Shown: piece after piece, positions 1 to 64,000 of the stretch
Position numbering within the stretch: position 1 is the first letter of the stretch
Layout of the letters: the number at the start of each line of letters is the position of its first letter
NCBI GenBank assembly: GCA_007118095.1
Contig: SKSF01000035.1
Location: 1-64,000, forward strand
Reading direction: 5' to 3'
Length of the DNA stretch: 64,000 bases
Source: Dehalococcoidia bacterium
GTDB lineage: Bacteria; Chloroflexota; Dehalococcoidia; Tepidiformales; Tepidiformaceae
Notes under the pieces: model-generated
The model's input: only the letters and a program-made list of their open reading frames with translations
Told to the model about the DNA's origin: nothing
Databases searched by the model: none
Translations under genes and position numbers: made by a program

Positions 1-629
1 CCCACCGGTGCTCCAAGCCCCTTCGACAGGCAGAAACAGACACTGTCGCACGGGCCAGCAAGCGTCGCCGCGTCCGTCTCCAGCGCGACCGCCGCGTTGA
101 ATATCCGCGCGCCGTCCATGTGAACTTTCAGCCCACGCTCGTGCGCGGCTCCCGCCATCGTCGCGGTATCCTCGGCCGGGATCGCCGCGCCGCCACAACG
201 GTTATGCGTGTTTTCGAGGCACAGCAGCGAGGTCACAGGGGCGTGGATGTTGGGTCCTCTGACGTTCGCCGCGATTGCGGATGGCTCGAGCTGGCCGTCT
301 TCCCGGTTTTCGAGCACGTTCACCATCAGGTTGGCAAGGCGTGCCGCGCCGCCTACTTCATAGTTGAAGATGTGCGACTCGCGCCCCAGCAGCACCTCAT
401 CGCCGGGATTCGTATGCGTCAGCAGCGCAACCAGGTTCGCCATCGTCCCGCTGCTCACGTAGAGGGCGGCTTCCTTGCCAACTTGCTCGGCCGCCATCGC
501 CTCGAGCCGGTTTACAGTCGGATCTTCGCCGAAAACGTCGTCGCCGACCTCGGCGTACGCGATGGCCTCCCGCATCTCCGCTGTCGGGACGCTCACGGTG
601 TCGCTGCGGAGGTCGATGACCGCGTTCAT
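1..629 (-). CDS. ltaE: Threonine aldolase (beta-eliminating lyase family), 3' end cut by window
   Basis: PLP-dependent enzyme that should cleave L-threonine or L-allo-threonine to glycine and acetaldehyde in the cytoplasm. The first 209 codons are visible, reading from the ATG at 629-627. The N-terminus has the family signature [12 protein letters not shown]. The segment around residues 26-37 ([12 protein letters not shown]) and the [12 protein letters not shown] segment near 60 are typical of the family. The PLP-binding lysine lies in [10 protein letters not shown] at about residue 203, just before the window edge, so roughly the last 40% is missing. The gene starts 1 bp after the stop of the small unknown gene upstream, so the two are probably co-transcribed. 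The family assignment is firm; substrate stereospecificity cannot be read from sequence. Confidence 0.9.
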
Positions 630-630
630 C

Positions 631-1074
631 TCATGCGCCCTTGCGTTCCCACAATGTCTGGTAGTGCTCGCCACCGCGGATAGCATCTAATACTTCGCGG
701 CGCTCCTCCCGCATCAGTTCTTCCAGCGCTGCCTGGCACGTCGATGCAGCGTCCGGGCCACCCACACTCTCGAACCGGTCTACGATGCGCTGCCACACTC
801 CGCTCGAAACGAGTACCCCCAGCATCCGCGGCCAGTGAAACGACATCACCTTCTCCGGCTGGGGGAATTCGGGCCGCAGTTCTTTGATGGCGCGAAATCG
901 CTCCTCGACCGAGCTCGCCGGGTTCACCATGCCGACGTAGGGCCCCGTGTCCGGCCGCGTGCGGAAATCCACCAGCAGGCGCTTTGGCACGATGTGAAAG
1001 CGCACGACAAGCACGTCGGACGCATCGATGACCTTGTAGACCTCGTCCAGGTCCACCCCGTACTCGTCACTCAT
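631..1074 (-). CDS. Conserved-looking hypothetical protein, 147 aa
   Basis: I do not recognise the family. The protein begins [17 protein letters not shown] and continues with an alternating hydrophobic stretch ([19 protein letters not shown]), which looks like two beta strands. A proline-containing middle follows, then a long helical, charged C-terminus ending in [11 protein letters not shown]. It has no signal peptide or membrane segment. The reading frame stays open upstream to about 1332, but the residues before 1074 are low-quality (Arg, Ser and Cys rich) and the ATG at 1074 gives a plausible acidic start. It abuts the threonine aldolase gene (1-bp gap) and probably forms an operon with it. 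No function is proposed. Confidence 0.65.
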
Positions 1075-1514
1075 GCATTTCGGTCCAGCATCGCGAACTG
1101 CGTGGATCGTAGGGTACCGCCACCCACCATTCAAAGGGGTGGAGCGCCGGCGACTGACCGTGGCGGCGACGCCTTGGTTCGAACGGCGCACCCCACGGCA
1201 TGTTGCCAACCACTTCATACTACAGGTGGAACAATCCCGGCCGACGGGTTTCGGGGGCTGCCTGGCACGACGCTCCTTCATAGGCGTCGATCTGTTGTGC
1301 CAATATGACGTGGCGCTGGGCAAGGACGTCACTCACGAGATGTCGGCGACTTGTGCGGTGTCCAGCCGCCAGGCACGGTCTTCCCCCAGCGCAGTGCCTG
1401 AGCCCTTTCGTCACTTTCAGCACGACAGCCCTGGCGTTGTCGAGCGTCTGTCGGAGCATCTCATCTGTCGGAGCTTCGCCATCAAGACGACCTCGGTGTG
1501 CCCCCTGCTTCCGC
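1075..1514. other. 440-bp gap with no convincing gene
   Basis: No RNA gene or recognisable domain is seen on either strand. A 79-codon minus-strand frame at 1459-1220 has some protein-like helical composition (QTLDNARAVVLKV, LAQRHVILAQQID). It could be a small gene or the remnant of one, but it has no ribosome-binding site or family match that I can name, so I do not call it. Confidence 0.5.
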
Positions 1515-1937
1515 TTAGGTCGGCGGGCGTGATCGCTTGAACGGCAGGCGAGCGGCGAGTTCGTGCAGGCGCGCCTGCTCGACCGTGCCTCGCGTGTTCG
1601 ATACGAGGACGAGCAGATCGGGGCCGCCGAGCTCCATCGCGACCTGGAGACAGGCTCCGCATGGCCAGGTCAGCCCACCGTCGGTCTCGGGTGCAACGAG
1701 AGCCAGGAGCTGCGGGCGACCGTGGCCGTGTGCGACGGCGGCAAAGAAGGCAGTCCTTTCAGCGCACATTGCCAATCCGAGCGAGACATTCTCCACCAGG
1801 GCGCCGGGAACGATGACATCGGCGTCGGTGACCACGGCAGCACCCATGCGGAACCGCGAATAGGGTGCGTAAGCTCGTTCGCGGGCTTGTGCCGCCGTCT
1901 GGAGTGCGTCGTTTGCGCGTTGGTCCTGGTTGTCCAT
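1515..1937 (-). CDS. cdd: Cytidine deaminase
   Basis: Zinc hydrolase that deaminates cytidine and deoxycytidine to uridine and deoxyuridine for pyrimidine salvage. The 140-aa length is normal for the homotetrameric short form. The zinc site is complete: C58-A-E60, with Glu60 as the proton shuttle, and P92-C93-G-A-C96. The substrate segment RAYAPYSRFRMGAAV at residues 21-35 is also typical. The start is the ATG at 1937. There is no Shine-Dalgarno site, but a TAGCAT hexamer lies 7 nt upstream, suggesting a leaderless message. It is a stand-alone gene divergent from the MFS transporter. Confidence 0.95.
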   Translation of the reverse strand: MDNQDQRANDALQTAAQARERAYAPYSRFRMGAAVVTDADVIVPGALVENVSLGLAMCAERTAFFAAVAHGHGRPQLLALVAPETDGGLTWPCGACLQVAMELGGPDLLVLVSNTRGTVEQARLHELAARLPFKRSRPPT

Positions 1938-1944
1938 GGCTGAA

Positions 1945-1950
1945 ATGCTA
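1945..1950 (-). promoter_or_regulatory. Putative -10 box of a leaderless cdd transcript
   Basis: TAGCAT on the minus strand (1950-1945) ends 7 nt before the cdd ATG. This would place the transcription start at or next to the A of the start codon. No clear -35 element is visible. The same arrangement recurs before other genes in the window. Confidence 0.5.
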
Positions 1951-2047
1951 CACGAGGGGCGCGAGTCAGCCGGGACGGCGAGCCAAACACGACTGATGGG
2001 TTGTAGACTCCGGCAGGCCCGGTGATGCGGGCAACGAGGGGAGCTGC

Positions 2048-3364
2048 GTGACGCCTAATATCGCGGATCCAGGCACGCCTGACGAGCAACCGGCTGGTGT
2101 CACGAAAGCGGCTCCCCGCATCTACTACGGGTACTGGCTTGTGGGCGCGGCGTTCGTCGCTCAGTTCGTTTCGGTGGGCGCGCAGAATTACGTCATCGGT
2201 CCCTTTTTCGAACCGATGACGACGGACCTTGGCTGGACCCGTTCGGAGTACACCCTGGCGCGGACGCTGGGGATGTTCGTGATGGCGTTCACGGGCTTCT
2301 TCATCGGGACGTACGTGGATCGGCACGGCGGGCGGCGGTTCATGCTGATCGGCATCACGGTGCTGGCGAGCGCGATGTTTGCGCTCGCATATGTGCAGCA
2401 TCTGTGGCAGTGGATTCTGCTCAACGGGCTGATTCTGACTGCGGGTTCGGCGCTGATCGGAAACCTTGTGGTGAACGTGACGCTGGCGAAGTGGTTCGTG
2501 GAACACCGGGGCCGCGCGATCGGGTGGGCATCGATGGGCGTTTCGATGGCGGGCGTAGCGTTGACGCCGGCGGCGACGATGGTGATCGACGAGTATGGAT
2601 GGCGCGCCGCGTGGCAGATCCTGGCCGTGGCTTCGCTCGTGCTCATCCTGCCGCTGAGCCTGGTGATGCGGCGTGCGCCGGAGGACTTTGGGTGGCACCC
2701 GGATGGGCGTACAGCGGCGCAGATCGCAGCGGGCGCGGGCGCAATCGCGGCCGCGGACTTTGCAAGCTCGCTCACGCGGGCGCAGGCACTGCGGACACCG
2801 ACGTTCTACCTGTTGGTGCTGGCATTCGGGATGTTTGTCGCAACGATCGGCGTGATGTTGCTGCAGACGATTCCCTTCATGACCGACGCAGGGTTCAGCC
2901 GCGGCACGGCTTCGCTGATGATCACGGTGGCATCGATCCCGGCACTGGTTTCGAAGCCGGTGTGGGGCTGGGCGATCGACAAGTGGGATGGTCAGAAGCT
3001 TGCCGCAGCCAGCGCCGCCATTACCGGTTCGGCGATGGTGCTCATCACAGTGAGTGTACAGACGGAGTTGAAGCCCTTCGTGTACTTTGCGTTCTTCTTG
3101 CTGGGGTGCGGATGGGGCGGGCTCATTCCACTGCAAGAGGTCATCTGGGCAAGCTTCTTCGGGAGGCGATACCTCGGGGCGGTGCGCAGCGCCGGCTTAC
3201 CGCTGATGCTGGCGCTGACAGCTGGCGCGCCGCTGGTCGCGTCGATGTATTTCGACCGGGTCGGCAACTACGACGGGGTCTTCTTTGCTGTGGCGGCGAT
3301 GAACTTCGCAGCAGCGGTGCTGCTGGTACTGATCCGCAGGCCGATACGACAGGCCGCGAGCTGA
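2048..3364 (+). CDS. MFS transporter (monocarboxylate/oxalate-formate antiporter-like)
   Basis: Major facilitator superfamily inner-membrane protein of 438 aa with about 12 hydrophobic helices. The N-terminus is cytoplasmic and proline-rich. YYGYWLVGAAFVAQFVSVGA begins helix 1. The MFS loop 2-3 motif appears as GTYVDRHGGRRFMLIG around residues 89-104. LGWTRSEYTLA after helix 1 and the overall layout resemble the MCT/OFA branch, which moves small carboxylates. The start is GTG at 2048, supported by AGGGGAG at 2037-2043, 4 nt upstream. The substrate is unknown. Confidence 0.85.
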   Translation: MTPNIADPGTPDEQPAGVTKAAPRIYYGYWLVGAAFVAQFVSVGAQNYVIGPFFEPMTTDLGWTRSEYTLARTLGMFVMAFTGFFIGTYVDRHGGRRFMLIGITVLASAMFALAYVQHLWQWILLNGLILTAGSALIGNLVVNVTLAKWFVEHRGRAIGWASMGVSMAGVALTPAATMVIDEYGWRAAWQILAVASLVLILPLSLVMRRAPEDFGWHPDGRTAAQIAAGAGAIAAADFASSLTRAQALRTPTFYLLVLAFGMFVATIGVMLLQTIPFMTDAGFSRGTASLMITVASIPALVSKPVWGWAIDKWDGQKLAAASAAITGSAMVLITVSVQTELKPFVYFAFFLLGCGWGGLIPLQEVIWASFFGRRYLGAVRSAGLPLMLALTAGAPLVASMYFDRVGNYDGVFFAVAAMNFAAAVLLVLIRRPIRQAAS

Positions 3365-3375
3365 CCTCTCTGCGG

Positions 3376-3395
3376 CCTGACTGAAGGAAGTCAGG
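3376..3395 (+). terminator. Weak stem-loop after the MFS gene
   Basis: CCTGACT-GAAGGA-AGTCAGG forms a perfect 7-bp stem 11 bp after the MFS stop codon, followed by only GTTTC. It may be a weak terminator or an mRNA 3'-end stabiliser. The rest of the stretch between the MFS gene and the tRNA holds nothing else I can support. Confidence 0.4.
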
Positions 3396-3566
3396 GTTTC
3401 GGGGAGTCACTGCGATACGGGGGAGGCGGATGTGCCGGCTACGAAGCCTCGAGCGCTTGTCGGCCTCGTTCCAGTTCGAAGGCTGTGAGCTCCTGGAGTA
3501 CTGCCTGCTTGCGTTTGGTCACTCCTGGCGTCGTTTCCAATTCGAGAGTCGACGCAAGGAAGCAAG

Positions 3567-3643
3567 TGGTCGGGGTGCCCCGATTCGAACGGGGGACCCC
3601 ACGGCCCCAAACCGTGTGCTCTACCAGGCTGAGCTACACCCCG
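3567..3643 (-). tRNA. tRNA-Pro (anticodon UGG)
   Basis: Complete cloverleaf on the minus strand. The 7-bp acceptor stem CGGGGTG/CACCCCG pairs 3643-3637 with 3577-3571. The D arm has GCTC/GAGC, and the anticodon stem CACGG/CCGTG encloses the loop TTTGGGG, with TGG at positions 34-36. The T arm is CCCCG-TTCGAAT-CGGGG, the discriminator base is A, and CCA is encoded (3569-3567). Confidence 0.97.
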
Positions 3644-3694
3644 ACTCCCCTGAGCGTACGAGGAATCCGCCGCAACGCAAAGCCGCACACCCGC

Positions 3695-3700
3695 TATAGT
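3695..3700 (+). promoter_or_regulatory. Putative -10 box of a leaderless hydrolase transcript
   Basis: TATAGT lies exactly 6 nt before the ATG at 3707, which has no ribosome-binding site. No -35 match is visible. Confidence 0.5.
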
Positions 3701-3706
3701 CCCCTT

Positions 3707-4456
3707 ATGACCGATCCATTCGCACAAGAACCGCCCGGCGGCGACCTCACCCTCAGTATCCAGGGCGTCGGCGCCGAACCGCCCGCCGACGACGGGTCGA
3801 TGCGACTGCACGTCAGCACAACCCGTGGCGAGATCCAGGGTGTTCTCCATCCCGTTGAAGGCGGCACTGGCGCGGTCGTCTTTGTCGGTGGCGCGTCTGG
3901 TGGCATCGATGGCCCCGCCGGGAACCTCTACAGTCGTATCCCGGCAGCACTCACCGAAAAGCAGATCACCACCCTCCGCCTGGACTACCGTCATCCCGAT
4001 AACTTCGAAGAGTGCGTGCTCGATGTGCTCGGCGCCTGTTCCGTGCTGAAGGGCATCGGCGCGAGCAAGGTCGTCCTGGCCGGGAACAGCTTTGGTGGTG
4101 CAGTGGTTATCAGCGCGGCCGAGCTTGCGCCCATCGTGGCCGGTGTCGTTTCGATGTCTCCCCAGCTCTACGGCACCAGCCGGGTTGAGCAGCTTGACTG
4201 CCCACTTCTCTTCATCCACGGCATGGCCGATACGGTCCTTAGCCACGAGGCCAGCGAGGATATCTACCGCCGGGCGAACGAACCGAAACGCATCGTGCTC
4301 TACGCCGAAGCCGGCCACTCGCTGGTCCAGGCGAGCCACGACATCGAAGATCTGCTGCTCGAATGGATACCTGCGTGCCTTTCCGGAGTGACCATGGAAG
4401 GTGGGCGCGAAGAATACGAAGGCCCGCACCGTGGTGCGGATTCCATGCAGGGATAG
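3707..4456 (+). CDS. Alpha/beta hydrolase (dienelactone hydrolase-like)
   Basis: Predicted cytoplasmic serine hydrolase of 249 aa. The catalytic triad can be read: nucleophile Ser128 in the elbow GNSFGG, acid Asp175 in HGMADTVL, and His204 in AEAGHSL. A GGASGG segment after the first core strand (61-66) is a candidate oxyanion-hole loop. There is no signal peptide. The first ~30 residues are polar and likely disordered, as is the C-terminal tail after residue 225. The frame is open further upstream but runs through the tRNA on the other strand, so the ATG at 3707 next to the TATAGT box is preferred. The substrate is unknown. Confidence 0.85.
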   Translation: MTDPFAQEPPGGDLTLSIQGVGAEPPADDGSMRLHVSTTRGEIQGVLHPVEGGTGAVVFVGGASGGIDGPAGNLYSRIPAALTEKQITTLRLDYRHPDNFEECVLDVLGACSVLKGIGASKVVLAGNSFGGAVVISAAELAPIVAGVVSMSPQLYGTSRVEQLDCPLLFIHGMADTVLSHEASEDIYRRANEPKRIVLYAEAGHSLVQASHDIEDLLLEWIPACLSGVTMEGGREEYEGPHRGADSMQG

Positions 4457-4566
4457 TTGCGGCGAGCACGACAACTTGCCCTAAGCGGGTGAAGGGGACT
4501 GGCGCTGCCATTTACCTCTGTGATACTTTACGCATCCGGCTGAAACGGAGGCGCTGTCGGCGGGGT

Positions 4567-4666
4567 GGCCGGCGTATGCAAGGCTCGCGTGCTTGACGCC
4601 ATCTCCCATAGCTTCAAGCACCATTCCCTCGGGAAAGCCGTCCTACCGGACGTGCATACGGCGGCC
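4567..4666. other. Structured intergenic element (copy B), possible noncoding RNA
   Basis: Two arms, 4567-4580 and 4653-4666, are complementary at 13 of 14 positions and close a 100-nt structure. Inside are TGCTTGA/TCAAGCA (4590-4596 with 4614-4620), a small TTCCC/GGGAA hairpin, and the palindrome CGTCC-TACC-GGACG within the 17-nt core GCCGTCCTACCGGACGT at 4637-4653. The same core and the same order of three hairpins recur at 4740-4811. The element sits between the convergent hydrolase and ftsZ genes, so its strand is undecided. It matches no RNA family I know. Confidence 0.45.
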
Positions 4667-4739
4667 AGGCAGCTCCTCCTTTCAGCCCTCTTTTTTGTCT
4701 CGCGCTAACTTGCCATAACACAGTAAGCGCAAAGCAAGC

Positions 4740-4811
4740 GGGGCCGGCGTCATCTCCCGCGACGCCAGCCCCGTAGCACCCCCGCAGGGGCCGTCCTACC
4801 GGACGTTTTTT
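4740..4811 (+). terminator. Structured element copy A ending in an intrinsic terminator
   Basis: On the plus strand, a long hairpin has arms 4740-4751 and 4761-4772 (11 of 12 pairs). It is followed by CCCC/GGGG, and then by CGTCC-TACC-GGACG (4792-4805) running straight into TTTTTT (4806-4811), which is a textbook rho-independent ending. It shares the 17-nt core and the CATCTCCC loop with copy B. It could end transcription from the hydrolase side and shield the ftsZ end of the dcw operon. Confidence 0.6.
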
Positions 4812-4835
4812 CGCGCTCGGCTTCGTGCTATTTGC

Positions 4836-5969
4836 CTACCTCCTTTCGTTCTGACTTGCCACTGCCTCTTCCTGCGCCCGGTTCAACGCGCCCAGGGAGC
4901 GGATGTTCCGCCGCAGGAACGCGGGCAGTTCGGCATCTTCGGAGCTGCTCACACCCGGGAGCCCGTACTCTGCGATGCGCTCTTCGCGCCGGTGGGTGTC
5001 GAGCTGTTGCGCCTTGGGCGGGAAGCCCGTCGCAATCACCGTCATGTGCACTTCTTCGCCGACGCTCGGGTCGACGACCGTGCCCATCAGGATGTTCGCC
5101 GAGGGGTCGGCCACTTCCGCGATGACGCGTGCCGCCTGGTCGAACTCCTGCAGCTTCAGGCTGCCGTCGTGCGTGATGTTGTAGAGGACGTTCTGCGCCC
5201 CATCAATCGACTGGTCGAGCAGCGGGCTAACCGTTGCCGCACGCGCAGCCTCGACCGCGCGGGAATCGCCGGCCGCGCGGCCGACGGCCAGGAGCGCGGG
5301 GCCTGCTTCCGACATCGTCGTGCGGACGTCGTTGAAGTCCAGGTTGATGGCGCCGTTCTGGCTGATGATGTTCGAAATCGACTGGATTGCCTGCCGCAGG
5401 ACGTCGTCGGCCATATCGAAGGCCTCGGTGACCGTGCACTCGTTCGGGCAGATCTCAAGCAGTCGCGAGTTCGGGATGACAATGAGCGTATCGACCTTCT
5501 CGCGCAGCCGGCTGATGCCCTCCTCGGCCTGCTGCATCCGCCGTGCGCCCTCCCACGCGAACGGCTTCGTCACCACGCCGATGGTGAGCGCCCCGGCTTC
5601 CTTCGCGATCTCGGCGACGATCGGGGCGGCGCCTGTGCCCGTACCACCACCCATACCGGCGGTCACGAACACCATTTCGCTGCCGCGCAACAGGTCGTGC
5701 AGCTCTTCGCGGCTTTCGTCCGCCGCGCGTTCGCCACGAGACCAGTCGCCACCGACACCAAGGCCTTTCGTCAGCTTTTCACCGATCCGCAGCCGTACCG
5801 GCGCCTCCGAGGTGGCGAGCGCCTGGGCGTCCGTGTTGCAGGTGATGAATGTGACGCTGGGGATCCGGGACTGGATCATCCGGTCGACGGCGTTACATCC
5901 GCCGCCGCCCACCCCAACAACCTTGATGTTGGGCAGGACGTCTGTGTCGTACTGCGCGTGGCGGGTCAT
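4836..5969 (-). CDS. ftsZ: Cell division protein FtsZ
   Basis: Tubulin-like GTPase that polymerises into the Z-ring at midcell. The 377-aa protein carries the nucleotide motif GGGTGTG at residues 107-113, the N-terminal VVGVGGGGCNAVDRMI, and the synergy-loop region FNDVRTTMSEAGPALLAVG. The conserved C-terminal peptide that binds FtsA and other tethers is recognisable as ELPAFLRRN, followed by a basic tail of about 25 residues. The ATG at 5969 is preceded by AAGGAGAGCAAT. It is the last gene of the dcw operon; the 86-bp gap after ftsA contains this Shine-Dalgarno site and allows independent translation. Confidence 0.98.
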   Translation of the reverse strand: MTRHAQYDTDVLPNIKVVGVGGGGCNAVDRMIQSRIPSVTFITCNTDAQALATSEAPVRLRIGEKLTKGLGVGGDWSRGERAADESREELHDLLRGSEMVFVTAGMGGGTGTGAAPIVAEIAKEAGALTIGVVTKPFAWEGARRMQQAEEGISRLREKVDTLIVIPNSRLLEICPNECTVTEAFDMADDVLRQAIQSISNIISQNGAINLDFNDVRTTMSEAGPALLAVGRAAGDSRAVEAARAATVSPLLDQSIDGAQNVLYNITHDGSLKLQEFDQAARVIAEVADPSANILMGTVVDPSVGEEVHMTVIATGFPPKAQQLDTHRREERIAEYGLPGVSSSEDAELPAFLRRNIRSLGALNRAQEEAVASQNERR

Positions 5970-6055
5970 ATTGCTCTCCTTGTGCTCTGGTTCCGGTGTG
6001 TTGGGTTTGTCGACATTGGCGGGGTTTGTCGCGGGAATCGTCTTCCCTCCTTTCC

Positions 6056-7300
6056 CTACTGGGGCATGAGTGACCGGCCTATTGATGCCAGGCGCTTGAA
6101 CAGGCCCGAAGCCGGTACGTCGAAGTGCATCCCATTTGCCTCCGGCGCTGGCGTCCGGTCGTTCAGCCCGTGGCTCACAAGGCCGATCGAGGTCGCATAC
6201 GATGGGCTCCCAATGAGGTCGCTCATTCCTGAATGGCTGGCGGGGCGTGCCTGCCGGACCGGCATCCCGAGCCGCGACTCCGCGACCTCGGCGAGCCCCG
6301 TGATCTGGCTGGCGCCACCTGTCAGCACCAGCCCCGCTGCAATGCGGTCGGCATAGCCGACCCGCTTCAACTCCAGCGCAATCATCTCGAGGATCTCCTC
6401 GACTCGCGCCTGGAGGATTTCGCTCACATAGCCGAGCTTCACCGACTTCCGTTGTTGGGTGCCGAAGGCGTCGACTTCGACCGTTTCGTGCTCGATCTCC
6501 GATGTCGAAAAGGCGCGGCCATGCTGACACTTCAGCGTCTCCGCACTTTCCCAGGGGCAGCGCAGCACCCTCGCCAGGTCGTGTGTCATGTGCGAACCGG
6601 CGATGGGCAGGCACGCCGTGTGCGCGATGCTGCCCTCGTCATAGACCGCCATGGAGGTCGTGCTGCCGCCGATATCCACCACGGCGACGCCCTGTTGCCG
6701 TTCCTGCTCCGTGAGCACGCACTCCGCCGCGCCAATGGGCTCGGCGACGATTTCGTCCACCTGCACGCCGGCACCCTCGATGCACTTCGTGAGGTTCTGA
6801 ACCGCCGACACCGCCCCTGTGACGATGTGTGTCTCCGCGTCCAGGCGGCCGCCGTACATCCCGACCGGGTCGCTCACCGGCTCAGTGCCTTCCACCCAGT
6901 ACCCGCGCGGAATGACATGCAGGATCTGCCGGTTTGTTGGGATGCTGATCTGCCCGGCGGACTCCAGGACGCGTGCCCGGTCGTCTTCGCTAATCGGTCG
7001 CGTCCGGTCCGGGATTGCAATGATCCCCCGGTTGTTCTGCGAGTGCAGGTGGCCACCCGAAATGCCCACCATCGCGCTCAGGATCCGCATGCCACAGGAC
7101 TGCTCGGCCTTCTCGACCGCCGTCGCGACGGAATCCCGTGCCGATTGGATGTTGTCGATCACGCCCCGCGTGAGCCCTGAAGCAGGTGCGACGCCCACCC
7201 CGAGGATGCGCGTGTCCCCCTGTTCGTCGATGTCGCCCACAATAACCGCGACTTTGGTCGAACCGAGGTCGATGGCTGCGATGGTCTGGCGTCGTTTCAT
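6056..7300 (-). CDS. ftsA: Cell division protein FtsA
   Basis: Actin-fold ATPase that anchors FtsZ to the membrane and recruits later division proteins. The 414-aa sequence has the phosphate-1 motif AAIDLGSTKVAVIVG near the N-terminus, the SHS2/1C domain region, the phosphate-2 motif VVDIGGSTTSMAVYDEG and the adenosine motif LTGGASQI. The C-terminus GLFKRLASIGRSLMPQ is the expected amphipathic membrane-targeting helix, reached through a flexible linker. It lies 21 bp after ftsQ and 86 bp before ftsZ, in the usual ftsQ-ftsA-ftsZ order. Confidence 0.97.
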   Translation of the reverse strand: MKRRQTIAAIDLGSTKVAVIVGDIDEQGDTRILGVGVAPASGLTRGVIDNIQSARDSVATAVEKAEQSCGMRILSAMVGISGGHLHSQNNRGIIAIPDRTRPISEDDRARVLESAGQISIPTNRQILHVIPRGYWVEGTEPVSDPVGMYGGRLDAETHIVTGAVSAVQNLTKCIEGAGVQVDEIVAEPIGAAECVLTEQERQQGVAVVDIGGSTTSMAVYDEGSIAHTACLPIAGSHMTHDLARVLRCPWESAETLKCQHGRAFSTSEIEHETVEVDAFGTQQRKSVKLGYVSEILQARVEEILEMIALELKRVGYADRIAAGLVLTGGASQITGLAEVAESRLGMPVRQARPASHSGMSDLIGSPSYATSIGLVSHGLNDRTPAPEANGMHFDVPASGLFKRLASIGRSLMPQ

Positions 7301-7321
7301 GTTGCTTCTCCTGGCGCGTGC

Positions 7322-8179
7322 TTACTGCAAAACCGGCCGGTTCCCATACCGGAGATCGATAACGTTGTAGTCGATGTCCTCTTCCTCCGCGGTCGCTGCC
7401 ATCTCGGCCCAGACGGCGAGCTTGTAGTCCATACCGCTCGAGTCGCCCAGGACCGCCACGTGCCCGTCGGCTGTGGTTACCTGGACGCCTTTGCCCGTGA
7501 GGAACGCCACTTCTGTGACGCTCGTGCCCAGCCGCTCGGGCAGCAGCTCGTAGATATCGCGCGCGACCGCGACGGCGTGGTGGTCCACTCGTTCGCCGAG
7601 GTCCCGCGCGCCGACTTCCGAGCTGACGATGACCGGCGGGTCCTCGGGCGGCGCGATATCGTCGGCGGTGCCCAGGACAACGCCGTCCCGGTCGATGGTG
7701 TAGCTCAGCCCGCCCTGTTCCCACGTGCCCCAGGGCTGGCGCTCTTCGACGTGGATGACGACGGTGTCCGGCCAGCTTCGTTCCAGCCGGACCGTTTCGA
7801 GGCGCGCTATCTCGTAGATATCGTGCTGAGCCCCGGAGAGGTCGGCGGTGAACATGCTTTCGCCCGCGAGGTCCGCGCGCCCGGCAATCGTGGCTGCTTC
7901 CACGTTCTCGTTGCCCCGCACTTCCACCGTCGAGACTTCGAAAATGGGCGATGCGTAGGCCGCATAGGCGCCGCCCCCCAGCACGCCGAAGATCCCCAGC
8001 ACAACCCCGGCAATTGCACACTTCCGGCCCGGCCGCAGGCGCTGCATGAGCCCGCGCTCCGAACCATCGCTCCCGCCCCTGGCGGCCGGTGTGTTCCGGC
8101 GGCCCACGGCGGGACGGGTGTGGCGCAAAATCCGCGCTGGCAGATCCCGTGGTCCTTTTCCACCGCGCCGGGCTGTCAT
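7322..8179 (-). CDS. ftsQ: Cell division protein FtsQ/DivIB
   Basis: Bitopic membrane protein of the divisome that scaffolds FtsB/FtsL. The 285-aa protein has a basic, disordered cytoplasmic tail (1-50), one transmembrane helix at about 53-77, and a POTRA domain opening with IFEVSTVEVRGNENV. The FtsQ beta domain follows with the characteristic PDTVVIHVEERQPWGTWE. The ATG at 8179 overlaps the ddl stop codon by 4 bp (ATGA), which fixes the start; residues upstream of it in the same frame are low-complexity shadow of ddl. Confidence 0.93.
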   Translation of the reverse strand: MTARRGGKGPRDLPARILRHTRPAVGRRNTPAARGGSDGSERGLMQRLRPGRKCAIAGVVLGIFGVLGGGAYAAYASPIFEVSTVEVRGNENVEAATIAGRADLAGESMFTADLSGAQHDIYEIARLETVRLERSWPDTVVIHVEERQPWGTWEQGGLSYTIDRDGVVLGTADDIAPPEDPPVIVSSEVGARDLGERVDHHAVAVARDIYELLPERLGTSVTEVAFLTGKGVQVTTADGHVAVLGDSSGMDYKLAVWAEMAATAEEEDIDYNVIDLRYGNRPVLQ

Positions 8180-9225
8180 CGGCGTGCCTCCCGTTCGTGC
8201 CGCGCCAGTGCCAGCTCCAGGATGTGCGTCAACAGGTCCGAATAGCCGATCCCGGTGGCCTCCCAGAGCTTCGGGTACATGCTGATGCTCGTGAAGCCCG
8301 GGATGGTGTTCACTTCGTTTGCCAACACCTCCTGCCCGTCGCGCACGAAGAAGTCGACCCGCGCGTAGCCTTCGCAACCCATCGCCTGGAACATACGCAC
8401 AGCCATCATCCGAACGCGTTCCGCCGTGTCGTCGTCGATGCGCGCCGGGATGTAGAGCTCGCTCGTGGAGCCCGAGTCGTACTTGCTCTCGTAGTCGTAG
8501 AAGTCGCGGTCCGGCGCAATCTCCCCCGGGATGCTCGGCTCAGGGAACTCGTTGCCGAGTACCGAGACTTCCACTTCCTGGCCAGCGACGGCCTCTTCGA
8601 TGACCGCTTTGTCGTCGTAAGCGAAAGCCGCGGCGAACGCGCCGTCCAAGTCCTCGCGCGACTCCACCTTGCTCACGCCCACGCTCGAACCCCCGTTTGC
8701 AGGCTTGGCAAAGCACGGGTAGCCGAGCGATTCCTCCACGAAACGGTGACACTGCGCCGGGTCTGCTTCGAATTCCCAGCTCCGGACGACGACGTAAGGC
8801 GTGACCGGGACACCGGCGTCGCGGAAGAGCGCCTTCATCACCGCCTTGTCCATGCCGATGGCACTGGCGGCCACTCCCGCGCCGGCGTATGGCAGCCCTG
8901 CCATTTCCAGGAAGCCCTGGAGCGTCCCGTCTTCGCCAAAGGTGCCGTGGATGAGCGGAAACACCACGTCGGCTGACGCAAGCGTTTCCATGCTCGAATG
9001 AGCCGAAAGGAGCGGCGTCCCCTGCTCGAAGCTGGTTGCCCCAACATCGAGCGCGGCAGCCGTCTCGTCCGCGGTCAGCCAGGCGCCGTCCCGGGCGATC
9101 CCGAGCGGCGTCACGTCCCAGCGCTCCGGGTCGAGCGCTGCGATAACACTGCGTGCGCTCACCAGGCTCACCTCGTGTTCGCCTGACTTACCGCCCATCA
9201 GCACGACGACGTGTTGCTTGCTCAT
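8176..9225 (-). CDS. ddl: D-alanine--D-alanine ligase
   Basis: ATP-grasp enzyme joining two D-alanines for the peptidoglycan stem peptide. The 349-aa protein opens with VVVLMGGKSGEHEVSLVS, the Ddl signature. Later come the ATP-grasp segments CFAKPANGGSSVGVSKV and ARVDFFVRDGQEVLANEVNT, the latter with the metal-binding Asp, Glu and Asn residues. The ATG at 9225 overlaps the murB stop by 4 bp, and the stop overlaps the ftsQ start the same way. The residues at the Ddl specificity site were not assigned, so D-Ala-D-Lac activity is not excluded. Confidence 0.96.
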   Translation of the reverse strand: MSKQHVVVLMGGKSGEHEVSLVSARSVIAALDPERWDVTPLGIARDGAWLTADETAAALDVGATSFEQGTPLLSAHSSMETLASADVVFPLIHGTFGEDGTLQGFLEMAGLPYAGAGVAASAIGMDKAVMKALFRDAGVPVTPYVVVRSWEFEADPAQCHRFVEESLGYPCFAKPANGGSSVGVSKVESREDLDGAFAAAFAYDDKAVIEEAVAGQEVEVSVLGNEFPEPSIPGEIAPDRDFYDYESKYDSGSTSELYIPARIDDDTAERVRMMAVRMFQAMGCEGYARVDFFVRDGQEVLANEVNTIPGFTSISMYPKLWEATGIGYSDLLTHILELALARHEREARR

Positions 9226-10139
9226 CCCCAGTCCCCCACGAACGAAACTTCGCGTTCGAGCCGGATGCCGAACTGGTCGAATACGCGGCGCTCCGCTTCG
9301 CCCACCAGCCACGCCACATCTTCGGCGCGCGCCTGGCCGTGATTCACGAAGAAGTTGGAATGCTTCTCGCTGACCGCCGCGTCCCCGCGCCGGGCGCCCC
9401 GCAATCCCACGGCGTCGATGAGCTTCCAGGCGGGCTGTTCGGGCGGGTTCTTGAACATCGAACCGGCGTTGCGTCCGCGCGGCTGTGCCGAGAGTCGCCG
9501 GGTGTCGTACCCGGCCGCTTCCTCCAGCAACGCCGCGGCGTCACCGGGCGCGAGCGCCAGCTCGGCCTCGAGGATGGTTTGCCCGGCAAGGGCCCCGCGC
9601 GTGAAGACGCTGCCCCGGTAAACGAGTCCAAGCTCGGAGGCGTCCACCCACCGGTCGTGCCCGGTGGTGTTGTCTACCAGGCGCACGCTGCGCAGGACAT
9701 CGGCCAGGCACCCGCCGTAAGCTCCCGCGTTGTAGACGACCGCGCCGCCCAGCGTCCCCGGGATTCCGACAGCCCAGGTCAGGCCGGCCCAGCCCTGGCG
9801 GCACATCTTCCGCGCGTACCCGGCGAAGCTCGCGCCGGTGCCGATCCGGAAGATTCCCTCGTCAACCGTGGATTCCTGCCGCGCCCGGTTATCAACCACG
9901 ACGCCCCGGATACCGGCATCGGCGACGAGGATGTTGCTCCCGCTGCCCAGGATGAACAGGGATTCCCCTGCTGCCGTTGCTTCGTGCGCCACCCCGGCCA
10001 GCGCATCCGGGCTTTCCACCGTGACCCACAGGTCCGCCGGGCCTCCCACGCCAAAGGTGGTGTGCCGTGACAGCAGTTCGTCCCGTTTGACGGTGGCGAA
10101 TGCCGCGAGGCGTTCCGCGAGCTGGTCCAGTGTGCTCAT
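9222..10139 (-). CDS. murB: UDP-N-acetylenolpyruvoylglucosamine reductase
   Basis: FAD enzyme that reduces the enolpyruvyl group to give UDP-MurNAc in the cytoplasm. The 305-aa protein has the FAD-binding segments HTTFGVGGPADLWV near the N-terminus and LGSGSNILVAD, and the VYNAGAYGG loop. The active-site loop GSMFKNP contains the serine that protonates the enol intermediate, which fits the shorter type II MurB. The ATG at 10139 overlaps the murC stop by 4 bp. Confidence 0.96.
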   Translation of the reverse strand: MSTLDQLAERLAAFATVKRDELLSRHTTFGVGGPADLWVTVESPDALAGVAHEATAAGESLFILGSGSNILVADAGIRGVVVDNRARQESTVDEGIFRIGTGASFAGYARKMCRQGWAGLTWAVGIPGTLGGAVVYNAGAYGGCLADVLRSVRLVDNTTGHDRWVDASELGLVYRGSVFTRGALAGQTILEAELALAPGDAAALLEEAAGYDTRRLSAQPRGRNAGSMFKNPPEQPAWKLIDAVGLRGARRGDAAVSEKHSNFFVNHGQARAEDVAWLVGEAERRVFDQFGIRLEREVSFVGDWG

Positions 10140-11503
10140 CGCAATGCCTCCAAAAGGAGCGGTCCAACAGTGTCGACGTCGCCCGCGCCGATGGTGAACA
10201 CCACATCGCCCGGGCGGGCGCGGCGTGCGGCGAGCCAGGCCGCCTCTTCGAATGTCGCCGCGTAATGTGTCTGCGGGTTTTTGATGGCTTCCGCGAGGTC
10301 GGGCGCGCTGCGGCCCGCTTCCGGCTGTTCGCGCGCCGCATAGGTTTCCAGGACGATCAGCTCGTCGAGGCCCTCCCAGCACGTAAGCCATTCGTCCCAG
10401 AGGTATGCGATCCGGCTGTACGTGTGCGGCTGGTAGACGCCGATGATCCGCCGCCCGGCGAACCGCCCGCGCGCCGCTGCGATGGTGGCGCGCACCTCGG
10501 TCGGGTGGTGTGCGTAGTCATCCATCACCAGCACCCCCGCAGCCTCGCCCACCCGCTGGAAGCGGCGCCGCGCCCCCTGGAAGGTCGCCACCGCGCCACG
10601 GATTTGCCCGAAATCCACGCCCAGCGCCATCGCGACCGCGGTGGCCGCGAGGGTGTTCCGCACCACGTGCTCCCCGGGAAGGTTTGTCCGCATGCGTCCG
10701 ACGGCCGCTCCTTGGCGCAGGACCGTGAAGCTTGTGCCCTCTTCGTCCTGCTGGATGTCGTCGGCCTTCCAGTGCCCGGCGGAGATCCCGTAGCCTTCAA
10801 CCAGCAGGTCGCCCGTCCCGAGCGCTGCCGCGACCTGTGCCGCCCCCGCGTCGTCGGCACACCAGAGCAGCCGTCCGCCCGTCGGTATCTTCCGCGCGAA
10901 TTCGACAAATGCCTCGTGGTAGGCCTCGGCTGTGCCGTAATAGTCGAGGTGGTCCGCCTCGATATTCGTGATGATCGCGATTTCGGGCGTGTACTCGTGG
11001 AAGGCGCGCTTGTACTCGTCAGCCTCCACGACGCAGATTTCTTCGCCCCACGACGCGTGACCGTCCAGGTCGACGCTCTCCCCGCCCAGCAGATACATGG
11101 GATTTCGCCCGGCCTGCTGGAGGATGTACGCGATCAGGCTCGAGGTTGTCGTCTTGCCGTGTGAGCCGGACACCGCCACCACGCGCTTCCCTGCCATCAG
11201 CCGCGCGACCATCTCCGCGCGAAGCAGAACCGGGATCCCGCGCTCCCGCGCTTCCACCAGTTCCGGGTTGTCTTCGTCGGCTGCTGCCGTCGTGACGACG
11301 AGCTTCGCGTCTCCGACGTTTTCTGCTCGGTGCCCTTCGTACACGCTGGCGCCGAGCGCAGCGACCCGCTCGGTCAGCGGCGAAAGCCGCAGGTCGCTGC
11401 CCGTAACGGCGACGCCCTGCTCGCGGAGCAGGATGCCAATCGCCGACATATGCATGCCGCCAACCCCGATGAGATGCACCGGCCCCTGTATTGTCTCGCT
11501 CAT
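10136..11503 (-). CDS. murC: UDP-N-acetylmuramate--L-alanine ligase
   Basis: First Mur ligase, adding L-Ala to UDP-MurNAc with ATP. The 455-aa protein has the N-terminal UDP-binding Rossmann motif LIGVGGMHMSAIG and the P-loop SGSHGKTTT at about 112-120. The central domain has VEADEYKRAF and TNIEADHLDYYG, and the C-terminal domain has MDDYAHHPTEV. All three Mur-ligase domains are present at normal length. The 4-bp ATGA overlaps on both sides (murG upstream, murB downstream) suggest translational coupling. Confidence 0.97.
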   Translation of the reverse strand: MSETIQGPVHLIGVGGMHMSAIGILLREQGVAVTGSDLRLSPLTERVAALGASVYEGHRAENVGDAKLVVTTAAADEDNPELVEARERGIPVLLRAEMVARLMAGKRVVAVSGSHGKTTTSSLIAYILQQAGRNPMYLLGGESVDLDGHASWGEEICVVEADEYKRAFHEYTPEIAIITNIEADHLDYYGTAEAYHEAFVEFARKIPTGGRLLWCADDAGAAQVAAALGTGDLLVEGYGISAGHWKADDIQQDEEGTSFTVLRQGAAVGRMRTNLPGEHVVRNTLAATAVAMALGVDFGQIRGAVATFQGARRRFQRVGEAAGVLVMDDYAHHPTEVRATIAAARGRFAGRRIIGVYQPHTYSRIAYLWDEWLTCWEGLDELIVLETYAAREQPEAGRSAPDLAEAIKNPQTHYAATFEEAAWLAARRARPGDVVFTIGAGDVDTVGPLLLEALR

Positions 11504-12588
11504 CGCGCCACCTCCCGGAGCATCCTCGCGATAGCTGCTGCTGCGTCTGGCCGCGCGAGCGAACCCGCCGCGTCCGCCATTGCCCGGAGCCGTTCGTCGT
11601 TATCCAGCAGTGCCATCGCCCGCGGCCCAAGCACATCCATTTGCGCCTCCTCGATCACTTCCGCCGCCCCCTGGTCCGCGAGCCAGAGCGCGTTATCCCG
11701 CTGGTGCCCGCCTGCAAATGTCCCCGGCACCAGGAGCGCAGGCAGCTTCGCGGCGGGGAGTTCCCCGATGACGCTCGCGCCAGCCCGCATGATGGCCAGG
11801 TCGGCCGCCACCATTGCCTTCGGCAGGTCGTTTCGGAATGCATCAACCACATAGCGTTCGCGAAGCGCCGGCTCGAGCGCGTCACGCGCCGCCCGCGCTT
11901 CGTCGATCCCCGCGTTCCCGGTGACATGGATCACCGTGGCGCGCTGAAGCAATGCCCGGAGTGCTGCCAGCACCACGCCGTTGATACTCCGCGACCCCTG
12001 CGACGCACCGGCCACGAGCAGCACGCGCGCATGCTGCGCTATCCCCAGGTCTTCCCGGGCGGATGCTTTGCTCATTGAAAAGAACTCCGGCCGCACCGGG
12101 TAACCCGTGACCGTTGTCTTCTTCGCTGGAAGATATGCAAGTGCTGCATCTGTCGTCGTGGCAAGCCGGGTCGCGAGCCGCTGCTCGGCCCGCACGGCCC
12201 ATCCTGGCTTCACATCGGGCAGATACACCACCAGCGGCTTCCGGAGCACCCGCGCTGCCACGCTGCACGGGAAACTTGCGTATCCACCCGTGCTGAACAC
12301 GACATCCGGACGGTAGGCACGAAGGTGACGCACGGCCATGGCTATACCGCGCAGCAGCCTCAGCCCGCCGCCCAGCACCTGCAGAGGCGACCGCCCCCGG
12401 ATTCCTGTCGACGGGATCGCCGTGAACGCGATACCCCGCGGCTCGACCATTCCCCGCTCTCCGCGGTTATCGGGCCCGAAAAAGTGCACGTCGAGGCTAT
12501 CCCCTTGCTGCTCCCGGACCGCTTCGAGCACCGAAAGCGCTGGAAAGATGTGGCCCCCGGTCCCGCCTGCCGTCAGCGCCAGCCTCAT
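11500..12588 (-). CDS. murG: UDP-GlcNAc:lipid I N-acetylglucosamine transferase MurG
   Basis: GT-B glycosyltransferase on the inner face of the membrane that converts lipid I to lipid II. The 362-aa protein has the N-terminal GGTGGHIFPAL loop (residues 8-18), the second-domain loop VAGASQGSRSINGVV, and the UDP-GlcNAc-binding segment IMRAGASVIGELPA. The late VPGTFAGGHQRDNALWL includes the conserved HQ-x-N. It overlaps ftsW and murC by 4 bp each. Confidence 0.97.
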   Translation of the reverse strand: MRLALTAGGTGGHIFPALSVLEAVREQQGDSLDVHFFGPDNRGERGMVEPRGIAFTAIPSTGIRGRSPLQVLGGGLRLLRGIAMAVRHLRAYRPDVVFSTGGYASFPCSVAARVLRKPLVVYLPDVKPGWAVRAEQRLATRLATTTDAALAYLPAKKTTVTGYPVRPEFFSMSKASAREDLGIAQHARVLLVAGASQGSRSINGVVLAALRALLQRATVIHVTGNAGIDEARAARDALEPALRERYVVDAFRNDLPKAMVAADLAIMRAGASVIGELPAAKLPALLVPGTFAGGHQRDNALWLADQGAAEVIEEAQMDVLGPRAMALLDNDERLRAMADAAGSLARPDAAAAIARMLREVAR

Positions 12589-13778
12589 GACCGCTTCCTC
12601 CGTACGATGCGTCCGCCTGGCGGTTCGCTTGCTTCGTTACTGCCACCATTCTCCGGCGGATCGCCGGGCGGCCGCGCATAACGCGACACGCTCAGTAACA
12701 CCCCCACGCCCATGAGCAGCGCCGCCACAGCGTTCCCGCCGAAGCTCAGGAACGGCAGCGGCACGCCGGTTAGCGGGATGACGCGCGTGATGCCGCCGAT
12801 GTTCATCAGCGCTTGCAGCACGACCCACGTGGTGACACCCACGGCCAGCAACGCTCCAAAATCGTCGCGCGCGCGCAGCGCCACCTGGTAGCCGCGCACC
12901 ATGAACAGCATGAAGATGCACACGATCGCGACCGTCGCAATCAACCCGAGCTCTTCGCCAATAATGGCGAAGACCCCGTCGGTGTGGCTCTCGGGCACGT
13001 AAAAGAACTTGCTCCGGCTCGCGCCGAGCCCCAGCCCGCTAAAGCCACCGTTCCCCATGGCGATCAGCGCCTGCAGCGTCTGGAAGCCGTAACCATCCGG
13101 GTCGGCTTCTGCGTTCAAGAACGTCATGAGCCGTTGGAGCCGGTATCCCTCGGCCAGCGCCAGCATGGTCATCGTTCCACCGCCCACGACCACCAGCGAC
13201 CCGAGCTGCCAGATCGATGCCCCCGCGGCCCAGAACATGGTCACCGCGATGCCCAGGATGATGAGCGTCGTGCCCATGTTCGGCTGCATCATGATGAGCG
13301 TCGCGACGGCGCCCATGATGATGACGAACGGCACAAGCCCCTGTTCGATGCTCTTCACGTTCTCGCCTTTGCTCGAAAGCCAGGCGGCCATATAGATGAT
13401 GATGGTCAGTTTCGCGAACTCCGCCGGCTGAACCGTCAGGCTCCCCACGCCGATCCAGCGCTGCGCGCCGTGCGCCTCCTGCCCGATCACGAGCACGGCC
13501 ACGAGCATCCCGATGGTCCCGAGCATGAGCGGCACCGCGAGCGGCCGCAGCATCCGGTAGTCGGTCCGGATCGCCAGGATCATGAAGACGGCGCCCAGCG
13601 TCGCCCAGATCATCTGGCGCATGATGTAATGCGTCGGCTCGCCGAACCGCACAAGCGAAATGACGAAGCTCGAACTGTACACAACCACCAGGCCCGCGAC
13701 CACGAGCGTGACCGTAAGCGCGAGCAGCAGCACATCCGGCCGCCCGGCCTTCCATTTTGGCGTCGCAGCGGCCGTCAT
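12585..13778 (-). CDS. ftsW: Septal peptidoglycan polymerase FtsW
   Basis: SEDS-family glycosyltransferase with about 10 transmembrane helices that works with FtsI at the septum. The 397-aa protein shows MQPNMGTTLIILGIAV, the periplasmic loop with YGFQTLQALIAMGNGGFSGLG, and the C-terminal signature GVPLPFLSFGGNA. RWIGVGSLTVQPAEFAKL carries the conserved QPxEF. A basic cytoplasmic tail ends IVRRKRS. Its place inside the dcw cluster, between murD and murG, distinguishes it from the second SEDS gene at 36.1-37.3 kb (rodA). Confidence 0.95.
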   Translation of the reverse strand: MTAAATPKWKAGRPDVLLLALTVTLVVAGLVVVYSSSFVISLVRFGEPTHYIMRQMIWATLGAVFMILAIRTDYRMLRPLAVPLMLGTIGMLVAVLVIGQEAHGAQRWIGVGSLTVQPAEFAKLTIIIYMAAWLSSKGENVKSIEQGLVPFVIIMGAVATLIMMQPNMGTTLIILGIAVTMFWAAGASIWQLGSLVVVGGGTMTMLALAEGYRLQRLMTFLNAEADPDGYGFQTLQALIAMGNGGFSGLGLGASRSKFFYVPESHTDGVFAIIGEELGLIATVAIVCIFMLFMVRGYQVALRARDDFGALLAVGVTTWVVLQALMNIGGITRVIPLTGVPLPFLSFGGNAVAALLMGVGVLLSVSRYARPPGDPPENGGSNEASEPPGGRIVRRKRS

Positions 13779-15160
13779 CGGCTCCCCTCCCGGAAGCCAG
13801 GCAGCGCCTGGACAAGTTCCTTGTATGCCCGCCCGCGTGCTTCGAAGCTTGGATAAGCGTCGAAACTGGTGCCAGCGGGCGCCAGCAGCACCACGTCGCC
13901 GGGCTCGGCAACACTCGAAGCGCCCTCGACGGCCTCGTCAAGCGCATCCACGCGATGCACGGGCACGTCGGTGCTCTCGATCTCCTGGGCGAAGTCGGCG
14001 CCCGATTCACCGAAGCACACCACGGCCCGGCACCGGCGCCGCACCTCGTTGGCCAGCGTGTCGAGTGGCAGGTTCTTTTCGCGCCCGCCGAGGAGAAGCA
14101 CGACAGGTTCGTGGAACGCTCGCAGCCCGGCGATTGTGCGTTCAGGCGCGGTCGCGATGCTGTCATTTACATAGGTCACACCGCGCGCCGTACCAACGAC
14201 CTCGAGCCGGTGCGGTACGCCCGTGAAGCTGGCGATAGCGCGCCGCATATCGCTGTGCTCAAGGCCCATCGCGCAGCCGATCGCCGTAGCCATCACGACG
14301 TTTGCCAGGTTGTGTTCGCCGCGCAGGCGTACATCGGAGCGGTTCGCCACCGAGTGGTGCTGGCGGCCATGGACGCAGACCACATCGTGATACGCGAGGT
14401 AGGCTCCATCGCCCTCTACCCGGTCCTGTATCGAGCACCGGTGAAGCCGGCCACGAACCGACACCATCAGGCCGCGGCTCGTGCGATCGTCCACGTTCAG
14501 TATCGTGATGTCCTCCGGCCCCTGGTACTCCAGCAGGCGCCGCTTCAGGCCGACATATTCGTCCCAGCTAAACTGGTCGAGGTGATTGGGCGTGACATTC
14601 GTGATGGCAGCGATCTGCGGTGAGACATCGGTGTATTGGAGCTGCGTGTGGCTCACCTCCAGGATCACCGTGGTCGTCGGCGTAATCTCGGGAAGCCGGC
14701 CGAGCAGCGCCTCTCCGATGTTGCCGCCGGCGACGTAATCGAGCCCGGCCGTGTTGGCCATGGAGGCCACCAGTGCAGTCGTTGTCGACTTCCCCGCGCT
14801 CCCGGTGATGCCCACCATCCGTCCCGGGCAAAGCTGCATGAACAGCCGCATCTGCGAGGTGACCGGGATCCCGAGCTCACGTGCGCGTTGCATCGCCGGT
14901 TCGTGGCGCAGCACCGACTGGGAGACCGCGAGCAGGTCGAACCCTTCCGGGTCGAGCAGTGGCCGTCCCGTAATGACGCGCCGGACCCCGTCGGGCGCAG
15001 TTGCGCCGGCCGCTTCGAGTTGCTCACGCGTCCGCGTATCCGACATCGTGACCCGCGCCCCCCGCGCGAGCAGCCAGCGCGCGAGGTCCCGGCCCTCGAT
15101 GCCGAGGGAGTAGACGAGCACCGATGCTCCGTCGAGCCGCGGCAGTGTGTCCATCGTCAT
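13775..15160 (-). CDS. murD: UDP-N-acetylmuramoyl-L-alanine--D-glutamate ligase
   Basis: Second Mur ligase, adding D-Glu. The 461-aa protein has VLVYSLGIEGRDLARWL in the UDP-binding domain, the P-loop GITGSAGKSTTT, TNVTPNHLDQFSWDEY in the central domain, and YVNDSIATAPERTIAGL and LLLGGREKNLPL in the C-terminal domain. The start at 15160 is favoured because ATGA overlaps the mraY stop; a second in-frame ATG lies 6 nt further in. Confidence 0.96.
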   Translation of the reverse strand: MTMDTLPRLDGASVLVYSLGIEGRDLARWLLARGARVTMSDTRTREQLEAAGATAPDGVRRVITGRPLLDPEGFDLLAVSQSVLRHEPAMQRARELGIPVTSQMRLFMQLCPGRMVGITGSAGKSTTTALVASMANTAGLDYVAGGNIGEALLGRLPEITPTTTVILEVSHTQLQYTDVSPQIAAITNVTPNHLDQFSWDEYVGLKRRLLEYQGPEDITILNVDDRTSRGLMVSVRGRLHRCSIQDRVEGDGAYLAYHDVVCVHGRQHHSVANRSDVRLRGEHNLANVVMATAIGCAMGLEHSDMRRAIASFTGVPHRLEVVGTARGVTYVNDSIATAPERTIAGLRAFHEPVVLLLGGREKNLPLDTLANEVRRRCRAVVCFGESGADFAQEIESTDVPVHRVDALDEAVEGASSVAEPGDVVLLAPAGTSFDAYPSFEARGRAYKELVQALPGFREGSR

Positions 15161-16125
15161 ACGGGCACCGCCAGCGCGAACGCGACGCCTACAAAGCCCG
15201 CCGCGATCGTGAGAATCCAGAACCGCGTCACGATTTGCGTCTCTGCCCAGCCGATACGCTCCAGGTGGTGGTGGAGCGGCGCCTGCTTGAAGATGCGCTT
15301 CCCGCCCGAAAGCTTGAAATAGCCAATCTGGATGACGTTACTCAGCGCCTCGGCGACAAAGACGATGCCGATGATCGGCAGCAACAGCCAGTGCCCGGTC
15401 ATCAACGCCACAACCGCGAGGCTCGAACCGAGTGCGAGCGCCCCAGTGTCGCCCATGATCACCATCGCGGGGTGCGCGTTGTACCAGAGGTAGCCCAGGC
15501 TCGCGCCCGCGATGATGAAGGCGAATGTCGCCACAAACTCCTGGCCCTGGACAAAGGCGATGGCCCCGTACGCGACGAAGCAGATGAGCGCCGTCCCCCC
15601 GGCAAGCGCGTCCAAACCGTCTGAAACCGCAACCGCAGTGGTCGTGCCGACAATCGCCAGCACCGCGATCGGGATGTACCAGTAGCCCAGCGAGTACTGG
15701 CCGACCCACGGGATGTTGATCGACTCAACTTCGATGTATTCGAACAGGACCCATGCCGCGCCGATCGACAGCAGCGTGAGGAATATAACCTTGAATCGCC
15801 AGGAGAGCCCTCCCTGCTTCCGGTTCTGCAGGGTCCCCAGGTCGTCGATGAATCCGACCGCTCCCGTCGCACCGATAACCAGCAACGGCAGCAAAATGGA
15901 CCGGTGTTCCCACCATTCCACCGCCGCCGCGGTAACGATCAGCGTGGGTAGCCAGATGATGAAGCCCCCAAAGGTCGGCGTTCCCGCCTTTATCTGGTGC
16001 GCTTCCGACAGGTACTCGCTGATGCTCTTGCCAATGCTGCGTCGGCGCAGGTATCGCACGATCGGCAACCCGACCACAACAGCAAGGAGAAACGCGGCCG
16101 CACCCGAGAGCAACGCATGGATCAT
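15157..16125 (-). CDS. mraY: Phospho-N-acetylmuramoyl-pentapeptide transferase MraY
   Basis: Polytopic membrane enzyme that transfers phospho-MurNAc-pentapeptide to undecaprenyl phosphate, making lipid I. The 322-aa protein has about 10 helices. The active-site aspartate pair appears in GFIDDLGTLQNRKQGG. AVAVSDGLDALAGG carries the SDGLDGLA motif, and LHHHLERIGWAETQIV is the HHHxE loop near the C-terminus. It overlaps murF and murD by 4 bp each. Confidence 0.97.
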   Translation of the reverse strand: MIHALLSGAAAFLLAVVVGLPIVRYLRRRSIGKSISEYLSEAHQIKAGTPTFGGFIIWLPTLIVTAAAVEWWEHRSILLPLLVIGATGAVGFIDDLGTLQNRKQGGLSWRFKVIFLTLLSIGAAWVLFEYIEVESINIPWVGQYSLGYWYIPIAVLAIVGTTTAVAVSDGLDALAGGTALICFVAYGAIAFVQGQEFVATFAFIIAGASLGYLWYNAHPAMVIMGDTGALALGSSLAVVALMTGHWLLLPIIGIVFVAEALSNVIQIGYFKLSGGKRIFKQAPLHHHLERIGWAETQIVTRFWILTIAAGFVGVAFALAVPV

Positions 16126-17504
16126 GCCGTGCCCCCCAGGATCGGCAGCACCTGCTCAAACGCCTGGCTGCGCGACGCCTTCACCAGCACGATGTCACCC
16201 GACTGCACCCGCTTCCCCACTGCTTCCGCCGCTTCTTCCTTCGTCCCGTACCAGTGCGCCACCTTCAGTCCGCTGTCGCGTGCCGCCTGGACCAGCGCCT
16301 TGCACGGGTCACCGACCGCCGCCAGGACGTCACAGTTCCGGGCTGCGACGCGGCCGATCCGTGCGTGTTCTTCCTCTTCGTAGTCGCCAAGCTCCGCCAT
16401 CACGCCGAGAAATGCGATACGCCGGCCCTCGAGCGTCCCGAGCATCCGCAGCGCGCCTTCGAGCGACGCCGGGCTCGAGTTGTACCGGTCATCGATAATC
16501 GTCACACCGGCTGCCGTTTTCATGATGCGCATCCGGCCGTCCGCCTCGGCCGAGGCCACTGACGCCGCTGCCGCTTCCAGCGAAAGACCAAGTGCCAGCG
16601 CTGCCCCCATCGCCGCAAGCGCCGCCGGGACCACGTGCGTGCCGGGGAGGGGTGTTGTTACCTCCACCTGCTGCCCGTCGTAGGCCACCGTGAAGCGGCA
16701 GCCTTCGAGCCCGCGGTCCTCAATTGGACCCCGCCGTAGGGTGGCGCGCTCGCTCTCGCCGAAGCTGATGACCCGCGTGGTGAGTTCGTCGGCCACGGGC
16801 GCCACCCGGGGGTCGTCAGCGTTGACGACAGCGGTCGCACCCGGCCGCAGGGACCGTACCAACGACAGCTTTTCGTGCTGGATGGCTTCAATGCTGCCCA
16901 GTTTCGAGACATGGGTCAGCCCGACATTGAGCACGATGCCTGCGTCGGGCGGCGCGATCGTGCACAGCTCGGCAATCTCCCCCGGGCTGTCCATCGCCAT
17001 CTCGAGCACGGACACATCGTGGTCGCGCCGGAGGCTCGCCAGTGCCAGCGGCAGCCCTTCGCGCGAATTGAAGTTTTCTTTGCTCCAGTGCGTCGAGAAG
17101 TGCTGGCGCAGCACGGCTGCCGTTAGCTCTTTTGCCGTCGTCTTGCCAACAGTCCCGGTAATCCCCACCACGCGTGGACCGCACGTCTCCAGCCACGCAT
17201 GCGCCAGCGCGGCGACAGCGGCGCGGCTATCGTCCACCACCGCAACTGCGCGGTCCGGCCAGTCACCCTCGGGCATGCGCTCGCCGATGACGGCCGTCGC
17301 GCCGCGCTCGAGTGCCTCTTCAAGGTACGCATTCCCGTCGAGCTCTTCGCCGCGGAACCCCACGAAGAGGTCGCCAGGCTTCACCTGCCGCGAGTCCGCC
17401 ACGCCGTCCAGGATGAGCGCGCCCGGAACCGCCGCGTGCGCCTCCCAGCCCCGGGAGCGCAGCGTTTCCGCGAAGATGCCGGCTGTCAAATGCTGCTCGT
17501 TCAT
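16122..17504 (-). CDS. murF: UDP-MurNAc-tripeptide--D-Ala-D-Ala ligase MurF
   Basis: Final Mur ligase, adding the D-Ala-D-Ala dipeptide made by Ddl. The 460-aa protein has VADSRQVKPGDLFVGFRGE in the N-terminal domain and the P-loop GITGTVGKTT at 114-123. It also has the MurF-type NFNSREGLPLALASL and DDRYNSSPASLEGAL, and a C-terminal VLVKASRSQAFEQVL. These features separate it from MurE, which is absent from this cluster. Its start overlaps the ftsI stop. Confidence 0.95.
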   Translation of the reverse strand: MNEQHLTAGIFAETLRSRGWEAHAAVPGALILDGVADSRQVKPGDLFVGFRGEELDGNAYLEEALERGATAVIGERMPEGDWPDRAVAVVDDSRAAVAALAHAWLETCGPRVVGITGTVGKTTAKELTAAVLRQHFSTHWSKENFNSREGLPLALASLRRDHDVSVLEMAMDSPGEIAELCTIAPPDAGIVLNVGLTHVSKLGSIEAIQHEKLSLVRSLRPGATAVVNADDPRVAPVADELTTRVISFGESERATLRRGPIEDRGLEGCRFTVAYDGQQVEVTTPLPGTHVVPAALAAMGAALALGLSLEAAAASVASAEADGRMRIMKTAAGVTIIDDRYNSSPASLEGALRMLGTLEGRRIAFLGVMAELGDYEEEEHARIGRVAARNCDVLAAVGDPCKALVQAARDSGLKVAHWYGTKEEAAEAVGKRVQSGDIVLVKASRSQAFEQVLPILGGTA

Positions 17505-19234
17505 CGTGCCTCCGTGTACTGAGCTGCATCCGGCGGCACGTTGAGGTACGACAGGCTCGCGTCGACCAGTTCGGCGAACACCGGGCCGGCGGCCTGTGTC
17601 CCCGTCAGGCGGTCCGCGTTATCGTCCAGCTTCACAAGGATGACGATTTTGGGGTCGTCGACCGGCGCGAATCCGATGTACGAGGCCACCTGCGCATCGT
17701 CGTACTCCTCGCCCGGGACCGGGATGTTCGCGGTTCCCGACTTGCCCCCTGCGCGGTAGTACTGTGGCTCGGCGACGCTGTGCCAGTCAGGATGCACAAC
17801 GTCTTCAAGCATGCGGCGCATCGTCGCGCTTGTCTGTTCGGAAATCGGCTCGCCGATCACATTTGGGCGCGCATCTTCCCGTTCGCCGTTTGGGTTCACA
17901 TGCGCCTTCACAAACCGGGACTGCAGTAGCTTTCCCCCGTTGATCGTCGCTGCAAACGCGCTCGTCATCTGGAGCGGCGTTACGTTGATCCCCTGGCCAA
18001 ACGACTGCGTCGCGAGGTCGACCGGCGACCAGCCAGGGTCATCCGGCCGCCGGAAGAAACCGCTGGCCTCGCCGGGCAGCTCGCTGCCCGTTGGTTCGCT
18101 GAACCCGAATGCGTCCAGGTAGCTGTGAAACCGGTCGGCGCCCAGCAAGTCGGCCATGAAGACCGAGGCTGTGTTGATGCTGTGTTGGAGCACACCCGTC
18201 ATCGTCTCTTCGCCATACGTCCGGTAGTCCCAGTTCCGGATGGAGACGTCGTAAATGTCCACCGAACCCGTGTCCGTGTACGTCGTATCGGGGTTGATCA
18301 TCCCGGCGTCGAGCGCGGCAGCTGCTGTGATGACCTTCATCACACTGCCCGGCTCGTACATGTCGGTCACCGCCGGGTTCCGCATGAGCTCGACCTGTCC
18401 CGGTTCGAGCAGGTTCAGGTTGCTGAACTTCAAGGACGGTTCGTTGGCCATAGCCAGCACTTCGCCCGTGTCCGGCTCCATCATCACGACCGTCCCGCCG
18501 GCGGCCTCGTGCCGTTCGATCGCCTCTGCCAGCGTCTGCTCCGCCAGCCGCTGCAAGTAGCGGTCGATCGTCAGCACGATGTCCTTCCCGGGGATCGATT
18601 CCGTCGCCACGTACTGCCCGAACGGGATGGGCTCTCCCGCCGTGTCGCGCTCGAAAATCGCCTGCCCAGGCTGCCCGTGGAGCTCGTCGTTCAACCCGGC
18701 CTCGATGCCAGACAGCCCCACATTGTCCATACCGAAGATGCCGATGAGCCCGGCGGCCAGGTCTCCCTCAGGGTGGACACGCGTCGTATTCGGCAGCGCG
18801 ATAACCCCCGGGGGGTGCTCGTCGATCAGATCCCGGCCAGTCTCGTAATCCACGCCACGGGCGACAATCGTGTCGATGAGGCCGCTTTCGAGCACCTCAT
18901 GCTTCAGTTCGCCCGGGTCTCTCCCGATCGCCGGCGCCAGCTCGTTCGCGGCCCGGTCGGCGGCGTCCGGGTCCGTCCACGCCTGGACGTTCACATAGAT
19001 GTCCCATGTGTCCACGCTTGTGGCGAACGCATGTCCGTTCCGGTCAACAATGGCGCCGCGCCGGGCAAGCTCCGTCGAGCTCCCCTGCAACTCTTCCCGT
19101 GCCTGTTGCGCGTAGCGCTCGTGTTCAATGACCTGCAGTTCGACAAGGCGAGCGACGATGACGGCTGCGAGGAGGCCCATCACCACCCCGGGCAGCCAGA
19201 TCCTGCGAGTGCCCAGGACTCGTTGGTTCGCCAT
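17501..19234 (-). CDS. ftsI: Septal transpeptidase FtsI (class B PBP)
   Basis: Penicillin-binding protein that cross-links septal peptidoglycan with FtsW. The 577-aa protein has one N-terminal membrane anchor (about 14-31), the PBP dimerisation domain beginning near ARRGAIVDRNGHAFA, and a transpeptidase domain. The catalytic motifs are S297-V-M-K300, S352-I-N354 and K498-S-G500. There are no PASTA domains. A 48-bp gap separates it from the ftsL-like gene. It is the first gene of the run of ATGA-overlapping genes. Confidence 0.95.
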   Translation of the reverse strand: MANQRVLGTRRIWLPGVVMGLLAAVIVARLVELQVIEHERYAQQAREELQGSSTELARRGAIVDRNGHAFATSVDTWDIYVNVQAWTDPDAADRAANELAPAIGRDPGELKHEVLESGLIDTIVARGVDYETGRDLIDEHPPGVIALPNTTRVHPEGDLAAGLIGIFGMDNVGLSGIEAGLNDELHGQPGQAIFERDTAGEPIPFGQYVATESIPGKDIVLTIDRYLQRLAEQTLAEAIERHEAAGGTVVMMEPDTGEVLAMANEPSLKFSNLNLLEPGQVELMRNPAVTDMYEPGSVMKVITAAAALDAGMINPDTTYTDTGSVDIYDVSIRNWDYRTYGEETMTGVLQHSINTASVFMADLLGADRFHSYLDAFGFSEPTGSELPGEASGFFRRPDDPGWSPVDLATQSFGQGINVTPLQMTSAFAATINGGKLLQSRFVKAHVNPNGEREDARPNVIGEPISEQTSATMRRMLEDVVHPDWHSVAEPQYYRAGGKSGTANIPVPGEEYDDAQVASYIGFAPVDDPKIVILVKLDDNADRLTGTQAAGPVFAELVDASLSYLNVPPDAAQYTEAR

Positions 19235-19282
19235 GCCGAAACGCGCCTCCGGCCGCCCTGCCCGGGAGCAAAACGGCCTGAA

Positions 19283-19717
19283 CTACCGTGGCAGAGGCAC
19301 CCGGCTGACAAGTGATTGCCACCAGGGTGCGGGTTCGTCCGGACTCGGGACGTCCCCCGGGAGATGCTCTGCCGGGATGTTGGCTGGGGCCGGCCCCGGT
19401 TCGTCGACCGAGATGTAAATCGGATCGTCGGCCGGGCCCAGGCCAAGGGCTGTCGCTCGCTCCTCGATACGGTCGAGCGCCGTCAATCGGGCAACGTCCG
19501 CTTCGAGTAGCCCAATCTCACTCCGCAACTGCGCTTGCCGCGCGTCCATGAGCTGGCTGTCGAAGCCGCGGCTTGTGGCAATGCTGTTCTGCAAAACGGG
19601 GAGCGCGGCGCCCAGGCCAAGCACCAGGACCGAAGCCAGCACCCACCCGTTCACTCGCGGGAGTGGGAAGGGGATACCTCGCCCGGCGCCGCCCCACGGG
19701 CGGTTGATAGTAGCCAT
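19283..19717 (-). CDS. ftsL: FtsL-like divisome protein
   Basis: Small bitopic protein of 144 aa placed where ftsL belongs, between rsmH and ftsI. It has one transmembrane segment at about 25-45. A periplasmic heptad-like stretch follows (QAQLRSEIGLLEADVARLTALDRIEERATALGLG), typical of FtsL/DivIC-type coiled coils with their GL-containing end. A proline-rich tail of about 45 residues (PGPAPANIPAEHLPGDVPSP) after the coiled coil is unusual. The sequence family is poorly conserved, so the name rests mainly on topology and position. Confidence 0.75.
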   Translation of the reverse strand: MATINRPWGGAGRGIPFPLPRVNGWVLASVLVLGLGAALPVLQNSIATSRGFDSQLMDARQAQLRSEIGLLEADVARLTALDRIEERATALGLGPADDPIYISVDEPGPAPANIPAEHLPGDVPSPDEPAPWWQSLVSRVPLPR

Positions 19718-19719
19718 AG

Positions 19720-20688
19720 CTACCCGATCCGTTCTGCTGCACGTAGCAGCGCACTGCGGGCGCGCGGGTTTCCCGCCACTTCGTCCTCGCCTGGACGAAT
19801 CGCACGTGGTGTGAGCAGCCGCAGCGTCGCTTCGTGCTCACACCGGCAGACCGGCATCCGGGGCGGGCAGATGCAGCCAGTCGCCTCGCGGCGCAAATAC
19901 TGCTTCACCATCCGGTCTTCGAGTGAATGAAAGGATATGACTACCAGCCGTCCACCATGTGGACGGCTGGTAGTCCCAAAGCCGAGCAGACCGCGGGCTT
20001 GCGGGAGACCCGCGTCAAGGCTGTCGAGTTCGCCGTTGACGTGGACCCGGAGTGCAAGGAAGACCTGAGTGGCGGGGTGAATTTGGGATCGTCCCCTTGC
20101 ACCCCCCACGGCCTGCTCGACGGCTCTGGCTAACTCCCAGGTCGTCCCGAGTGGACGCGCCTGGACGATACGGCGGGAGATCCGGCGCGCGCCCTGCACT
20201 TCGCCATACCGGCGAAACAGGTCGGCAAGCGCCGCCTCATCCCACGTATTCACAACATCGCCCGCGGTTTCGCCGCCCGCGGATGGATCCATCCGCATAT
20301 CCAACGGGCCTTCCAGCCCAAAGGCAAAACCACGCCCGGCGACGCCGAGCTGAAATGACGAAAGGCCGAGGTCCATCAGAACCCCGTCCACTTCGTCGAA
20401 TCCTGCGTCCTCTGCTACCGAGCGGAGTTCGCGGAAGTTCCCGTGCGCGAAGTTGACCCGCCTCCCAAACGAGGCCAACCTCGCGCGCGCGAACTCCAGC
20501 GCCTCCGCGTCCTGGTCGATGCAGAGCAGCTCCCCTTCCGGGCCAATCCGCTCAGCGATGACTTCGCTGTGCCCGCCCAGGCCGGTCGTACAGTCGATGT
20601 AGCGGCCACCCGGGCGCACGTCCAAGTAGTCCATCGCCTCTGCGAGAAGGACGGGCGCGTGCTGCGGTGTACTCGTCATAACAGTCAC
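19720..20688 (-). CDS. rsmH: 16S rRNA (cytosine1402-N4)-methyltransferase RsmH
   Basis: SAM-dependent enzyme (MraW) modifying C1402 in the ribosomal P site. The 322-aa protein begins with HAPVLLAEAMDYL and the SAM motif YIDCTTGLGGHSEVI. GVLMDLGLSSFQLG, the FRRYGEVQGARRISRRIV helix, LVVISFHSLEDRMVK and a CICPPRMPVCRC cysteine segment are all typical. The start is GTG at 20688, with GGAGG about 12 nt upstream; an in-frame ATG at 20679 is an alternative and would shorten it by 3 residues. It sits 1 bp after mraZ. Confidence 0.95.
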   Translation of the reverse strand: MTVMTSTPQHAPVLLAEAMDYLDVRPGGRYIDCTTGLGGHSEVIAERIGPEGELLCIDQDAEALEFARARLASFGRRVNFAHGNFRELRSVAEDAGFDEVDGVLMDLGLSSFQLGVAGRGFAFGLEGPLDMRMDPSAGGETAGDVVNTWDEAALADLFRRYGEVQGARRISRRIVQARPLGTTWELARAVEQAVGGARGRSQIHPATQVFLALRVHVNGELDSLDAGLPQARGLLGFGTTSRPHGGRLVVISFHSLEDRMVKQYLRREATGCICPPRMPVCRCEHEATLRLLTPRAIRPGEDEVAGNPRARSALLRAAERIG

Positions 20689-20689
20689 T

Positions 20690-21142
20690 TTAGCTTCCCG
20701 CCTCCTTCGAAGCTGTGCGCTGGGCCATTGCCGTGGTCTCGCGGCGTCGCGCCGATGCGCGGCTCCCGTCGCGGCCTTCCCACGTCGCCTTGTCCCAGAT
20801 TTCCAGCCACTTGCCGGCGCCGATCACGACCACGTCGCGCTCCAGCCCGGCATGCTCTACCCACTTCTCCTGGAGGGTGAGACGAAACTGCCCGTCCGGC
20901 TTCACCGGCTGGGCATTCGCGAAGAAGTCTCGCCGTGCATCCCGGCCTTCCTCGGTCTCCTCCGGGATCGCCTGCACACGCTCCGACGCTTCATCGAAGC
21001 CCGAAGGTGTGTACACGACCACGCAGGGTTCCAGTCCGGTCGTCAGCACAGCCATCTCCTTGAATTCGTCCCGGTACAGCGGCGGTATTGGCACTCGCTT
21101 CTTCCCATCAATTGCGTACGGGTAGGTACCGAGAAAGGCCAT
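20690..21142 (-). CDS. mraZ: Transcriptional regulator MraZ
   Basis: AbrB-like ring-forming DNA-binding protein that controls its own dcw operon. The first ~120 residues contain the two MraZ repeats. Each has the DXXXR-type signature: IDGKKRVPIPPLYRDEF in the first and VKPDGQFRLTLQEKW in the second. The C-terminal ~30 residues are a Ser/Ala/Arg/Glu tail not found in most homologues. It is the first gene of the operon and its probable binding sites lie just upstream at 21212-21239. Confidence 0.95.
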   Translation of the reverse strand: MAFLGTYPYAIDGKKRVPIPPLYRDEFKEMAVLTTGLEPCVVVYTPSGFDEASERVQAIPEETEEGRDARRDFFANAQPVKPDGQFRLTLQEKWVEHAGLERDVVVIGAGKWLEIWDKATWEGRDGSRASARRRETTAMAQRTASKEAGS

Positions 21143-21211
21143 CTACGGTGCCCTGCCGCCTGGAGCCGAATTTGGGAAGCCTCCTTCCCAGCGTGGGATG
21201 AGATGGGAAAA

Positions 21212-21239
21212 ATCCCCACTCATCCCCACTAATCTCCAC
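21212..21239 (-). promoter_or_regulatory. Three MraZ boxes
   Basis: On the minus strand, GTGGAGAT, GTGGGGAT and GTGGGGAT repeat at an exact 10-bp period (21239-21232, 21229-21222, 21219-21212). MraZ is known to bind short G-rich direct repeats spaced by one helical turn upstream of mraZ. Here the boxes start about where transcription should begin, so binding would block promoter clearance. A further inverted repeat, TGGGAAG-N4-CTTCCCA, lies at 21173-21190. Confidence 0.8.
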
Positions 21240-21243
21240 CGGG

Positions 21244-21273
21244 ACTATATCCGGCCACACAGAAGGGTGTCAA
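21244..21273 (-). promoter_or_regulatory. Promoter of the dcw operon
   Basis: On the minus strand, TTGACA (21273-21268), an 18-bp spacer and TATAGT (21249-21244) form a near-consensus housekeeping-sigma promoter. The predicted start is near 21237, inside the first MraZ box and about 95 nt upstream of the mraZ ATG. Confidence 0.8.
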
Positions 21274-21331
21274 TGAACCCGCACCGGCCTTTTCCCGCTC
21301 GCACCGCCGCGACCCCCATGCCGCGGATGGG

Positions 21332-21337
21332 TACCAT
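21332..21337 (+). promoter_or_regulatory. Putative -10 box of a leaderless moaB/mog transcript
   Basis: TACCAT ends 6 nt before the ATG at 21344, and no Shine-Dalgarno sequence is present. Confidence 0.45.
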
Positions 21338-21343
21338 TGCCCC

Positions 21344-21829
21344 ATGACACGCGTCGCTATCCTCACCCTCTCCGACAAAGGCGCCGCCGGTGACCGCCCC
21401 GATACCAGCGGCGACCGCATCGCCGGGCGCGTCACTGAAGCAGGGCACGAAGTCACCGCCCGCGAGATGCTGCCCGACGACCGTGAGGCGATTGCTACCC
21501 GTCTCCGCGAATGGGCCGACCACCACGTCGCCGAAATCGTCATCACCACGGGCGGGACCGGGCTCACCGAGCGCGACATCACACCCGAGGCGACGCGCGA
21601 CGTCGCCGAGCGCGACGTCCCCGGCATCGTCACGGCCTTTCACATCGAGGGAATCAAGAAGACGCCCTACGCCATCCTTTCCCGGGGCGTCGCCGTCACC
21701 CGGCGCTCAACCCTCATCGTCAACCTTCCCGGCAGTCCGAGGGGCGTCGATGACGGGCTCGATATCCTCCTCCCCATCATTCCCCACATCGCCGAACTGC
21801 TAACGGGCCCGGTCGAGCACAACCCGTGA
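21344..21829 (+). CDS. mog: Molybdopterin adenylyltransferase-type protein (MogA/MoaB family)
   Basis: MoCF-fold protein of 161 aa acting in molybdenum cofactor synthesis, most likely adenylylating molybdopterin before MoeA inserts molybdate. It begins VAILTLSDKGAAGDRPDTSG and carries the family signature ITTGGTGLTERDITPEAT around residues 67-84. The late LIVNLPGSPRGVDDGLDILL is the second conserved block. MogA and MoaB cannot be separated with certainty; length and the LSDKG start resemble MogA. A moeA gene lies 6 kb away. The stop overlaps the trmD start (GTGA). Confidence 0.88.
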   Translation: MTRVAILTLSDKGAAGDRPDTSGDRIAGRVTEAGHEVTAREMLPDDREAIATRLREWADHHVAEIVITTGGTGLTERDITPEATRDVAERDVPGIVTAFHIEGIKKTPYAILSRGVAVTRRSTLIVNLPGSPRGVDDGLDILLPIIPHIAELLTGPVEHNP

Positions 21830-22959
21830 CTCCCCTTCGCTTCGACGTCCTCACCCTTTTTCCTGGCGCGTTCACGGGGCCGCTCGATGTCTCCATGATT
21901 CGCCGCGCCCGTGAATCCGGCCTGGTGGAGATTGCGTTACACGACATTCGAGAACACGCGACCGACCGTCATCGCTCGGTCGACGACTACCCTTTCGGCG
22001 GCGGCCAGGGTATGGTCATGCGCGTCGACGTGCTCGATGCGGCGCTCGGACACGTCCGGACGCTCGCGGAGCCCCCCGGCCACGTCGTCTACCTTACTCC
22101 ACAGGGCGAGCCGCTCACCGACCGCGTCGTCCGTCAGCTCGCGCACCATCCGCGCCTCATCCTCGTCTGCGGCCGCTACGAAGGCGTCGACGAACGCTTC
22201 ATCGAACAGCGCGTTGACCGGGAGATCTCCATTGGCGACTACGTGCTGACCGGTGGCGAGCTTCCCGCGATGGTGCTCATCGATGCGGTGTCCCGCCATG
22301 TGCCCGGCGTGCTCGGCGACGAAGCGTCACCGGCCGACGAATCCTTCGCCGATGGCCTCCTCGAACATCCGCAGTACACGCGGCCCGCCGAATACCATGG
22401 CTGGAAGGTCCCGGAGGTCCTCCTCGGTGGGGACCACGCCAGCATCGAACGCTGGCGCCAGGAGCAGCGGGTAGAACGCACCCGCGCCCGCCGCCCCGAC
22501 CGGCTTCCGCCACAGGAGTCGGCCGGCCAGGACCGGCACAAAGTCGGGATCAATGGTGTCCGCGTCCGGTCGCTCAATTACCCGGCCGATGTCCCCGCCC
22601 TTGCGCAACTGTGGCGGGCTGCCGGCTACGAGCCCGGCCCGCTCGATGAACCCAGGCGCCTCGCCGCGCTGCTGGATCATGCGCCCGGCCTCGCCGTAGT
22701 TGCGGAACAGGCCGGTCAGGTCATCGCCGCCGCCGTCGCCGGGTTCGATGGTCTGCAGGCCGATCTCTACCGGGTTGCGGTTGATCCCGCGAACCGCCGC
22801 CGCGGCATCGGTAGCGCACTTGTGTCGACCATCGAAGATCGCGCGAGGCAGATCGGCTGCCAGCGAATCGCCGCCGCACCGGTCACCGCCGAGATGATGT
22901 TTCTTGGCAGCCTCGGCTGGCGGGAATGGCGCGGGCTGGCCTATGTGCGGGACCTCTGA
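21826..22959 (+). CDS. trmD: TrmD tRNA (m1G37) methyltransferase fused to a GNAT acetyltransferase domain
   Basis: Residues 1 to about 230 are a full TrmD: FDVLTLFPGAF, the DDYPFGGGQGMVMR loop, LVCGRYEGVDERF and SIGDYVLTGGELPAMVLID, which form the SAM-binding trefoil knot. It should methylate G37 of tRNAs with G36 and prevent frameshifting. After a polar linker, residues ~245-377 form a GNAT fold with the acetyl-CoA loop VDPANRRRGIGSALV and a typical C-terminal FLGSLGWREWRGLAYVRDL. TrmD alone is usually about 240 aa. The frame is continuous with no internal start or stop at the junction, so this is a true fusion in this assembly. GTG start at 21826 overlaps the previous stop. The substrate of the acetyltransferase half is unknown. 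Confidence 0.92.
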   Translation: MTPLRFDVLTLFPGAFTGPLDVSMIRRARESGLVEIALHDIREHATDRHRSVDDYPFGGGQGMVMRVDVLDAALGHVRTLAEPPGHVVYLTPQGEPLTDRVVRQLAHHPRLILVCGRYEGVDERFIEQRVDREISIGDYVLTGGELPAMVLIDAVSRHVPGVLGDEASPADESFADGLLEHPQYTRPAEYHGWKVPEVLLGGDHASIERWRQEQRVERTRARRPDRLPPQESAGQDRHKVGINGVRVRSLNYPADVPALAQLWRAAGYEPGPLDEPRRLAALLDHAPGLAVVAEQAGQVIAAAVAGFDGLQADLYRVAVDPANRRRGIGSALVSTIEDRARQIGCQRIAAAPVTAEMMFLGSLGWREWRGLAYVRDL

Positions 22960-24273
22960 TCACTCCCGCGCGGGGCGGAAGCCGGCCCGGTAACGCACCG
23001 CATACACCAGCATTCCCACCGCGATGACGCCGGCCCCGGCCACGACCGACTCCCACGGCAGCGTCACCGCGAGGATCGCACACCCCGCGACCCCGGCTGC
23101 CGCCAGCCACCGCGGCCACCGCCGCTGCCCCGGCGGCAGCGTGAACGCCGAGGCGTTCGCAATCCCGTAGTAGATGAGCACCCCGAACGAACTGAACCCG
23201 ATGGCCTCCCGGATGTCCCCCGCCAGCACCACCAGCACGACGATAATGCCCACCATGATCTCGGCCCGGTGCGGGATCTTGCGCTTCGGATGGACGGTGG
23301 CCAGTGCCCGCGGCAGATGGCCATCGGACGACATCGCGAACATCGTCCGGCTCACCCCGGCAATCAACGAGAGAAGAACGCCCAGCGTTGCCACCGCCGC
23401 CCCGATCCGAACCAGTGGCACCATCTCCGAGAAGCGTCCCGCCCGAACTGCCTCCGCCAGCGGCGCGTCGGCGGCTGCGAGCGTCGCCGGGCCGACGGCG
23501 AGCAGCGCCGTGGCCGTCACGATCGCGTAGACCGCCAGCGTGATGCCCAGCGCCAGCGGGATCGCACGCGGGATCGTCCGCTCGGCATCGCGCACTTCCT
23601 CGCCCAGCGTTGCGATGCGCGCATACCCGGCAAACGCGAAGAACAGCAGGCCGCCCGCCTGGAGGATGCCGTAGATACCGCCATTTTCGTCCACCGGGTT
23701 GAGCCGGCCGGCGTCGGCCTGCCCCCCGAACAGCGCTGCCAGCGTGATTACGCCCAGTGCCGTCAGGACGGTGAAGACGATCGCCCGTGTCAGGAGCGCC
23801 GTCTTCTGGACACCGAACAGGTTCACAACCGTCAGCGCCACGACTGCGCTAACCGCGAGGTAGCGGGCAATCGACGGTTCCACATATGCCCCGAACGTCA
23901 GCGCGATCGCAGCACAGCTCGCGAGCTTCCCCACGACGAACGCCCATCCCGCCAAATAGCCCCAGGACTCCCCCAGCTGTTTTCGTCCGTAGACATAGGT
24001 CCCGCCCGACTCCGGATACAACGCCGCAAGCTGTGCCGAAGACGTGGCATTGCAATAGGCCACGGAGGCTGCGATCGCGAGGCCGATGAGCAAACCCGAT
24101 CCCGCCGCCGCCGCTGCCGGTCCCACCGCCGCGAAGACACCGGCCCCGATCATCGACCCGAGGCCGATGATCACCGCGTCCCCGGTGCCCAGGCGCCGTG
24201 CCAGCCGGCTCGGCGCTGCCGTGTTGCCCTGCCCCTGCTCTTCGCTGTCTTCCGTCGAGGCCGCGTTCGTCAC
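22960..24273 (-). CDS. APC-family amino acid/polyamine permease
   Basis: Secondary transporter of 437 aa with about 12 transmembrane helices in the inner membrane. The first helix carries GTGDAVIIGLGSMIGAGVFAA, which includes the glycine-rich substrate-binding loop (GSMIGAG) of the APC superfamily. PESGGTYVYGRKQLGE in helix 3 and FFAFAGYARIATLGEEVRD in helix 6 are also typical. Start is GTG at 24273, with TAGACT 6 nt upstream. The stop codon directly abuts that of trmD (convergent, no gap). The exact amino acid carried is unknown. Confidence 0.9.
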   Translation of the reverse strand: MTNAASTEDSEEQGQGNTAAPSRLARRLGTGDAVIIGLGSMIGAGVFAAVGPAAAAAGSGLLIGLAIAASVAYCNATSSAQLAALYPESGGTYVYGRKQLGESWGYLAGWAFVVGKLASCAAIALTFGAYVEPSIARYLAVSAVVALTVVNLFGVQKTALLTRAIVFTVLTALGVITLAALFGGQADAGRLNPVDENGGIYGILQAGGLLFFAFAGYARIATLGEEVRDAERTIPRAIPLALGITLAVYAIVTATALLAVGPATLAAADAPLAEAVRAGRFSEMVPLVRIGAAVATLGVLLSLIAGVSRTMFAMSSDGHLPRALATVHPKRKIPHRAEIMVGIIVVLVVLAGDIREAIGFSSFGVLIYYGIANASAFTLPPGQRRWPRWLAAAGVAGCAILAVTLPWESVVAGAGVIAVGMLVYAVRYRAGFRPARE

Positions 24274-24279
24274 GGCGCG

Positions 24280-24285
24280 AGTCTA
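24280..24285 (-). promoter_or_regulatory. Putative -10 box of a leaderless APC permease transcript
   Basis: TAGACT (24285-24280) ends 6 nt before the GTG start of the permease, and there is no ribosome-binding site. Confidence 0.5.
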
Positions 24286-24306
24286 CCAGCGGGGTTGTGA
24301 GCGACC

Positions 24307-24816
24307 TTAACGGCGCACCGGTGCTTCAGCGAGCAGCCGCCGGAACCGCTGGTTCGAAAGCGAGCCTGGCCGCCAGCTCGTGATCCGGAGGACGGTTTCC
24401 TCGGTGCTCACCCCCAGGGCGCGCAACAACAAACCCGCGGCCAGCCCGCTGCGGTTCATCCCGTACTGGCACATCAAGTAGACATGCTCGGGAGCGTCGT
24501 TGTCCTCGCGTAGCGCTTGCGCCCACTGCTGCGCGATGTCGTGCAGGACGGTGAGCTGCACCGGGTCCTGCTCGACGTCGGCGAAGACCTGCGACTCCCA
24601 TCGCGCAGCGCGTTCGCGATAACCGGGTGGCATTCGCCCGGCACAATCGAGCACCCAGCTCCGCTGCAACCGCTCCAGTGTTACCGGTTCGCCCATCCGG
24701 GAATCCGCGCCGCCCATCCACACGTTCGTGTCAACGCGGTCCAGTTCGCCGGCGATCAGGAGCCGGGTTGCGTGCGGTAGATCAGTGACGGGTTCGAAGC
24801 GCCCCTTCGTATCCAT
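24307..24816 (-). CDS. CX5R phosphatase-like protein (dual-specificity/tyrosine phosphatase fold)
   Basis: Protein of 169 aa with the phosphatase P-loop C116-QYGMN-R122 followed by SG, after a hydrophobic strand (HVYLM), as in cysteine-dependent phosphatases. VTDLPHATRLLIAGELDRVDTNVWMGG near the N-terminus looks like the strand and helix region of small DSP enzymes. The usual His before the Cys is Met here. The ATG at 24816 is chosen because residues upstream in the same frame look noncoding and TACCAT lies 7 nt before it. The substrate, whether protein or small molecule, is unknown. Confidence 0.72.
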   Translation of the reverse strand: MDTKGRFEPVTDLPHATRLLIAGELDRVDTNVWMGGADSRMGEPVTLERLQRSWVLDCAGRMPPGYRERAARWESQVFADVEQDPVQLTVLHDIAQQWAQALREDNDAPEHVYLMCQYGMNRSGLAAGLLLRALGVSTEETVLRITSWRPGSLSNQRFRRLLAEAPVRR

Positions 24817-24823
24817 AGCGGCA

Positions 24824-24829
24824 ATGGTA
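24824..24829 (-). promoter_or_regulatory. Putative -10 box of a leaderless phosphatase transcript
   Basis: TACCAT (24829-24824) ends 7 nt before the ATG at 24816, with no Shine-Dalgarno sequence. Confidence 0.5.
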
Positions 24830-24851
24830 AGGGCTCCGTAATGCAGTCGCC

Positions 24852-24869
24852 TGCAAGCAAGCACTTGCA
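24852..24869. promoter_or_regulatory. Inverted repeat, candidate TetR operator
   Basis: TGCAAG-N6-CTTGCA is a perfect 18-bp dyad 24 bp upstream of the TetR-family start codon, in the intergenic region shared with the divergent phosphatase gene. Size and position fit an autoregulatory TetR site. Confidence 0.5.
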
Positions 24870-24893
24870 CGGGTACGCTATCTGGTACAGCCG

Positions 24894-25499
24894 ATGGAAG
24901 ACACACGAGAACGCATCCTCCAGGCAGCCCACGCCGTCTTCAGCACCGAGGGATACCGGGGTGCGACGACGCGCCGCATCGCGGCTGAGGCAGGCGTCAA
25001 CGAAGTCACGCTTTTCCGGCTCTTCGAAACCAAGGAAGACCTGCTCGCTGCCGCGGTGGACCATGCCGTCGAAACGAGCATCCGCCGCCTCCATGCCACA
25101 GCGCTCCCTTCTACGCCTTGCGATGTGCACGCCGAGCTGCGCGATCGCATGCGCACTGTGCTCCAGGCGTTCCAGTCATCGGCGCCGCAGGTCAGGACAG
25201 CCCTTGCCGAATGGGGGCAGCACCCGGGCATCGACGAGCGCAGGCTGGCTACCGCCCGATACCTCCATGACGAAGTGCTGGCATACATGCGCGAGGCTCA
25301 GCGCCGGGGACTCATCCGCGAGGACGTCGCTCCCGAAGCGGCGACGGCGATGGTCATCGCACCCCTCTTCGCCCATGGCCTCCTGCATACCATCATTCCC
25401 GGCGTCTTCGGCGACGGACAGGCCCGCGCCGCCGATGCCTATCTCGACATCGCTCTCAATGGCCTCCAACCGGCCAAAACGGAAGGTGAAGCACCATGA
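24894..25499 (+). CDS. TetR-family transcriptional regulator
   Basis: Dimeric ligand-responsive repressor of 201 aa. The N-terminal helix-turn-helix is clear at about residues 5-50: RERILQAAHAVFSTEGYRGA, then TTRRIAAEAGVNEVTLFRLF. The C-terminal helical ligand-binding domain is unclassified. The stop overlaps the start of the ABC permease gene (ATGA at 25496-25499), so the regulator is translationally coupled to the transporter it probably controls. The dyad at 24852-24869 is a likely target. The inducer is unknown. Confidence 0.92.
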   Translation: MEDTRERILQAAHAVFSTEGYRGATTRRIAAEAGVNEVTLFRLFETKEDLLAAAVDHAVETSIRRLHATALPSTPCDVHAELRDRMRTVLQAFQSSAPQVRTALAEWGQHPGIDERRLATARYLHDEVLAYMREAQRRGLIREDVAPEAATAMVIAPLFAHGLLHTIIPGVFGDGQARAADAYLDIALNGLQPAKTEGEAP

Positions 25500-26599
25500 T
25501 TGGCCTCATCGAAATCAAGCGCCGCAAGATGCAGTTCGCGCTCATCGGCCTCATCGTCACGCTCATCGCCTACCTCGTGCTCATGATTAACGGCCTCGGC
25601 GTCGGGCTCAACGAACAGGCCGGCTCGGCGCTCGAGAACTTCGATGCCGATGCGCTCGCGTATTCCGACGGCGCCGGCCTCAGCGTCATCCGCTCGGAGC
25701 TCGGCGCCGATGTTGTCGAGCGAGCGCAGCAGGTCGATGGGATCGACGCCGCCGCCCCGCTGGGCTACGTGGCCGCCAATTACCGGTACGGCGATGGCGA
25801 CGTTGCCTCGGCCGCCTTCCTTGGCTACGACCCGGGCACGGTTGGCGAACCCGACGTCGTCGACGGCCGTCCGCTCGAGGCGGATGACCGGTTCGGTTTG
25901 CTTGCCGACAGCGCCTTTCTGGACAACGCGGACCTTTCGGTCGGCGACACTGTGCCAATCAGCCTCCGCCTCGACACCATCGAGTTCGAAATTGTCGGCG
26001 AAATCGACCAGGGAAACTTCTTCTTCCAGCCCGTGGTGTACCTCCTGCGCGACACCTGGCAGGAACTGAAATACGGCCCCGACCCGGAAGAAGGGACACC
26101 CATCGCCAGCATCGTGCTCCTGCAGGGCGATGACCTTGTGGGCGACTACGACGGGTTCGAAGTCGTGAGCAAGTCCGTCGCCTTTGACAACATCGAAGGC
26201 GTCTCGGGGCAGCAGGCCACCGTCACGGCCCTGCGCTGGTTCGGCTACCTCATTGGTGCGCTCATCATCGGGTCCTTCTTCTATGTACTGACCCTTCAGC
26301 GCATCGTCCAGATCGGCGTCATGAAGGCCATCGGCGCGAGCGGCCTCTTCATCTTCAGCCAGGGCCTCATGCAGGTGGTCACCATCACCCTGGTCGGACT
26401 CGCCATTTCCGTTCCCCTCGCCGGCGTCACCGACTGGGCGCTCCAGCAGCTTCCCGACCCCGTACCCATCGCCTTCACCACCGGCACGTACATCACGACG
26501 TCCATCAGCCTTTTGTTCGCCGCCGCGCTGGGGGCGCTGTTCTCCGCGCGCCAGGTAGCCCGGGTCGACCCCATCATCGCCCTCGGCCAGCAGCAGTAA
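25496..26599 (+). CDS. ABC transporter permease, FtsX-like (HrtB/DevC type)
   Basis: Integral membrane subunit of 367 aa with four transmembrane segments: one near 13-35, then an extracellular domain of about 210 residues, then three at roughly 247-265, 290-315 and 330-350. The C-terminal triple is typical of FtsX-like permeases (VMKAIGASGLFIFSQGLMQVV, ending in ARQVARVDPIIALG). Together with the ATPase that follows it should form a mechanotransmission-type exporter, often used for heme, lipoproteins or toxic amphiphiles. Regulated by the TetR protein upstream. Confidence 0.88.
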   Translation: MIGLIEIKRRKMQFALIGLIVTLIAYLVLMINGLGVGLNEQAGSALENFDADALAYSDGAGLSVIRSELGADVVERAQQVDGIDAAAPLGYVAANYRYGDGDVASAAFLGYDPGTVGEPDVVDGRPLEADDRFGLLADSAFLDNADLSVGDTVPISLRLDTIEFEIVGEIDQGNFFFQPVVYLLRDTWQELKYGPDPEEGTPIASIVLLQGDDLVGDYDGFEVVSKSVAFDNIEGVSGQQATVTALRWFGYLIGALIIGSFFYVLTLQRIVQIGVMKAIGASGLFIFSQGLMQVVTITLVGLAISVPLAGVTDWALQQLPDPVPIAFTTGTYITTSISLLFAAALGALFSARQVARVDPIIALGQQQ

Positions 26600-26608
26600 G
26601 GAGCCATC

Positions 26609-27316
26609 ATGACCGCGACCCTGCGTGTTTCGAACCTATCCAAGACCTACGGCAGCGGCGATCACGCTGTTCACGCCGTCCGTAACGTGACCTTCGAAAG
26701 CGATGCGGGCTCCTTCATCACCGTCGTGGGCCCCAGCGGGTCCGGTAAGACGACCCTCCTCGCGATGGTCGGCGCACTCTTGCAGCCAACGGAAGGTGTC
26801 ATCGAGCTTGACGGCCGGGACGTCTCCCGGCTCTCGGGGCGACAGCAGGCGCAATTTCGCCGTGAGGGTGTCGGCTACGTCTTCCAGTCGAACAACCTCA
26901 TCCCCTACCTCACGGCGCGCGAGAACCTTTTGCTCATGCGGACCATCAGCGGCAAGAACGGCAGGGAAGGCCGGGAGCGCGCCGAACAGCTCCTCGACGA
27001 GCTCGGGCTGACATCCCGTGCCGACGCTGTCGCCACTGAGCTGTCGGGCGGCGAGCGCCAGCGTGTCGCGATCGCCCGCGCACTCATGAACGACCCGCGT
27101 GTTGTCCTGGTGGATGAGCCTACCGCCAGCCTCGATTCCGAACGTGGCAAGCAGGTCGTCGAATCACTGGTCCGGGAAGTGAAAGGCCGCAACAAGCTCG
27201 GCATCATGGTCACGCACGATATGGCGATGGCCGAGATGACCGACCGCATCCTCGAAATGCGTGACGGCGAGATGACCGAACGAAACCGCCCCTCTATACC
27301 GGACGCATCCGCCTGA
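26609..27316 (+). CDS. ABC transporter ATP-binding protein (LolD/MacB/HrtA type)
   Basis: Cytoplasmic ATPase subunit of 235 aa. Walker A GPSGSGKTT lies at 41-49, the Q-loop at Gln93 (VFQSNN), the signature LSGGERQR at 145-152, Walker B VVLVDEP at 165-171, and the switch histidine in MVTHD near 197. An AAGGAGCC Shine-Dalgarno site lies just before the ATG, 9 bp after the permease stop. Last gene of the TetR-permease-ATPase operon. Confidence 0.94.
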   Translation: MTATLRVSNLSKTYGSGDHAVHAVRNVTFESDAGSFITVVGPSGSGKTTLLAMVGALLQPTEGVIELDGRDVSRLSGRQQAQFRREGVGYVFQSNNLIPYLTARENLLLMRTISGKNGREGRERAEQLLDELGLTSRADAVATELSGGERQRVAIARALMNDPRVVLVDEPTASLDSERGKQVVESLVREVKGRNKLGIMVTHDMAMAEMTDRILEMRDGEMTERNRPSIPDASA

Positions 27317-27337
27317 GGGGACGGGCGTCGTCACGCG

Positions 27338-28624
27338 TCAGGGCGCGTGTTCCCAGTCGAGCATCATCACATCGATTTCCTCGCCGGGCTCTGCCGCCGG
27401 GACATCCTCGGGGATGATCGTGAGCCCGTTCGCCCGGCTCATGCTCGTCAGGATGCCGCTGCCCTGTGGCCCCGTGAGGTCGGCATGCCAGCGGCCGTCC
27501 TCCCCTTTCGTCACGATGCAGCGCGCGTAGAACCGCCGGCCATCCGTGTTCACCACACGGTCATGGGTGACCGCCCTGATCACCGGCCGTTCCCAGTCCC
27601 TACGGCCGAGCATCTTGAACATCGCCGGCCGCCCGAACAGCTCGAACGTCACCATCGACGAAACCGGGTTCCCTGGCAGGCCCAGGTGTGGCACCCGTCG
27701 CCCGTCTGGCGCGGTGAATGCCCCGAACGCCAGCGGCTTGCCCGGCTTCATCCGCACGGTCCAGAAGTTTACGTCCCCTTCGCGCGCCAGCACGTCCTTC
27801 ACCACGTCGAAGTCGCCCCGCGACACGCCCGCGCTGGTCACCAGCATGTCGGCATCGAGCCCCTCCCGCACCTTCGCGGTGAGGTCTTCCACCGTGTCCC
27901 GGGCGATGCCCAGCAGCTTCGGGATCCCGCCGTACTGGCGTACCTGCGCCGCGACACTGTAGGCGTTCGCATCGTAGATGTGGCCCGGTTCGAGCGGTTC
28001 GCCTGGCGCCGTAATTTCATCGCCGGTCGACAGGATGGCGACGACCGGCCGCCGGTAGACCGGGATCTCCGTGAGGCCGATGCTCGCGATGACTCCCACC
28101 TCGGACGGGCGCACAGTCCGCCCAGCCTCGATCACCACATCGTTCTCGGTGATGTCCTCGGCGCGGTACCGGATGTTGGCGCCCGGCAGGGCAGCTTTCA
28201 GCACCTTCACCGTCTCCGCCTTTACGGCAGCCTGCGTTGGTTCGCGCAGCGGTTCGTCGGTCTCTTCGAAGGGCACGATCGAGTCCGCCCCTGGCGGCAT
28301 CGGCGCCCCCGTCATGATGCGCACCGCCTGGCCGTGTTCGACCGGCGTATCGAGCACGTACCCCGCCGCCAGGTCTGCTACGACTGTCAATGTCACCGGG
28401 TTCTCTTCTGTCGCGCCGGTCGTGTCCTCGGCATGGACGGCATAGCCGTCCATCGCGGTGTTGTCCCGCCGCGGGATGTCGAATGGCGCCCGGATGTCCT
28501 CGGCGAGTACCTGTCCGAGCGCGTCGATCGGCGACACGCGCTCCAGCTCGAGCCGGCTGAAATAGTCGAGGATGCGCTCCCGCGCTTCCTCGACCGGGAT
28601 CATCGATGTAACAGGGAACGTCAT
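27338..28624 (-). CDS. moeA: Molybdopterin molybdenumtransferase MoeA
   Basis: Enzyme that inserts molybdate into adenylylated molybdopterin. The 428-aa protein has all four domains: N-terminal DIPRRDNTAMDGYAVHAEDT, RIMTGAPMPPGADSIVPFEET, the MoCF-fold domain with AILSTGDEIT, YDANAYSVAAQV and VTSAGVSRGDFDVVKDVL, the MKPGKPLAFG and GLPGNPVSSMVTFELF blocks, and a C-terminal beta domain. It works downstream of the Mog-type protein at 21.3 kb. TACAAT lies 6 nt before the ATG. Confidence 0.95.
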   Translation of the reverse strand: MTFPVTSMIPVEEARERILDYFSRLELERVSPIDALGQVLAEDIRAPFDIPRRDNTAMDGYAVHAEDTTGATEENPVTLTVVADLAAGYVLDTPVEHGQAVRIMTGAPMPPGADSIVPFEETDEPLREPTQAAVKAETVKVLKAALPGANIRYRAEDITENDVVIEAGRTVRPSEVGVIASIGLTEIPVYRRPVVAILSTGDEITAPGEPLEPGHIYDANAYSVAAQVRQYGGIPKLLGIARDTVEDLTAKVREGLDADMLVTSAGVSRGDFDVVKDVLAREGDVNFWTVRMKPGKPLAFGAFTAPDGRRVPHLGLPGNPVSSMVTFELFGRPAMFKMLGRRDWERPVIRAVTHDRVVNTDGRRFYARCIVTKGEDGRWHADLTGPQGSGILTSMSRANGLTIIPEDVPAAEPGEEIDVMMLDWEHAP

Positions 28625-28630
28625 GCCCGG

Positions 28631-28636
28631 ATTGTA
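28631..28636 (-). promoter_or_regulatory. Putative -10 box of a leaderless moeA transcript
   Basis: TACAAT (28636-28631) ends 6 nt before the moeA ATG, and no ribosome-binding site is present. Confidence 0.5.
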
Positions 28637-28672
28637 TCGTGTCCCGGCCCGCCGGGGCCGGGCAATGCGCGG

Positions 28673-28924
28673 CTAGTGGAGCGTCACGGACAGGCAGGTG
28701 GTGGTCCGCTGGACACCGGCCTCCTGCTGTATCGCCTCGGTGATCGCGTTGCCGAGCGTATCCAGGTCGTCCGCCTCGAGCAGCATGATCACGTCGAAGG
28801 GGCCGGTGACGGTGTCGACGTTGAGCACGCGCGTGCCCTGGTACGTAAAGTCCGCCAGTGACGACCGCACCATCTTTGCTTTCCCGACTTCGGACTCGAT
28901 TAACACATAGCCACGGACCGCCAC
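28673..28924 (-). CDS. Stand-alone Lrp/AsnC ligand-binding (RAM) domain protein
   Basis: Small protein of 83 aa made only of the effector-binding domain of Lrp/AsnC regulators, without a DNA-binding part. The pattern fits: VAVRGYVLIESEVGKAKMV, then VLNVDTVTGPFDVIMLLEADDLDTLGNAI, then a final strand QRTTTCLSVTLH. Such stand-alone RAM proteins form rings and bind amino acids, sometimes pairing with full-length Lrp proteins. No ATG is available; the GTG at 28924 has GAGG about 5 nt upstream and gives the usual length. Confidence 0.82.
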   Translation of the reverse strand: MAVRGYVLIESEVGKAKMVRSSLADFTYQGTRVLNVDTVTGPFDVIMLLEADDLDTLGNAITEAIQQEAGVQRTTTCLSVTLH

Positions 28925-28994
28925 AGCACACCTCGAACCGTAAGAATTGTTCGTATGGTTCGGGCATCCGCCCGTGAGTGTCAAGGAACCCGTG

Positions 28995-30680
28995 TCAGCC
29001 CTCGATGGAAGCCACGTATCCGTAGAGGCTCTGGTCGCCACGTACGACCTCGATTTCGACCCCGGGGAACTCCTCCGCGAGCCGCTCCTCCAGCCGGGCA
29101 ACGTCGTCGTCTGCGTCCGCACCCGGGTAGATGGTCACGATCTCCGCTTCGGCTGCGCCGCCCTGCCGCAACCCTTCGATCAGGGCATCTTCCTGCGTTT
29201 CCGCGGTCCCTGTCAGCTTCGTGTCGAGCAGCACCAGCGCGTCACCTTTGCGCACCTCGATGCCCTCGGTGGTCCGCGCGGCTGCGGCAATCGTCACCTC
29301 GACGGCGCGGACGCTTTCCAGCGCCTCCGTCATCGCCTCCACGTTTTCGCGGACAGGCGAATGCGGCTCGTATGCCACCAGCGCTGCGACACCGCCCGCC
29401 AGTGTCGTGCTCGGCACGATGTGGATGGTCGCGGTAGCCAGTTCGACTGCCTGTTCTGCTGACATCAGCACGTTCTTGTGGTTGGGCAGCATGATCACGT
29501 CGGGCACGCGCAGCTCATCCGCCGCCCGCGCCAGGTCGCCTGCCGCCGGCTTCACCGTCTCCCCCAGGTCCGCGACCATCGCTCCCAGGCTCTTGAACAC
29601 GTCATCGAACCCGGCGCCGCGGCTCAACGCGAGCACGGCGAGCTTGTCCGTGGCGCCCGTCCCGCTCGTACGGAAGCGGCCCGCCTGCTCGCTCATGTCG
29701 TCGACTTTCACGCGGCTCACTTTGCCCCACTGCCGTGCTTCGTCGAGCAAGCCGTCCGGGTCTTCCGTATGCACGTGGATACGGGCGAGCTGTTCGTCCC
29801 CGACGACCACCACCGATTTGGATTGGTCTGTCTGCAGTCGTGACCGCAGCACATCCACATCGATATCGATCGACTCCCGCTCGAGGAGGAACTCGGTGCA
29901 GAAGCCATACCCGTCGTCATCGTGGTCATCTGAAGCCTGGGACTGGATCGGCCTGCCCAGGTCCGGTGGCGTCTCCGGGACTGGCTCACCCAGGATCCCG
30001 GCTCGGAATCCGCGGAGGATCGTGCAGATGCCTTCTCCGCCCGAGTCGGTCACCCCGGCCTCCCGGAGCTGTGGAAGCTGGTTAATCGTCTCGGCTTCCG
30101 CAGCTTCCGCTGCTCCGATTGCCGTTTGAAGCACCGGCAAGCAGGGATGCTCGTTGCCGTTGTCGGGCAGGTCGCCGGCCGCCTCCATTGCCGCGTCGCC
30201 CGCCGCACGCAGCACCGATAGCATCGTCCCTTCCTTGGGCTCCGCGACCGCGCTGTAGGCTCGTTTTGCCGTGCGGTGTAGCCCCTCCGCGAGGATGCGT
30301 GCGTCCATGACGTCCTCGTTCTCCGTGCCTTCGGAGAACCCGCGCAATGCCTGTGACAGGATGACCCCCGAGTTTCCACGGGCGCCGTAGAGCGCGCCAC
30401 GGGCCACGGCCTTGATGCGGGCCCCGGCGCCTGTGGCGTCGGTCGCGGCCGCTCCGGCGCTGACCGCTTCCCGCAGCGTCGCCGACATGTTGCTGCCGGT
30501 ATCGCCGTCAGGCACCGGGTAGACGTTGATCGCATCGATAGCCGAAGCCGCCGCATCCAGGTGCGCGACTGCCGCTTCAAACACCGCCTGGATCTCGGCG
30601 CCACGGAGTAAATGGAACGGAGGCCCCTGTTCGCCATCATCCCTGCCGGCGCTGTCCGCCTGGCTAGCCTGCGACGCCAT
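28995..30680 (-). CDS. fakA: DAK2-domain kinase, FakA-like (fatty acid kinase catalytic subunit)
   Basis: 561-aa protein of the YloV/FakA family. The N-terminal DAK2 domain (about 20-220) has AINVYPVPDGDTGSNMSATL, whose aspartates bind Mg-ATP, and GARGNSGVILSQALRGF. The middle has YGFCTEFLLE and the C-terminal third is the DegV-like FakA_C domain (VIMLPNHKNVLMSAEQAVELA). In Firmicutes FakA phosphorylates fatty acids held by FakB (DegV) proteins; a DegV gene lies divergently 740 bp away, which supports the role. The start at 30680 has GGAGGG upstream and overlaps the 3' end of rpe by 17 bp. Confidence 0.88.
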   Translation of the reverse strand: MASQASQADSAGRDDGEQGPPFHLLRGAEIQAVFEAAVAHLDAAASAIDAINVYPVPDGDTGSNMSATLREAVSAGAAATDATGAGARIKAVARGALYGARGNSGVILSQALRGFSEGTENEDVMDARILAEGLHRTAKRAYSAVAEPKEGTMLSVLRAAGDAAMEAAGDLPDNGNEHPCLPVLQTAIGAAEAAEAETINQLPQLREAGVTDSGGEGICTILRGFRAGILGEPVPETPPDLGRPIQSQASDDHDDDGYGFCTEFLLERESIDIDVDVLRSRLQTDQSKSVVVVGDEQLARIHVHTEDPDGLLDEARQWGKVSRVKVDDMSEQAGRFRTSGTGATDKLAVLALSRGAGFDDVFKSLGAMVADLGETVKPAAGDLARAADELRVPDVIMLPNHKNVLMSAEQAVELATATIHIVPSTTLAGGVAALVAYEPHSPVRENVEAMTEALESVRAVEVTIAAAARTTEGIEVRKGDALVLLDTKLTGTAETQEDALIEGLRQGGAAEAEIVTIYPGADADDDVARLEERLAEEFPGVEIEVVRGDQSLYGYVASIEG

Positions 30681-31356
30681 ACGTTTCCCTCCTCGCTCCG
30701 TCAGCCAGTTCGCGCAACCGCTGCAGGTTTGCCGCCACGCTCTCCTCCGCGTTGTAGACGCTGCTGCCGCACACAAGCACGTTCGCGCCCGCGCGAACAC
30801 AGTCTGCAACGTTCGCCGCCTTCACGCCCCCGTCGATCTCGATATCGATCTCCCGCTCAAGGGCCGCCGCTGCTCCTCTGATGCGCGCAACCTTGCCGAG
30901 CTGGTGCCGGATCATCTGCTGGCCACCCCACCCCGGGTTAATGGTCATCACCATCACCTGGTCCGCATCATGCAGCGATTCTTCGATGGCGCTCACCGGG
31001 GTCCCCGGGTTCAGGCAAACCCCCGCCCGTTTGCCCAGTTTGTGGACCTGGTCCAGCGTCCGGTGAATATGCGGAGACACTTCGATGTGGACGTTGATTG
31101 TGTCGACAACGTCAGCGAACGCCTCTACCTGGTTCTCCGGCTTCTCAACCATCAGGTGCAGGTCAAATGGAAGGTCCGTCACCTTCCGCAGTGCAGCAAC
31201 CAGTGTGTGGCCGAACGTGATGTTCGGCACGAACTGGCCATCCATCACATCGAGATGCAGCATGTCCGCCCCGCCCGCTTCCGCAGCACGCACTTCATCG
31301 GCGAGGCGCCCGAAGTCCGCTGTTAGGATTGACGGCGCCAGTTTCACAGTCGTCAT
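30664..31356 (-). CDS. rpe: Ribulose-phosphate 3-epimerase
   Basis: TIM-barrel enzyme of the pentose phosphate pathway interconverting ribulose-5-P and xylulose-5-P. The 230-aa protein has APSILTADFGRL, HLDVMDGQFVPNITFG, DLHLMVEKPE, VMTINPGWGGQQ and IEIDGGV, which supply the metal ligands and catalytic aspartates. It is the first gene of an rpe-fakA transcription unit and is divergent from degV. Confidence 0.96.
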   Translation of the reverse strand: MTTVKLAPSILTADFGRLADEVRAAEAGGADMLHLDVMDGQFVPNITFGHTLVAALRKVTDLPFDLHLMVEKPENQVEAFADVVDTINVHIEVSPHIHRTLDQVHKLGKRAGVCLNPGTPVSAIEESLHDADQVMVMTINPGWGGQQMIRHQLGKVARIRGAAAALEREIDIEIDGGVKAANVADCVRAGANVLVCGSSVYNAEESVAANLQRLRELADGARRETYGVAG

Positions 31357-31386
31357 CCCCCCATTCTAGCGGCATGTCCCCATGCA

Positions 31387-31394
31387 GTTATAAT
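31387..31394. promoter_or_regulatory. Overlapping divergent -10 boxes for rpe and degV
   Basis: TATAAT at 31389-31394 on the plus strand is a perfect -10 for degV, giving a ~20-nt leader that includes AGGTGA before the ATG. The same bases on the minus strand read TATAAC (31392-31387), positioned for rpe with a ~24-nt leader. The two promoters cannot be occupied at once. Neither has a strong -35. Confidence 0.6.
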
Positions 31395-31420
31395 GCAAGG
31401 GCATAGGCAGGTGATCAGTT

Positions 31421-32263
31421 ATGACCATACACATCGTCACCGATTCCACGTCCGACCTCACCCCCGAACTCTTGGAGGGTCTCGACATCACCGTCGTGCC
31501 GCTCTCCGTCTACTTCGGCGACGAGGAATTCCTTGATCGTGTCGATATCGATGCACCGGGCTTCTACAAGCGACTGGTGGAATCGAAACACCTGCCGCGC
31601 ACGAGCCAGCCCTCCGTCGAAGCCTTCACCGATGTCTATCGCCGCCTCACGGCGAACGGCGACGAAGTCGTCTCCGTCCACATCTCATCGAATCTCTCCG
31701 GCACGCTCAACAGCGCGCACAACGCCCGCCAGGCGCTGGAAGACGCCGCCGACCGCATCCACCTCTTCGATGGACAGTCGGTCAGCATCGGCCTCGGCGC
31801 CGTTGCCCTTGCGGCTGCTCGGGCCGCCAACGAGGGCAAATCCATTGATGAAGTGCTCGCCGAGGCTGAATCCGTGCGCAAGCGCACCCGCGTCGTCGCA
31901 TTGGTCGGCACGCTCGAATACCTCCAGCGCGGCGGCCGCATCGGCCGGGCACAGTCAATGCTCGGCTCGATGCTGCGCATCAAACCCACCGTCCAGATCG
32001 AGAACGGTGAGGTCGCCCCCTTCGAGCGCGTCCGGACCTACAAACGCGCCGTGGAGCGCCTGTTCCAGCTCGTCGAAGAACACCGGAATGCGGAAGCTAT
32101 CTACGTCGGCTCCGCCGCCAACGACGATGAAGGAGCCGAATTCGCCGAGCGTGTCCGCGCATCGTTTCCGGACCTTCCGGTTGAGCAGATTACGCTTGGC
32201 CCCGTGCTCGGCGTTTACCTCGGGCCCGAAGCGCTAGGCGTGGGGATTGTCGATAAGCCATGA
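31421..32263 (+). CDS. DegV family protein (FakB-like fatty-acid binding)
   Basis: 280-aa lipid-binding protein that in characterised systems presents a fatty acid to FakA. Family landmarks are IVTDSTSDLTPELLEG, the TSQPSVEAF loop that positions the fatty-acid head group, and VSVHISSNLSGTLNSAH. GTLEYLQRGGRIGRA and the C-terminal GPVLGVYLGPEALGVGIV are also present. It is separated from the FakA-like gene only by rpe, across the divergent promoter. Its stop overlaps the recG start by 4 bp. Confidence 0.92.
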   Translation: MTIHIVTDSTSDLTPELLEGLDITVVPLSVYFGDEEFLDRVDIDAPGFYKRLVESKHLPRTSQPSVEAFTDVYRRLTANGDEVVSVHISSNLSGTLNSAHNARQALEDAADRIHLFDGQSVSIGLGAVALAAARAANEGKSIDEVLAEAESVRKRTRVVALVGTLEYLQRGGRIGRAQSMLGSMLRIKPTVQIENGEVAPFERVRTYKRAVERLFQLVEEHRNAEAIYVGSAANDDEGAEFAERVRASFPDLPVEQITLGPVLGVYLGPEALGVGIVDKP

Positions 32264-34752
32264 CCAGCCCCCTGGTGGACACCGATCGCGTCCGGCGCGT
32301 CTTCGAACAGGAGCTTGACCGCGGCTGCGAGAACTCGCTCGTCGTCGGCGGGCTCGACCGGATGCTCATCCAGATGCGCGAAGACGGCATCCTGCAGCAG
32401 ATCCCTGCGCTCGACCGCGGCATCCGGGAGCTTCCCGGCGGTGGGTACCGCTCGCTCGCACCCGAAGATCGCAAGCGCTGGCTCCAGGGTGTCCTCGCAT
32501 CACTGGGAAACGGCACGACCACGCGGCAGCCTGCCCAGGCCTTGCCGCCGTCTCCACCGGCGCGACAGTCGAAAACGGCTGCCCGCCAGCGAAAGCCAGC
32601 CCCGGCAAAGGCTGCGACCCGGCAACCCGGAAACGAGCCGGGCACAGTCCGGCCGTCCGACCCCGTCACGCGCGTGCCCGGCGTCACGAAGGCTGTTGGC
32701 GAGAAGCTGGGCCGCCTGGGCGTTGAGACCGCGGGACAGCTCGCCACACTCTTCCCCCGCCGGTTCAACGACTTCACCGATGTCCGCAAGATCGGCGACC
32801 TTGAACCGTCACCGCGCCCGCAGACCGTCGTCGCCTCAATTCGCTCGGCGTCCCAGCGGCGGTTTGGCCGCCGCCTTGCGGGCTCCGAAGCCGTCCTGTC
32901 CGATGGCAGCGGCACCCTCAAAGCCGTCTGGTTCAACCAGCCCTATGTCGCGAAGGGACTGAACGAAGGCGACCGGCTGGTCCTCTCCGGCAAGGTCCGC
33001 ACGTACCGCGGCCGCCTCCAGATGGACAACCCCGAATACGAGCCCTTCGACGAAGATGTCATGTCGGCGGGCCGGCTGGTCCCCGTGTACCCGGCGACGC
33101 AGGGCCTCGGCCAGCGCACGCTGCGAAAAGTCGTCCGGGCAGCGCTCGACACGGTCGCCGAACAGGTCCCCGACCCCATCCCCGTCACGGCTCAGCACCG
33201 CCACCACCTCAAGCCGCTCTCAAGTGCGGTCCGAACATATCATTACCCGGCGAACTTCGCGGAAGCCGAGAGCGCCCGCCAGCGCCTGGCACTTGGCGAG
33301 TTTATGGCTGTCCAGGCGGCTGTCCTCAAGCGCCGGGCGGAGTGGCAGGGGGCGGCCGATGCGCCAGTGCTCGCGTTTGGCCCCTGGCTCGATGGGTTCC
33401 GGGATGAGCTCGGCTTCCCCTTCACCGGCGCACAGGAGCGCGTCCTCGAAGAAATCCGGGACGACATCGCCGCCGGCTATCCCATGCTTCGGCTGCTCCA
33501 GGGCGACGTCGGTAGCGGCAAGACGGTGGTCGCGTTCGCCGCGATGCTGTCCGCGGTCGCGAACGGGTACCAGGCGGCGCTGATGGCCCCGACTGAAATC
33601 CTGGCCGAGCAGCACTATCGTTCACTCTCCCGGCTCCTCGGCGGCGACGAGCTCAGCCCGTTGCACGGCATGTTTGTCCCATCCTGGTTCGGTCGGAACG
33701 TCCGCGTCATGATGCTGACCGGCTCGCTCTCCGCCGCGGAGAAGCGCCAGGTCCGCGGCGACGCTGCCCACCAGGGCGCCGATATCATCATCGGGACCCA
33801 CGCACTGCTCGAAGACGGTGTCGACCTCCCCCGCCTCGGTCTCGCAGTCGTCGACGAGCAGCACCGCTTCGGGGTCATGCAGCGCTCGCGGCTTCGCCAG
33901 AAGGGCCAGAACCCGCATCTGCTCGTCATGACCGCCACGCCCATCCCCCGCACGCTCGCCCTCACTGTCTACGGCGACCTCGAAGTCTCCGTCATCGACG
34001 AGCTGCCCCCGGGCCGCAAGCCGATCAAGACCCGCTGGGTGAAGCCCCACCAGCGCGATGAAGCCTACGCCCGTATCCGTGAGCGGATCGACGCCGGCGA
34101 GCAGGTCTTCGTCATCTGCCCCCTGGTGGAAGATTCCGACACCCTCGATGCCCGCTCTGCCGAAGAAGAGTTCGAACGCCTGCGCAATGGTCCCTTCAGC
34201 GGCTACCGGCTCGAGCTGTTGCACGGCCGTATGCCCGGCCGCCAGAAAGACGAGGTCATGGACCGGTTCAGCCGCGGCGAAGCCGACATGCTCGTCTCGA
34301 CCAGCGTCATCGAGGTAGGTATCGACGTCCCGAAGGCCACCGTCATCATCATCGAAGGTGCCGAGCGTTTTGGCATCAGCCAGCTTCACCAGTTCCGGGG
34401 CCGCGTTGGCCGCTCCGACCTCCAGAGCTACTGCCTGCTCTTCAGCACCGAAGACGAGCCCGGCCCGGAAGCCCGCGAACGCCTGGAAGCGCTCGAATCC
34501 ACGAATGACGGGTTCCAGCTCGCCGAAGTGGATCTGTCCATGCGCGGCGAGGGCGAGGTCTGGGGCCGCATGCAGAGCGGCGCCAACTCGATGCTGCGCG
34601 TCGCCCGCTTCTCCGACCGCGAGATCCTGCTGCAGGCACGTGCGATCGCCTCGGAGATCCTCCAGCACGACCCGGCGCTAACCGACCCGGCGCACGCGGC
34701 GCTGGCGGAAGCCGCCGCCCCCTATCTCGCCCGCGCCACGGAAGCGAACTAA
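32260..34752 (+). CDS. recG: ATP-dependent DNA helicase RecG
   Basis: Branch-migrating helicase that regresses stalled forks. The 830-aa protein has an OB-fold wedge domain (about 140-300), then helicase domain I with Walker A GDVGSGKTV at about 415-423, DEQHRFG (DExH box) near 531 and [11 protein letters not shown], then domain II with STSVIEVGIDVPKA and QFRGRVGRS. An N-terminal extension of about 130 residues (a helical part, then a Gln/Pro/Ala/Lys-rich linker) makes it longer than the ~690-aa enterobacterial protein. Coupled to degV upstream by ATGA and followed by radA after 3 bp. Confidence 0.96.
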   Translation: MTSPLVDTDRVRRVFEQELDRGCENSLVVGGLDRMLIQMREDGILQQIPALDRGIRELPGGGYRSLAPEDRKRWLQGVLASLGNGTTTRQPAQALPPSPPARQSKTAARQRKPAPAKAATRQPGNEPGTVRPSDPVTRVPGVTKAVGEKLGRLGVETAGQLATLFPRRFNDFTDVRKIGDLEPSPRPQTVVASIRSASQRRFGRRLAGSEAVLSDGSGTLKAVWFNQPYVAKGLNEGDRLVLSGKVRTYRGRLQMDNPEYEPFDEDVMSAGRLVPVYPATQGLGQRTLRKVVRAALDTVAEQVPDPIPVTAQHRHHLKPLSSAVRTYHYPANFAEAESARQRLALGEFMAVQAAVLKRRAEWQGAADAPVLAFGPWLDGFRDELGFPFTGAQERVLEEIRDDIAAGYPMLRLLQGDVGSGKTVVAFAAMLSAVANGYQAALMAPTEILAEQHYRSLSRLLGGDELSPLHGMFVPSWFGRNVRVMMLTGSLSAAEKRQVRGDAAHQGADIIIGTHALLEDGVDLPRLGLAVVDEQHRFGVMQRSRLRQKGQNPHLLVMTATPIPRTLALTVYGDLEVSVIDELPPGRKPIKTRWVKPHQRDEAYARIRERIDAGEQVFVICPLVEDSDTLDARSAEEEFERLRNGPFSGYRLELLHGRMPGRQKDEVMDRFSRGEADMLVSTSVIEVGIDVPKATVIIIEGAERFGISQLHQFRGRVGRSDLQSYCLLFSTEDEPGPEARERLEALESTNDGFQLAEVDLSMRGEGEVWGRMQSGANSMLRVARFSDREILLQARAIASEILQHDPALTDPAHAALAEAAAPYLARATEAN

Positions 34753-34755
34753 CCG

Positions 34756-36111
34756 ATGGCACGCGCGCAGAAGGGCTATCGCTGCCGGGAATGCGGCTGG
34801 GAGACCGTCGGCTACGTGGGCCGGTGCCAGCTCTGCGGCGAATGGAACGTGCTCGAACCCTATGTGCGCAATCCCGGGCGCTCCACCGCCGCGGCCAGCA
34901 CGGCCGAGGCAACGCCCGCCCGCGTTGTTGAGCTCGCCGACGTCGCTGGGGCTGAAGAGGACCGCTTCCCCACGACCATCGATGAGTTCGACCGGGTGCT
35001 CGGCGGCGGCATCGTCCCCGGCTCGCTGGCGCTCGTTGGCGGCGACCCTGGAGTCGGCAAATCCACCCTCATGCTGCAGGCAGCGGCCCGCCTCGCCGCC
35101 GCTGGCCGGCGGGTCGCCTACCTCTGCGGCGAGGAATCACCGCGCCAGGTGCGTTTGCGCGCCGGCCGGCTTGGCGTCGGAGGCGATGGCATCTCGCTCA
35201 TCGCCGAGACCTCGCTCGATGCCGCCCTCGAGGCCGCTCGTTCACTCGATCCCGACCTGCTTATCGTCGACTCCATCCAATCGGTCTACTGCGAAGGCAT
35301 CGAATCCCGGCTTGGCGGCCCGGCGCAGCTCGGGGAAGCCGGCGCCCGCCTCCTCTCGTGGGCGAAGACCACCGAGACCGCCACCTTTATGACCGGTCAC
35401 GTCACCAAGTCCGGCGAGGTCGCCGGGCCTCGCCTGCTCGAACACCTGGTGGACGTCGTGCTTTATTTCGAAGGCGCCGAGCATGGCGCACTCCGCCTCC
35501 TGCGCGCCACCAAGAACCGCTTCGGCGCGACCGACGAAGTCGGCGTCTTCGAGATGACCGGCGCCGGCCTTGCCAGTGTCGAAAACCCCAGCGCCGCCTT
35601 CCTCGACCAGGAAGCCGAGCAGGCCTCCGGCTGCGCTGTGACTGCTGTCATCGAAGGTTCCCGTCCCCTGGCGTTGGAGGTACAGGCGCTTGCGGTTTCC
35701 TCCTCGCTCGCGACGCCACGCCGTGTCTCCTCCGGACTCGAGACGGCGCGGCTCCACCTGCTGCTGGCCGTGCTCTCGCGCCGCGTTGGGCTCAACGCGG
35801 GCGACATGGATGTTGTGGCAACGGTCTCCGGCGGTCTGCGGCTCCGCGAACCCGCCGCCGACCTGGCCGTTGCCGTCGCGCTCGCTTCCGCCATTCGCGA
35901 CCGCCCGGTCGAACAGGGCGTTGCCTTCCTCGGTGAAGTGGCACTCTCGGGTTCCGTCCGCCCTGTTGGCCAGCCGGGACGCCGCCTTGCCGAGCTGGCG
36001 CGCATGGGTTTTCGGGCCTGCGTCGCAGCGCCGAATACACAGCCGGTCGAGGGTATCGAGGTGTGGCCCGTCCGCCATGTCCGCGACGCCGTAGCGATGG
36101 CACTCGCCTGA
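34756..36111 (+). CDS. radA: DNA repair protein RadA
   Basis: RecA-like helicase that promotes branch migration in recombinational repair. The 451-aa protein has the N-terminal zinc finger C10-x2-C13-x10-C24-x2-C27, Walker A GDPGVGKST near 96-104, the RadA-specific KNRFG motif near 253, and a C-terminal Lon-protease-like domain. It is placed directly after recG (3-bp gap) and convergent with rodA. Confidence 0.97.
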   Translation: MARAQKGYRCRECGWETVGYVGRCQLCGEWNVLEPYVRNPGRSTAAASTAEATPARVVELADVAGAEEDRFPTTIDEFDRVLGGGIVPGSLALVGGDPGVGKSTLMLQAAARLAAAGRRVAYLCGEESPRQVRLRAGRLGVGGDGISLIAETSLDAALEAARSLDPDLLIVDSIQSVYCEGIESRLGGPAQLGEAGARLLSWAKTTETATFMTGHVTKSGEVAGPRLLEHLVDVVLYFEGAEHGALRLLRATKNRFGATDEVGVFEMTGAGLASVENPSAAFLDQEAEQASGCAVTAVIEGSRPLALEVQALAVSSSLATPRRVSSGLETARLHLLLAVLSRRVGLNAGDMDVVATVSGGLRLREPAADLAVAVALASAIRDRPVEQGVAFLGEVALSGSVRPVGQPGRRLAELARMGFRACVAAPNTQPVEGIEVWPVRHVRDAVAMALA

Positions 36112-36115
36112 CTGG

Positions 36116-37282
36116 TTAGTACTGCCGGTAGGCGCGGTTCCGCATGCGCACGCTCTGCAGGATGCCGAGCGACACAAACAACGAAACGAGCGAGCTGCCG
36201 CCCTGGCTCACAAATGGCAAGGGCAGCCCGGTGACCGGGAAGATGCCCAGGTTCACCGCGATGTTGATGAACGCCTGCATGGCGATCATTACCACGATGC
36301 CAACTGCGATGAGCTGGCCCGGTGCGTCCCCTGCGACTTCGGCAACGCGTATCCCTCGCATGAGCACGAGCAGATAGAGGCCGAGCAGCGTCACCGCGCC
36401 GACGAAGCCCAGCTCCTCGCCCAGCACGCTGAAGATGAAGTCGCGCGTCGGCACTTTCAGGTAGTCGAGCTGCGTCTGCTCACCCTGCCCCGGCCCCTTG
36501 CCAAGCAACTGCCCGGACCCCACGGCGATTTCCGCCTGGATGGGGTTATACCCGGCGCCCAGCCCCTCCTGATCCGCGTACGGGTTAATCAGGATCGAGA
36601 CGCGCTCTACCTGGTAATCCGCGACCACGAAGGTCCACGCGAACGGCAGGATGGCAATGAACAGCGCGCCCAGCACCATCAGATGGCCCTGGTTCACACC
36701 GGCGATGACCACGACGCCGAGCCAGATCGCGGCGAAGATGAGCGCCGTCCCCAGGTCCGGCTGGATAAGCACCAGCCCCAGGATGGGGGCGACGATGAGC
36801 AGCGACATGAGAAAGGCGCGGATGTCCCTGGCGTCGCCGCCCCAGCGGTGGAAGAAGTGCGCAAGGGTGACGATGACCGCGACCTTCGCGAACTCCGACG
36901 GCTGGAGCTGCAACGGGCCTACGTTGAACCAGCGCGTCGCGCCGAACTCCGTCTGCCCGAACAGGTAGACCCCCACCAGCGACACGATCGACGCGCCATA
37001 CAGGACCCACCAGTAATGTGTCAGGTAGTGATAGTCGAACCGCGAGATGATAACCATCATCACGAGGCCGATGACGGCGAACATCCCCTGTTGGACGACC
37101 GGGTTGCCCAGGCTGAACTGGGGACCGTCGTACACATTCCGCGACCCCGAATAGATAAGCAGCAACCCGAAGGCGACGAGTCCCAGCGTACCCAGCACCA
37201 TGACGTAGTCGAAGCGGTTCCATGCCAGCAATGAGCCGCGGCTTCGACGCAGGGGTTCGGGCCGTTCCAGTGCGATGCTCAT
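36116..37282 (-). CDS. rodA: Rod shape-determining peptidoglycan polymerase RodA
   Basis: SEDS-family glycosyltransferase of the elongasome, 388 aa, about 10 transmembrane helices. Signatures are TRWFNVGPLQLQPSEFAKVA, IQPDLGTALIFAAIW, the extracellular loop with GSGQLLGKGPGQGEQTQL, and GLPLPFVSQGGSSL. It is the last gene of mreB-mreC-mreD-mrdA-rodA and overlaps mrdA by 4 bp, the standard pairing of RodA with PBP2. Confidence 0.96.
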   Translation of the reverse strand: MSIALERPEPLRRSRGSLLAWNRFDYVMVLGTLGLVAFGLLLIYSGSRNVYDGPQFSLGNPVVQQGMFAVIGLVMMVIISRFDYHYLTHYWWVLYGASIVSLVGVYLFGQTEFGATRWFNVGPLQLQPSEFAKVAVIVTLAHFFHRWGGDARDIRAFLMSLLIVAPILGLVLIQPDLGTALIFAAIWLGVVVIAGVNQGHLMVLGALFIAILPFAWTFVVADYQVERVSILINPYADQEGLGAGYNPIQAEIAVGSGQLLGKGPGQGEQTQLDYLKVPTRDFIFSVLGEELGFVGAVTLLGLYLLVLMRGIRVAEVAGDAPGQLIAVGIVVMIAMQAFINIAVNLGIFPVTGLPLPFVSQGGSSLVSLFVSLGILQSVRMRNRAYRQY

Positions 37283-39219
37283 TCGTCACCACCCCGGACC
37301 GCGGGTTCACCCTGCAGTTCGTCGTAGTATTCGAGGATTTGCCCGGCGACCGGGGCCGCCCGCTCACCGCCCACGCCGATGTCGAAGAACACCGTCACAG
37401 CTACCTCGGGGTCGCTATACGGGTAGTAGCCCGTGAACCACGCGTGCTCGAGCTCCCGGCCATCGGCATGGGTAAACTCCGCCGTCCCGGTTTTCCCGGC
37501 GACCTCAAGCCCTTCCACCCGCGCCCGGCGGCCCGCACCATCCTCATCGGTGATGGTGCGGCGCATCCCCTGCCGTACTTCGTGCAGGTTCTCCTCGGAT
37601 ACGGGGACGTCTTCCCATTCCGGTTCGTAGGTGTGTTCCACCGAGCCGTCCGGGCGCAAAACCTCCCACACCGTCCTCGGCCGCACCAGGCGCCCGTTGT
37701 TTGCGATCGCCGCCGTCATCTGTGTCACCTGCATTGGTGTCGCAGTGACGTCGCCCTGGCCAATACCCATCCAGCAGGTGTCGCCGTAGTACCACTCCCG
37801 GTCTTCCGGGTTGAACATCGGGTCATCAAAGGTTTCGCGCTTCCATTCCGGGTCGGGGATGATGCCCGCCGCTTCGGCGCCGGTATCTATGCCGGTCTGG
37901 TCGCCGTAGCCCATCCGCGTCGCGTAATACCGCAGCCGGTAGGCCGACTCGTGCACGTTGCTCGCAAGCCCCGATCCGGGGATGTCCTGCAGGCCACACG
38001 ACGCCATGTAGAAGTAATGGTTCGACGAAACCGATATTGCGCGGTGCAGGTCGACCGTCCCGTGTACCGCCCAGTCCCAGAGCGGCCACAACACCCCGTC
38101 GTCGCCTTCGAAGTGCCGCACCATGCTGTCGACCTCGATGGTCGTGTTCGGCGTAATCGCCCCTTCTTCAAGCGCCGCCAGTGCCGTCACCAGCTTGAAC
38201 GTCGAACCCGGCGCGGCCGGGTTCAGGGCCCGGTTGATGAGCGGCCGACGCGGGTCGTCCAGCAGTGCCTCGATTTCCTCTTCATACAGGTCAGCCTGGG
38301 AGAACATGTTGTTGTCCCACGTCGGGATCGAAACTATCCCGCGGACAGCTCCGGTCTCCACGTCCATCACCACCGCTGCGGCCGTGGTCGCTTCGTCGTC
38401 CATCCCCTCTTCCAGTGCCTCGGCGATGTATTCCTGCAGGTCCATGTCGATGGACATTCGGAGGCTTCGGCCTGGTTCGGGCTCTTCCGTCTGCAGTACG
38501 TTCACGACGTCGCCGAAGGCGTTGACTTCGTTCGAACTCCACCCGACTTCACCGCGCAGGAGCCGCTCATATTCCAGTTCGATGCCCATCTTTCCCACGG
38601 GCTGGTTGAACTGGTACCCCTCGTCCCGCAGCTCCGGCCATTCCTCGGCGCTCGGCAGGCCGATATAGCCCAGCAACGGTGAAAACGTCTCGCCGCCGAC
38701 ATAATTCCGCCCGGGCTGAATCGTCACGCTGATGCCCGGCATGTCGCTTTCCACCTCGCGCAGCAGCAAGGCCTCGTCACGGCTCAGGTTTGCCTTGATC
38801 GCAATCCCCTGGTTCTCGGTGCCCTCGGTCTCCGCCTGCACCACTGCCGAATAGCTCTCCAGGTACGGGACATCGAGCAGCTCCTCCAGGTACTGGTACA
38901 GCACCCGCCGGTCCTCCTCGGATTCCGGCAGCAGCTCCGGGACAATCGTGGCCTGGTAAAAACCCACGTTCTCCACCAGTGGCCGGCCCTGCGCGTCGTA
39001 GATCAACCCGCGTGCGGGCAGGATCTGCTCCGACTGGATGTGGTTGTGCCTCGCCCGCTCGGCATAGTCTTCGCCACGGACAAGCTGCATGTCCGCCAGC
39101 CGGACCACCACGATCGCGAACAGCACGACGATTGCGATGCGCAGGACTGCCAGGTTTCCGTGTGGCCGCACGCGCGTCGGGCCCGGGTCAGGTGGTGGCT
39201 TCCCCTCGAAAAACGTCAT
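37279..39219 (-). CDS. mrdA: Elongasome transpeptidase PBP2 (MrdA)
   Basis: Class B penicillin-binding protein partnering RodA. The 646-aa protein has a short cytoplasmic segment, one membrane anchor (about 24-42), the dimerisation domain beginning near ILPARGLIYDAQGRPL, and a transpeptidase domain. Its motifs are STFK (in AAPGSTFKLVTA), SSN (in SVSSNHYFY) and KTG (in AGKTGTAEF). The ATG at 39219 is chosen because it overlaps the mreD stop as ATGA; the frame continues upstream to 39264, but that part lies inside mreD. Confidence 0.95.
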   Translation of the reverse strand: MTFFEGKPPPDPGPTRVRPHGNLAVLRIAIVVLFAIVVVRLADMQLVRGEDYAERARHNHIQSEQILPARGLIYDAQGRPLVENVGFYQATIVPELLPESEEDRRVLYQYLEELLDVPYLESYSAVVQAETEGTENQGIAIKANLSRDEALLLREVESDMPGISVTIQPGRNYVGGETFSPLLGYIGLPSAEEWPELRDEGYQFNQPVGKMGIELEYERLLRGEVGWSSNEVNAFGDVVNVLQTEEPEPGRSLRMSIDMDLQEYIAEALEEGMDDEATTAAAVVMDVETGAVRGIVSIPTWDNNMFSQADLYEEEIEALLDDPRRPLINRALNPAAPGSTFKLVTALAALEEGAITPNTTIEVDSMVRHFEGDDGVLWPLWDWAVHGTVDLHRAISVSSNHYFYMASCGLQDIPGSGLASNVHESAYRLRYYATRMGYGDQTGIDTGAEAAGIIPDPEWKRETFDDPMFNPEDREWYYGDTCWMGIGQGDVTATPMQVTQMTAAIANNGRLVRPRTVWEVLRPDGSVEHTYEPEWEDVPVSEENLHEVRQGMRRTITDEDGAGRRARVEGLEVAGKTGTAEFTHADGRELEHAWFTGYYPYSDPEVAVTVFFDIGVGGERAAPVAGQILEYYDELQGEPAVRGGDE

Positions 39220-39734
39220 GCCCGGTAGCGCTCCCGTGCGGGCGAAAGGCTCCGCGGCTGCCATCGTAGGAGCCAGGACGCAAGATAGGCGAGCGAAAGA
39301 AGCGCCAGGTCCAGGATTACACCCGGCAGCACCACCTGGAACACCAGCACCCCCGGGCTGACGTTCGCGCCATCAATCCACGGCCCAATCGCGAGCACGC
39401 AGCGCGCCCATGCGCTCGTAGCGCCCACCGCCAACACGGTCTGCATGTACCGGGACAGCGGGGTCGCCGCGTTATCCATCCAGTACGCGAGGGGCAGCAG
39501 CGGCGTGAAGGCGACAATGAGCATTGCCGGTGACCGGTCCGAAACGAAGCCCAGCACCAGCGCGATCACCGGCAACGTGATCATCGCCGTCCGCGGTCCC
39601 TGGTACGTCAGGAGCAGGGCCAACGACACCAGCAGCAGGTCGACCTGCGCTCCCATGAACAGGAAGTAGGGCGCTGCCGTCACCTGGAGGTAGGCAAGGA
39701 TAAGGATGATGGCGAAGATAACCGCAGCCTTCAC
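39216..39734 (-). CDS. mreD: Rod shape-determining protein MreD
   Basis: Small polytopic membrane protein of 172 aa with about five hydrophobic helices and no soluble domain, linking the MreB/MreC scaffold to the RodA-PBP2 synthase. MreD is poorly conserved, so assignment rests on size, topology, YFLFMGAQVDLLLVSLALL near the start and its position between mreC and mrdA. Overlaps both neighbours by 4 bp. Confidence 0.88.
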   Translation of the reverse strand: MKAAVIFAIILILAYLQVTAAPYFLFMGAQVDLLLVSLALLLTYQGPRTAMITLPVIALVLGFVSDRSPAMLIVAFTPLLPLAYWMDNAATPLSRYMQTVLAVGATSAWARCVLAIGPWIDGANVSPGVLVFQVVLPGVILDLALLSLAYLASWLLRWQPRSLSPARERYRA

Positions 39735-40561
39735 TCTCCCTCCAGCAGCTCACGCGCAGGCTCGAAGCTCGTATCAACCAGGACGGTCCGCAGCGTTGAA
39801 AGCCGCACGCGCGGCTCAATCTCGATGTCCAGTTCCAGGTCCTGCGCCGAACCCTCCACGTCCACGACGCGGCCGATGGGCAGGTCGCGCGGATAGTTCC
39901 CACCCGCACCCGTTGTGACCACCTCGTCGTCAACGCTGATGTTCCCGCGGGCCATTTCCATTTGCACCGTGCGCGTCGCTGTCCCCGTCACGATGCCATC
40001 GATGTCGGTCCCGACGATTTGCGCGTTCACAGCGCTGCGGCTATCGCTAATGAGCCGCACGGCCGACTGGGTGCTGAAGGTCTCCGTGACGGTGCCGACA
40101 AGCGAGCCCTGCGGCGAAAGCACAACCATGCCATTACGCAGGCCGTCGTCGCTCCCCCGGTCGATATACACGACGTCGCTGAATGGCGAGGTATCGCTGC
40201 GCAGGATCGAAGCAGCCTCGAACGTGCGGTCGTCGCTCTGCCCGATAACCCCGAGCGCGGCCTGCAGCTCGGATACCTCGGCGGCCTCCTGCTGCAGCCG
40301 GACCACATCGTTCCGCAGCTCTTCGTTTTCGAGCCGCAGCTGCCGGTTCTCCTCACGGAGTGACCCGATCTCCCGCAGGTCAGTAATGAAGTCGCCCACC
40401 GGCCGGATGAACGCATTCATACTGCCTTCAACCGGGCCCGTAACACGGAGGAACGTCCCCTGCATGGGGCTCAGCACCCCCACCTGTCCGGCGATTGCGA
40501 GAAAGAGGGCCAGGGCGGCCATCGCTGCGACCCACCATGTGTAACGTTCGAGGATGAACAT
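39731..40561 (-). CDS. mreC: Cell shape-determining protein MreC
   Basis: Bitopic protein of 276 aa that organises the elongasome in the periplasm or wall space. It has a transmembrane helix at about 10-28 and a coiled coil at roughly 60-105 (SLREENRQLRLENEELRND). A beta-rich MreC core follows with VVLSPQGSLVGTVTETFSTQSAV and VVTTGAGGNYPRDLPIGRV. It follows mreB after 28 bp. Confidence 0.93.
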   Translation of the reverse strand: MFILERYTWWVAAMAALALFLAIAGQVGVLSPMQGTFLRVTGPVEGSMNAFIRPVGDFITDLREIGSLREENRQLRLENEELRNDVVRLQQEAAEVSELQAALGVIGQSDDRTFEAASILRSDTSPFSDVVYIDRGSDDGLRNGMVVLSPQGSLVGTVTETFSTQSAVRLISDSRSAVNAQIVGTDIDGIVTGTATRTVQMEMARGNISVDDEVVTTGAGGNYPRDLPIGRVVDVEGSAQDLELDIEIEPRVRLSTLRTVLVDTSFEPARELLEGE

Positions 40562-40589
40562 GGTGACCTCGCCCGAAGCTACGATGATG

Positions 40590-41651
40590 CTAGCGTTTGC
40601 CCCGCCGCGTCGCCAGTTGCGATTGCACCTTGCTTAACATCGCCTGTTCCTCGAGGACCTCGCCCGCTCCTCGTACCACACAGAGCAGCGGGTCTTCGGC
40701 GACATAGACGGGGAACCGCGTTTCCTGGCTCAGCCGCCGGTCGAGGCCGCTGAGCATGGCGCCGCCGCCAGCCAGCGCGATCCCGTGCGCCATCAGGTCG
40801 CTCACGAGCTCTGGCGGCGTCACCTCGATTGACGACCGTACCCCTTCCACGATGGCGCTGATCGACCCGGCAAGCGCGTCCCGGATCTCCACCGTGCTCA
40901 CTTCCACCGCCTTCGGCAACCCCGTCGCGAGGTCGCGCCCGCGCAGCATCACTGCTTCTTCGGGGTCAAGGGGCGCCGCCGAGCCGGCATTCTGCTTGAT
41001 CTCCTCTGCCGTCCGTTCGCCGATGAGCAGGTTATGCACCTGCCGCGCGTACGCGATGATGTCCTGGTCCATCTCGTCGCCCGCCACCCGGATCGACGTG
41101 CTCACCACGATGCCCCCCAGCGACACCACGGCCACCTCGGTCGTCCCGCCGCCGATGTCTACAATCATGCAGCCGGCCGCTTCCATGACCGGCAGCCCCG
41201 ACCCAATCGCCGCCGCCATCGGCTCTTCAACCAGGTAGCAGGCGCGGGCCCCCGCGTTCAACGCGGCGTCGTGCACTGCCCGCTTCTCCACCTCGGTCAC
41301 GCCGCTGGGGATGCCGATGACCACCCGCGGCTGCGTCAGGAAGGTCCGCTCGTGCACTGCGCGGATGAAGTAGCTCAGCATCTTTTCGGTGACTTCGAAG
41401 TCTGAAATCACACCGTCGCGCAGAGGCCGTACGGCGATGATGCTGGCGGGCGTCCGGCCCACCATGCGCTTCGCCTCTTCGCCAATCGCCAGGATCTTCT
41501 TTGTGATCCGGTCGATCGCCACCACCGATGGCTCATTGATGACAATACCCTTCCCGCGCACCATCACCAGCGTGTTGGCGGTGCCCAGGTCGATCGCAAT
41601 GTCGTGCGACAAAAAGCCAAAGATGCCGTTGAGCGGGCTCAGAAAGGACAA
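40590..41651 (-). CDS. mreB: Rod shape-determining actin homologue MreB
   Basis: Membrane-associated actin-like filament protein that directs lateral wall synthesis. The 353-aa protein has the phosphate-1 motif DIAIDLGTANTLV at 17-29, MIVDIGGGTTEVAVVSLGG and ALAGGGAMLSGLD. The amphipathic N-terminus FLSPLNGIFGFLS suits membrane binding. No in-frame ATG or GTG gives a sensible start; the codon used appears to be TTG at 41651, with AGGA about 10 nt upstream. First gene of the mre-mrd operon. Confidence 0.95.
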   Translation of the reverse strand: MSFLSPLNGIFGFLSHDIAIDLGTANTLVMVRGKGIVINEPSVVAIDRITKKILAIGEEAKRMVGRTPASIIAVRPLRDGVISDFEVTEKMLSYFIRAVHERTFLTQPRVVIGIPSGVTEVEKRAVHDAALNAGARACYLVEEPMAAAIGSGLPVMEAAGCMIVDIGGGTTEVAVVSLGGIVVSTSIRVAGDEMDQDIIAYARQVHNLLIGERTAEEIKQNAGSAAPLDPEEAVMLRGRDLATGLPKAVEVSTVEIRDALAGSISAIVEGVRSSIEVTPPELVSDLMAHGIALAGGGAMLSGLDRRLSQETRFPVYVAEDPLLCVVRGAGEVLEEQAMLSKVQSQLATRRGKR

Positions 41652-41712
41652 AGGGGCATCCTGCTCGGGGTATGCGGATGGAGGCCACGAGACAACGTCG
41701 TGCCGAAGGTTA

Positions 41713-41718
41713 AGTATA
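41713..41718 (-). promoter_or_regulatory. Putative -10 box of the mreB operon
   Basis: TATACT (41718-41713) lies 61 nt upstream of the mreB start codon in the 130-bp gap between ligA and mreB. No good -35 is seen. The rest of the gap holds no gene. Confidence 0.45.
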
Positions 41719-41781
41719 GGCGCTTATTTCTGTTGTGCGAGGCTCGCGGCTTTACTGGGCGGTAACTGCCATTGTTCCTGC

Positions 41782-43881
<2,100 letters not shown>

Positions 43882-43884
43882 TCA

Positions 43885-43890
43885 AGTATA
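43885..43890 (-). promoter_or_regulatory. Putative -10 box for ligA
   Basis: TATACT (43890-43885) ends 9 nt before the ligA ATG, implying a leader of no more than about 2-3 nt. Confidence 0.45.
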
Positions 43891-43904
43891 GGGCGCGCGC
43901 GTGC

Positions 43905-43910
43905 TACACT
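43905..43910 (+). promoter_or_regulatory. Putative -10 box for the his operon
   Basis: TACACT ends 10 nt before the hisH GTG at 43921. There is no Shine-Dalgarno sequence, so the leader would be about 3-4 nt. The ligA and his boxes lie back to back in a 45-bp divergent region. Confidence 0.4.
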
Positions 43911-43920
43911 TGATCGCACC

Positions 43921-44577
43921 GTGACTCTCCCTGTTGTTGTAATCGACTACGGCGCGGGCAACCTCCGGAGCGTCGAGCGGGCACTTGCCCACAGCGGCGC
44001 CGACGTGCGCATCACTTCGGACGCCGCATCCATCGAGCAGGCCCCCGCTGTTGTTCTGCCCGGCGTTGGCGCCGCTGCCGACACTATGGAGAACCTGCGC
44101 GAGCGCAGCCTCGTTGAGCCCATCCGCGACTACATCGCCTCGGGTCGGCCGTTCCTGGGCGTGTGCATGGGTCTCCAGGCCCTCCTGGAGTGGTCCGAAG
44201 AAGGCGGCCGCCAGGAATGCCTTGGCATCGTCCCCGGCCATGTCGCGCACTTCCGCGCGTCCCACCTGAAGGTGCCGCACATGGGCTGGAACACGGTCAC
44301 CTGGCTTCGCGACCATCCGCTCACCGTCGGCATCCCGCAGGACAGCTACTTCTACTTCGTCCACAGCTTCCACCCGGTCCTCGACGACCCGGCATGGGCG
44401 CTCGGGGAGACGACCTACGGCGTCACGTTCCCCAGTGTGGTGGCGCGTGAAAACGTGGTCGCGACCCAGTTCCACCCCGAAAAGAGCGGCACCCACGGCC
44501 TCCAGCTCTACCGAAACTTTGTCGCCTGGGCCGCCGAAGAAGCCCGCGCAGTCCCCACTGCAGACCACGCCTCGTGA
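43921..44577 (+). CDS. hisH: Imidazole glycerol phosphate synthase, glutaminase subunit
   Basis: Class I glutamine amidotransferase of 218 aa that feeds ammonia to HisF. It starts VVVIDYGAGNLRSVERAL, has the nucleophile Cys82 in LGVCMGLQALLE, the VPHMGWNTV block, and the catalytic His-Glu in QFHPEKSGTHGLQLYRNF. The start is the GTG at 43921; frame upstream of it overlaps ligA. Stop overlaps the hisA start as GTGA. Confidence 0.97.
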   Translation: MTLPVVVIDYGAGNLRSVERALAHSGADVRITSDAASIEQAPAVVLPGVGAAADTMENLRERSLVEPIRDYIASGRPFLGVCMGLQALLEWSEEGGRQECLGIVPGHVAHFRASHLKVPHMGWNTVTWLRDHPLTVGIPQDSYFYFVHSFHPVLDDPAWALGETTYGVTFPSVVARENVVATQFHPEKSGTHGLQLYRNFVAWAAEEARAVPTADHAS

Positions 44578-45296
44578 CCGGTTTCGAAGTCATCCCCGCT
44601 ATCGACCTCCGCGGCGGCGCCGCTGTCCGCCTCTTCCAGGGCGACTACGACCGTGAAACACGCTATTCGACAGAGCCTGGAGCCGTCGCAATCAAATGGG
44701 AGGAGCTGGGAGCCCCGCGCATCCACATCGTCGACCTCGACGGCGCGAAGGCCGGGCAGCCCGTGAACACGCGCGAAATCGAAGCCATTTGCGATGCCGT
44801 CCGCATCCCCGTCGAAGTCTCCGGGGGCCTTCGCACCCTCGACGATATCGATGCCGCGTTTGCACGCGGCGCGGGTCGCGTCCAGCTTGGCTCCATTGCC
44901 GTGAAGGACCCCGGCCTCGTCGCGCAGGCGGTGAAACGTTACCCCGGCGCCATCGTGGTCTCCATCGATGCCCGTGGTGGCGAGGTCATGACTGGCGGGT
45001 GGCTCGACAGCAGCGGCCGCCAGGCGCTCGATTTCGCCCGCGAAATGGCCGCACTCGGCGTCCCCCGCCTGATGGTGACCGACATCGGTCGTGACGGCGC
45101 CATGAGCGGACCCAACGTTGATTTCCTGCGTGAATTCGTCGCCGCCCTTGATGTCCCGGTCGTCGCCTCGGGCGGCGTGACCCATGTTGACCACCTGCGC
45201 CAGGTTGCCGATGTGGGCTGCGAGGGCGCAATCATCGGTCGCGCCCTTTACGAGGGCGTCCTCGACCTTCGAGAAGCACTGGAGGCAGTCGCCTGA
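44574..45296 (+). CDS. hisA: ProFAR isomerase HisA
   Basis: TIM-barrel isomerase opening the ribose of ProFAR in histidine synthesis, 240 aa. [21 protein letters not shown] carries the first catalytic Asp, [16 protein letters not shown] the second block, [12 protein letters not shown] the phosphate loop, and [19 protein letters not shown] the second catalytic Asp. GTG start coupled to hisH. In some lineages without TrpF the HisA scaffold is bifunctional (PriA); this was not tested. Confidence 0.95.
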
Positions 45297-46078
45297 TGCT
45301 CACCCGCCGTATCATCCCCTGCTTCGATGTCGACAAGGGTCGTGTGGTGAAAGGCGTGTCTTTCGTCGAACTGCGTGACGCCGGCGACCCCGTGGAACTC
45401 GCCCGCGCCTACGACCGCGAAGGCGCTGACGAACTCGTATTCCTCGACATCACGGCATCTTCCGACGACCGCGAAACGGTCTACGACATGGTCGCGGCCA
45501 CGGCAGACCAGGTCTTCATCCCCTTCACCGTCGGCGGCGGTATCCGCAGCACTGCAGACATGAAGCGCATGCTGGAACTTGGCGCCGACAAGGTCAGCAT
45601 CAACACCGCCGCCGTCGACCGCCCCGACCTCGTCAACGAAGGCGCGTACCGCTTCGGCAGCCAGTGCATCGTTGTCGCTATCGATGCCCGCGCCGTGCAG
45701 GGGGCCGATGACCGGTGGGAGGTCTACGTCCACGGCGGCCGCACGCCCACCGGCATGGACGCCGTCGAATGGGCACGTGAGGTGGTTGAACGCGGCGCCG
45801 GCGAGCTGCTCGTCACCAGCATGGACGCCGACGGCCACCAGGCCGGCTATGACATCCCGATGCTGCGCGCCATCTCCGACGCCGTTTCCGTCCCGGTCAT
45901 CGCTTCCGGCGGCGCGGGCAACGCGGAACACATGGTTGAAGCGCTCGACGCTGGCGGCGCCGACGCAGTGCTCGCCGCGAGCATTTTCCACTTTGGGACG
46001 TGTAGCATCGGCGAGGTAAAACAGCAGCTTGCCGATGCGGGCCTGCCGGTCCGGCCCGTCACCGAGAGCAGCTACTGA
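45296..46078 (+). CDS. hisF: Imidazole glycerol phosphate synthase, cyclase subunit
   Basis: TIM-barrel partner of HisH, making imidazole glycerol phosphate and AICAR. The 260-aa protein begins [20 protein letters not shown] with the first catalytic Asp. It then has [49 protein letters not shown] with the second catalytic Asp, and [17 protein letters not shown]. Its ATG overlaps the hisA stop (TGATG). Confidence 0.97.
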
Positions 46079-46091
46079 GGCCAGGTCGCGC

Positions 46092-46442
46092 ATGAGCGAA
46101 GAAAACATCCTCCAGTTCGATACTCAGGGGTTGGTCCCGGCGGTCGTCCAGGATGCAAACACCGGCGATGTGCTCGTGATGGCTTACATGAACCGCCAGG
46201 CGCTCGAGAACACCTACCGCACGGGCCGTATCACCTTCTGGAGCCGCAGCCGCGCCGAGCTCTGGGTGAAGGGTGAGACCAGTGGCAACTGGCTGAACCT
46301 GGTAAGCATCCACAAGAACTGCGAGGCCAACTCGCTGCTCGTCATGGCCATCCCGGAGGGCCCCACCTGCCATACCGGGCACGCTACCTGCTACTACCGC
46401 GAGCTCGACCCCCTTGCCGACCTCCCCGGGGGGAACGCGTAG
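46092..46442 (+). CDS. hisI: Phosphoribosyl-AMP cyclohydrolase HisI
   Basis: Zinc enzyme of 116 aa catalysing the third histidine step. VLVMAYMNRQALENTYRTG, TFWSRSRAELWVKGETSGN and the metal-site block HKNCEANSLLVM with CHTGHATCYYRE are all present. No HisE domain is fused. The ATG at 46092 lies 13 bp after hisF. Confidence 0.96.
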   Translation: MSEENILQFDTQGLVPAVVQDANTGDVLVMAYMNRQALENTYRTGRITFWSRSRAELWVKGETSGNWLNLVSIHKNCEANSLLVMAIPEGPTCHTGHATCYYRELDPLADLPGGNA

Positions 46443-46951
46443 TGGCGCTCGACATCTTTCCCGTCGACGGCCCATGGCCGGGGCGGCTGGCGGTCTGTGC
46501 CAGGCCGCGCTCGGGGACCTGGATGCTGGACGATGTCCGCGCCCTCAAAGGTACGGGCTACGATGTCCTTGTTTCCGCGATTACGCCACGGGAACTGCGG
46601 GAGCTGCACCTCGACCGGCTTGGCGCTGCGTGCGGCGAACACGGCATCGAACACGTCCAGTTCCCCATCGGCAACATGCAGGTCCCGCCACTCGATAACG
46701 TGCTCCCTATGCTCGACCGCTGGGACCGCGCCCTGGCGGAAGGCCGGGGCATCGCTTTCCACTGCTACGGCAGCGTTGGCCGGTCACCTATGCTGGCAGC
46801 CGCACTCCTCGTCCGGGGCGGTGTACACCCTGAAATCGCATGGGAGCGGCTCACCCGGTCGCGCGGCCGCGATGTCCCCGACACGCTCGAACAGCGGCGC
46901 TGGGTCGACGGCATGGCTGCCGGCATCGATATCCACGCCGCCCTCGAGTAG
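46442..46951 (+). CDS. Dual-specificity-type CX5R phosphatase in the his operon
   Basis: 169-aa protein with the full phosphatase P-loop H107-C108-YGSVG-R114-SP and a general-acid candidate upstream (PIGNMQVPPLDNV). WPGRLAVCARPRSGTWMLDDV near the N-terminus is the strand found in small DSP and cyclin-dependent-kinase-inhibitor-like phosphatases. GTG start at 46442 shares one base with the hisI stop, so it is translated from the his message. It could be an atypical small-molecule phosphatase, possibly even for histidinol phosphate, but that is speculation from position only. Confidence 0.75.
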   Translation: MALDIFPVDGPWPGRLAVCARPRSGTWMLDDVRALKGTGYDVLVSAITPRELRELHLDRLGAACGEHGIEHVQFPIGNMQVPPLDNVLPMLDRWDRALAEGRGIAFHCYGSVGRSPMLAAALLVRGGVHPEIAWERLTRSRGRDVPDTLEQRRWVDGMAAGIDIHAALE

Positions 46952-46994
46952 CTACCTCGTCCGTGGAGGCGCTGCGGTAACCGCCCCCGGAGGG

Positions 46995-47000
46995 TACGGT
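46995..47000 (+). promoter_or_regulatory. Putative -10 box of a leaderless RibD-like transcript
   Basis: TACGGT ends 6 nt before the ATG at 47007, without a ribosome-binding site. Confidence 0.45.
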
Positions 47001-47006
47001 AAATGC

Positions 47007-47759
47007 ATGCACGCAGCCTCCAAGCCCGATTACACCCGCCTCGACCTCCCGGAGCCGCCCGAACACCGTCCATACGTCCTCGTGAACATGGTCATGTCCG
47101 TCGACGGCAAGATCGTCGTCGAAGGGAACGAGCAGGGTATCGGTTCGAAGACCGACCAGCGGCTCATGCGCGAACTGCGGGTGAACGTCGACATGGTGAT
47201 GAACGGCGCGAGCACGCTGCGGCAGAGCGGGGCCTCCCCGCGCCTGGGTGACGAGACGCTCGAAGCTGTCCGCATCCAGCAGGGGAAGGCGCGCTTCCCC
47301 ATCTCCTCTGTCCTGACCGCATCGGGTGACCTCCCCCTCGACCGCGTGTTCTTCACCGCCAGCGACTTTGACGCGGTGGTGTTCGCTGCTGCGGGGCTCC
47401 CGGTCGAGCGGCGCAGCGCCATCGAGGAAACGGGGCGCTCGGTGATCGAATTGCCTGCCGACGACCCCATCCCGGCGATGCTCTGGCACATGCGCCACGA
47501 TTTCGGTGCGCGCTATCTCCTCGTCGAAGGCGGTGCCGAGCTCAACCGCGCCCTTCTCGAATGCAATGGCATCGACGAGTACTTCATGACTCTGGGCCCG
47601 GTCCTGGTGGGTGGCCGTCATGGCCTTGGTGCTATCGGCGGCGATGAAGGCTGGTCCCGTGATGAGCTCCGTCAGCTCGAACTGCTTGCTGCCGTTACGA
47701 ACCCGGCCACCAGCGAAATCTATACGCGCTGGCGGGTCCACTACCCCGGGAAGGAATAG
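47007..47759 (+). CDS. RibD C-terminal domain (DHFR-like) reductase
   Basis: 250-aa NADPH-dependent reductase of the RibD_C family, lacking the deaminase half of RibD. It has RPYVLVNMVMSVDGKIV near the N-terminus, then GIGSKTDQRLMRELRVNVDMVMNGASTLR. The nucleotide block YLLVEGGAELNRALLE and the closing DEYFMTLGPVLVGG follow. It may be a stand-alone 5-amino-6-ribosylaminouracil reductase for riboflavin or a reductase of related pterins; no other rib genes are nearby. Confidence 0.85.
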   Translation: MHAASKPDYTRLDLPEPPEHRPYVLVNMVMSVDGKIVVEGNEQGIGSKTDQRLMRELRVNVDMVMNGASTLRQSGASPRLGDETLEAVRIQQGKARFPISSVLTASGDLPLDRVFFTASDFDAVVFAAAGLPVERRSAIEETGRSVIELPADDPIPAMLWHMRHDFGARYLLVEGGAELNRALLECNGIDEYFMTLGPVLVGGRHGLGAIGGDEGWSRDELRQLELLAAVTNPATSEIYTRWRVHYPGKE

Positions 47760-47770
47760 AACGCCCGTTC
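47759..47770 (+). promoter_or_regulatory. SOS-like box (GAAC-N4-GTTC) upstream of uvrA
   Basis: GAACGCCCGTTC is a perfect dyad of the LexA type known from Gram-positive bacteria (GAACN4GTTC). It begins at the last base of the preceding stop codon and lies 9 bp before the TACACT -10 box at 47780-47785, covering the -35 region. Confidence 0.6.
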
Positions 47771-47779
47771 TAGTGGTGG

Positions 47780-47816
47780 TACACTCACATTCGTCGCGAA
47801 AGGTCTTCGGTACACT
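47780..47816 (+). promoter_or_regulatory. Candidate tandem -10 boxes for uvrA
   Basis: TACACT occurs twice, at 47780-47785 and 47811-47816. Either would give a uvrA leader of roughly 65-95 nt. The first is flanked upstream by the SOS-like dyad. Confidence 0.45.
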
Positions 47817-47886
47817 GGACGCGACACCTCGTCGGCTACCCGCCGGCCGGAGCATCCCATCCTGGTTCCCGCACTGAGAATCGCCT

Positions 47887-51000
<3,114 letters not shown>

Positions 51001-51106
51001 CGCGCGTCACACTCGCCCTTCATGCTCACGCCCCGGGCGTCCTATCCTAGGGGCATATCTACGTCGCAGGCGCTCTGCGCCACTATCTGAAGGAGGCCCC
51101 CGGCGA

Positions 51107-51442
51107 ATGCCTATCTACGAATTCCACTGCACCGAGTGCAACCAGAGCTTTGACGTCATGCGCCCCCGCGAACAGGCGGGCGACCCCGCCATGTGCCCCA
51201 ACGATGGCGCTGAAGGCCGTCGCCTCTTCACCGCCAACATCGCCGTCGCCAAGGGTGGCGGCATGGACGACTTCGACTTCGGCGACCTCGAAGGCATGGG
51301 CGGCATGGACGACGGAATGGGGGGCATGGGTGGCATGCCCGGAATGGGCGGAATGCCCGGTATGGGTGGTATGCCCGGCATGGGTGGTATGCCCGGCATG
51401 GGCGGCATGCCCGATATGGGCATGGACGACTTCGACTTCTAG
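51107..51442 (+). CDS. FmdB-type zinc-ribbon protein with Gly-Met-Pro repeat tail
   Basis: 111-aa protein beginning MPIYEFHCTECNQSFDVMR, the FmdB/CxxC regulatory family start. C8 and C11 are present and C30 follows, but the expected fourth ligand is Asp33 (CPND instead of CPxC). The ribbon may therefore be degenerate or use Asp. Residues 75-104 are five exact 6-residue repeats of GGMPGM type, flanked by acidic DDFDF motifs at about 54-58 and the very C-terminus. GAAGGAGG upstream is a strong ribosome-binding site. Function of the family is not established. Confidence 0.85.
   Translation: MPIYEFHCTECNQSFDVMRPREQAGDPAMCPNDGAEGRRLFTANIAVAKGGGMDDFDFGDLEGMGGMDDGMGGMGGMPGMGGMPGMGGMPGMGGMPGMGGMPDMGMDDFDF
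51329..51418 (+). repeat. Five in-frame 18-bp tandem repeats in the FmdB-like gene
   Basis: Five consecutive 18-bp units starting at 51329, 51347, 51365, 51383 and 51401 encode GGMPGM four times and GGMPDM once. They differ mainly at third positions, so the protein repeat is probably maintained by selection as well as by slippage. Confidence 0.85.
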
Positions 51443-51520
51443 GCGCTGCCGCCGTGCGGCGGGCGTCCCTGTCCGCCGCACCCCGGCAAAGCAAGCGCCC
51501 CACGGCTCGGGGAGGATCAC

Positions 51521-52051
51521 ATGAAGACACTTCGCATTTCCCACCCGGGCATATCCGGGGCCAACACTGCCGCCACTATCCACTTCTACACCGAAGTCCT
51601 GGGGATGGAGATGGTGCTCAAGCAGCCCAATCTCGACTACGAACCCGAGGACCACCACCTCTTCCACGTGGGCAACGACACCTTCATTGCCTACTTCCTC
51701 CCGCGGGACGAAGGCGCACATACGTACCCGGACGCGCAGTCTGGCTCAGGCCACATGGACCACCTGGCCATCGATGTCGACCCGCCATCGCTCGAAGAAG
51801 CGATGCGGCGGCTTCGGGACGAAGGCGTCGCATTCGACGGGCCAGTTGAGCGCGGCTATGAGCGCTCCATCTATTTCAAAGACCCAAACGATGTGACCGT
51901 GGAACTGCTTTCGTGGCATACCACGCCGCCGGATGGCGTGTCGCTGGCCGAGGTGCTGAGGCGTGCCCAGGCCCTGCGCGAAGCCCGGGGGCACACAATC
52001 GTCGAAGACGAGGACGTCCAGCAGGCAATCAAAGAACTGCAGGGGGCATGA
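51521..52051 (+). CDS. VOC-family (glyoxalase/dioxygenase-fold) protein
   Basis: 176-aa metal-dependent VOC-fold protein. Two beta-alpha-beta-beta-beta modules are seen: ISHPGISGANTAATIHFYTEVLGMEMV, then HMDHLAIDVDPPSLEEAMRRL and ERSIYFKDPNDVTVELLSW. Likely metal ligands are His8, His84 or nearby His residues, and the late Glu in VELL. A helical C-terminal extension ends with DVQQAIKELQGA. GGGGAGG lies just before the ATG. The reaction is unknown. Confidence 0.85.
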   Translation: MKTLRISHPGISGANTAATIHFYTEVLGMEMVLKQPNLDYEPEDHHLFHVGNDTFIAYFLPRDEGAHTYPDAQSGSGHMDHLAIDVDPPSLEEAMRRLRDEGVAFDGPVERGYERSIYFKDPNDVTVELLSWHTTPPDGVSLAEVLRRAQALREARGHTIVEDEDVQQAIKELQGA

Positions 52052-52075
52052 GGCCAGCGCTACGCTGGCCCCGGG

Positions 52076-52870
52076 TCAGTTCATCTCGATGCCGCCGTCC
52101 ACATTGAGCGACTGGCCCGTGATGTTCTTCGCCGCGTCCGAAGCGAAGAACGCGACCGCCTGGCCGATGTCTTCGGGCGTCTGTTCGCGCTGCAGCGGGC
52201 AGTTCGTCTTGATGAAGCGTTCGAACACCTGCCGCCGGTCGACCACCTCGGGCGTGTCGTCGCCGCTGATAGCTGCTTCCAGGTGCCGCCACATGTCGGT
52301 CCAGAGCAGCCCCGGGCACACAGCGTTCACGTTCACGTTCATCGGCCCCAGTTCATGCGCCAGCGACTGCGTTAGGCTGATGGCGCCCGCCTTCGACGCG
52401 TTGTAGTGCGCGAGCCCCGCGCCACCGTGCCGTCCCGCGATTGATGCAATGTTGACCACCTTGCCACCGCCCTGCTCGCGCAAATGTGGCACCAGCGCCC
52501 GCGTGACCGTCCACATGCCCTTCAGATTCACTTCGTAGCACGCGTCCCAGTCCTGCGCCGTAATCGCTCCGCCGCCGACGTTTGAGCCGACGACGCCCGC
52601 GTTGTTCACCAGGATGTCGACGTGACCCTGCCAGCCAATCGCCTCGGTGAGCGCCGCCTCCACCGACCCCGCGTTCGTCACGTCCATCTCAACAACAGTC
52701 GCCTTCCGGCCCTTTTGCTCGATCTCCTTCGCCGTGTCCCATGCGTTCTCACGGTCGATATCGGCGATGACGATGTCAGCGCCCTCGTCCGCCAGCACCA
52801 GCGAGATCCCACGCCCGATGCCGCGTCCGCCACCCGTCACCACCGCGATCCGCTTGTCCAGCCTGCCCAT
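52076..52870 (-). CDS. Short-chain dehydrogenase/reductase (SDR)
   Basis: NAD(P)-dependent oxidoreductase of 264 aa with the classical motifs: TGGGRGIG cofactor loop at about 12-19, an acidic residue at the end of strand 2 (IADID) suggesting NAD preference, NNAG near 91, and the Ser-Tyr-Lys active site (NIASIAG and YNASK). An AGGAGG Shine-Dalgarno site precedes the ATG. The broken toxin gene frame now reads into its start. Substrate unknown. Confidence 0.93.
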   Translation of the reverse strand: MGRLDKRIAVVTGGGRGIGRGISLVLADEGADIVIADIDRENAWDTAKEIEQKGRKATVVEMDVTNAGSVEAALTEAIGWQGHVDILVNNAGVVGSNVGGGAITAQDWDACYEVNLKGMWTVTRALVPHLREQGGGKVVNIASIAGRHGGAGLAHYNASKAGAISLTQSLAHELGPMNVNVNAVCPGLLWTDMWRHLEAAISGDDTPEVVDRRQVFERFIKTNCPLQREQTPEDIGQAVAFFASDAAKNITGQSLNVDGGIEMN

Positions 52871-52933
52871 AAATGCCTCCTGTGATCGTGCGTGCGGAGT
52901 GTAGCAGGCAGCATGCCGTCGCTGCCGTAGCGA

Positions 52934-53295
52934 TCACTCGGGATGCCGCAGGGGCCGCTGGCGGACCCGCCGCTCTTCAACGACTGTGAGGTGGCCGTGC
53001 AACTCGAAGCCCTGCTCACAAGAGCGAGCAAGAGCTGCCCGGGCAGCTGGGGATGTCGAAGCCGAAGCCGGAAGTAGACGATGCCGGCCGGCGCCTGGGT
53101 TCCATGCAGGATGAGCAACGCCCCGAAGTCCCGGTCGAAGGTGAGCAAGATCCGCGCATCCTCGTCCGCGATGCCGAGGACCGTCGGGTCATCTGCCCCG
53201 ATCGAGACGTCGCTTACCAGCGTTACACTATGTCCATGCTCAACGAGCAGTGCAACACTTGCTCGTGGCCAGTTCTCGTCTGCAAGGAAACGCAC
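52934..53295 (-). pseudogene. DUF5615-type PIN-like toxin gene with a frameshift
   Basis: From the GTG at 53295 the frame encodes a DUF5615 protein: VRFLADENWPRASVALLVEHG, then ILLTFDRDFGALLI. Near 53015-53025 it shifts. The proper C-terminus EQGFELHGHLTVVEERRVRQ continues in another frame to a stop at 52934. Restoring one lost base gives a 120-aa protein of normal length. Uncorrected, the frame runs on to 52837, inside the SDR gene. These proteins have the PIN-like nuclease acidic residues (Asp near the start and the late DRDF). Confidence 0.75.
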
Positions 53296-53542
53296 TGACT
53301 CGCTGCCGGATGGACATCGTAGAACGCGAGCTCCTTCAGGGAGTCGCGCATGAAATCGAAGACGGCCAACAAGTGTTCGCGCTTCAGGTGCGGGTAACTT
53401 TCGAAGATCTCGGCTTCTGTGCAGCCGTTGGCCAGGAGCTCGACGACATGCTCCACCGAAATCCGCGTCCCCTTGATCACCGGCTTCCCGACCAGGATGC
53501 TCGGGTCGCTGTGGATGAATCGCGCCAGTCCACGGGTTCCAT
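53223..53542 (-). pseudogene. DUF433-type antitoxin gene with a frameshift near its start
   Basis: DUF433 helix-turn-helix antitoxin: FIHSDPSILVGKPVIKGTR, then ISVEHVVELLANGCTEAEIF and YPHLKREHLLAVFDF. There is no start codon in frame. The ATG at 53542 encodes MEPVDWRD in another frame, exactly the N-terminus expected. One missing base around 53518-53522 would join them into a 106-aa protein. It overlaps the toxin gene, as in intact DUF433-DUF5615 modules. A short product starting at GTG 53480 is possible but would lack the first strand. Confidence 0.72.
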
Positions 53543-53552
53543 GGCCACTCGT

Positions 53553-54479
53553 CTACTCCTGTCGCCAGCCAATGAGGTCGCGGCAGAACGCCTTCGTCGC
53601 GCTGTTGAACACGCCAGCCGCCTCCCACTGCAAAAAGTGCCCGGAGTCTCGCACGATGAACGGCCCCACGTGGTCGGGGAACACCACCGCCGCCATCCGG
53701 TCGTAGTCCGGGTACAGCACATGGTCCGAAGGGCCGAACAGGATCAGCGTGTGCGTCGGGTTATCCACCGACATGGTGGAAGGTTCGCTGCGCGCCGTCT
53801 CTGAAAACGTACTTTCGTATGCGCCGAAACTTGCCCGCATGCGGGCGCCGTCTGCCCAGGGCTCGGTCATGAAGTCCACTTCGTCCGGCGTGAACCCGCC
53901 CGGGTGCGCCCAGAATCGCGACGTGTAGAAGGTCGCGATGTACCGGCGCCGCATCTCCGGTGTCGAGAGCTCGGCAGCAAGCGCGTCCGCGTCGGTCCCC
54001 TGCCGCACGAAGTAGTCGGAGGCTTCGCGTGGTGGACGAGTATTCATGTGCCCCATTCGTTCCTTGTCGAACGGCAACGGTGAGTTGAACAGCACCATGC
54101 GCTCGACGAAGCCCGGGTAGCGTAGCGACATGTCCTGGATGACCGGCCCGCCCAGGTCGCCCCCCGCGACGACCACCCGCTCGTGCCCCAGCTCGTCATG
54201 GACCAGCGCGTAGAGGTCGCGGACGTGTGATGGCACATCATGGAAGCCATCTGGCCCGGGTTCCGATTCGCCGAAGCCCCGAAGGTCCGGCACGATCACT
54301 TCGAAGCCCGCCTCCGCCAGGGGCGCGATGTTCCGCCACCAGATGCGCTTCGTTTCTGGCCACCCGTGGACGAGCAACAGTGGGACCCCGCCGGCTCCTT
54401 CGTGGACATACGCTTGCGTAAATCCGCGGATGCGGGTGGTCTTCACCGTGAAACGCGATGCGTTGAGATCGTCACTCAT
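53553..54479 (-). CDS. Alpha/beta hydrolase, epoxide hydrolase / haloalkane dehalogenase type
   Basis: 308-aa hydrolase with an aspartate nucleophile. The elbow reads AGGDLGGPV (nucleophile D114 region) instead of the usual Gly-x-Ser-x-Gly, and the oxyanion segment is HGWPETKRIWW. The catalytic His is in RDSGHFLQWE near the C-terminus, and the acid probably the Asp in FGPSDHVL. A cap domain with NTRPPREASDYFVRQ is present. AAAGGAG precedes the ATG. These features point to an ester-intermediate enzyme acting on epoxides or haloacids; the substrate is not known. Confidence 0.87.
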   Translation of the reverse strand: MSDDLNASRFTVKTTRIRGFTQAYVHEGAGGVPLLLVHGWPETKRIWWRNIAPLAEAGFEVIVPDLRGFGESEPGPDGFHDVPSHVRDLYALVHDELGHERVVVAGGDLGGPVIQDMSLRYPGFVERMVLFNSPLPFDKERMGHMNTRPPREASDYFVRQGTDADALAAELSTPEMRRRYIATFYTSRFWAHPGGFTPDEVDFMTEPWADGARMRASFGAYESTFSETARSEPSTMSVDNPTHTLILFGPSDHVLYPDYDRMAAVVFPDHVGPFIVRDSGHFLQWEAAGVFNSATKAFCRDLIGWRQE

Positions 54480-54573
54480 GCCGGGTGGCTCCTTTCCTCA
54501 CCGGTTGCGGTCAACGTCCCCGGCCTGCAACCTTGCCGGGAACCTGGCACGAGACTTTACCGGGAGGCTTACC

Positions 54574-55566
54574 ATGAGCTACCGCGCCTTCGTTGTAAAC
54601 AAAACCGACTCGAGCTTCTCCGCACAGATCACGCAGCTCGAAGAATCCGACCTGCCACAGGGCGACGTCACTATCCGCGTTCACTGGTCGAGCGTTAACT
54701 ACAAAGACGGGCTCGCCTCGATCTCGAATGGCCGGGTGATCCGGAGCTACCCCATGACCCCCGGCGTAGACCTCTCCGGTGTCGTCACGGAATCCAGTGA
54801 CGACCGCTTCAAGGCAGGGGATGAGGTTTTCGTGACAGGTTACGACCTGGGCGTCGCTCATCCCGGTGGTTTCGCCGAGTATGCCCGCGTCCCCGGCGAC
54901 TGGGTCCTCAAAGTTCCCGAAGGCCTCTCCCTGAAGGAGACGATGGCGCTGGGCACCGCCGGCTTCACTGCCGCTCTCTCGATCGAAGCGCTGGAATCGG
55001 TCGGACTGACCACCGATAAGGGCCCGGTCATCGTCACTGGCGCTACTGGTGGCGTTGGCAGCACGGCCGTGAGCATGCTTGCCGGCCTCGGATATACGGT
55101 CGCCGGGAGCACCGGGAAGGAATCCGAGCACCAGTACCTGCGCGACCTTGGCGCAAGCGAGGTCCTCCCGCGCGACGAAGTCAGTGCCGAGAGCAACCGC
55201 CCGCTCGAATCCGAGCGATGGGCTGGTGCGGTCGACCCCGTCGGCGGAGCGACGACCGCCTACCTGGCGCGGACAATGAAGTACGGCGGCGGCATCGCCC
55301 TGTCCGGCATGACCGGCGGCAGCAACGTTGCGACCACGGTCTTCCCCTTCATCCTGCGGGGCGTCAATCTCCTCGGCATCGAATCGGTCTTCTGCCCCCG
55401 TGATCACCGTCAGCGGGTCTGGGAGCGTTGTGGACAAGACCTCAAGCCGAAGCACCTCCTCGACAGCATCGCGCAGGAGGTCACGCTCGACGGCCTCCCT
55501 TCCGTCCTCGACCAGATCCTGCAGGGCCAGGTGCGCGGCCGCGTCCTGGTCAACCTGGGCGCGTGA
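54574..55566 (+). CDS. YhdH/AcuI-type NADPH-dependent acryloyl-CoA reductase family oxidoreductase
   Basis: Medium-chain dehydrogenase/reductase of 330 aa without zinc ligands. VNYKDGLASISNGRVI near the N-terminus, PGVDLSGVV, GTAGFTAALSIEAL and the cofactor loop VTGATGGVGSTAVSML, then VAGSTGKESEHQYLRDLGA, match the YhdH/YhfP branch. GGGAGG lies 8 nt before the ATG at 54574. It is divergent from the epoxide-hydrolase-type gene across 94 bp. Acryloyl-CoA is the substrate of characterised members. Confidence 0.9.
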   Translation: MSYRAFVVNKTDSSFSAQITQLEESDLPQGDVTIRVHWSSVNYKDGLASISNGRVIRSYPMTPGVDLSGVVTESSDDRFKAGDEVFVTGYDLGVAHPGGFAEYARVPGDWVLKVPEGLSLKETMALGTAGFTAALSIEALESVGLTTDKGPVIVTGATGGVGSTAVSMLAGLGYTVAGSTGKESEHQYLRDLGASEVLPRDEVSAESNRPLESERWAGAVDPVGGATTAYLARTMKYGGGIALSGMTGGSNVATTVFPFILRGVNLLGIESVFCPRDHRQRVWERCGQDLKPKHLLDSIAQEVTLDGLPSVLDQILQGQVRGRVLVNLGA

Positions 55567-55570
55567 TCCG

Positions 55571-56443
55571 TTAGATCACGCGCTCCAGCAGCCGGTCGTA
55601 CATGTCCGGCGTCACCGGGCTCACCACGCGTCCGAGCCCGGTCCACCCCGCCCATTTCCACTCACCCAGCGCGCGCGGTTGCTGGATGGGCTCCTTCAGG
55701 GGCCGCGATTTGCTGGCGAACACGAGCTGGTAATGCTCTCCCAGCGGCACCGTTTCGTTCACGATGCCGATCCACCGGTCCATCTGACCGCCCGGCTCGG
55801 ATGAAAACATCGTGCCGATATAGCGGTGCCGCGAACCCATCGGTGGCGAGATGGCGTTCGCATAGGGCACATCGTCGCCGAAGTTCCGCCGCACCGCCGC
55901 GCCGCCGAGCGCGAATAGCCGGTTCGAGCGCAGCGCCTCCTCGAGCGGGACCGGGCCCATGCCGAGAATGTCGTCGCGCACGAACTGGTGGAAATCCTGG
56001 ACCAGCGGGTCCGGGTCGTCTTCGATGGCCTCGACGACGTCGAGCCAGGTCACGGGTGTCCAGCCTGGCCGCATTTGCTGGCGGTCCAGGCCGAGGGTGA
56101 CGAACGACGCGGGCGCTTCCCACTCTCCCGCGACTGCCTCCAAACCTTCGTAGTGCTCGACCGGCTCCGGCGGTTCGACGTGGACTTCGATCACGATGCG
56201 CCGCCCGCCTTCGAACGTGAGGAGCAGGTCCGCGAGCCCCGCTTCCGCGAGGCGTGGCTGCACCTCCACGTCGGCAAGTGGTTCGTTGGCAATTCCGGCG
56301 GCGTTGCGGAACAGGGCAGTAAGCACGTTGTGCCCCCGGTTCAGCAGGTACGCCAGGCCGCTGGTGCAATAGTTCTCGAATGGTGACGCGGGTGACCCCG
56401 GCTGGTACGCCGAGAGCATGGTAAAGAGGTTGGCTGCACGCAT
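55571..56443 (-). CDS. Hypothetical protein, possible PD-(D/E)XK nuclease-like fold
   Basis: 290-aa soluble protein. FENYCTSGLAYLLNRGHNVLTALF near the start is followed by a strand-turn-strand with acidic residues: AGLADLLLTF, GGRRIVIEVHVEPPEPVEHY. This D-x(n)-E-V-H order resembles PD-(D/E)XK nuclease cores seen in some uncharacterised restriction-like proteins, but Lys is replaced by His and I am not certain. ATG at 56443 is chosen because a CATACT -10-like hexamer lies 6 nt upstream. Convergent with the YhdH-type gene; not part of a recognisable defence cluster. Confidence 0.6.
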   Translation of the reverse strand: MRAANLFTMLSAYQPGSPASPFENYCTSGLAYLLNRGHNVLTALFRNAAGIANEPLADVEVQPRLAEAGLADLLLTFEGGRRIVIEVHVEPPEPVEHYEGLEAVAGEWEAPASFVTLGLDRQQMRPGWTPVTWLDVVEAIEDDPDPLVQDFHQFVRDDILGMGPVPLEEALRSNRLFALGGAAVRRNFGDDVPYANAISPPMGSRHRYIGTMFSSEPGGQMDRWIGIVNETVPLGEHYQLVFASKSRPLKEPIQQPRALGEWKWAGWTGLGRVVSPVTPDMYDRLLERVI

Positions 56444-56485
56444 GTCTCCAGTATGGATGCGCCCGGCGCCGGGGGTCACGCCCGA

Positions 56486-56854
56486 CTACCCCGGTTGTGT
56501 GCCGTAGTCGACCCACCCGGTGCACGGCTGCAGGACGCGGGTGCTTGTCACCTGCACCAGCTTGCGGCGCTCGCGGAGCGCTTCCAGGTACGCAGGGTGA
56601 AGCCGCCGCGCCTCCTCGCTTGCATCTGCCGGGAGCGGGGCATCGTCACGCGTCGCTTCCCAGTGCGCCATCGAATCATATGCGGTCAGCAGGATGACCT
56701 CGTTGCTGGGCCCGCCGTGCATGTTCGTAAACAGGCCCACGATCTTGCATCCGCGCGCCTCCATGTAAGGCCAGACGCCCTCACGTGAAAGGCGCTCGAA
56801 TTCGCCGAGCATGCCCCGCTCGATGGTGAAACTTCGTTGGACAAGGACGGTCAT
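56486..56854 (-). CDS. NIPSNAP-like / dimeric alpha-beta barrel protein
   Basis: 122-aa protein with the ferredoxin-like pattern of NIPSNAP and ABM-type proteins: VLVQRSFTIERGMLGEFERL, then WPYMEARGCKIVGLFTNMHG, then EVILLTAYDSMAHWEATRDD. It follows mfd by 15 bp with GGAGAA before the ATG, so it is probably co-transcribed with it. Biochemical role unknown. Confidence 0.7.
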   Translation of the reverse strand: MTVLVQRSFTIERGMLGEFERLSREGVWPYMEARGCKIVGLFTNMHGGPSNEVILLTAYDSMAHWEATRDDAPLPADASEEARRLHPAYLEALRERRKLVQVTSTRVLQPCTGWVDYGTQPG

Positions 56855-56869
56855 GCGATTCTCCGCGGG

Positions 56870-59800
56870 TCAGGCTGCGACCGCATCATGCCGCACAGAC
56901 ATCGCACGGAGAACGCGGATGAGCGTCTGCGTCCAGTTCTCGCCGACGGTCGCGCGGTCGATACGCACCTGGTTCGGCCCCGGGATGATACCCGCGATGC
57001 CCAGCCGCTCCACCGCGCGGTGCTGTCCTTCGGTCGTACCGTCCCGCACGTGCAGGTGGATGAACGGTTCGCTCGTCTTGATGCTTTCCACTCGTGCCCG
57101 TCGCCCCATCGACTTCACCAGCGCCACAAACAGCAGGTTCTCCACAACCGGCGGTACCGGCCCGAACCGGTCGGCCAGCTCTGCCTGCATCTCGGCCACC
57201 TGCGCCGCCGTGCTGATTTCCGCAATCCGCTGATACAGGGCGAGCCGCTGTGACGGGTCCTCGATGTAGCTTTCCGGGATGTGCGCGCTCAGCGGCAGGT
57301 CGATGGCCGGCGCAGGCGGGAGCGGCGCTTCCACCTGCGGCAGCCCCTCGCCCGGCCCTTCGAACGCCTGCTTGATGGCGCTCACCGCCTCGGCAACCAG
57401 TTTCGAATACAGCTCGAACCCCACAGCGGCGATGTGCCCGCTCTGGGCTGTACCGAGCAGGTTTCCCGCGCCCCGGATCTCGAGGTCGCGAATCGCGATC
57501 TGGAACCCGGCTCCCAGCTCCGATGCTTCGAACACGGCCTGCAGCCGCTTCTGCGCCGTCTCGCTGATTGCACGGTTCCGGTCGTAAAGGAGGTACGCGT
57601 AGGCCTGGTTCGAAGCGCGCCCCACGCGGCCGCGGAGCTGGTAGAGCTGCGCCAGGCCGAGCTGGTTCGCATTGTTCATCACGATGGTGTTCGCGTTCGG
57701 GATGTCGAGCCCGCTCTCGATGATGGTCGTGCAGACCAGCACATCGTGCTCGCCAGCGCCGAACTCGGCCATCACCCGCTCGAGCTGCTCTTCCCGCATC
57801 TGCCCGTGACCGATGGTGATGCGCGCTTCCGGCACCAGCTCCCGCAGGCGGCCCGCGATCGCTTCGATGCCCTGCACCCGGTTGTGCACGAAGTACACCT
57901 GCCCGCCGCGGTGGATCTCCCGCATGATCGCCTCGCGCACGATCTCGTCGTCCCATTCCGTGACATAGGTGCGGACGGGCAGCCGCTCTTCCGGCGGCGT
58001 CATTACCGTGCTCATGTCGCGGATGCCCACCAGGGACATCTGCAGCGTGCGCGGGATAGGCGTGGCCGAGAGCGTCAGCACATCGACCTCTTCCCGCAGC
58101 TTCTTCAACCGTTCCTTGTGGGACACGCCGAACCGCTGTTCTTCGTCGACGATCAGCAACCCCACGTCCTTGAACTCGACGTCTCTCTGCAACAAACGGT
58201 GAGTCCCGACCACGATATCGACGTCGCCTTCCCGGATGCCGCGGACGATCTCCCGCTGATCTTCCTCGCTGCGGAACCGCGAGAGCACCTCGACACGCAC
58301 AGGAAACCCGGCCATTCGCTCCCGGAAGGTGTGGCCGTGCTGCTCGGCCAGCACCGTTGTGGGGACAAGCACCGCCACCTGCCGCCCCGCCATCACTGCC
58401 TTGAAGGCTGCCCGCGCCGCCACCTCGGTCTTCCCATAGCCCACGTCGCCGCACAGCAGCCGGTCCATCGGGCGCGGGCTCTGCATGTCCCGCTTCACTT
58501 CGGCAATCGCGGCTGCCTGGTCGTTTGTCTCCACGAACGGGAATGCCGCCTCCATCTCCATCTGCCACGCGTGGTCGTCGGGATATGCGAAACCCTTCGC
58601 CATCTCCCGCTTCGCGTAGAGGTCGATGAGGTCCTGGGCGAGTTCGAGCACGGCCTGGCGTACGCGTCGCTTCGCACGCTGCCATTCCTGGGTGTCCAGC
58701 CGGGTGAGCGCCGGTTTCTGGTCGCCCGGGCCCACATAACGTGTGATCGCATCCAGGTTGTCGGCCGGGACATAGAGCCGGTCGCCATCCGCGTATTGCA
58801 GTTCCAGGTACTCGCGCTCGGTGCCGTTCGACGTGCGCCGGACCATCCCCCCGAAGCGCGCAATCCCGTGGTCCGCATGCACGAGGTAGTCGCCTTGTTC
58901 GATGGTCGAAAGGAGGTCACTCCGCACACCCCGCCGCGAGCGCTGCGGCCGGCGCTGCTTCTTGAATCCAAAGATCTCGGGGTCCGAGATCAGTGTGAGG
59001 TCGTCATTGAAGACGAACCCGCCGGCAACCGGGATGGAAGTCAGGATGATCTCACCCGGCTCCGGCGCGGTCTCGAGCTCGCGCGTCAGCCGCGCCGTGA
59101 TCCCTTCTTCGCGCAGCAGGTCGTCGATGCGCAACGCCTGCTGGGAGGCGATGACGACGTGTCGGCCCTGCCGTGCCCAGGCCCACGCCTGCTGCAGCAC
59201 GGTCTGGAGCTTCCCCGCGAAAGCAGGCGCCACCGCGAACGGGAGCCGGCGCACGCCCGTGGTCTCGTCGCCGAAGCGCTCGAATTCGATAACTGCGGAT
59301 GCGGCCCCTATAGCGCGCTCAACGTCGCCTGCGCCAACCCGCAGCGGCGGCAAGCCCGCGGGGATTGAGCCTCGCCGCTCAAGCTCGGCGCGCGATTGCT
59401 CCTCGTCGTTGATGATGTTCTGCAGTGCGTCGTGGCCGCCGGCCCGGTCATCGACGACGAACCGCACGTGCTCTGAAAGGTGGTCGAGCGCCGACGATTC
59501 GAATAGCAGCGCTTCGAAGAGCCCGGGGTAGTTCGTCCGGCCGCCTTCAGCCACCATCGCGAGTTCATCGACCAGCGGCGAATCGTCCCCCGCCGCGTCT
59601 CCGAGCTGTTCCAGCAACCGCGCAGCCGCCGCATGCGCTTCGTGCGTGGCGGTCGACACGGGGTCGAGGTGGACGGCGTCCACCCGCTCCGTGCTGCGCT
59701 GCGTTTCCAGGTTGATCCGCCGGATGCTGTCGATCTCGTCTCCGAAGTATTCAATCCGGAGCGGGTCGTCCGTGGCAGGCGGGAACACATCGACAATGCC

Positions 59801-60379
59801 GCCGTGCCGGGCCATTGTCCCGGGGCGGTCCGCCACCGGTTCGTGTTCGTACCCTTCGGCTTCAAGCGCTTCAAGCAGCGCCGCCGGGCCCATGGTCGAG
59901 CCGACACGGACGGTGATGCCTTCTGTACGCCGCTCCGGCCCGGCGCAGTGTCCGGTGACCGCAGCCCACGATGCGACCACGATGACCTGGCCGGTACCCG
60001 CAAGCATGTCGAGCGCGCGTTCGCGCTCGTGCTGGATGACCGGGTCGTCACGGCTCAATTCGTACGGCAGCCGCTCCTGTTCGGGAAGCCGTACCACCGG
60101 GGTGCGCGCGTATACCTGTACCTCGTCGAAGAGCGCCTGCGCCGTGGCAGGTGTCGCCGCCAGCACCAGCAGGGGTCCATCGTGGTCCGATGCTGCCGCC
60201 GCGATGAGCGGGCCGCGCGTGGCGTCCGGTGCGCCAAGGCGCACCTGGCCGTTCCCGGGTGCCCAGAGCCCCCCGAGTTCCTGACCGATGGCGGCCGCGA
60301 TGCCGGTCAGTTCGCCTGCCAGCGGCTGCTCCTCCTGGTGTCCCGCGTGCGACGCGGGCGTCCTTTTACTGTAGCCCAC
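56870..60379 (-). CDS. mfd: Transcription-repair coupling factor Mfd
   Basis: DNA translocase that dislodges stalled RNA polymerase and recruits UvrA. About 1169 aa. The N-terminal UvrB-like domains include [21 protein letters not shown]. The RNA-polymerase interaction domain is at [18 protein letters not shown] and the translocase has Walker [27 protein letters not shown] and QLRGRVGR. The C-terminal TRCF domain has [20 protein letters not shown]. The start is uncertain: no ATG fits, and the choice is between GTG codons at 60409, 60394 and 60379, none with a good ribosome-binding site, or a CTG with GGAGGAG upstream at about 60328. Confidence 0.93.
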
Positions 60380-60459
60380 CAGCCGGAAAAGCACCGTAGA
60401 ACAGCACACGTAAGTTCGCCGCCGCCTGCCGCTGGCACACGCGATACCTTTAGGTAGAC

Positions 60460-60487
60460 AGTGTATATCGCATCGATAGACTGCAAA
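60460..60487 (-). promoter_or_regulatory. Putative mfd promoter
   Basis: TTTGCA (60487-60482), a 16-bp spacer and TACACT (60465-60460) on the minus strand, with a predicted start near 60453. Confidence 0.5.
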
Positions 60488-60505
60488 ACGTCGCAACTGC
60501 GACAG

Positions 60506-60536
60506 CGACGTGTCAATAGCCGCCGTTGACGTGTCA
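60506..60536. repeat. Repeated TGACGTGTCA-type dyads in the mfd / ABC importer intergenic region
   Basis: TGACGTGTCA at 60527-60536 is a perfect dyad (TGAC-GT-GTCA). CGACGTGTCA at 60506-60515 differs by one base and lies exactly 21 bp away, two helical turns. A partial copy TGACACG occurs at 60596-60602. This is a likely regulator-binding array for one or both of the divergent genes. The rest of this ~410-bp gap holds the two promoters and no gene that I can see. Confidence 0.5.
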
Positions 60537-60680
60537 GCCGTATGGACATAGAGGCCGACTTACCGGTTCCTTAACTCGCCTCGACAGGCGGCAACTGACA
60601 CGCTGTCCAAATTCGCATCGTGCAGGTTAAGGCACACTGGTACGCGACTTTCGTTGCGCCCGGTAAATGCCCGGTTCCTA

Positions 60681-60708
60681 TTGACACCTGATAGTCGCTG
60701 CGTATACT
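60681..60708 (+). promoter_or_regulatory. Promoter of the ABC importer operon
   Basis: TTGACA (60681-60686), a 16-bp spacer and TATACT (60703-60708) closely match the housekeeping consensus. The leader is about 75 nt and ends with GGGGGGAAG before the ATG. Confidence 0.75.
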
Positions 60709-60788
60709 CCAGCCATCCGTTGGCACCTATGAGTCGTATAAATGGACGGGTAGCAGCGGGGCGATAGTTCATTGAGGGGGGAAGCCGC

Positions 60789-62621
60789 ATGCCGAAGCGG
60801 AACAATTATTGGATAAACAGGCCTGGTTCAGGTCGTCTCTCACGCAGACGATTCATGGGTGGCCTCGCTGGCGCCGGGACCGGTGCCGCGGGCCTGACGC
60901 TCGTCGGTTGTGGGAACGACGACGATGAACCGTCTCCAACTCCGACCGACGACAACGGAAACGGCAACGGCGCACCCGAGCCCACACCCGCCAACGGCAA
61001 TGGCAACGGGAATGGGCAGCCCCGGCAGGGCGGCGTCCGTCGTGTCAGCTCTTCGGACGCCACGTTCGATACCTTCGACGCCGACCGCAGCCGGTTTACG
61101 CCATTCGCCGCGATGCTGGGCTACAGCCACCTGGGCATCGTCCACTACCGGTCATTCGAAAACGGCGGCGAGCTTGAAGGCGCCCTTGCGGAGTCCTGGG
61201 AAGAGCCCGACGATCTCACCCTGACGTTCCGGCTTCGACCGGGCGTCCGCTGGCACAACAAACCCCCGCTTGACGGGCGGGAAACGACTGTTGAAGACCT
61301 CCAGTTCTTCATCGAGCGAAACCGTGACGGTGTCCTGCTCGACGGCACCGAGGACGCCAGCTTCTGGCGCCAGCTCCAGTTCAGCTTCGTCGAAAGCGTC
61401 GAAGTCACCGACGACCAGACACTCACCGTTACCTTCAGCCAGCCAAACCCCTTCTTCCTCGGCACGCTGGCCAATTCGTATGCCAAGGTCCAGGCACGGG
61501 AAATCATCGAAGAGTACGAAGACCAGATGCGCGATCTCCCGGTGGAGGCGCTCGTCGGGACCGGCGCTTTCATGCTCGAATCCTTCGATCCGGAGGGCCG
61601 CGCCGAGTGGGTCCGCAACCCTGACTTCTACGAAGACGTGAACTTTGATGGGGTCGAATGGGTGCCGCTCTTCGCCGACACCGCTGCCCGTGAATCTTCA
61701 TTCCTCCAGAAAGACATCGACGAACTCGGTGGCATCGACCTGGGGCGCCTGAACCAGCACCTCGACGACTACGAAGGAGAGATGCACAACACGCCTGCCT
61801 TCTCTGCCAACCCGATCGCCGGCACGTACTATGGTGGCGCCCCGCCCTGGAACGACCAGCGGCTCATCGGCGCCATCTTTCGCACGCTGGACCGCCGCCT
61901 CCTCATGGAACAGTTTGTCCAGGGCAGTGGTGCCCTCTCCGGCAACATCCCGCCAACGCAGATCGGTTGGGGGATCCAGCAGGAGGAACTGATCACGTAC
62001 CCCGGTTACCTCGAAGACCGCGAGGAAGACCTGGCGGAAGCCCGTGCGATGTGGGACGCCGCCGACGGCGAGGAGCTCGGCGAAATCATTGTCGATATCC
62101 CCGATATCTTCGAGGGCCTCTACGGTGGTGCAGCCGAGATCATCACGGACATGCTCCAGGGGAACCTCGGGAACGAATTTACTGCGTCTATAGAGACCTA
62201 CGCGACGATTAACGGGAAGATCCCGGACCAGGCATACGGGAACGAAAACAACAACATCTGGTTCGGCTGGATCACGGACGTTTCCGACCTGGAGCCCACA
62301 ATCGGGCTCTGGCAGAACTACAACTCCGAGGCTCCGGCATTCTTCCAGTTCGGGGTCGAGATACCGGAAGTCGACGATCTGACGAACGAGGCAATGGTCG
62401 AGTTCGACGAAGAACGTCGCATGGAGCTGTCACAGGAAATCGAGCGCCATCTCCTCGAGAACTATGGCGCCGGCATCCCCTACAACTTCCTGCAGATCAC
62501 CAACACGCTGCGATGGAACTACTACCACGTTGGCGAAGAACCGCCCTTCCCCAATACCCACAACGTCTATCGCGACCACTGGTTCGACATGGACGATCCG
62601 ACGTGGGAGGGCCGCAGCTAA
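60789..62621 (+). CDS. ABC importer substrate-binding lipoprotein (family 5, peptide/nickel-type)
   Basis: 610-aa extracytoplasmic solute-binding protein. The signal peptide carries a twin-arginine motif at 18-22 (SRRRF) and a lipobox LVGC with the lipidated Cys41, so it is a Tat-exported lipoprotein. A Gly/Asn/Pro-rich linker of about 40 residues follows. The mature part has the family 5 pattern: AESWEEPDDLTLTFRLRPGV, WHNKPPLDGRETTVEDL and GTGAFMLESFDPEGRAEW. It feeds the two permeases downstream. Ligand unknown; oligopeptides or other small solutes are both possible. Confidence 0.92.
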   Translation: MPKRNNYWINRPGSGRLSRRRFMGGLAGAGTGAAGLTLVGCGNDDDEPSPTPTDDNGNGNGAPEPTPANGNGNGNGQPRQGGVRRVSSSDATFDTFDADRSRFTPFAAMLGYSHLGIVHYRSFENGGELEGALAESWEEPDDLTLTFRLRPGVRWHNKPPLDGRETTVEDLQFFIERNRDGVLLDGTEDASFWRQLQFSFVESVEVTDDQTLTVTFSQPNPFFLGTLANSYAKVQAREIIEEYEDQMRDLPVEALVGTGAFMLESFDPEGRAEWVRNPDFYEDVNFDGVEWVPLFADTAARESSFLQKDIDELGGIDLGRLNQHLDDYEGEMHNTPAFSANPIAGTYYGGAPPWNDQRLIGAIFRTLDRRLLMEQFVQGSGALSGNIPPTQIGWGIQQEELITYPGYLEDREEDLAEARAMWDAADGEELGEIIVDIPDIFEGLYGGAAEIITDMLQGNLGNEFTASIETYATINGKIPDQAYGNENNNIWFGWITDVSDLEPTIGLWQNYNSEAPAFFQFGVEIPEVDDLTNEAMVEFDEERRMELSQEIERHLLENYGAGIPYNFLQITNTLRWNYYHVGEEPPFPNTHNVYRDHWFDMDDPTWEGRS

Positions 62622-62636
62622 CACCTTCGGATAGCA

Positions 62637-62671
62637 GCAGGGGGACACCAGCACGCCCGGGGTCCCCCTGC
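62637..62671 (+). terminator. Strong hairpin between binding protein and permease genes
   Basis: GCAGGGGGAC (62637-62646) pairs perfectly with GTCCCCCTGC (62662-62671) around a 15-nt loop. There is no T-tract. It probably stabilises the 3' end of the binding-protein mRNA and lowers permease expression, as is common in such operons. Confidence 0.6.
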
Positions 62672-62704
62672 GTCCGGGAAACCCCGACCTGGAGTGGCAG
62701 GTAG

Positions 62705-63679
62705 ATGCGGAACTACGCAATCAGGCGCGCCCTGATTAATATTCCCGTGATCTGGTTTGTGATCACACTGGTCTTCCTGGCGACGAACGCATTGCCGGGT
62801 GACTTCGTCGCCGAGACCATTGCGGCGTCCAACCCCATCGGCGCTGAAGACCCCGAAGCACAGGAACGCTTCCGCGAACAGGTGCGCGAAGAGCTCGGGC
62901 TGCACCGGCCCGTGCATGAGCGCTATGCCGTCTACATGGCTGACCTCGCGCGCGGTGAATTCGGGACATCCTTCCAGACGCGTCAGCCAACGATCGAGAT
63001 GTTCCAGGCAGGAATCGCCCCAACGGCCCAGCTAGGGATCATGACCTTCATCGTCCTGGTCATGGTGAGCGTGCCGATCGGTGTCATTTCGGCGATCCGC
63101 CAGGACACCATCATCGACTACGTGCTCCGGGTCATCGCCATCACCGCCCTGGCTGCGCCTAACTTCTGGGTCGCGACCATCGCACTCCTCTACGTGGTGC
63201 AGTGGGGTTTGTGGGACGTTCAGCTCACCCGGTCACCACTCCTGTGGGAAGACCCGTGGGCAAGCTTCAAGCTCTTCATCATCCCCGCGGTCGTCGGCGG
63301 CTTTGCGGCCGGCGCACAGGTGATGCGCTTGCTGCGCTCACAGATGCTTGAAGTCCTGCGCCAGGACTACATCCGCACCGCGTGGTCCAAGGGGATGCGT
63401 GAACGCACCATCATCATGCGCCACGCGCTCAAGAACGCCTTCATCCCGGTGCTCACCATCCTCGGGCTCACGCTTGCGACGCTGATCGCGGGCAACGTGG
63501 TGTTCGAATACATCTTCAACATCAACGGCATCGGCAACCGGATGATCACGGCCATCCGAGCGCGTGACGTGCCGGTGTTGCAGACCTTCATTCTCATCAT
63601 CGCGACGTTCGTGGTGTTCGTGAACCTCGCGATCGACCTGCTCTACGGGGCGCTCGACCCGCGCATTCGATTCTCGTAA
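62705..63679 (+). CDS. ABC importer permease, DppB/OppB type
   Basis: Membrane subunit of 324 aa with six transmembrane helices. It begins with the DppB-like segment NYAIRRALINIPVIWFVITL and ALPGDFVAE, has VREELGLHRPVHERYAVYM in the first loop, and the EAA loop as QDYIRTAWSKGMRERTIIMR that contacts the ATPase. It ends GALDPRIRFS, typical of DppB. GTAG precedes the ATG with GGAG slightly further up. Confidence 0.94.
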   Translation: MRNYAIRRALINIPVIWFVITLVFLATNALPGDFVAETIAASNPIGAEDPEAQERFREQVREELGLHRPVHERYAVYMADLARGEFGTSFQTRQPTIEMFQAGIAPTAQLGIMTFIVLVMVSVPIGVISAIRQDTIIDYVLRVIAITALAAPNFWVATIALLYVVQWGLWDVQLTRSPLLWEDPWASFKLFIIPAVVGGFAAGAQVMRLLRSQMLEVLRQDYIRTAWSKGMRERTIIMRHALKNAFIPVLTILGLTLATLIAGNVVFEYIFNINGIGNRMITAIRARDVPVLQTFILIIATFVVFVNLAIDLLYGALDPRIRFS

Positions 63680-63693
63680 CACCGGAGGCCGGC

Positions 63694-64000
63694 GTGGCAC
63701 AGGACACACAGGACCAGGCGGGCGCGAGCCCGTCCATTTATCAAAGCCCGAGTGCGCGGCCCTTCTACGTCCGCTTCGCGAAGTGGTGGTCCACCTTCCT
63801 GCGAGGCAAGCCGCTGGGCGCTTTCGGCATTGTCGTCATCATCATCATGGTCATCTGTGCCGTGTTCGCGGATGTGCTGGGCCGCTACGGCACCGGCGAA
63901 ACCTTCCGCCAGGAGAACCCGGCGTTCGACGAAGAACTTTACCAGCAATCGCTCACCGACCCGTCCATCCGCCTCGAGCACCCGCCAGAGACCTTCGAAC
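63694..64000 (+). CDS. ABC importer permease, DppC/OppC type, 3' end cut by window
   Basis: The first 102 codons are visible: a hydrophilic N-terminal tail, FAKWWSTFLRGKPLGAFGIV, a transmembrane helix (VVIIIMVICAVFADVL), and the start of the extracytoplasmic loop. This is the standard DppC N-terminus. GTG start at 63694 with CCGGAGG upstream, 14 bp after the first permease. The six-helix core and EAA loop lie beyond the window. Confidence 0.88.
   Translation, partial: MAQDTQDQAGASPSIYQSPSARPFYVRFAKWWSTFLRGKPLGAFGIVVIIIMVICAVFADVLGRYGTGETFRQENPAFDEELYQQSLTDPSIRLEHPPETFE

Follow-up and report, generated by a model that had tools for sequence, protein, structure and literature searches.

The window analysed here is a 64,000-nt stretch of contig SKSF01000035.1, part of a 3.2-Mb draft genome. 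Within it, a gap of 380 nt separates an alpha/beta hydrolase gene (plus strand, end at 4456) from a convergent ftsZ gene (minus strand, stop at 4836), and most of the features described below lie in this gap (Table 1). Pfam matches in the hydrolase ORF start only near residue 131, so the true start of the gene is probably downstream of the called one. An Rfam scan also placed a tRNA gene (3570-3643, minus strand) within the 5' part of the called ORF (3485-4456).

Table 1. Features in and around the gap between the hydrolase gene and ftsZ, with positions in the window.
Feature	Position	Strand	Evidence
Alpha/beta hydrolase ORF, preceding the element	3485-4456	+	Pfam Hydrolase_4 1.9e-12
Promoter-like block: CTGGC at 4499-4503, extended -10 TGATACTTT at 4521-4529	4499-4537	+	Conservation
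Complete copy B (candidate small RNA), matching model positions 1-160	4538-4687	+	R1 112.9 bits, E 7.7e-19 genome-wide
P1 closing helix, 5' arm, partner 4667-4687	4538-4558	+	Alignment, covariation, folds
7-nt bulge GGCGGGG	4559-4565	+	Invariant in 26/26 aligned copies; unpaired in folds
Helix P2, 5' arm; 14-nt arm of the preliminary description at 4567-4580	4566-4580	+	Covariation, folds
Hairpin P5, invariant loop core TCTCCCA at 4602-4608	4589-4621	+	Alignment, covariation
Hairpin P4, sequence variable	4624-4635	+	Alignment
Hairpin P3, GTCC-TACC-GGAC	4640-4651	+	Alignment
Helix P2, 3' arm	4653-4666	+	Covariation, folds
P1, 3' arm, holds CCTCCTTTC as in the 16S rRNA 3' tail	4667-4687	+	
T6 directly after P1, possible plus-strand termination point	4691-4696	+	9 T in 14 nt past P1
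Copy A, partial copy (P5, P4, P3), model positions 36-133	4721-4815	+	38 bits
P5 of copy A, read on the strand of ftsZ: terminator-like hairpin of 14 pairs, GGGAGA loop	4739-4773	-	
ftsZ, stop at 4836	4836-5969	-	Pfam Tubulin 1.8e-48, FtsZ_C 2.5e-26
GAAAGGAGGTAG at the stop of ftsZ, left over from the P1 3' arm of copy A, complementary to the 16S tail	4836-4847	-	

The preliminary description of this DNA had reported two related structured elements in the gap, of which copy B proved to be the core of a 150-nt element on the plus strand (4538-4687). Its 14-nt arms were found as described, with 13 of 14 positions matching between 4567-4580 and 4653-4666, and the hairpins between them are present, but the outer helix (4538-4558/4667-4687) had been missed and copy B lies inside it. 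In the fold, the long helix P1 joins the two ends of the RNA and is followed by the GGCGGGG bulge, helix P2 and then hairpins P5, P4 and P3; one hairpin loop, UCUCCC, is invariant in the alignment of copies. The fold z-score of the full element is -4.57, that of the 4553-4680 piece is -2.8, and the 4730-4822 piece gives -2.6 on the plus and -3.3 on the minus strand. Both copies carry the 17-nt core that had been noted (4637-4653 and 4790-4806; two window matches at up to 3 mismatches, with 0.43 expected) as well as the CATCTCCC segment, and copy A does end in T6 (4806-4811). Copy A has P5, P4, P3, the core and CATCTCCC, but it is a partial copy in which both P1 and P2 lack their 5' arms. We also considered a small ORF behind the SD-like sequence and dropped it, since by eye the sequences inspected show no suitably spaced start codon.

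The earlier proposal of a structured RNA with covariation gained strong support from alignment, shuffles and single folds once homologues were added. MAFFT alignment A1 contains 26 copies; the near-identical genomes G013, G021, G025, G028, G031 and G033 were omitted, and G008 and G010, found later, are absent. Scored against a structure that we named ourselves and derived from the same sequences, 87.3% of the 1314 structure cells in A1 pair, compared with 33-50% after the partners have been shifted by 1-3 columns, a control that flatters the structure somewhat because of this derivation. Changes on both sides were seen in 19 of 52 pairs, and none of 500 shuffles of A1 reached any of five measures. 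When no structure was supplied, RNAalifold recovered P1 and P5, with 30 pairs in total and double changes in 11; the double changes in P1 and P5 (e.g. columns 21/175 and 22/174) are independent of how the structure was derived. The mean z-score of 31 copies folded singly was -6.4. Compensatory changes of this kind support a common fold, as in a structured non-coding RNA. A pseudoknot between the bulge GGCGGGG and the loop UCUCCC was considered, for which covariation is uninformative since both partners are invariant.

Model matches identified a relative of the element in 35 of the 38 Tepidiformaceae (Chloroflexota) genomes examined, comprising 23 from the first R1 search, 11 from a second search (G003, G004, G006, G010, G011, G015, G022, G023, G024, G027 and G034) and G313. 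G001 had no model match in the R1 search and G030 none in any search, and FtsZ was found in neither; G012 had only a hairpin match of 22.5 bits. The genomes compared are mostly MAGs, as judged by their titles where named, and the family includes Tepidiforma, with the element present in the complete genome (CP115149) of Tepidiforma flava, a species with a strain name. Beyond the family, the R1 search of 294 class genomes gave a single weak match, in G258 (E 0.009, 30.7 bits), and the R2 search of the same set gave only partial matches, at E 0.07 and 0.8, in two genomes of f17, where Infernal E-values are rough and both searches, like all R1/R2 searches of more than 40 genomes, ran with stricter filters. 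The G258 match was taken as chance: its alignment skips the UCUCCC loop and overlaps long open frames. In 350 phylum genomes, R2 found nothing beyond family members. A pattern scan of named genomes returned at least 119 stretches; among the 85 examined (80 listed and five of five viral ones) were nine true model matches, titled Tepidiforma, Dehalococcoidia, Chloroflexi or, once, 'Bacterium'.

Full copies are 130-182 nt long, start with GGCUGA and end with UCAGCC, and nearly all of them adjoin the 3' end of ftsZ and are convergent with it. We searched 60 relatives for the gap and FtsZ and then inspected the region 3' of ftsZ, where the conserved block, whole or partial, directly follows the gene in 29 family relatives inspected. 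Exactly 16 nt of the ftsZ coding sequence are overlapped by 17 of the 23 copies tested, the placement expected of a cis-antisense RNA; five sit 8-14 nt beyond the stop, and the remaining one, copy B of the window, lies 148 nt from the stop and has no such overlap. In the 17 overlapping copies, the stretch with the last ftsZ codons and the stop also forms, on the opposite strand, the 3' arm of the closing helix. A few copies lie elsewhere: that of G015 (L130:2875-3004), with no ftsZ nearby, is flanked by an amidase gene in divergent and a GyrI-like gene in convergent orientation and retains fold, upstream block and loops (103 bits), and the copies of G011 on C105 and of G017, about 0.7 kb away, are apart from ftsZ and keep the whole fold.

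Only the window genome and G002 showed the tandem arrangement; most genomes have a single copy. In G002, G011 and G017 a weaker or partial copy stands beside ftsZ and a full copy elsewhere. We take copy A to be a decayed tandem partner that is now the ftsZ 3' UTR. Inverted ends and tandem copies, in the window as in G002, would also suit a mobile palindromic repeat of the REP or MITE kind, as had been suggested, but we give this reading almost no credence: genomes hold only one or two copies, these occupy the same locus in most genera, and loops are kept while stems covary. The 12-nt core GTCCTACCGGAC has five exact sites in the whole genome, and as the three others are outside this structure, the element is not a dispersed repeat.

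The remark that neither copy matches a nameable RNA family was borne out by Rfam 15, which gave nothing at E<=10 in 4440-4860; at the gathering cut-off, the tRNA at 3570-3643 was its sole match in the whole window. A riboswitch-like function, also raised at first, was rejected by position. The element has a promoter-like block of its own, and its plus-strand output enters the 3' end of a convergent gene (ftsZ or, in G015, the GyrI-like gene) and not the start of an mRNA.

This upstream block is ungapped relative to P1 across the 30 copies counted (G009 not among them): -17 T, -16 G, -14 T, -13 A and -9 T each occur in 28 of 30, T-38 in 25 and G-36 in 26. The pattern TGnTAYnnT, in summary form TGnTACnnT, is found upstream of 29 of 31 copies, and a scan with the standard sigma-70 consensus found no promoter in 4400-4900. 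The block would place the transcription start at about the first base of P1. Wobble pairs bear on the strand in different ways along the element. Read on the plus strand, P1 has 39 G-U versus 13 A-C cells and P2 has 40 versus 5, the outer P2 pairs having been chosen by plus-strand logic, while an excess of A-C over G-U cells in P5 (18 versus 4) and P4 (6 versus 1) favours the ftsZ strand for those hairpins. All helices minus five pairs, the strand-chosen ones included, give 43 G-U versus 47 A-C cells, a total that does not by itself settle the strand. In 21 of 31 copies it is the plus strand that gives the more stable fold (mean 4.5 kcal/mol). The G015 copy, with a divergent gene behind it and a convergent one ahead, is not simply the 3' UTR of an upstream gene. 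In our reading both strands are used, the plus strand for the RNA and the minus strand for an ftsZ terminator.

Taken together, the element is real, conserved and structured, and most likely represents a new candidate small-RNA family of the Tepidiformaceae, convergent with ftsZ. Possible functions would be antisense control of ftsZ, action in trans or a ribosome-related role. The interpretation that we put at about an even chance is that 4538-4687 is a small-RNA gene with its own promoter, antisense to ftsZ, which tunes the ends or stability of ftsZ mRNA, and that the opposite strand serves as terminator. A non-coding RNA of about 150-185 nt would be transcribed from this promoter, with its ends paired in the long helix, and would run towards the 3' terminus of ftsZ, whose final 16 coding nucleotides it would overlap in most genera. 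The C-rich loop UCUCCCA, which is exposed, could pair with the GGGAGA loop of the ftsZ mRNA 3' end, and the segment CCUCCUUUC with the GAAAGGAGG segment there; such antisense pairing might tune end formation or stability of the mRNA, and the reverse strand of the largest hairpin would double as the ftsZ terminator. In the window genome, a tandem duplication may have produced the present arrangement, with copy A now the 3' UTR of ftsZ and the RNA gene represented by copy B. The loops common to both copies could then allow the RNA from copy B to pair with the ftsZ 3' UTR derived from copy A, and cognate and non-cognate pairs were compared in four genomes. The longest stretch complementary to the RNA falls in the genome's own ftsZ 3' UTR in two of four genomes (17 nt in the window genome and 30 nt in G002; not in G011 or G017), and RNAduplex favours the cognate pair of RNA and ftsZ 3' UTR in one of the four genomes compared.

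On the ftsZ strand, the opposite strand of the largest hairpin looks like a terminator. In copy A it has the form of an intrinsic terminator, with 14 pairs and the tail CTTGCTTTGC, and other ftsZ-adjacent copies do likewise. Most ftsZ-adjacent copies have a T-rich tail after P5, with 4-8 T in 12 nt (G010 has one); T residues are few in copy B of the window (2), G015 (2), G017b (3) and G011b (4), and the second G002 copy has 7. After P1, most ftsZ-overlapping copies have no T-run. The initial suggestion of a double terminator after ftsZ stands as far as the copy A hairpin and the T-rich tails go, but leaves the long-range helices and the upstream block unneeded. A broader form of it, in which the locus contains no RNA gene of its own and is solely a bidirectional terminator or 3' UTR element, its hairpins terminating ftsZ transcripts and stopping antisense transcription, seems unlikely to us. 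It would accommodate the terminator-like score of the copy A hairpin, the tolerance of P5 for G-U on the ftsZ strand, the T-rich tails and the occurrence of a related motif after ftsZ in other families, but termination requires neither P1, P2, the invariant bulge nor a block at fixed distance upstream, and copies exist away from ftsZ.

Those outlying copies (G015, G011 on C105 and G017), by keeping the whole fold, also point to a free-standing, trans-acting or housekeeping small RNA for which the neighbourhood of ftsZ would be historical. Its targets would lie elsewhere, for instance in SD regions accessible to the C-rich loop, or it would bind a protein or the ribosome. Both the bulge and the loop are invariant and look like binding sites, and the 3' arm resembles the 16S tail, which would fit such a role, but the ftsZ-adjacent position is held through nearly the whole family, and we consider this explanation less likely than the antisense one.

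Part of the conservation is older than the family's RNA. The motif GGAGG..TC(T/C)AGCC occurs on the ftsZ strand in 11 of 71 non-family loci downstream of ftsZ (L280, of 147 bases, was excluded) and on the other strand in one, where shuffles expect 0.35. The 11 loci belong to families f17 (five), f60 (two), f66 (two), f32 (one) and f50 (one); six of them also have GGGAGA within a stem of at least 14 pairs, and G205 has GGGAGA with a shorter uninterrupted stem. Since these families lack the full RNA, the plus-strand RNA does not account for all of the conservation. In f17 genomes (L117, L267, L268 and L269), a second conserved hairpin, GTAGCCC...GGGCTAC, lies 3' of the ftsZ block and has no Rfam match, and G067 has a gene for RNase P class A RNA (L273:640-1001) within a few hundred bases of the 3' end of ftsZ, on its downstream side.

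Taken as its reverse complement, the 16S 3' end closely resembles the older motif, a similarity noticed after the fact. A pattern covering both the 16S end and the element had 36 matches in 61 genomes, which by our count were 28 16S ends, 7 elements and one other; two of the 16S loci were confirmed by Rfam. The resemblance may amount to a strong SD-like segment with a short chance extension. In a more speculative and quite doubtful reading, the small-RNA gene arose antisense to an older ftsZ 3' UTR and could couple ribosome state to FtsZ level. Directly behind ftsZ, five other families have only the ftsZ-strand block GGAGGT..CTGTCTAGCC, in most of them with a GGGAGA-loop hairpin, and this block is complementary to the 16S 3' end; in this reading an opposing promoter and new 5' arms would have made the reverse strand a closed RNA in the Tepidiformaceae, and the 3' end of that RNA would imitate the 16S tail (CGGCUAGAU..ACCUCCUUUC beside CGGCUGGAUCACCUCCUUUC). 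As neighbouring families keep only the ftsZ-strand part, the element may illustrate the origin of a structured RNA gene on the strand opposite a 3' UTR. If it is transcribed, a lineage that has been little studied and is barely tractable would have a new family of small RNAs, antisense to the end of the central cell-division gene, and post-transcriptional control of ftsZ in the Chloroflexota would become testable.

Literature searches, which took in few subscription papers, turned up nothing on the element, including in PMC11109978, PMC8632094, PMC2864571 and PMC10284905, and no RNA regulator at the 3' end of ftsZ. Among known RNAs, the element is like 6S RNA (RF00013) in standing alone, in its paired 5' and 3' ends and in its length, and it differs in lacking an open central bubble and a model match. 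A model search of 41 genomes found RF00013 in none of the 25 family genomes, the window genome included, an absence that says little because the model finds 6S RNA in only 5 of 14 control genomes; a match was seen in G043, a genome of another family. This distribution and the shared traits would be expected of a divergent 6S RNA of this lineage, but the one-sided 7-nt bulge with a multibranch interior of three hairpins in the folds is not a large open bubble, Rfam matches are absent up to E 10 and the model's own reach is short, which makes this identity highly improbable.

Cis-encoded antisense RNAs with exposed loops are known from plasmids, as in the CopA/RNA I type. The element resembles these in its convergent orientation, overlap with the end of the target, stem-loops and complementary loops on two strands, and differs in being chromosomal and located at ftsZ, in its long end-joining helix and in having some copies that moved, with pairing and control putative here. 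With bacterial intrinsic terminators it shares P5 and a T-rich tail on the ftsZ strand, but it reaches far past a single hairpin, and its loop is conserved. Chloroflexi-1 RNA (RF01698), presumably among the Rfam 15 models, differs in that the Rfam 15 scan gave no match to the element. That RNA is a structured candidate from the Chloroflexota, according to PMC2864571. Small RNAs whose C-rich loops pair with SD regions are described in, for example, PMC6234868 and PMC3771888. Although it has another fold and belongs to another lineage, the element shares with them an unpaired CUCCC-type loop, which in its case is invariant.
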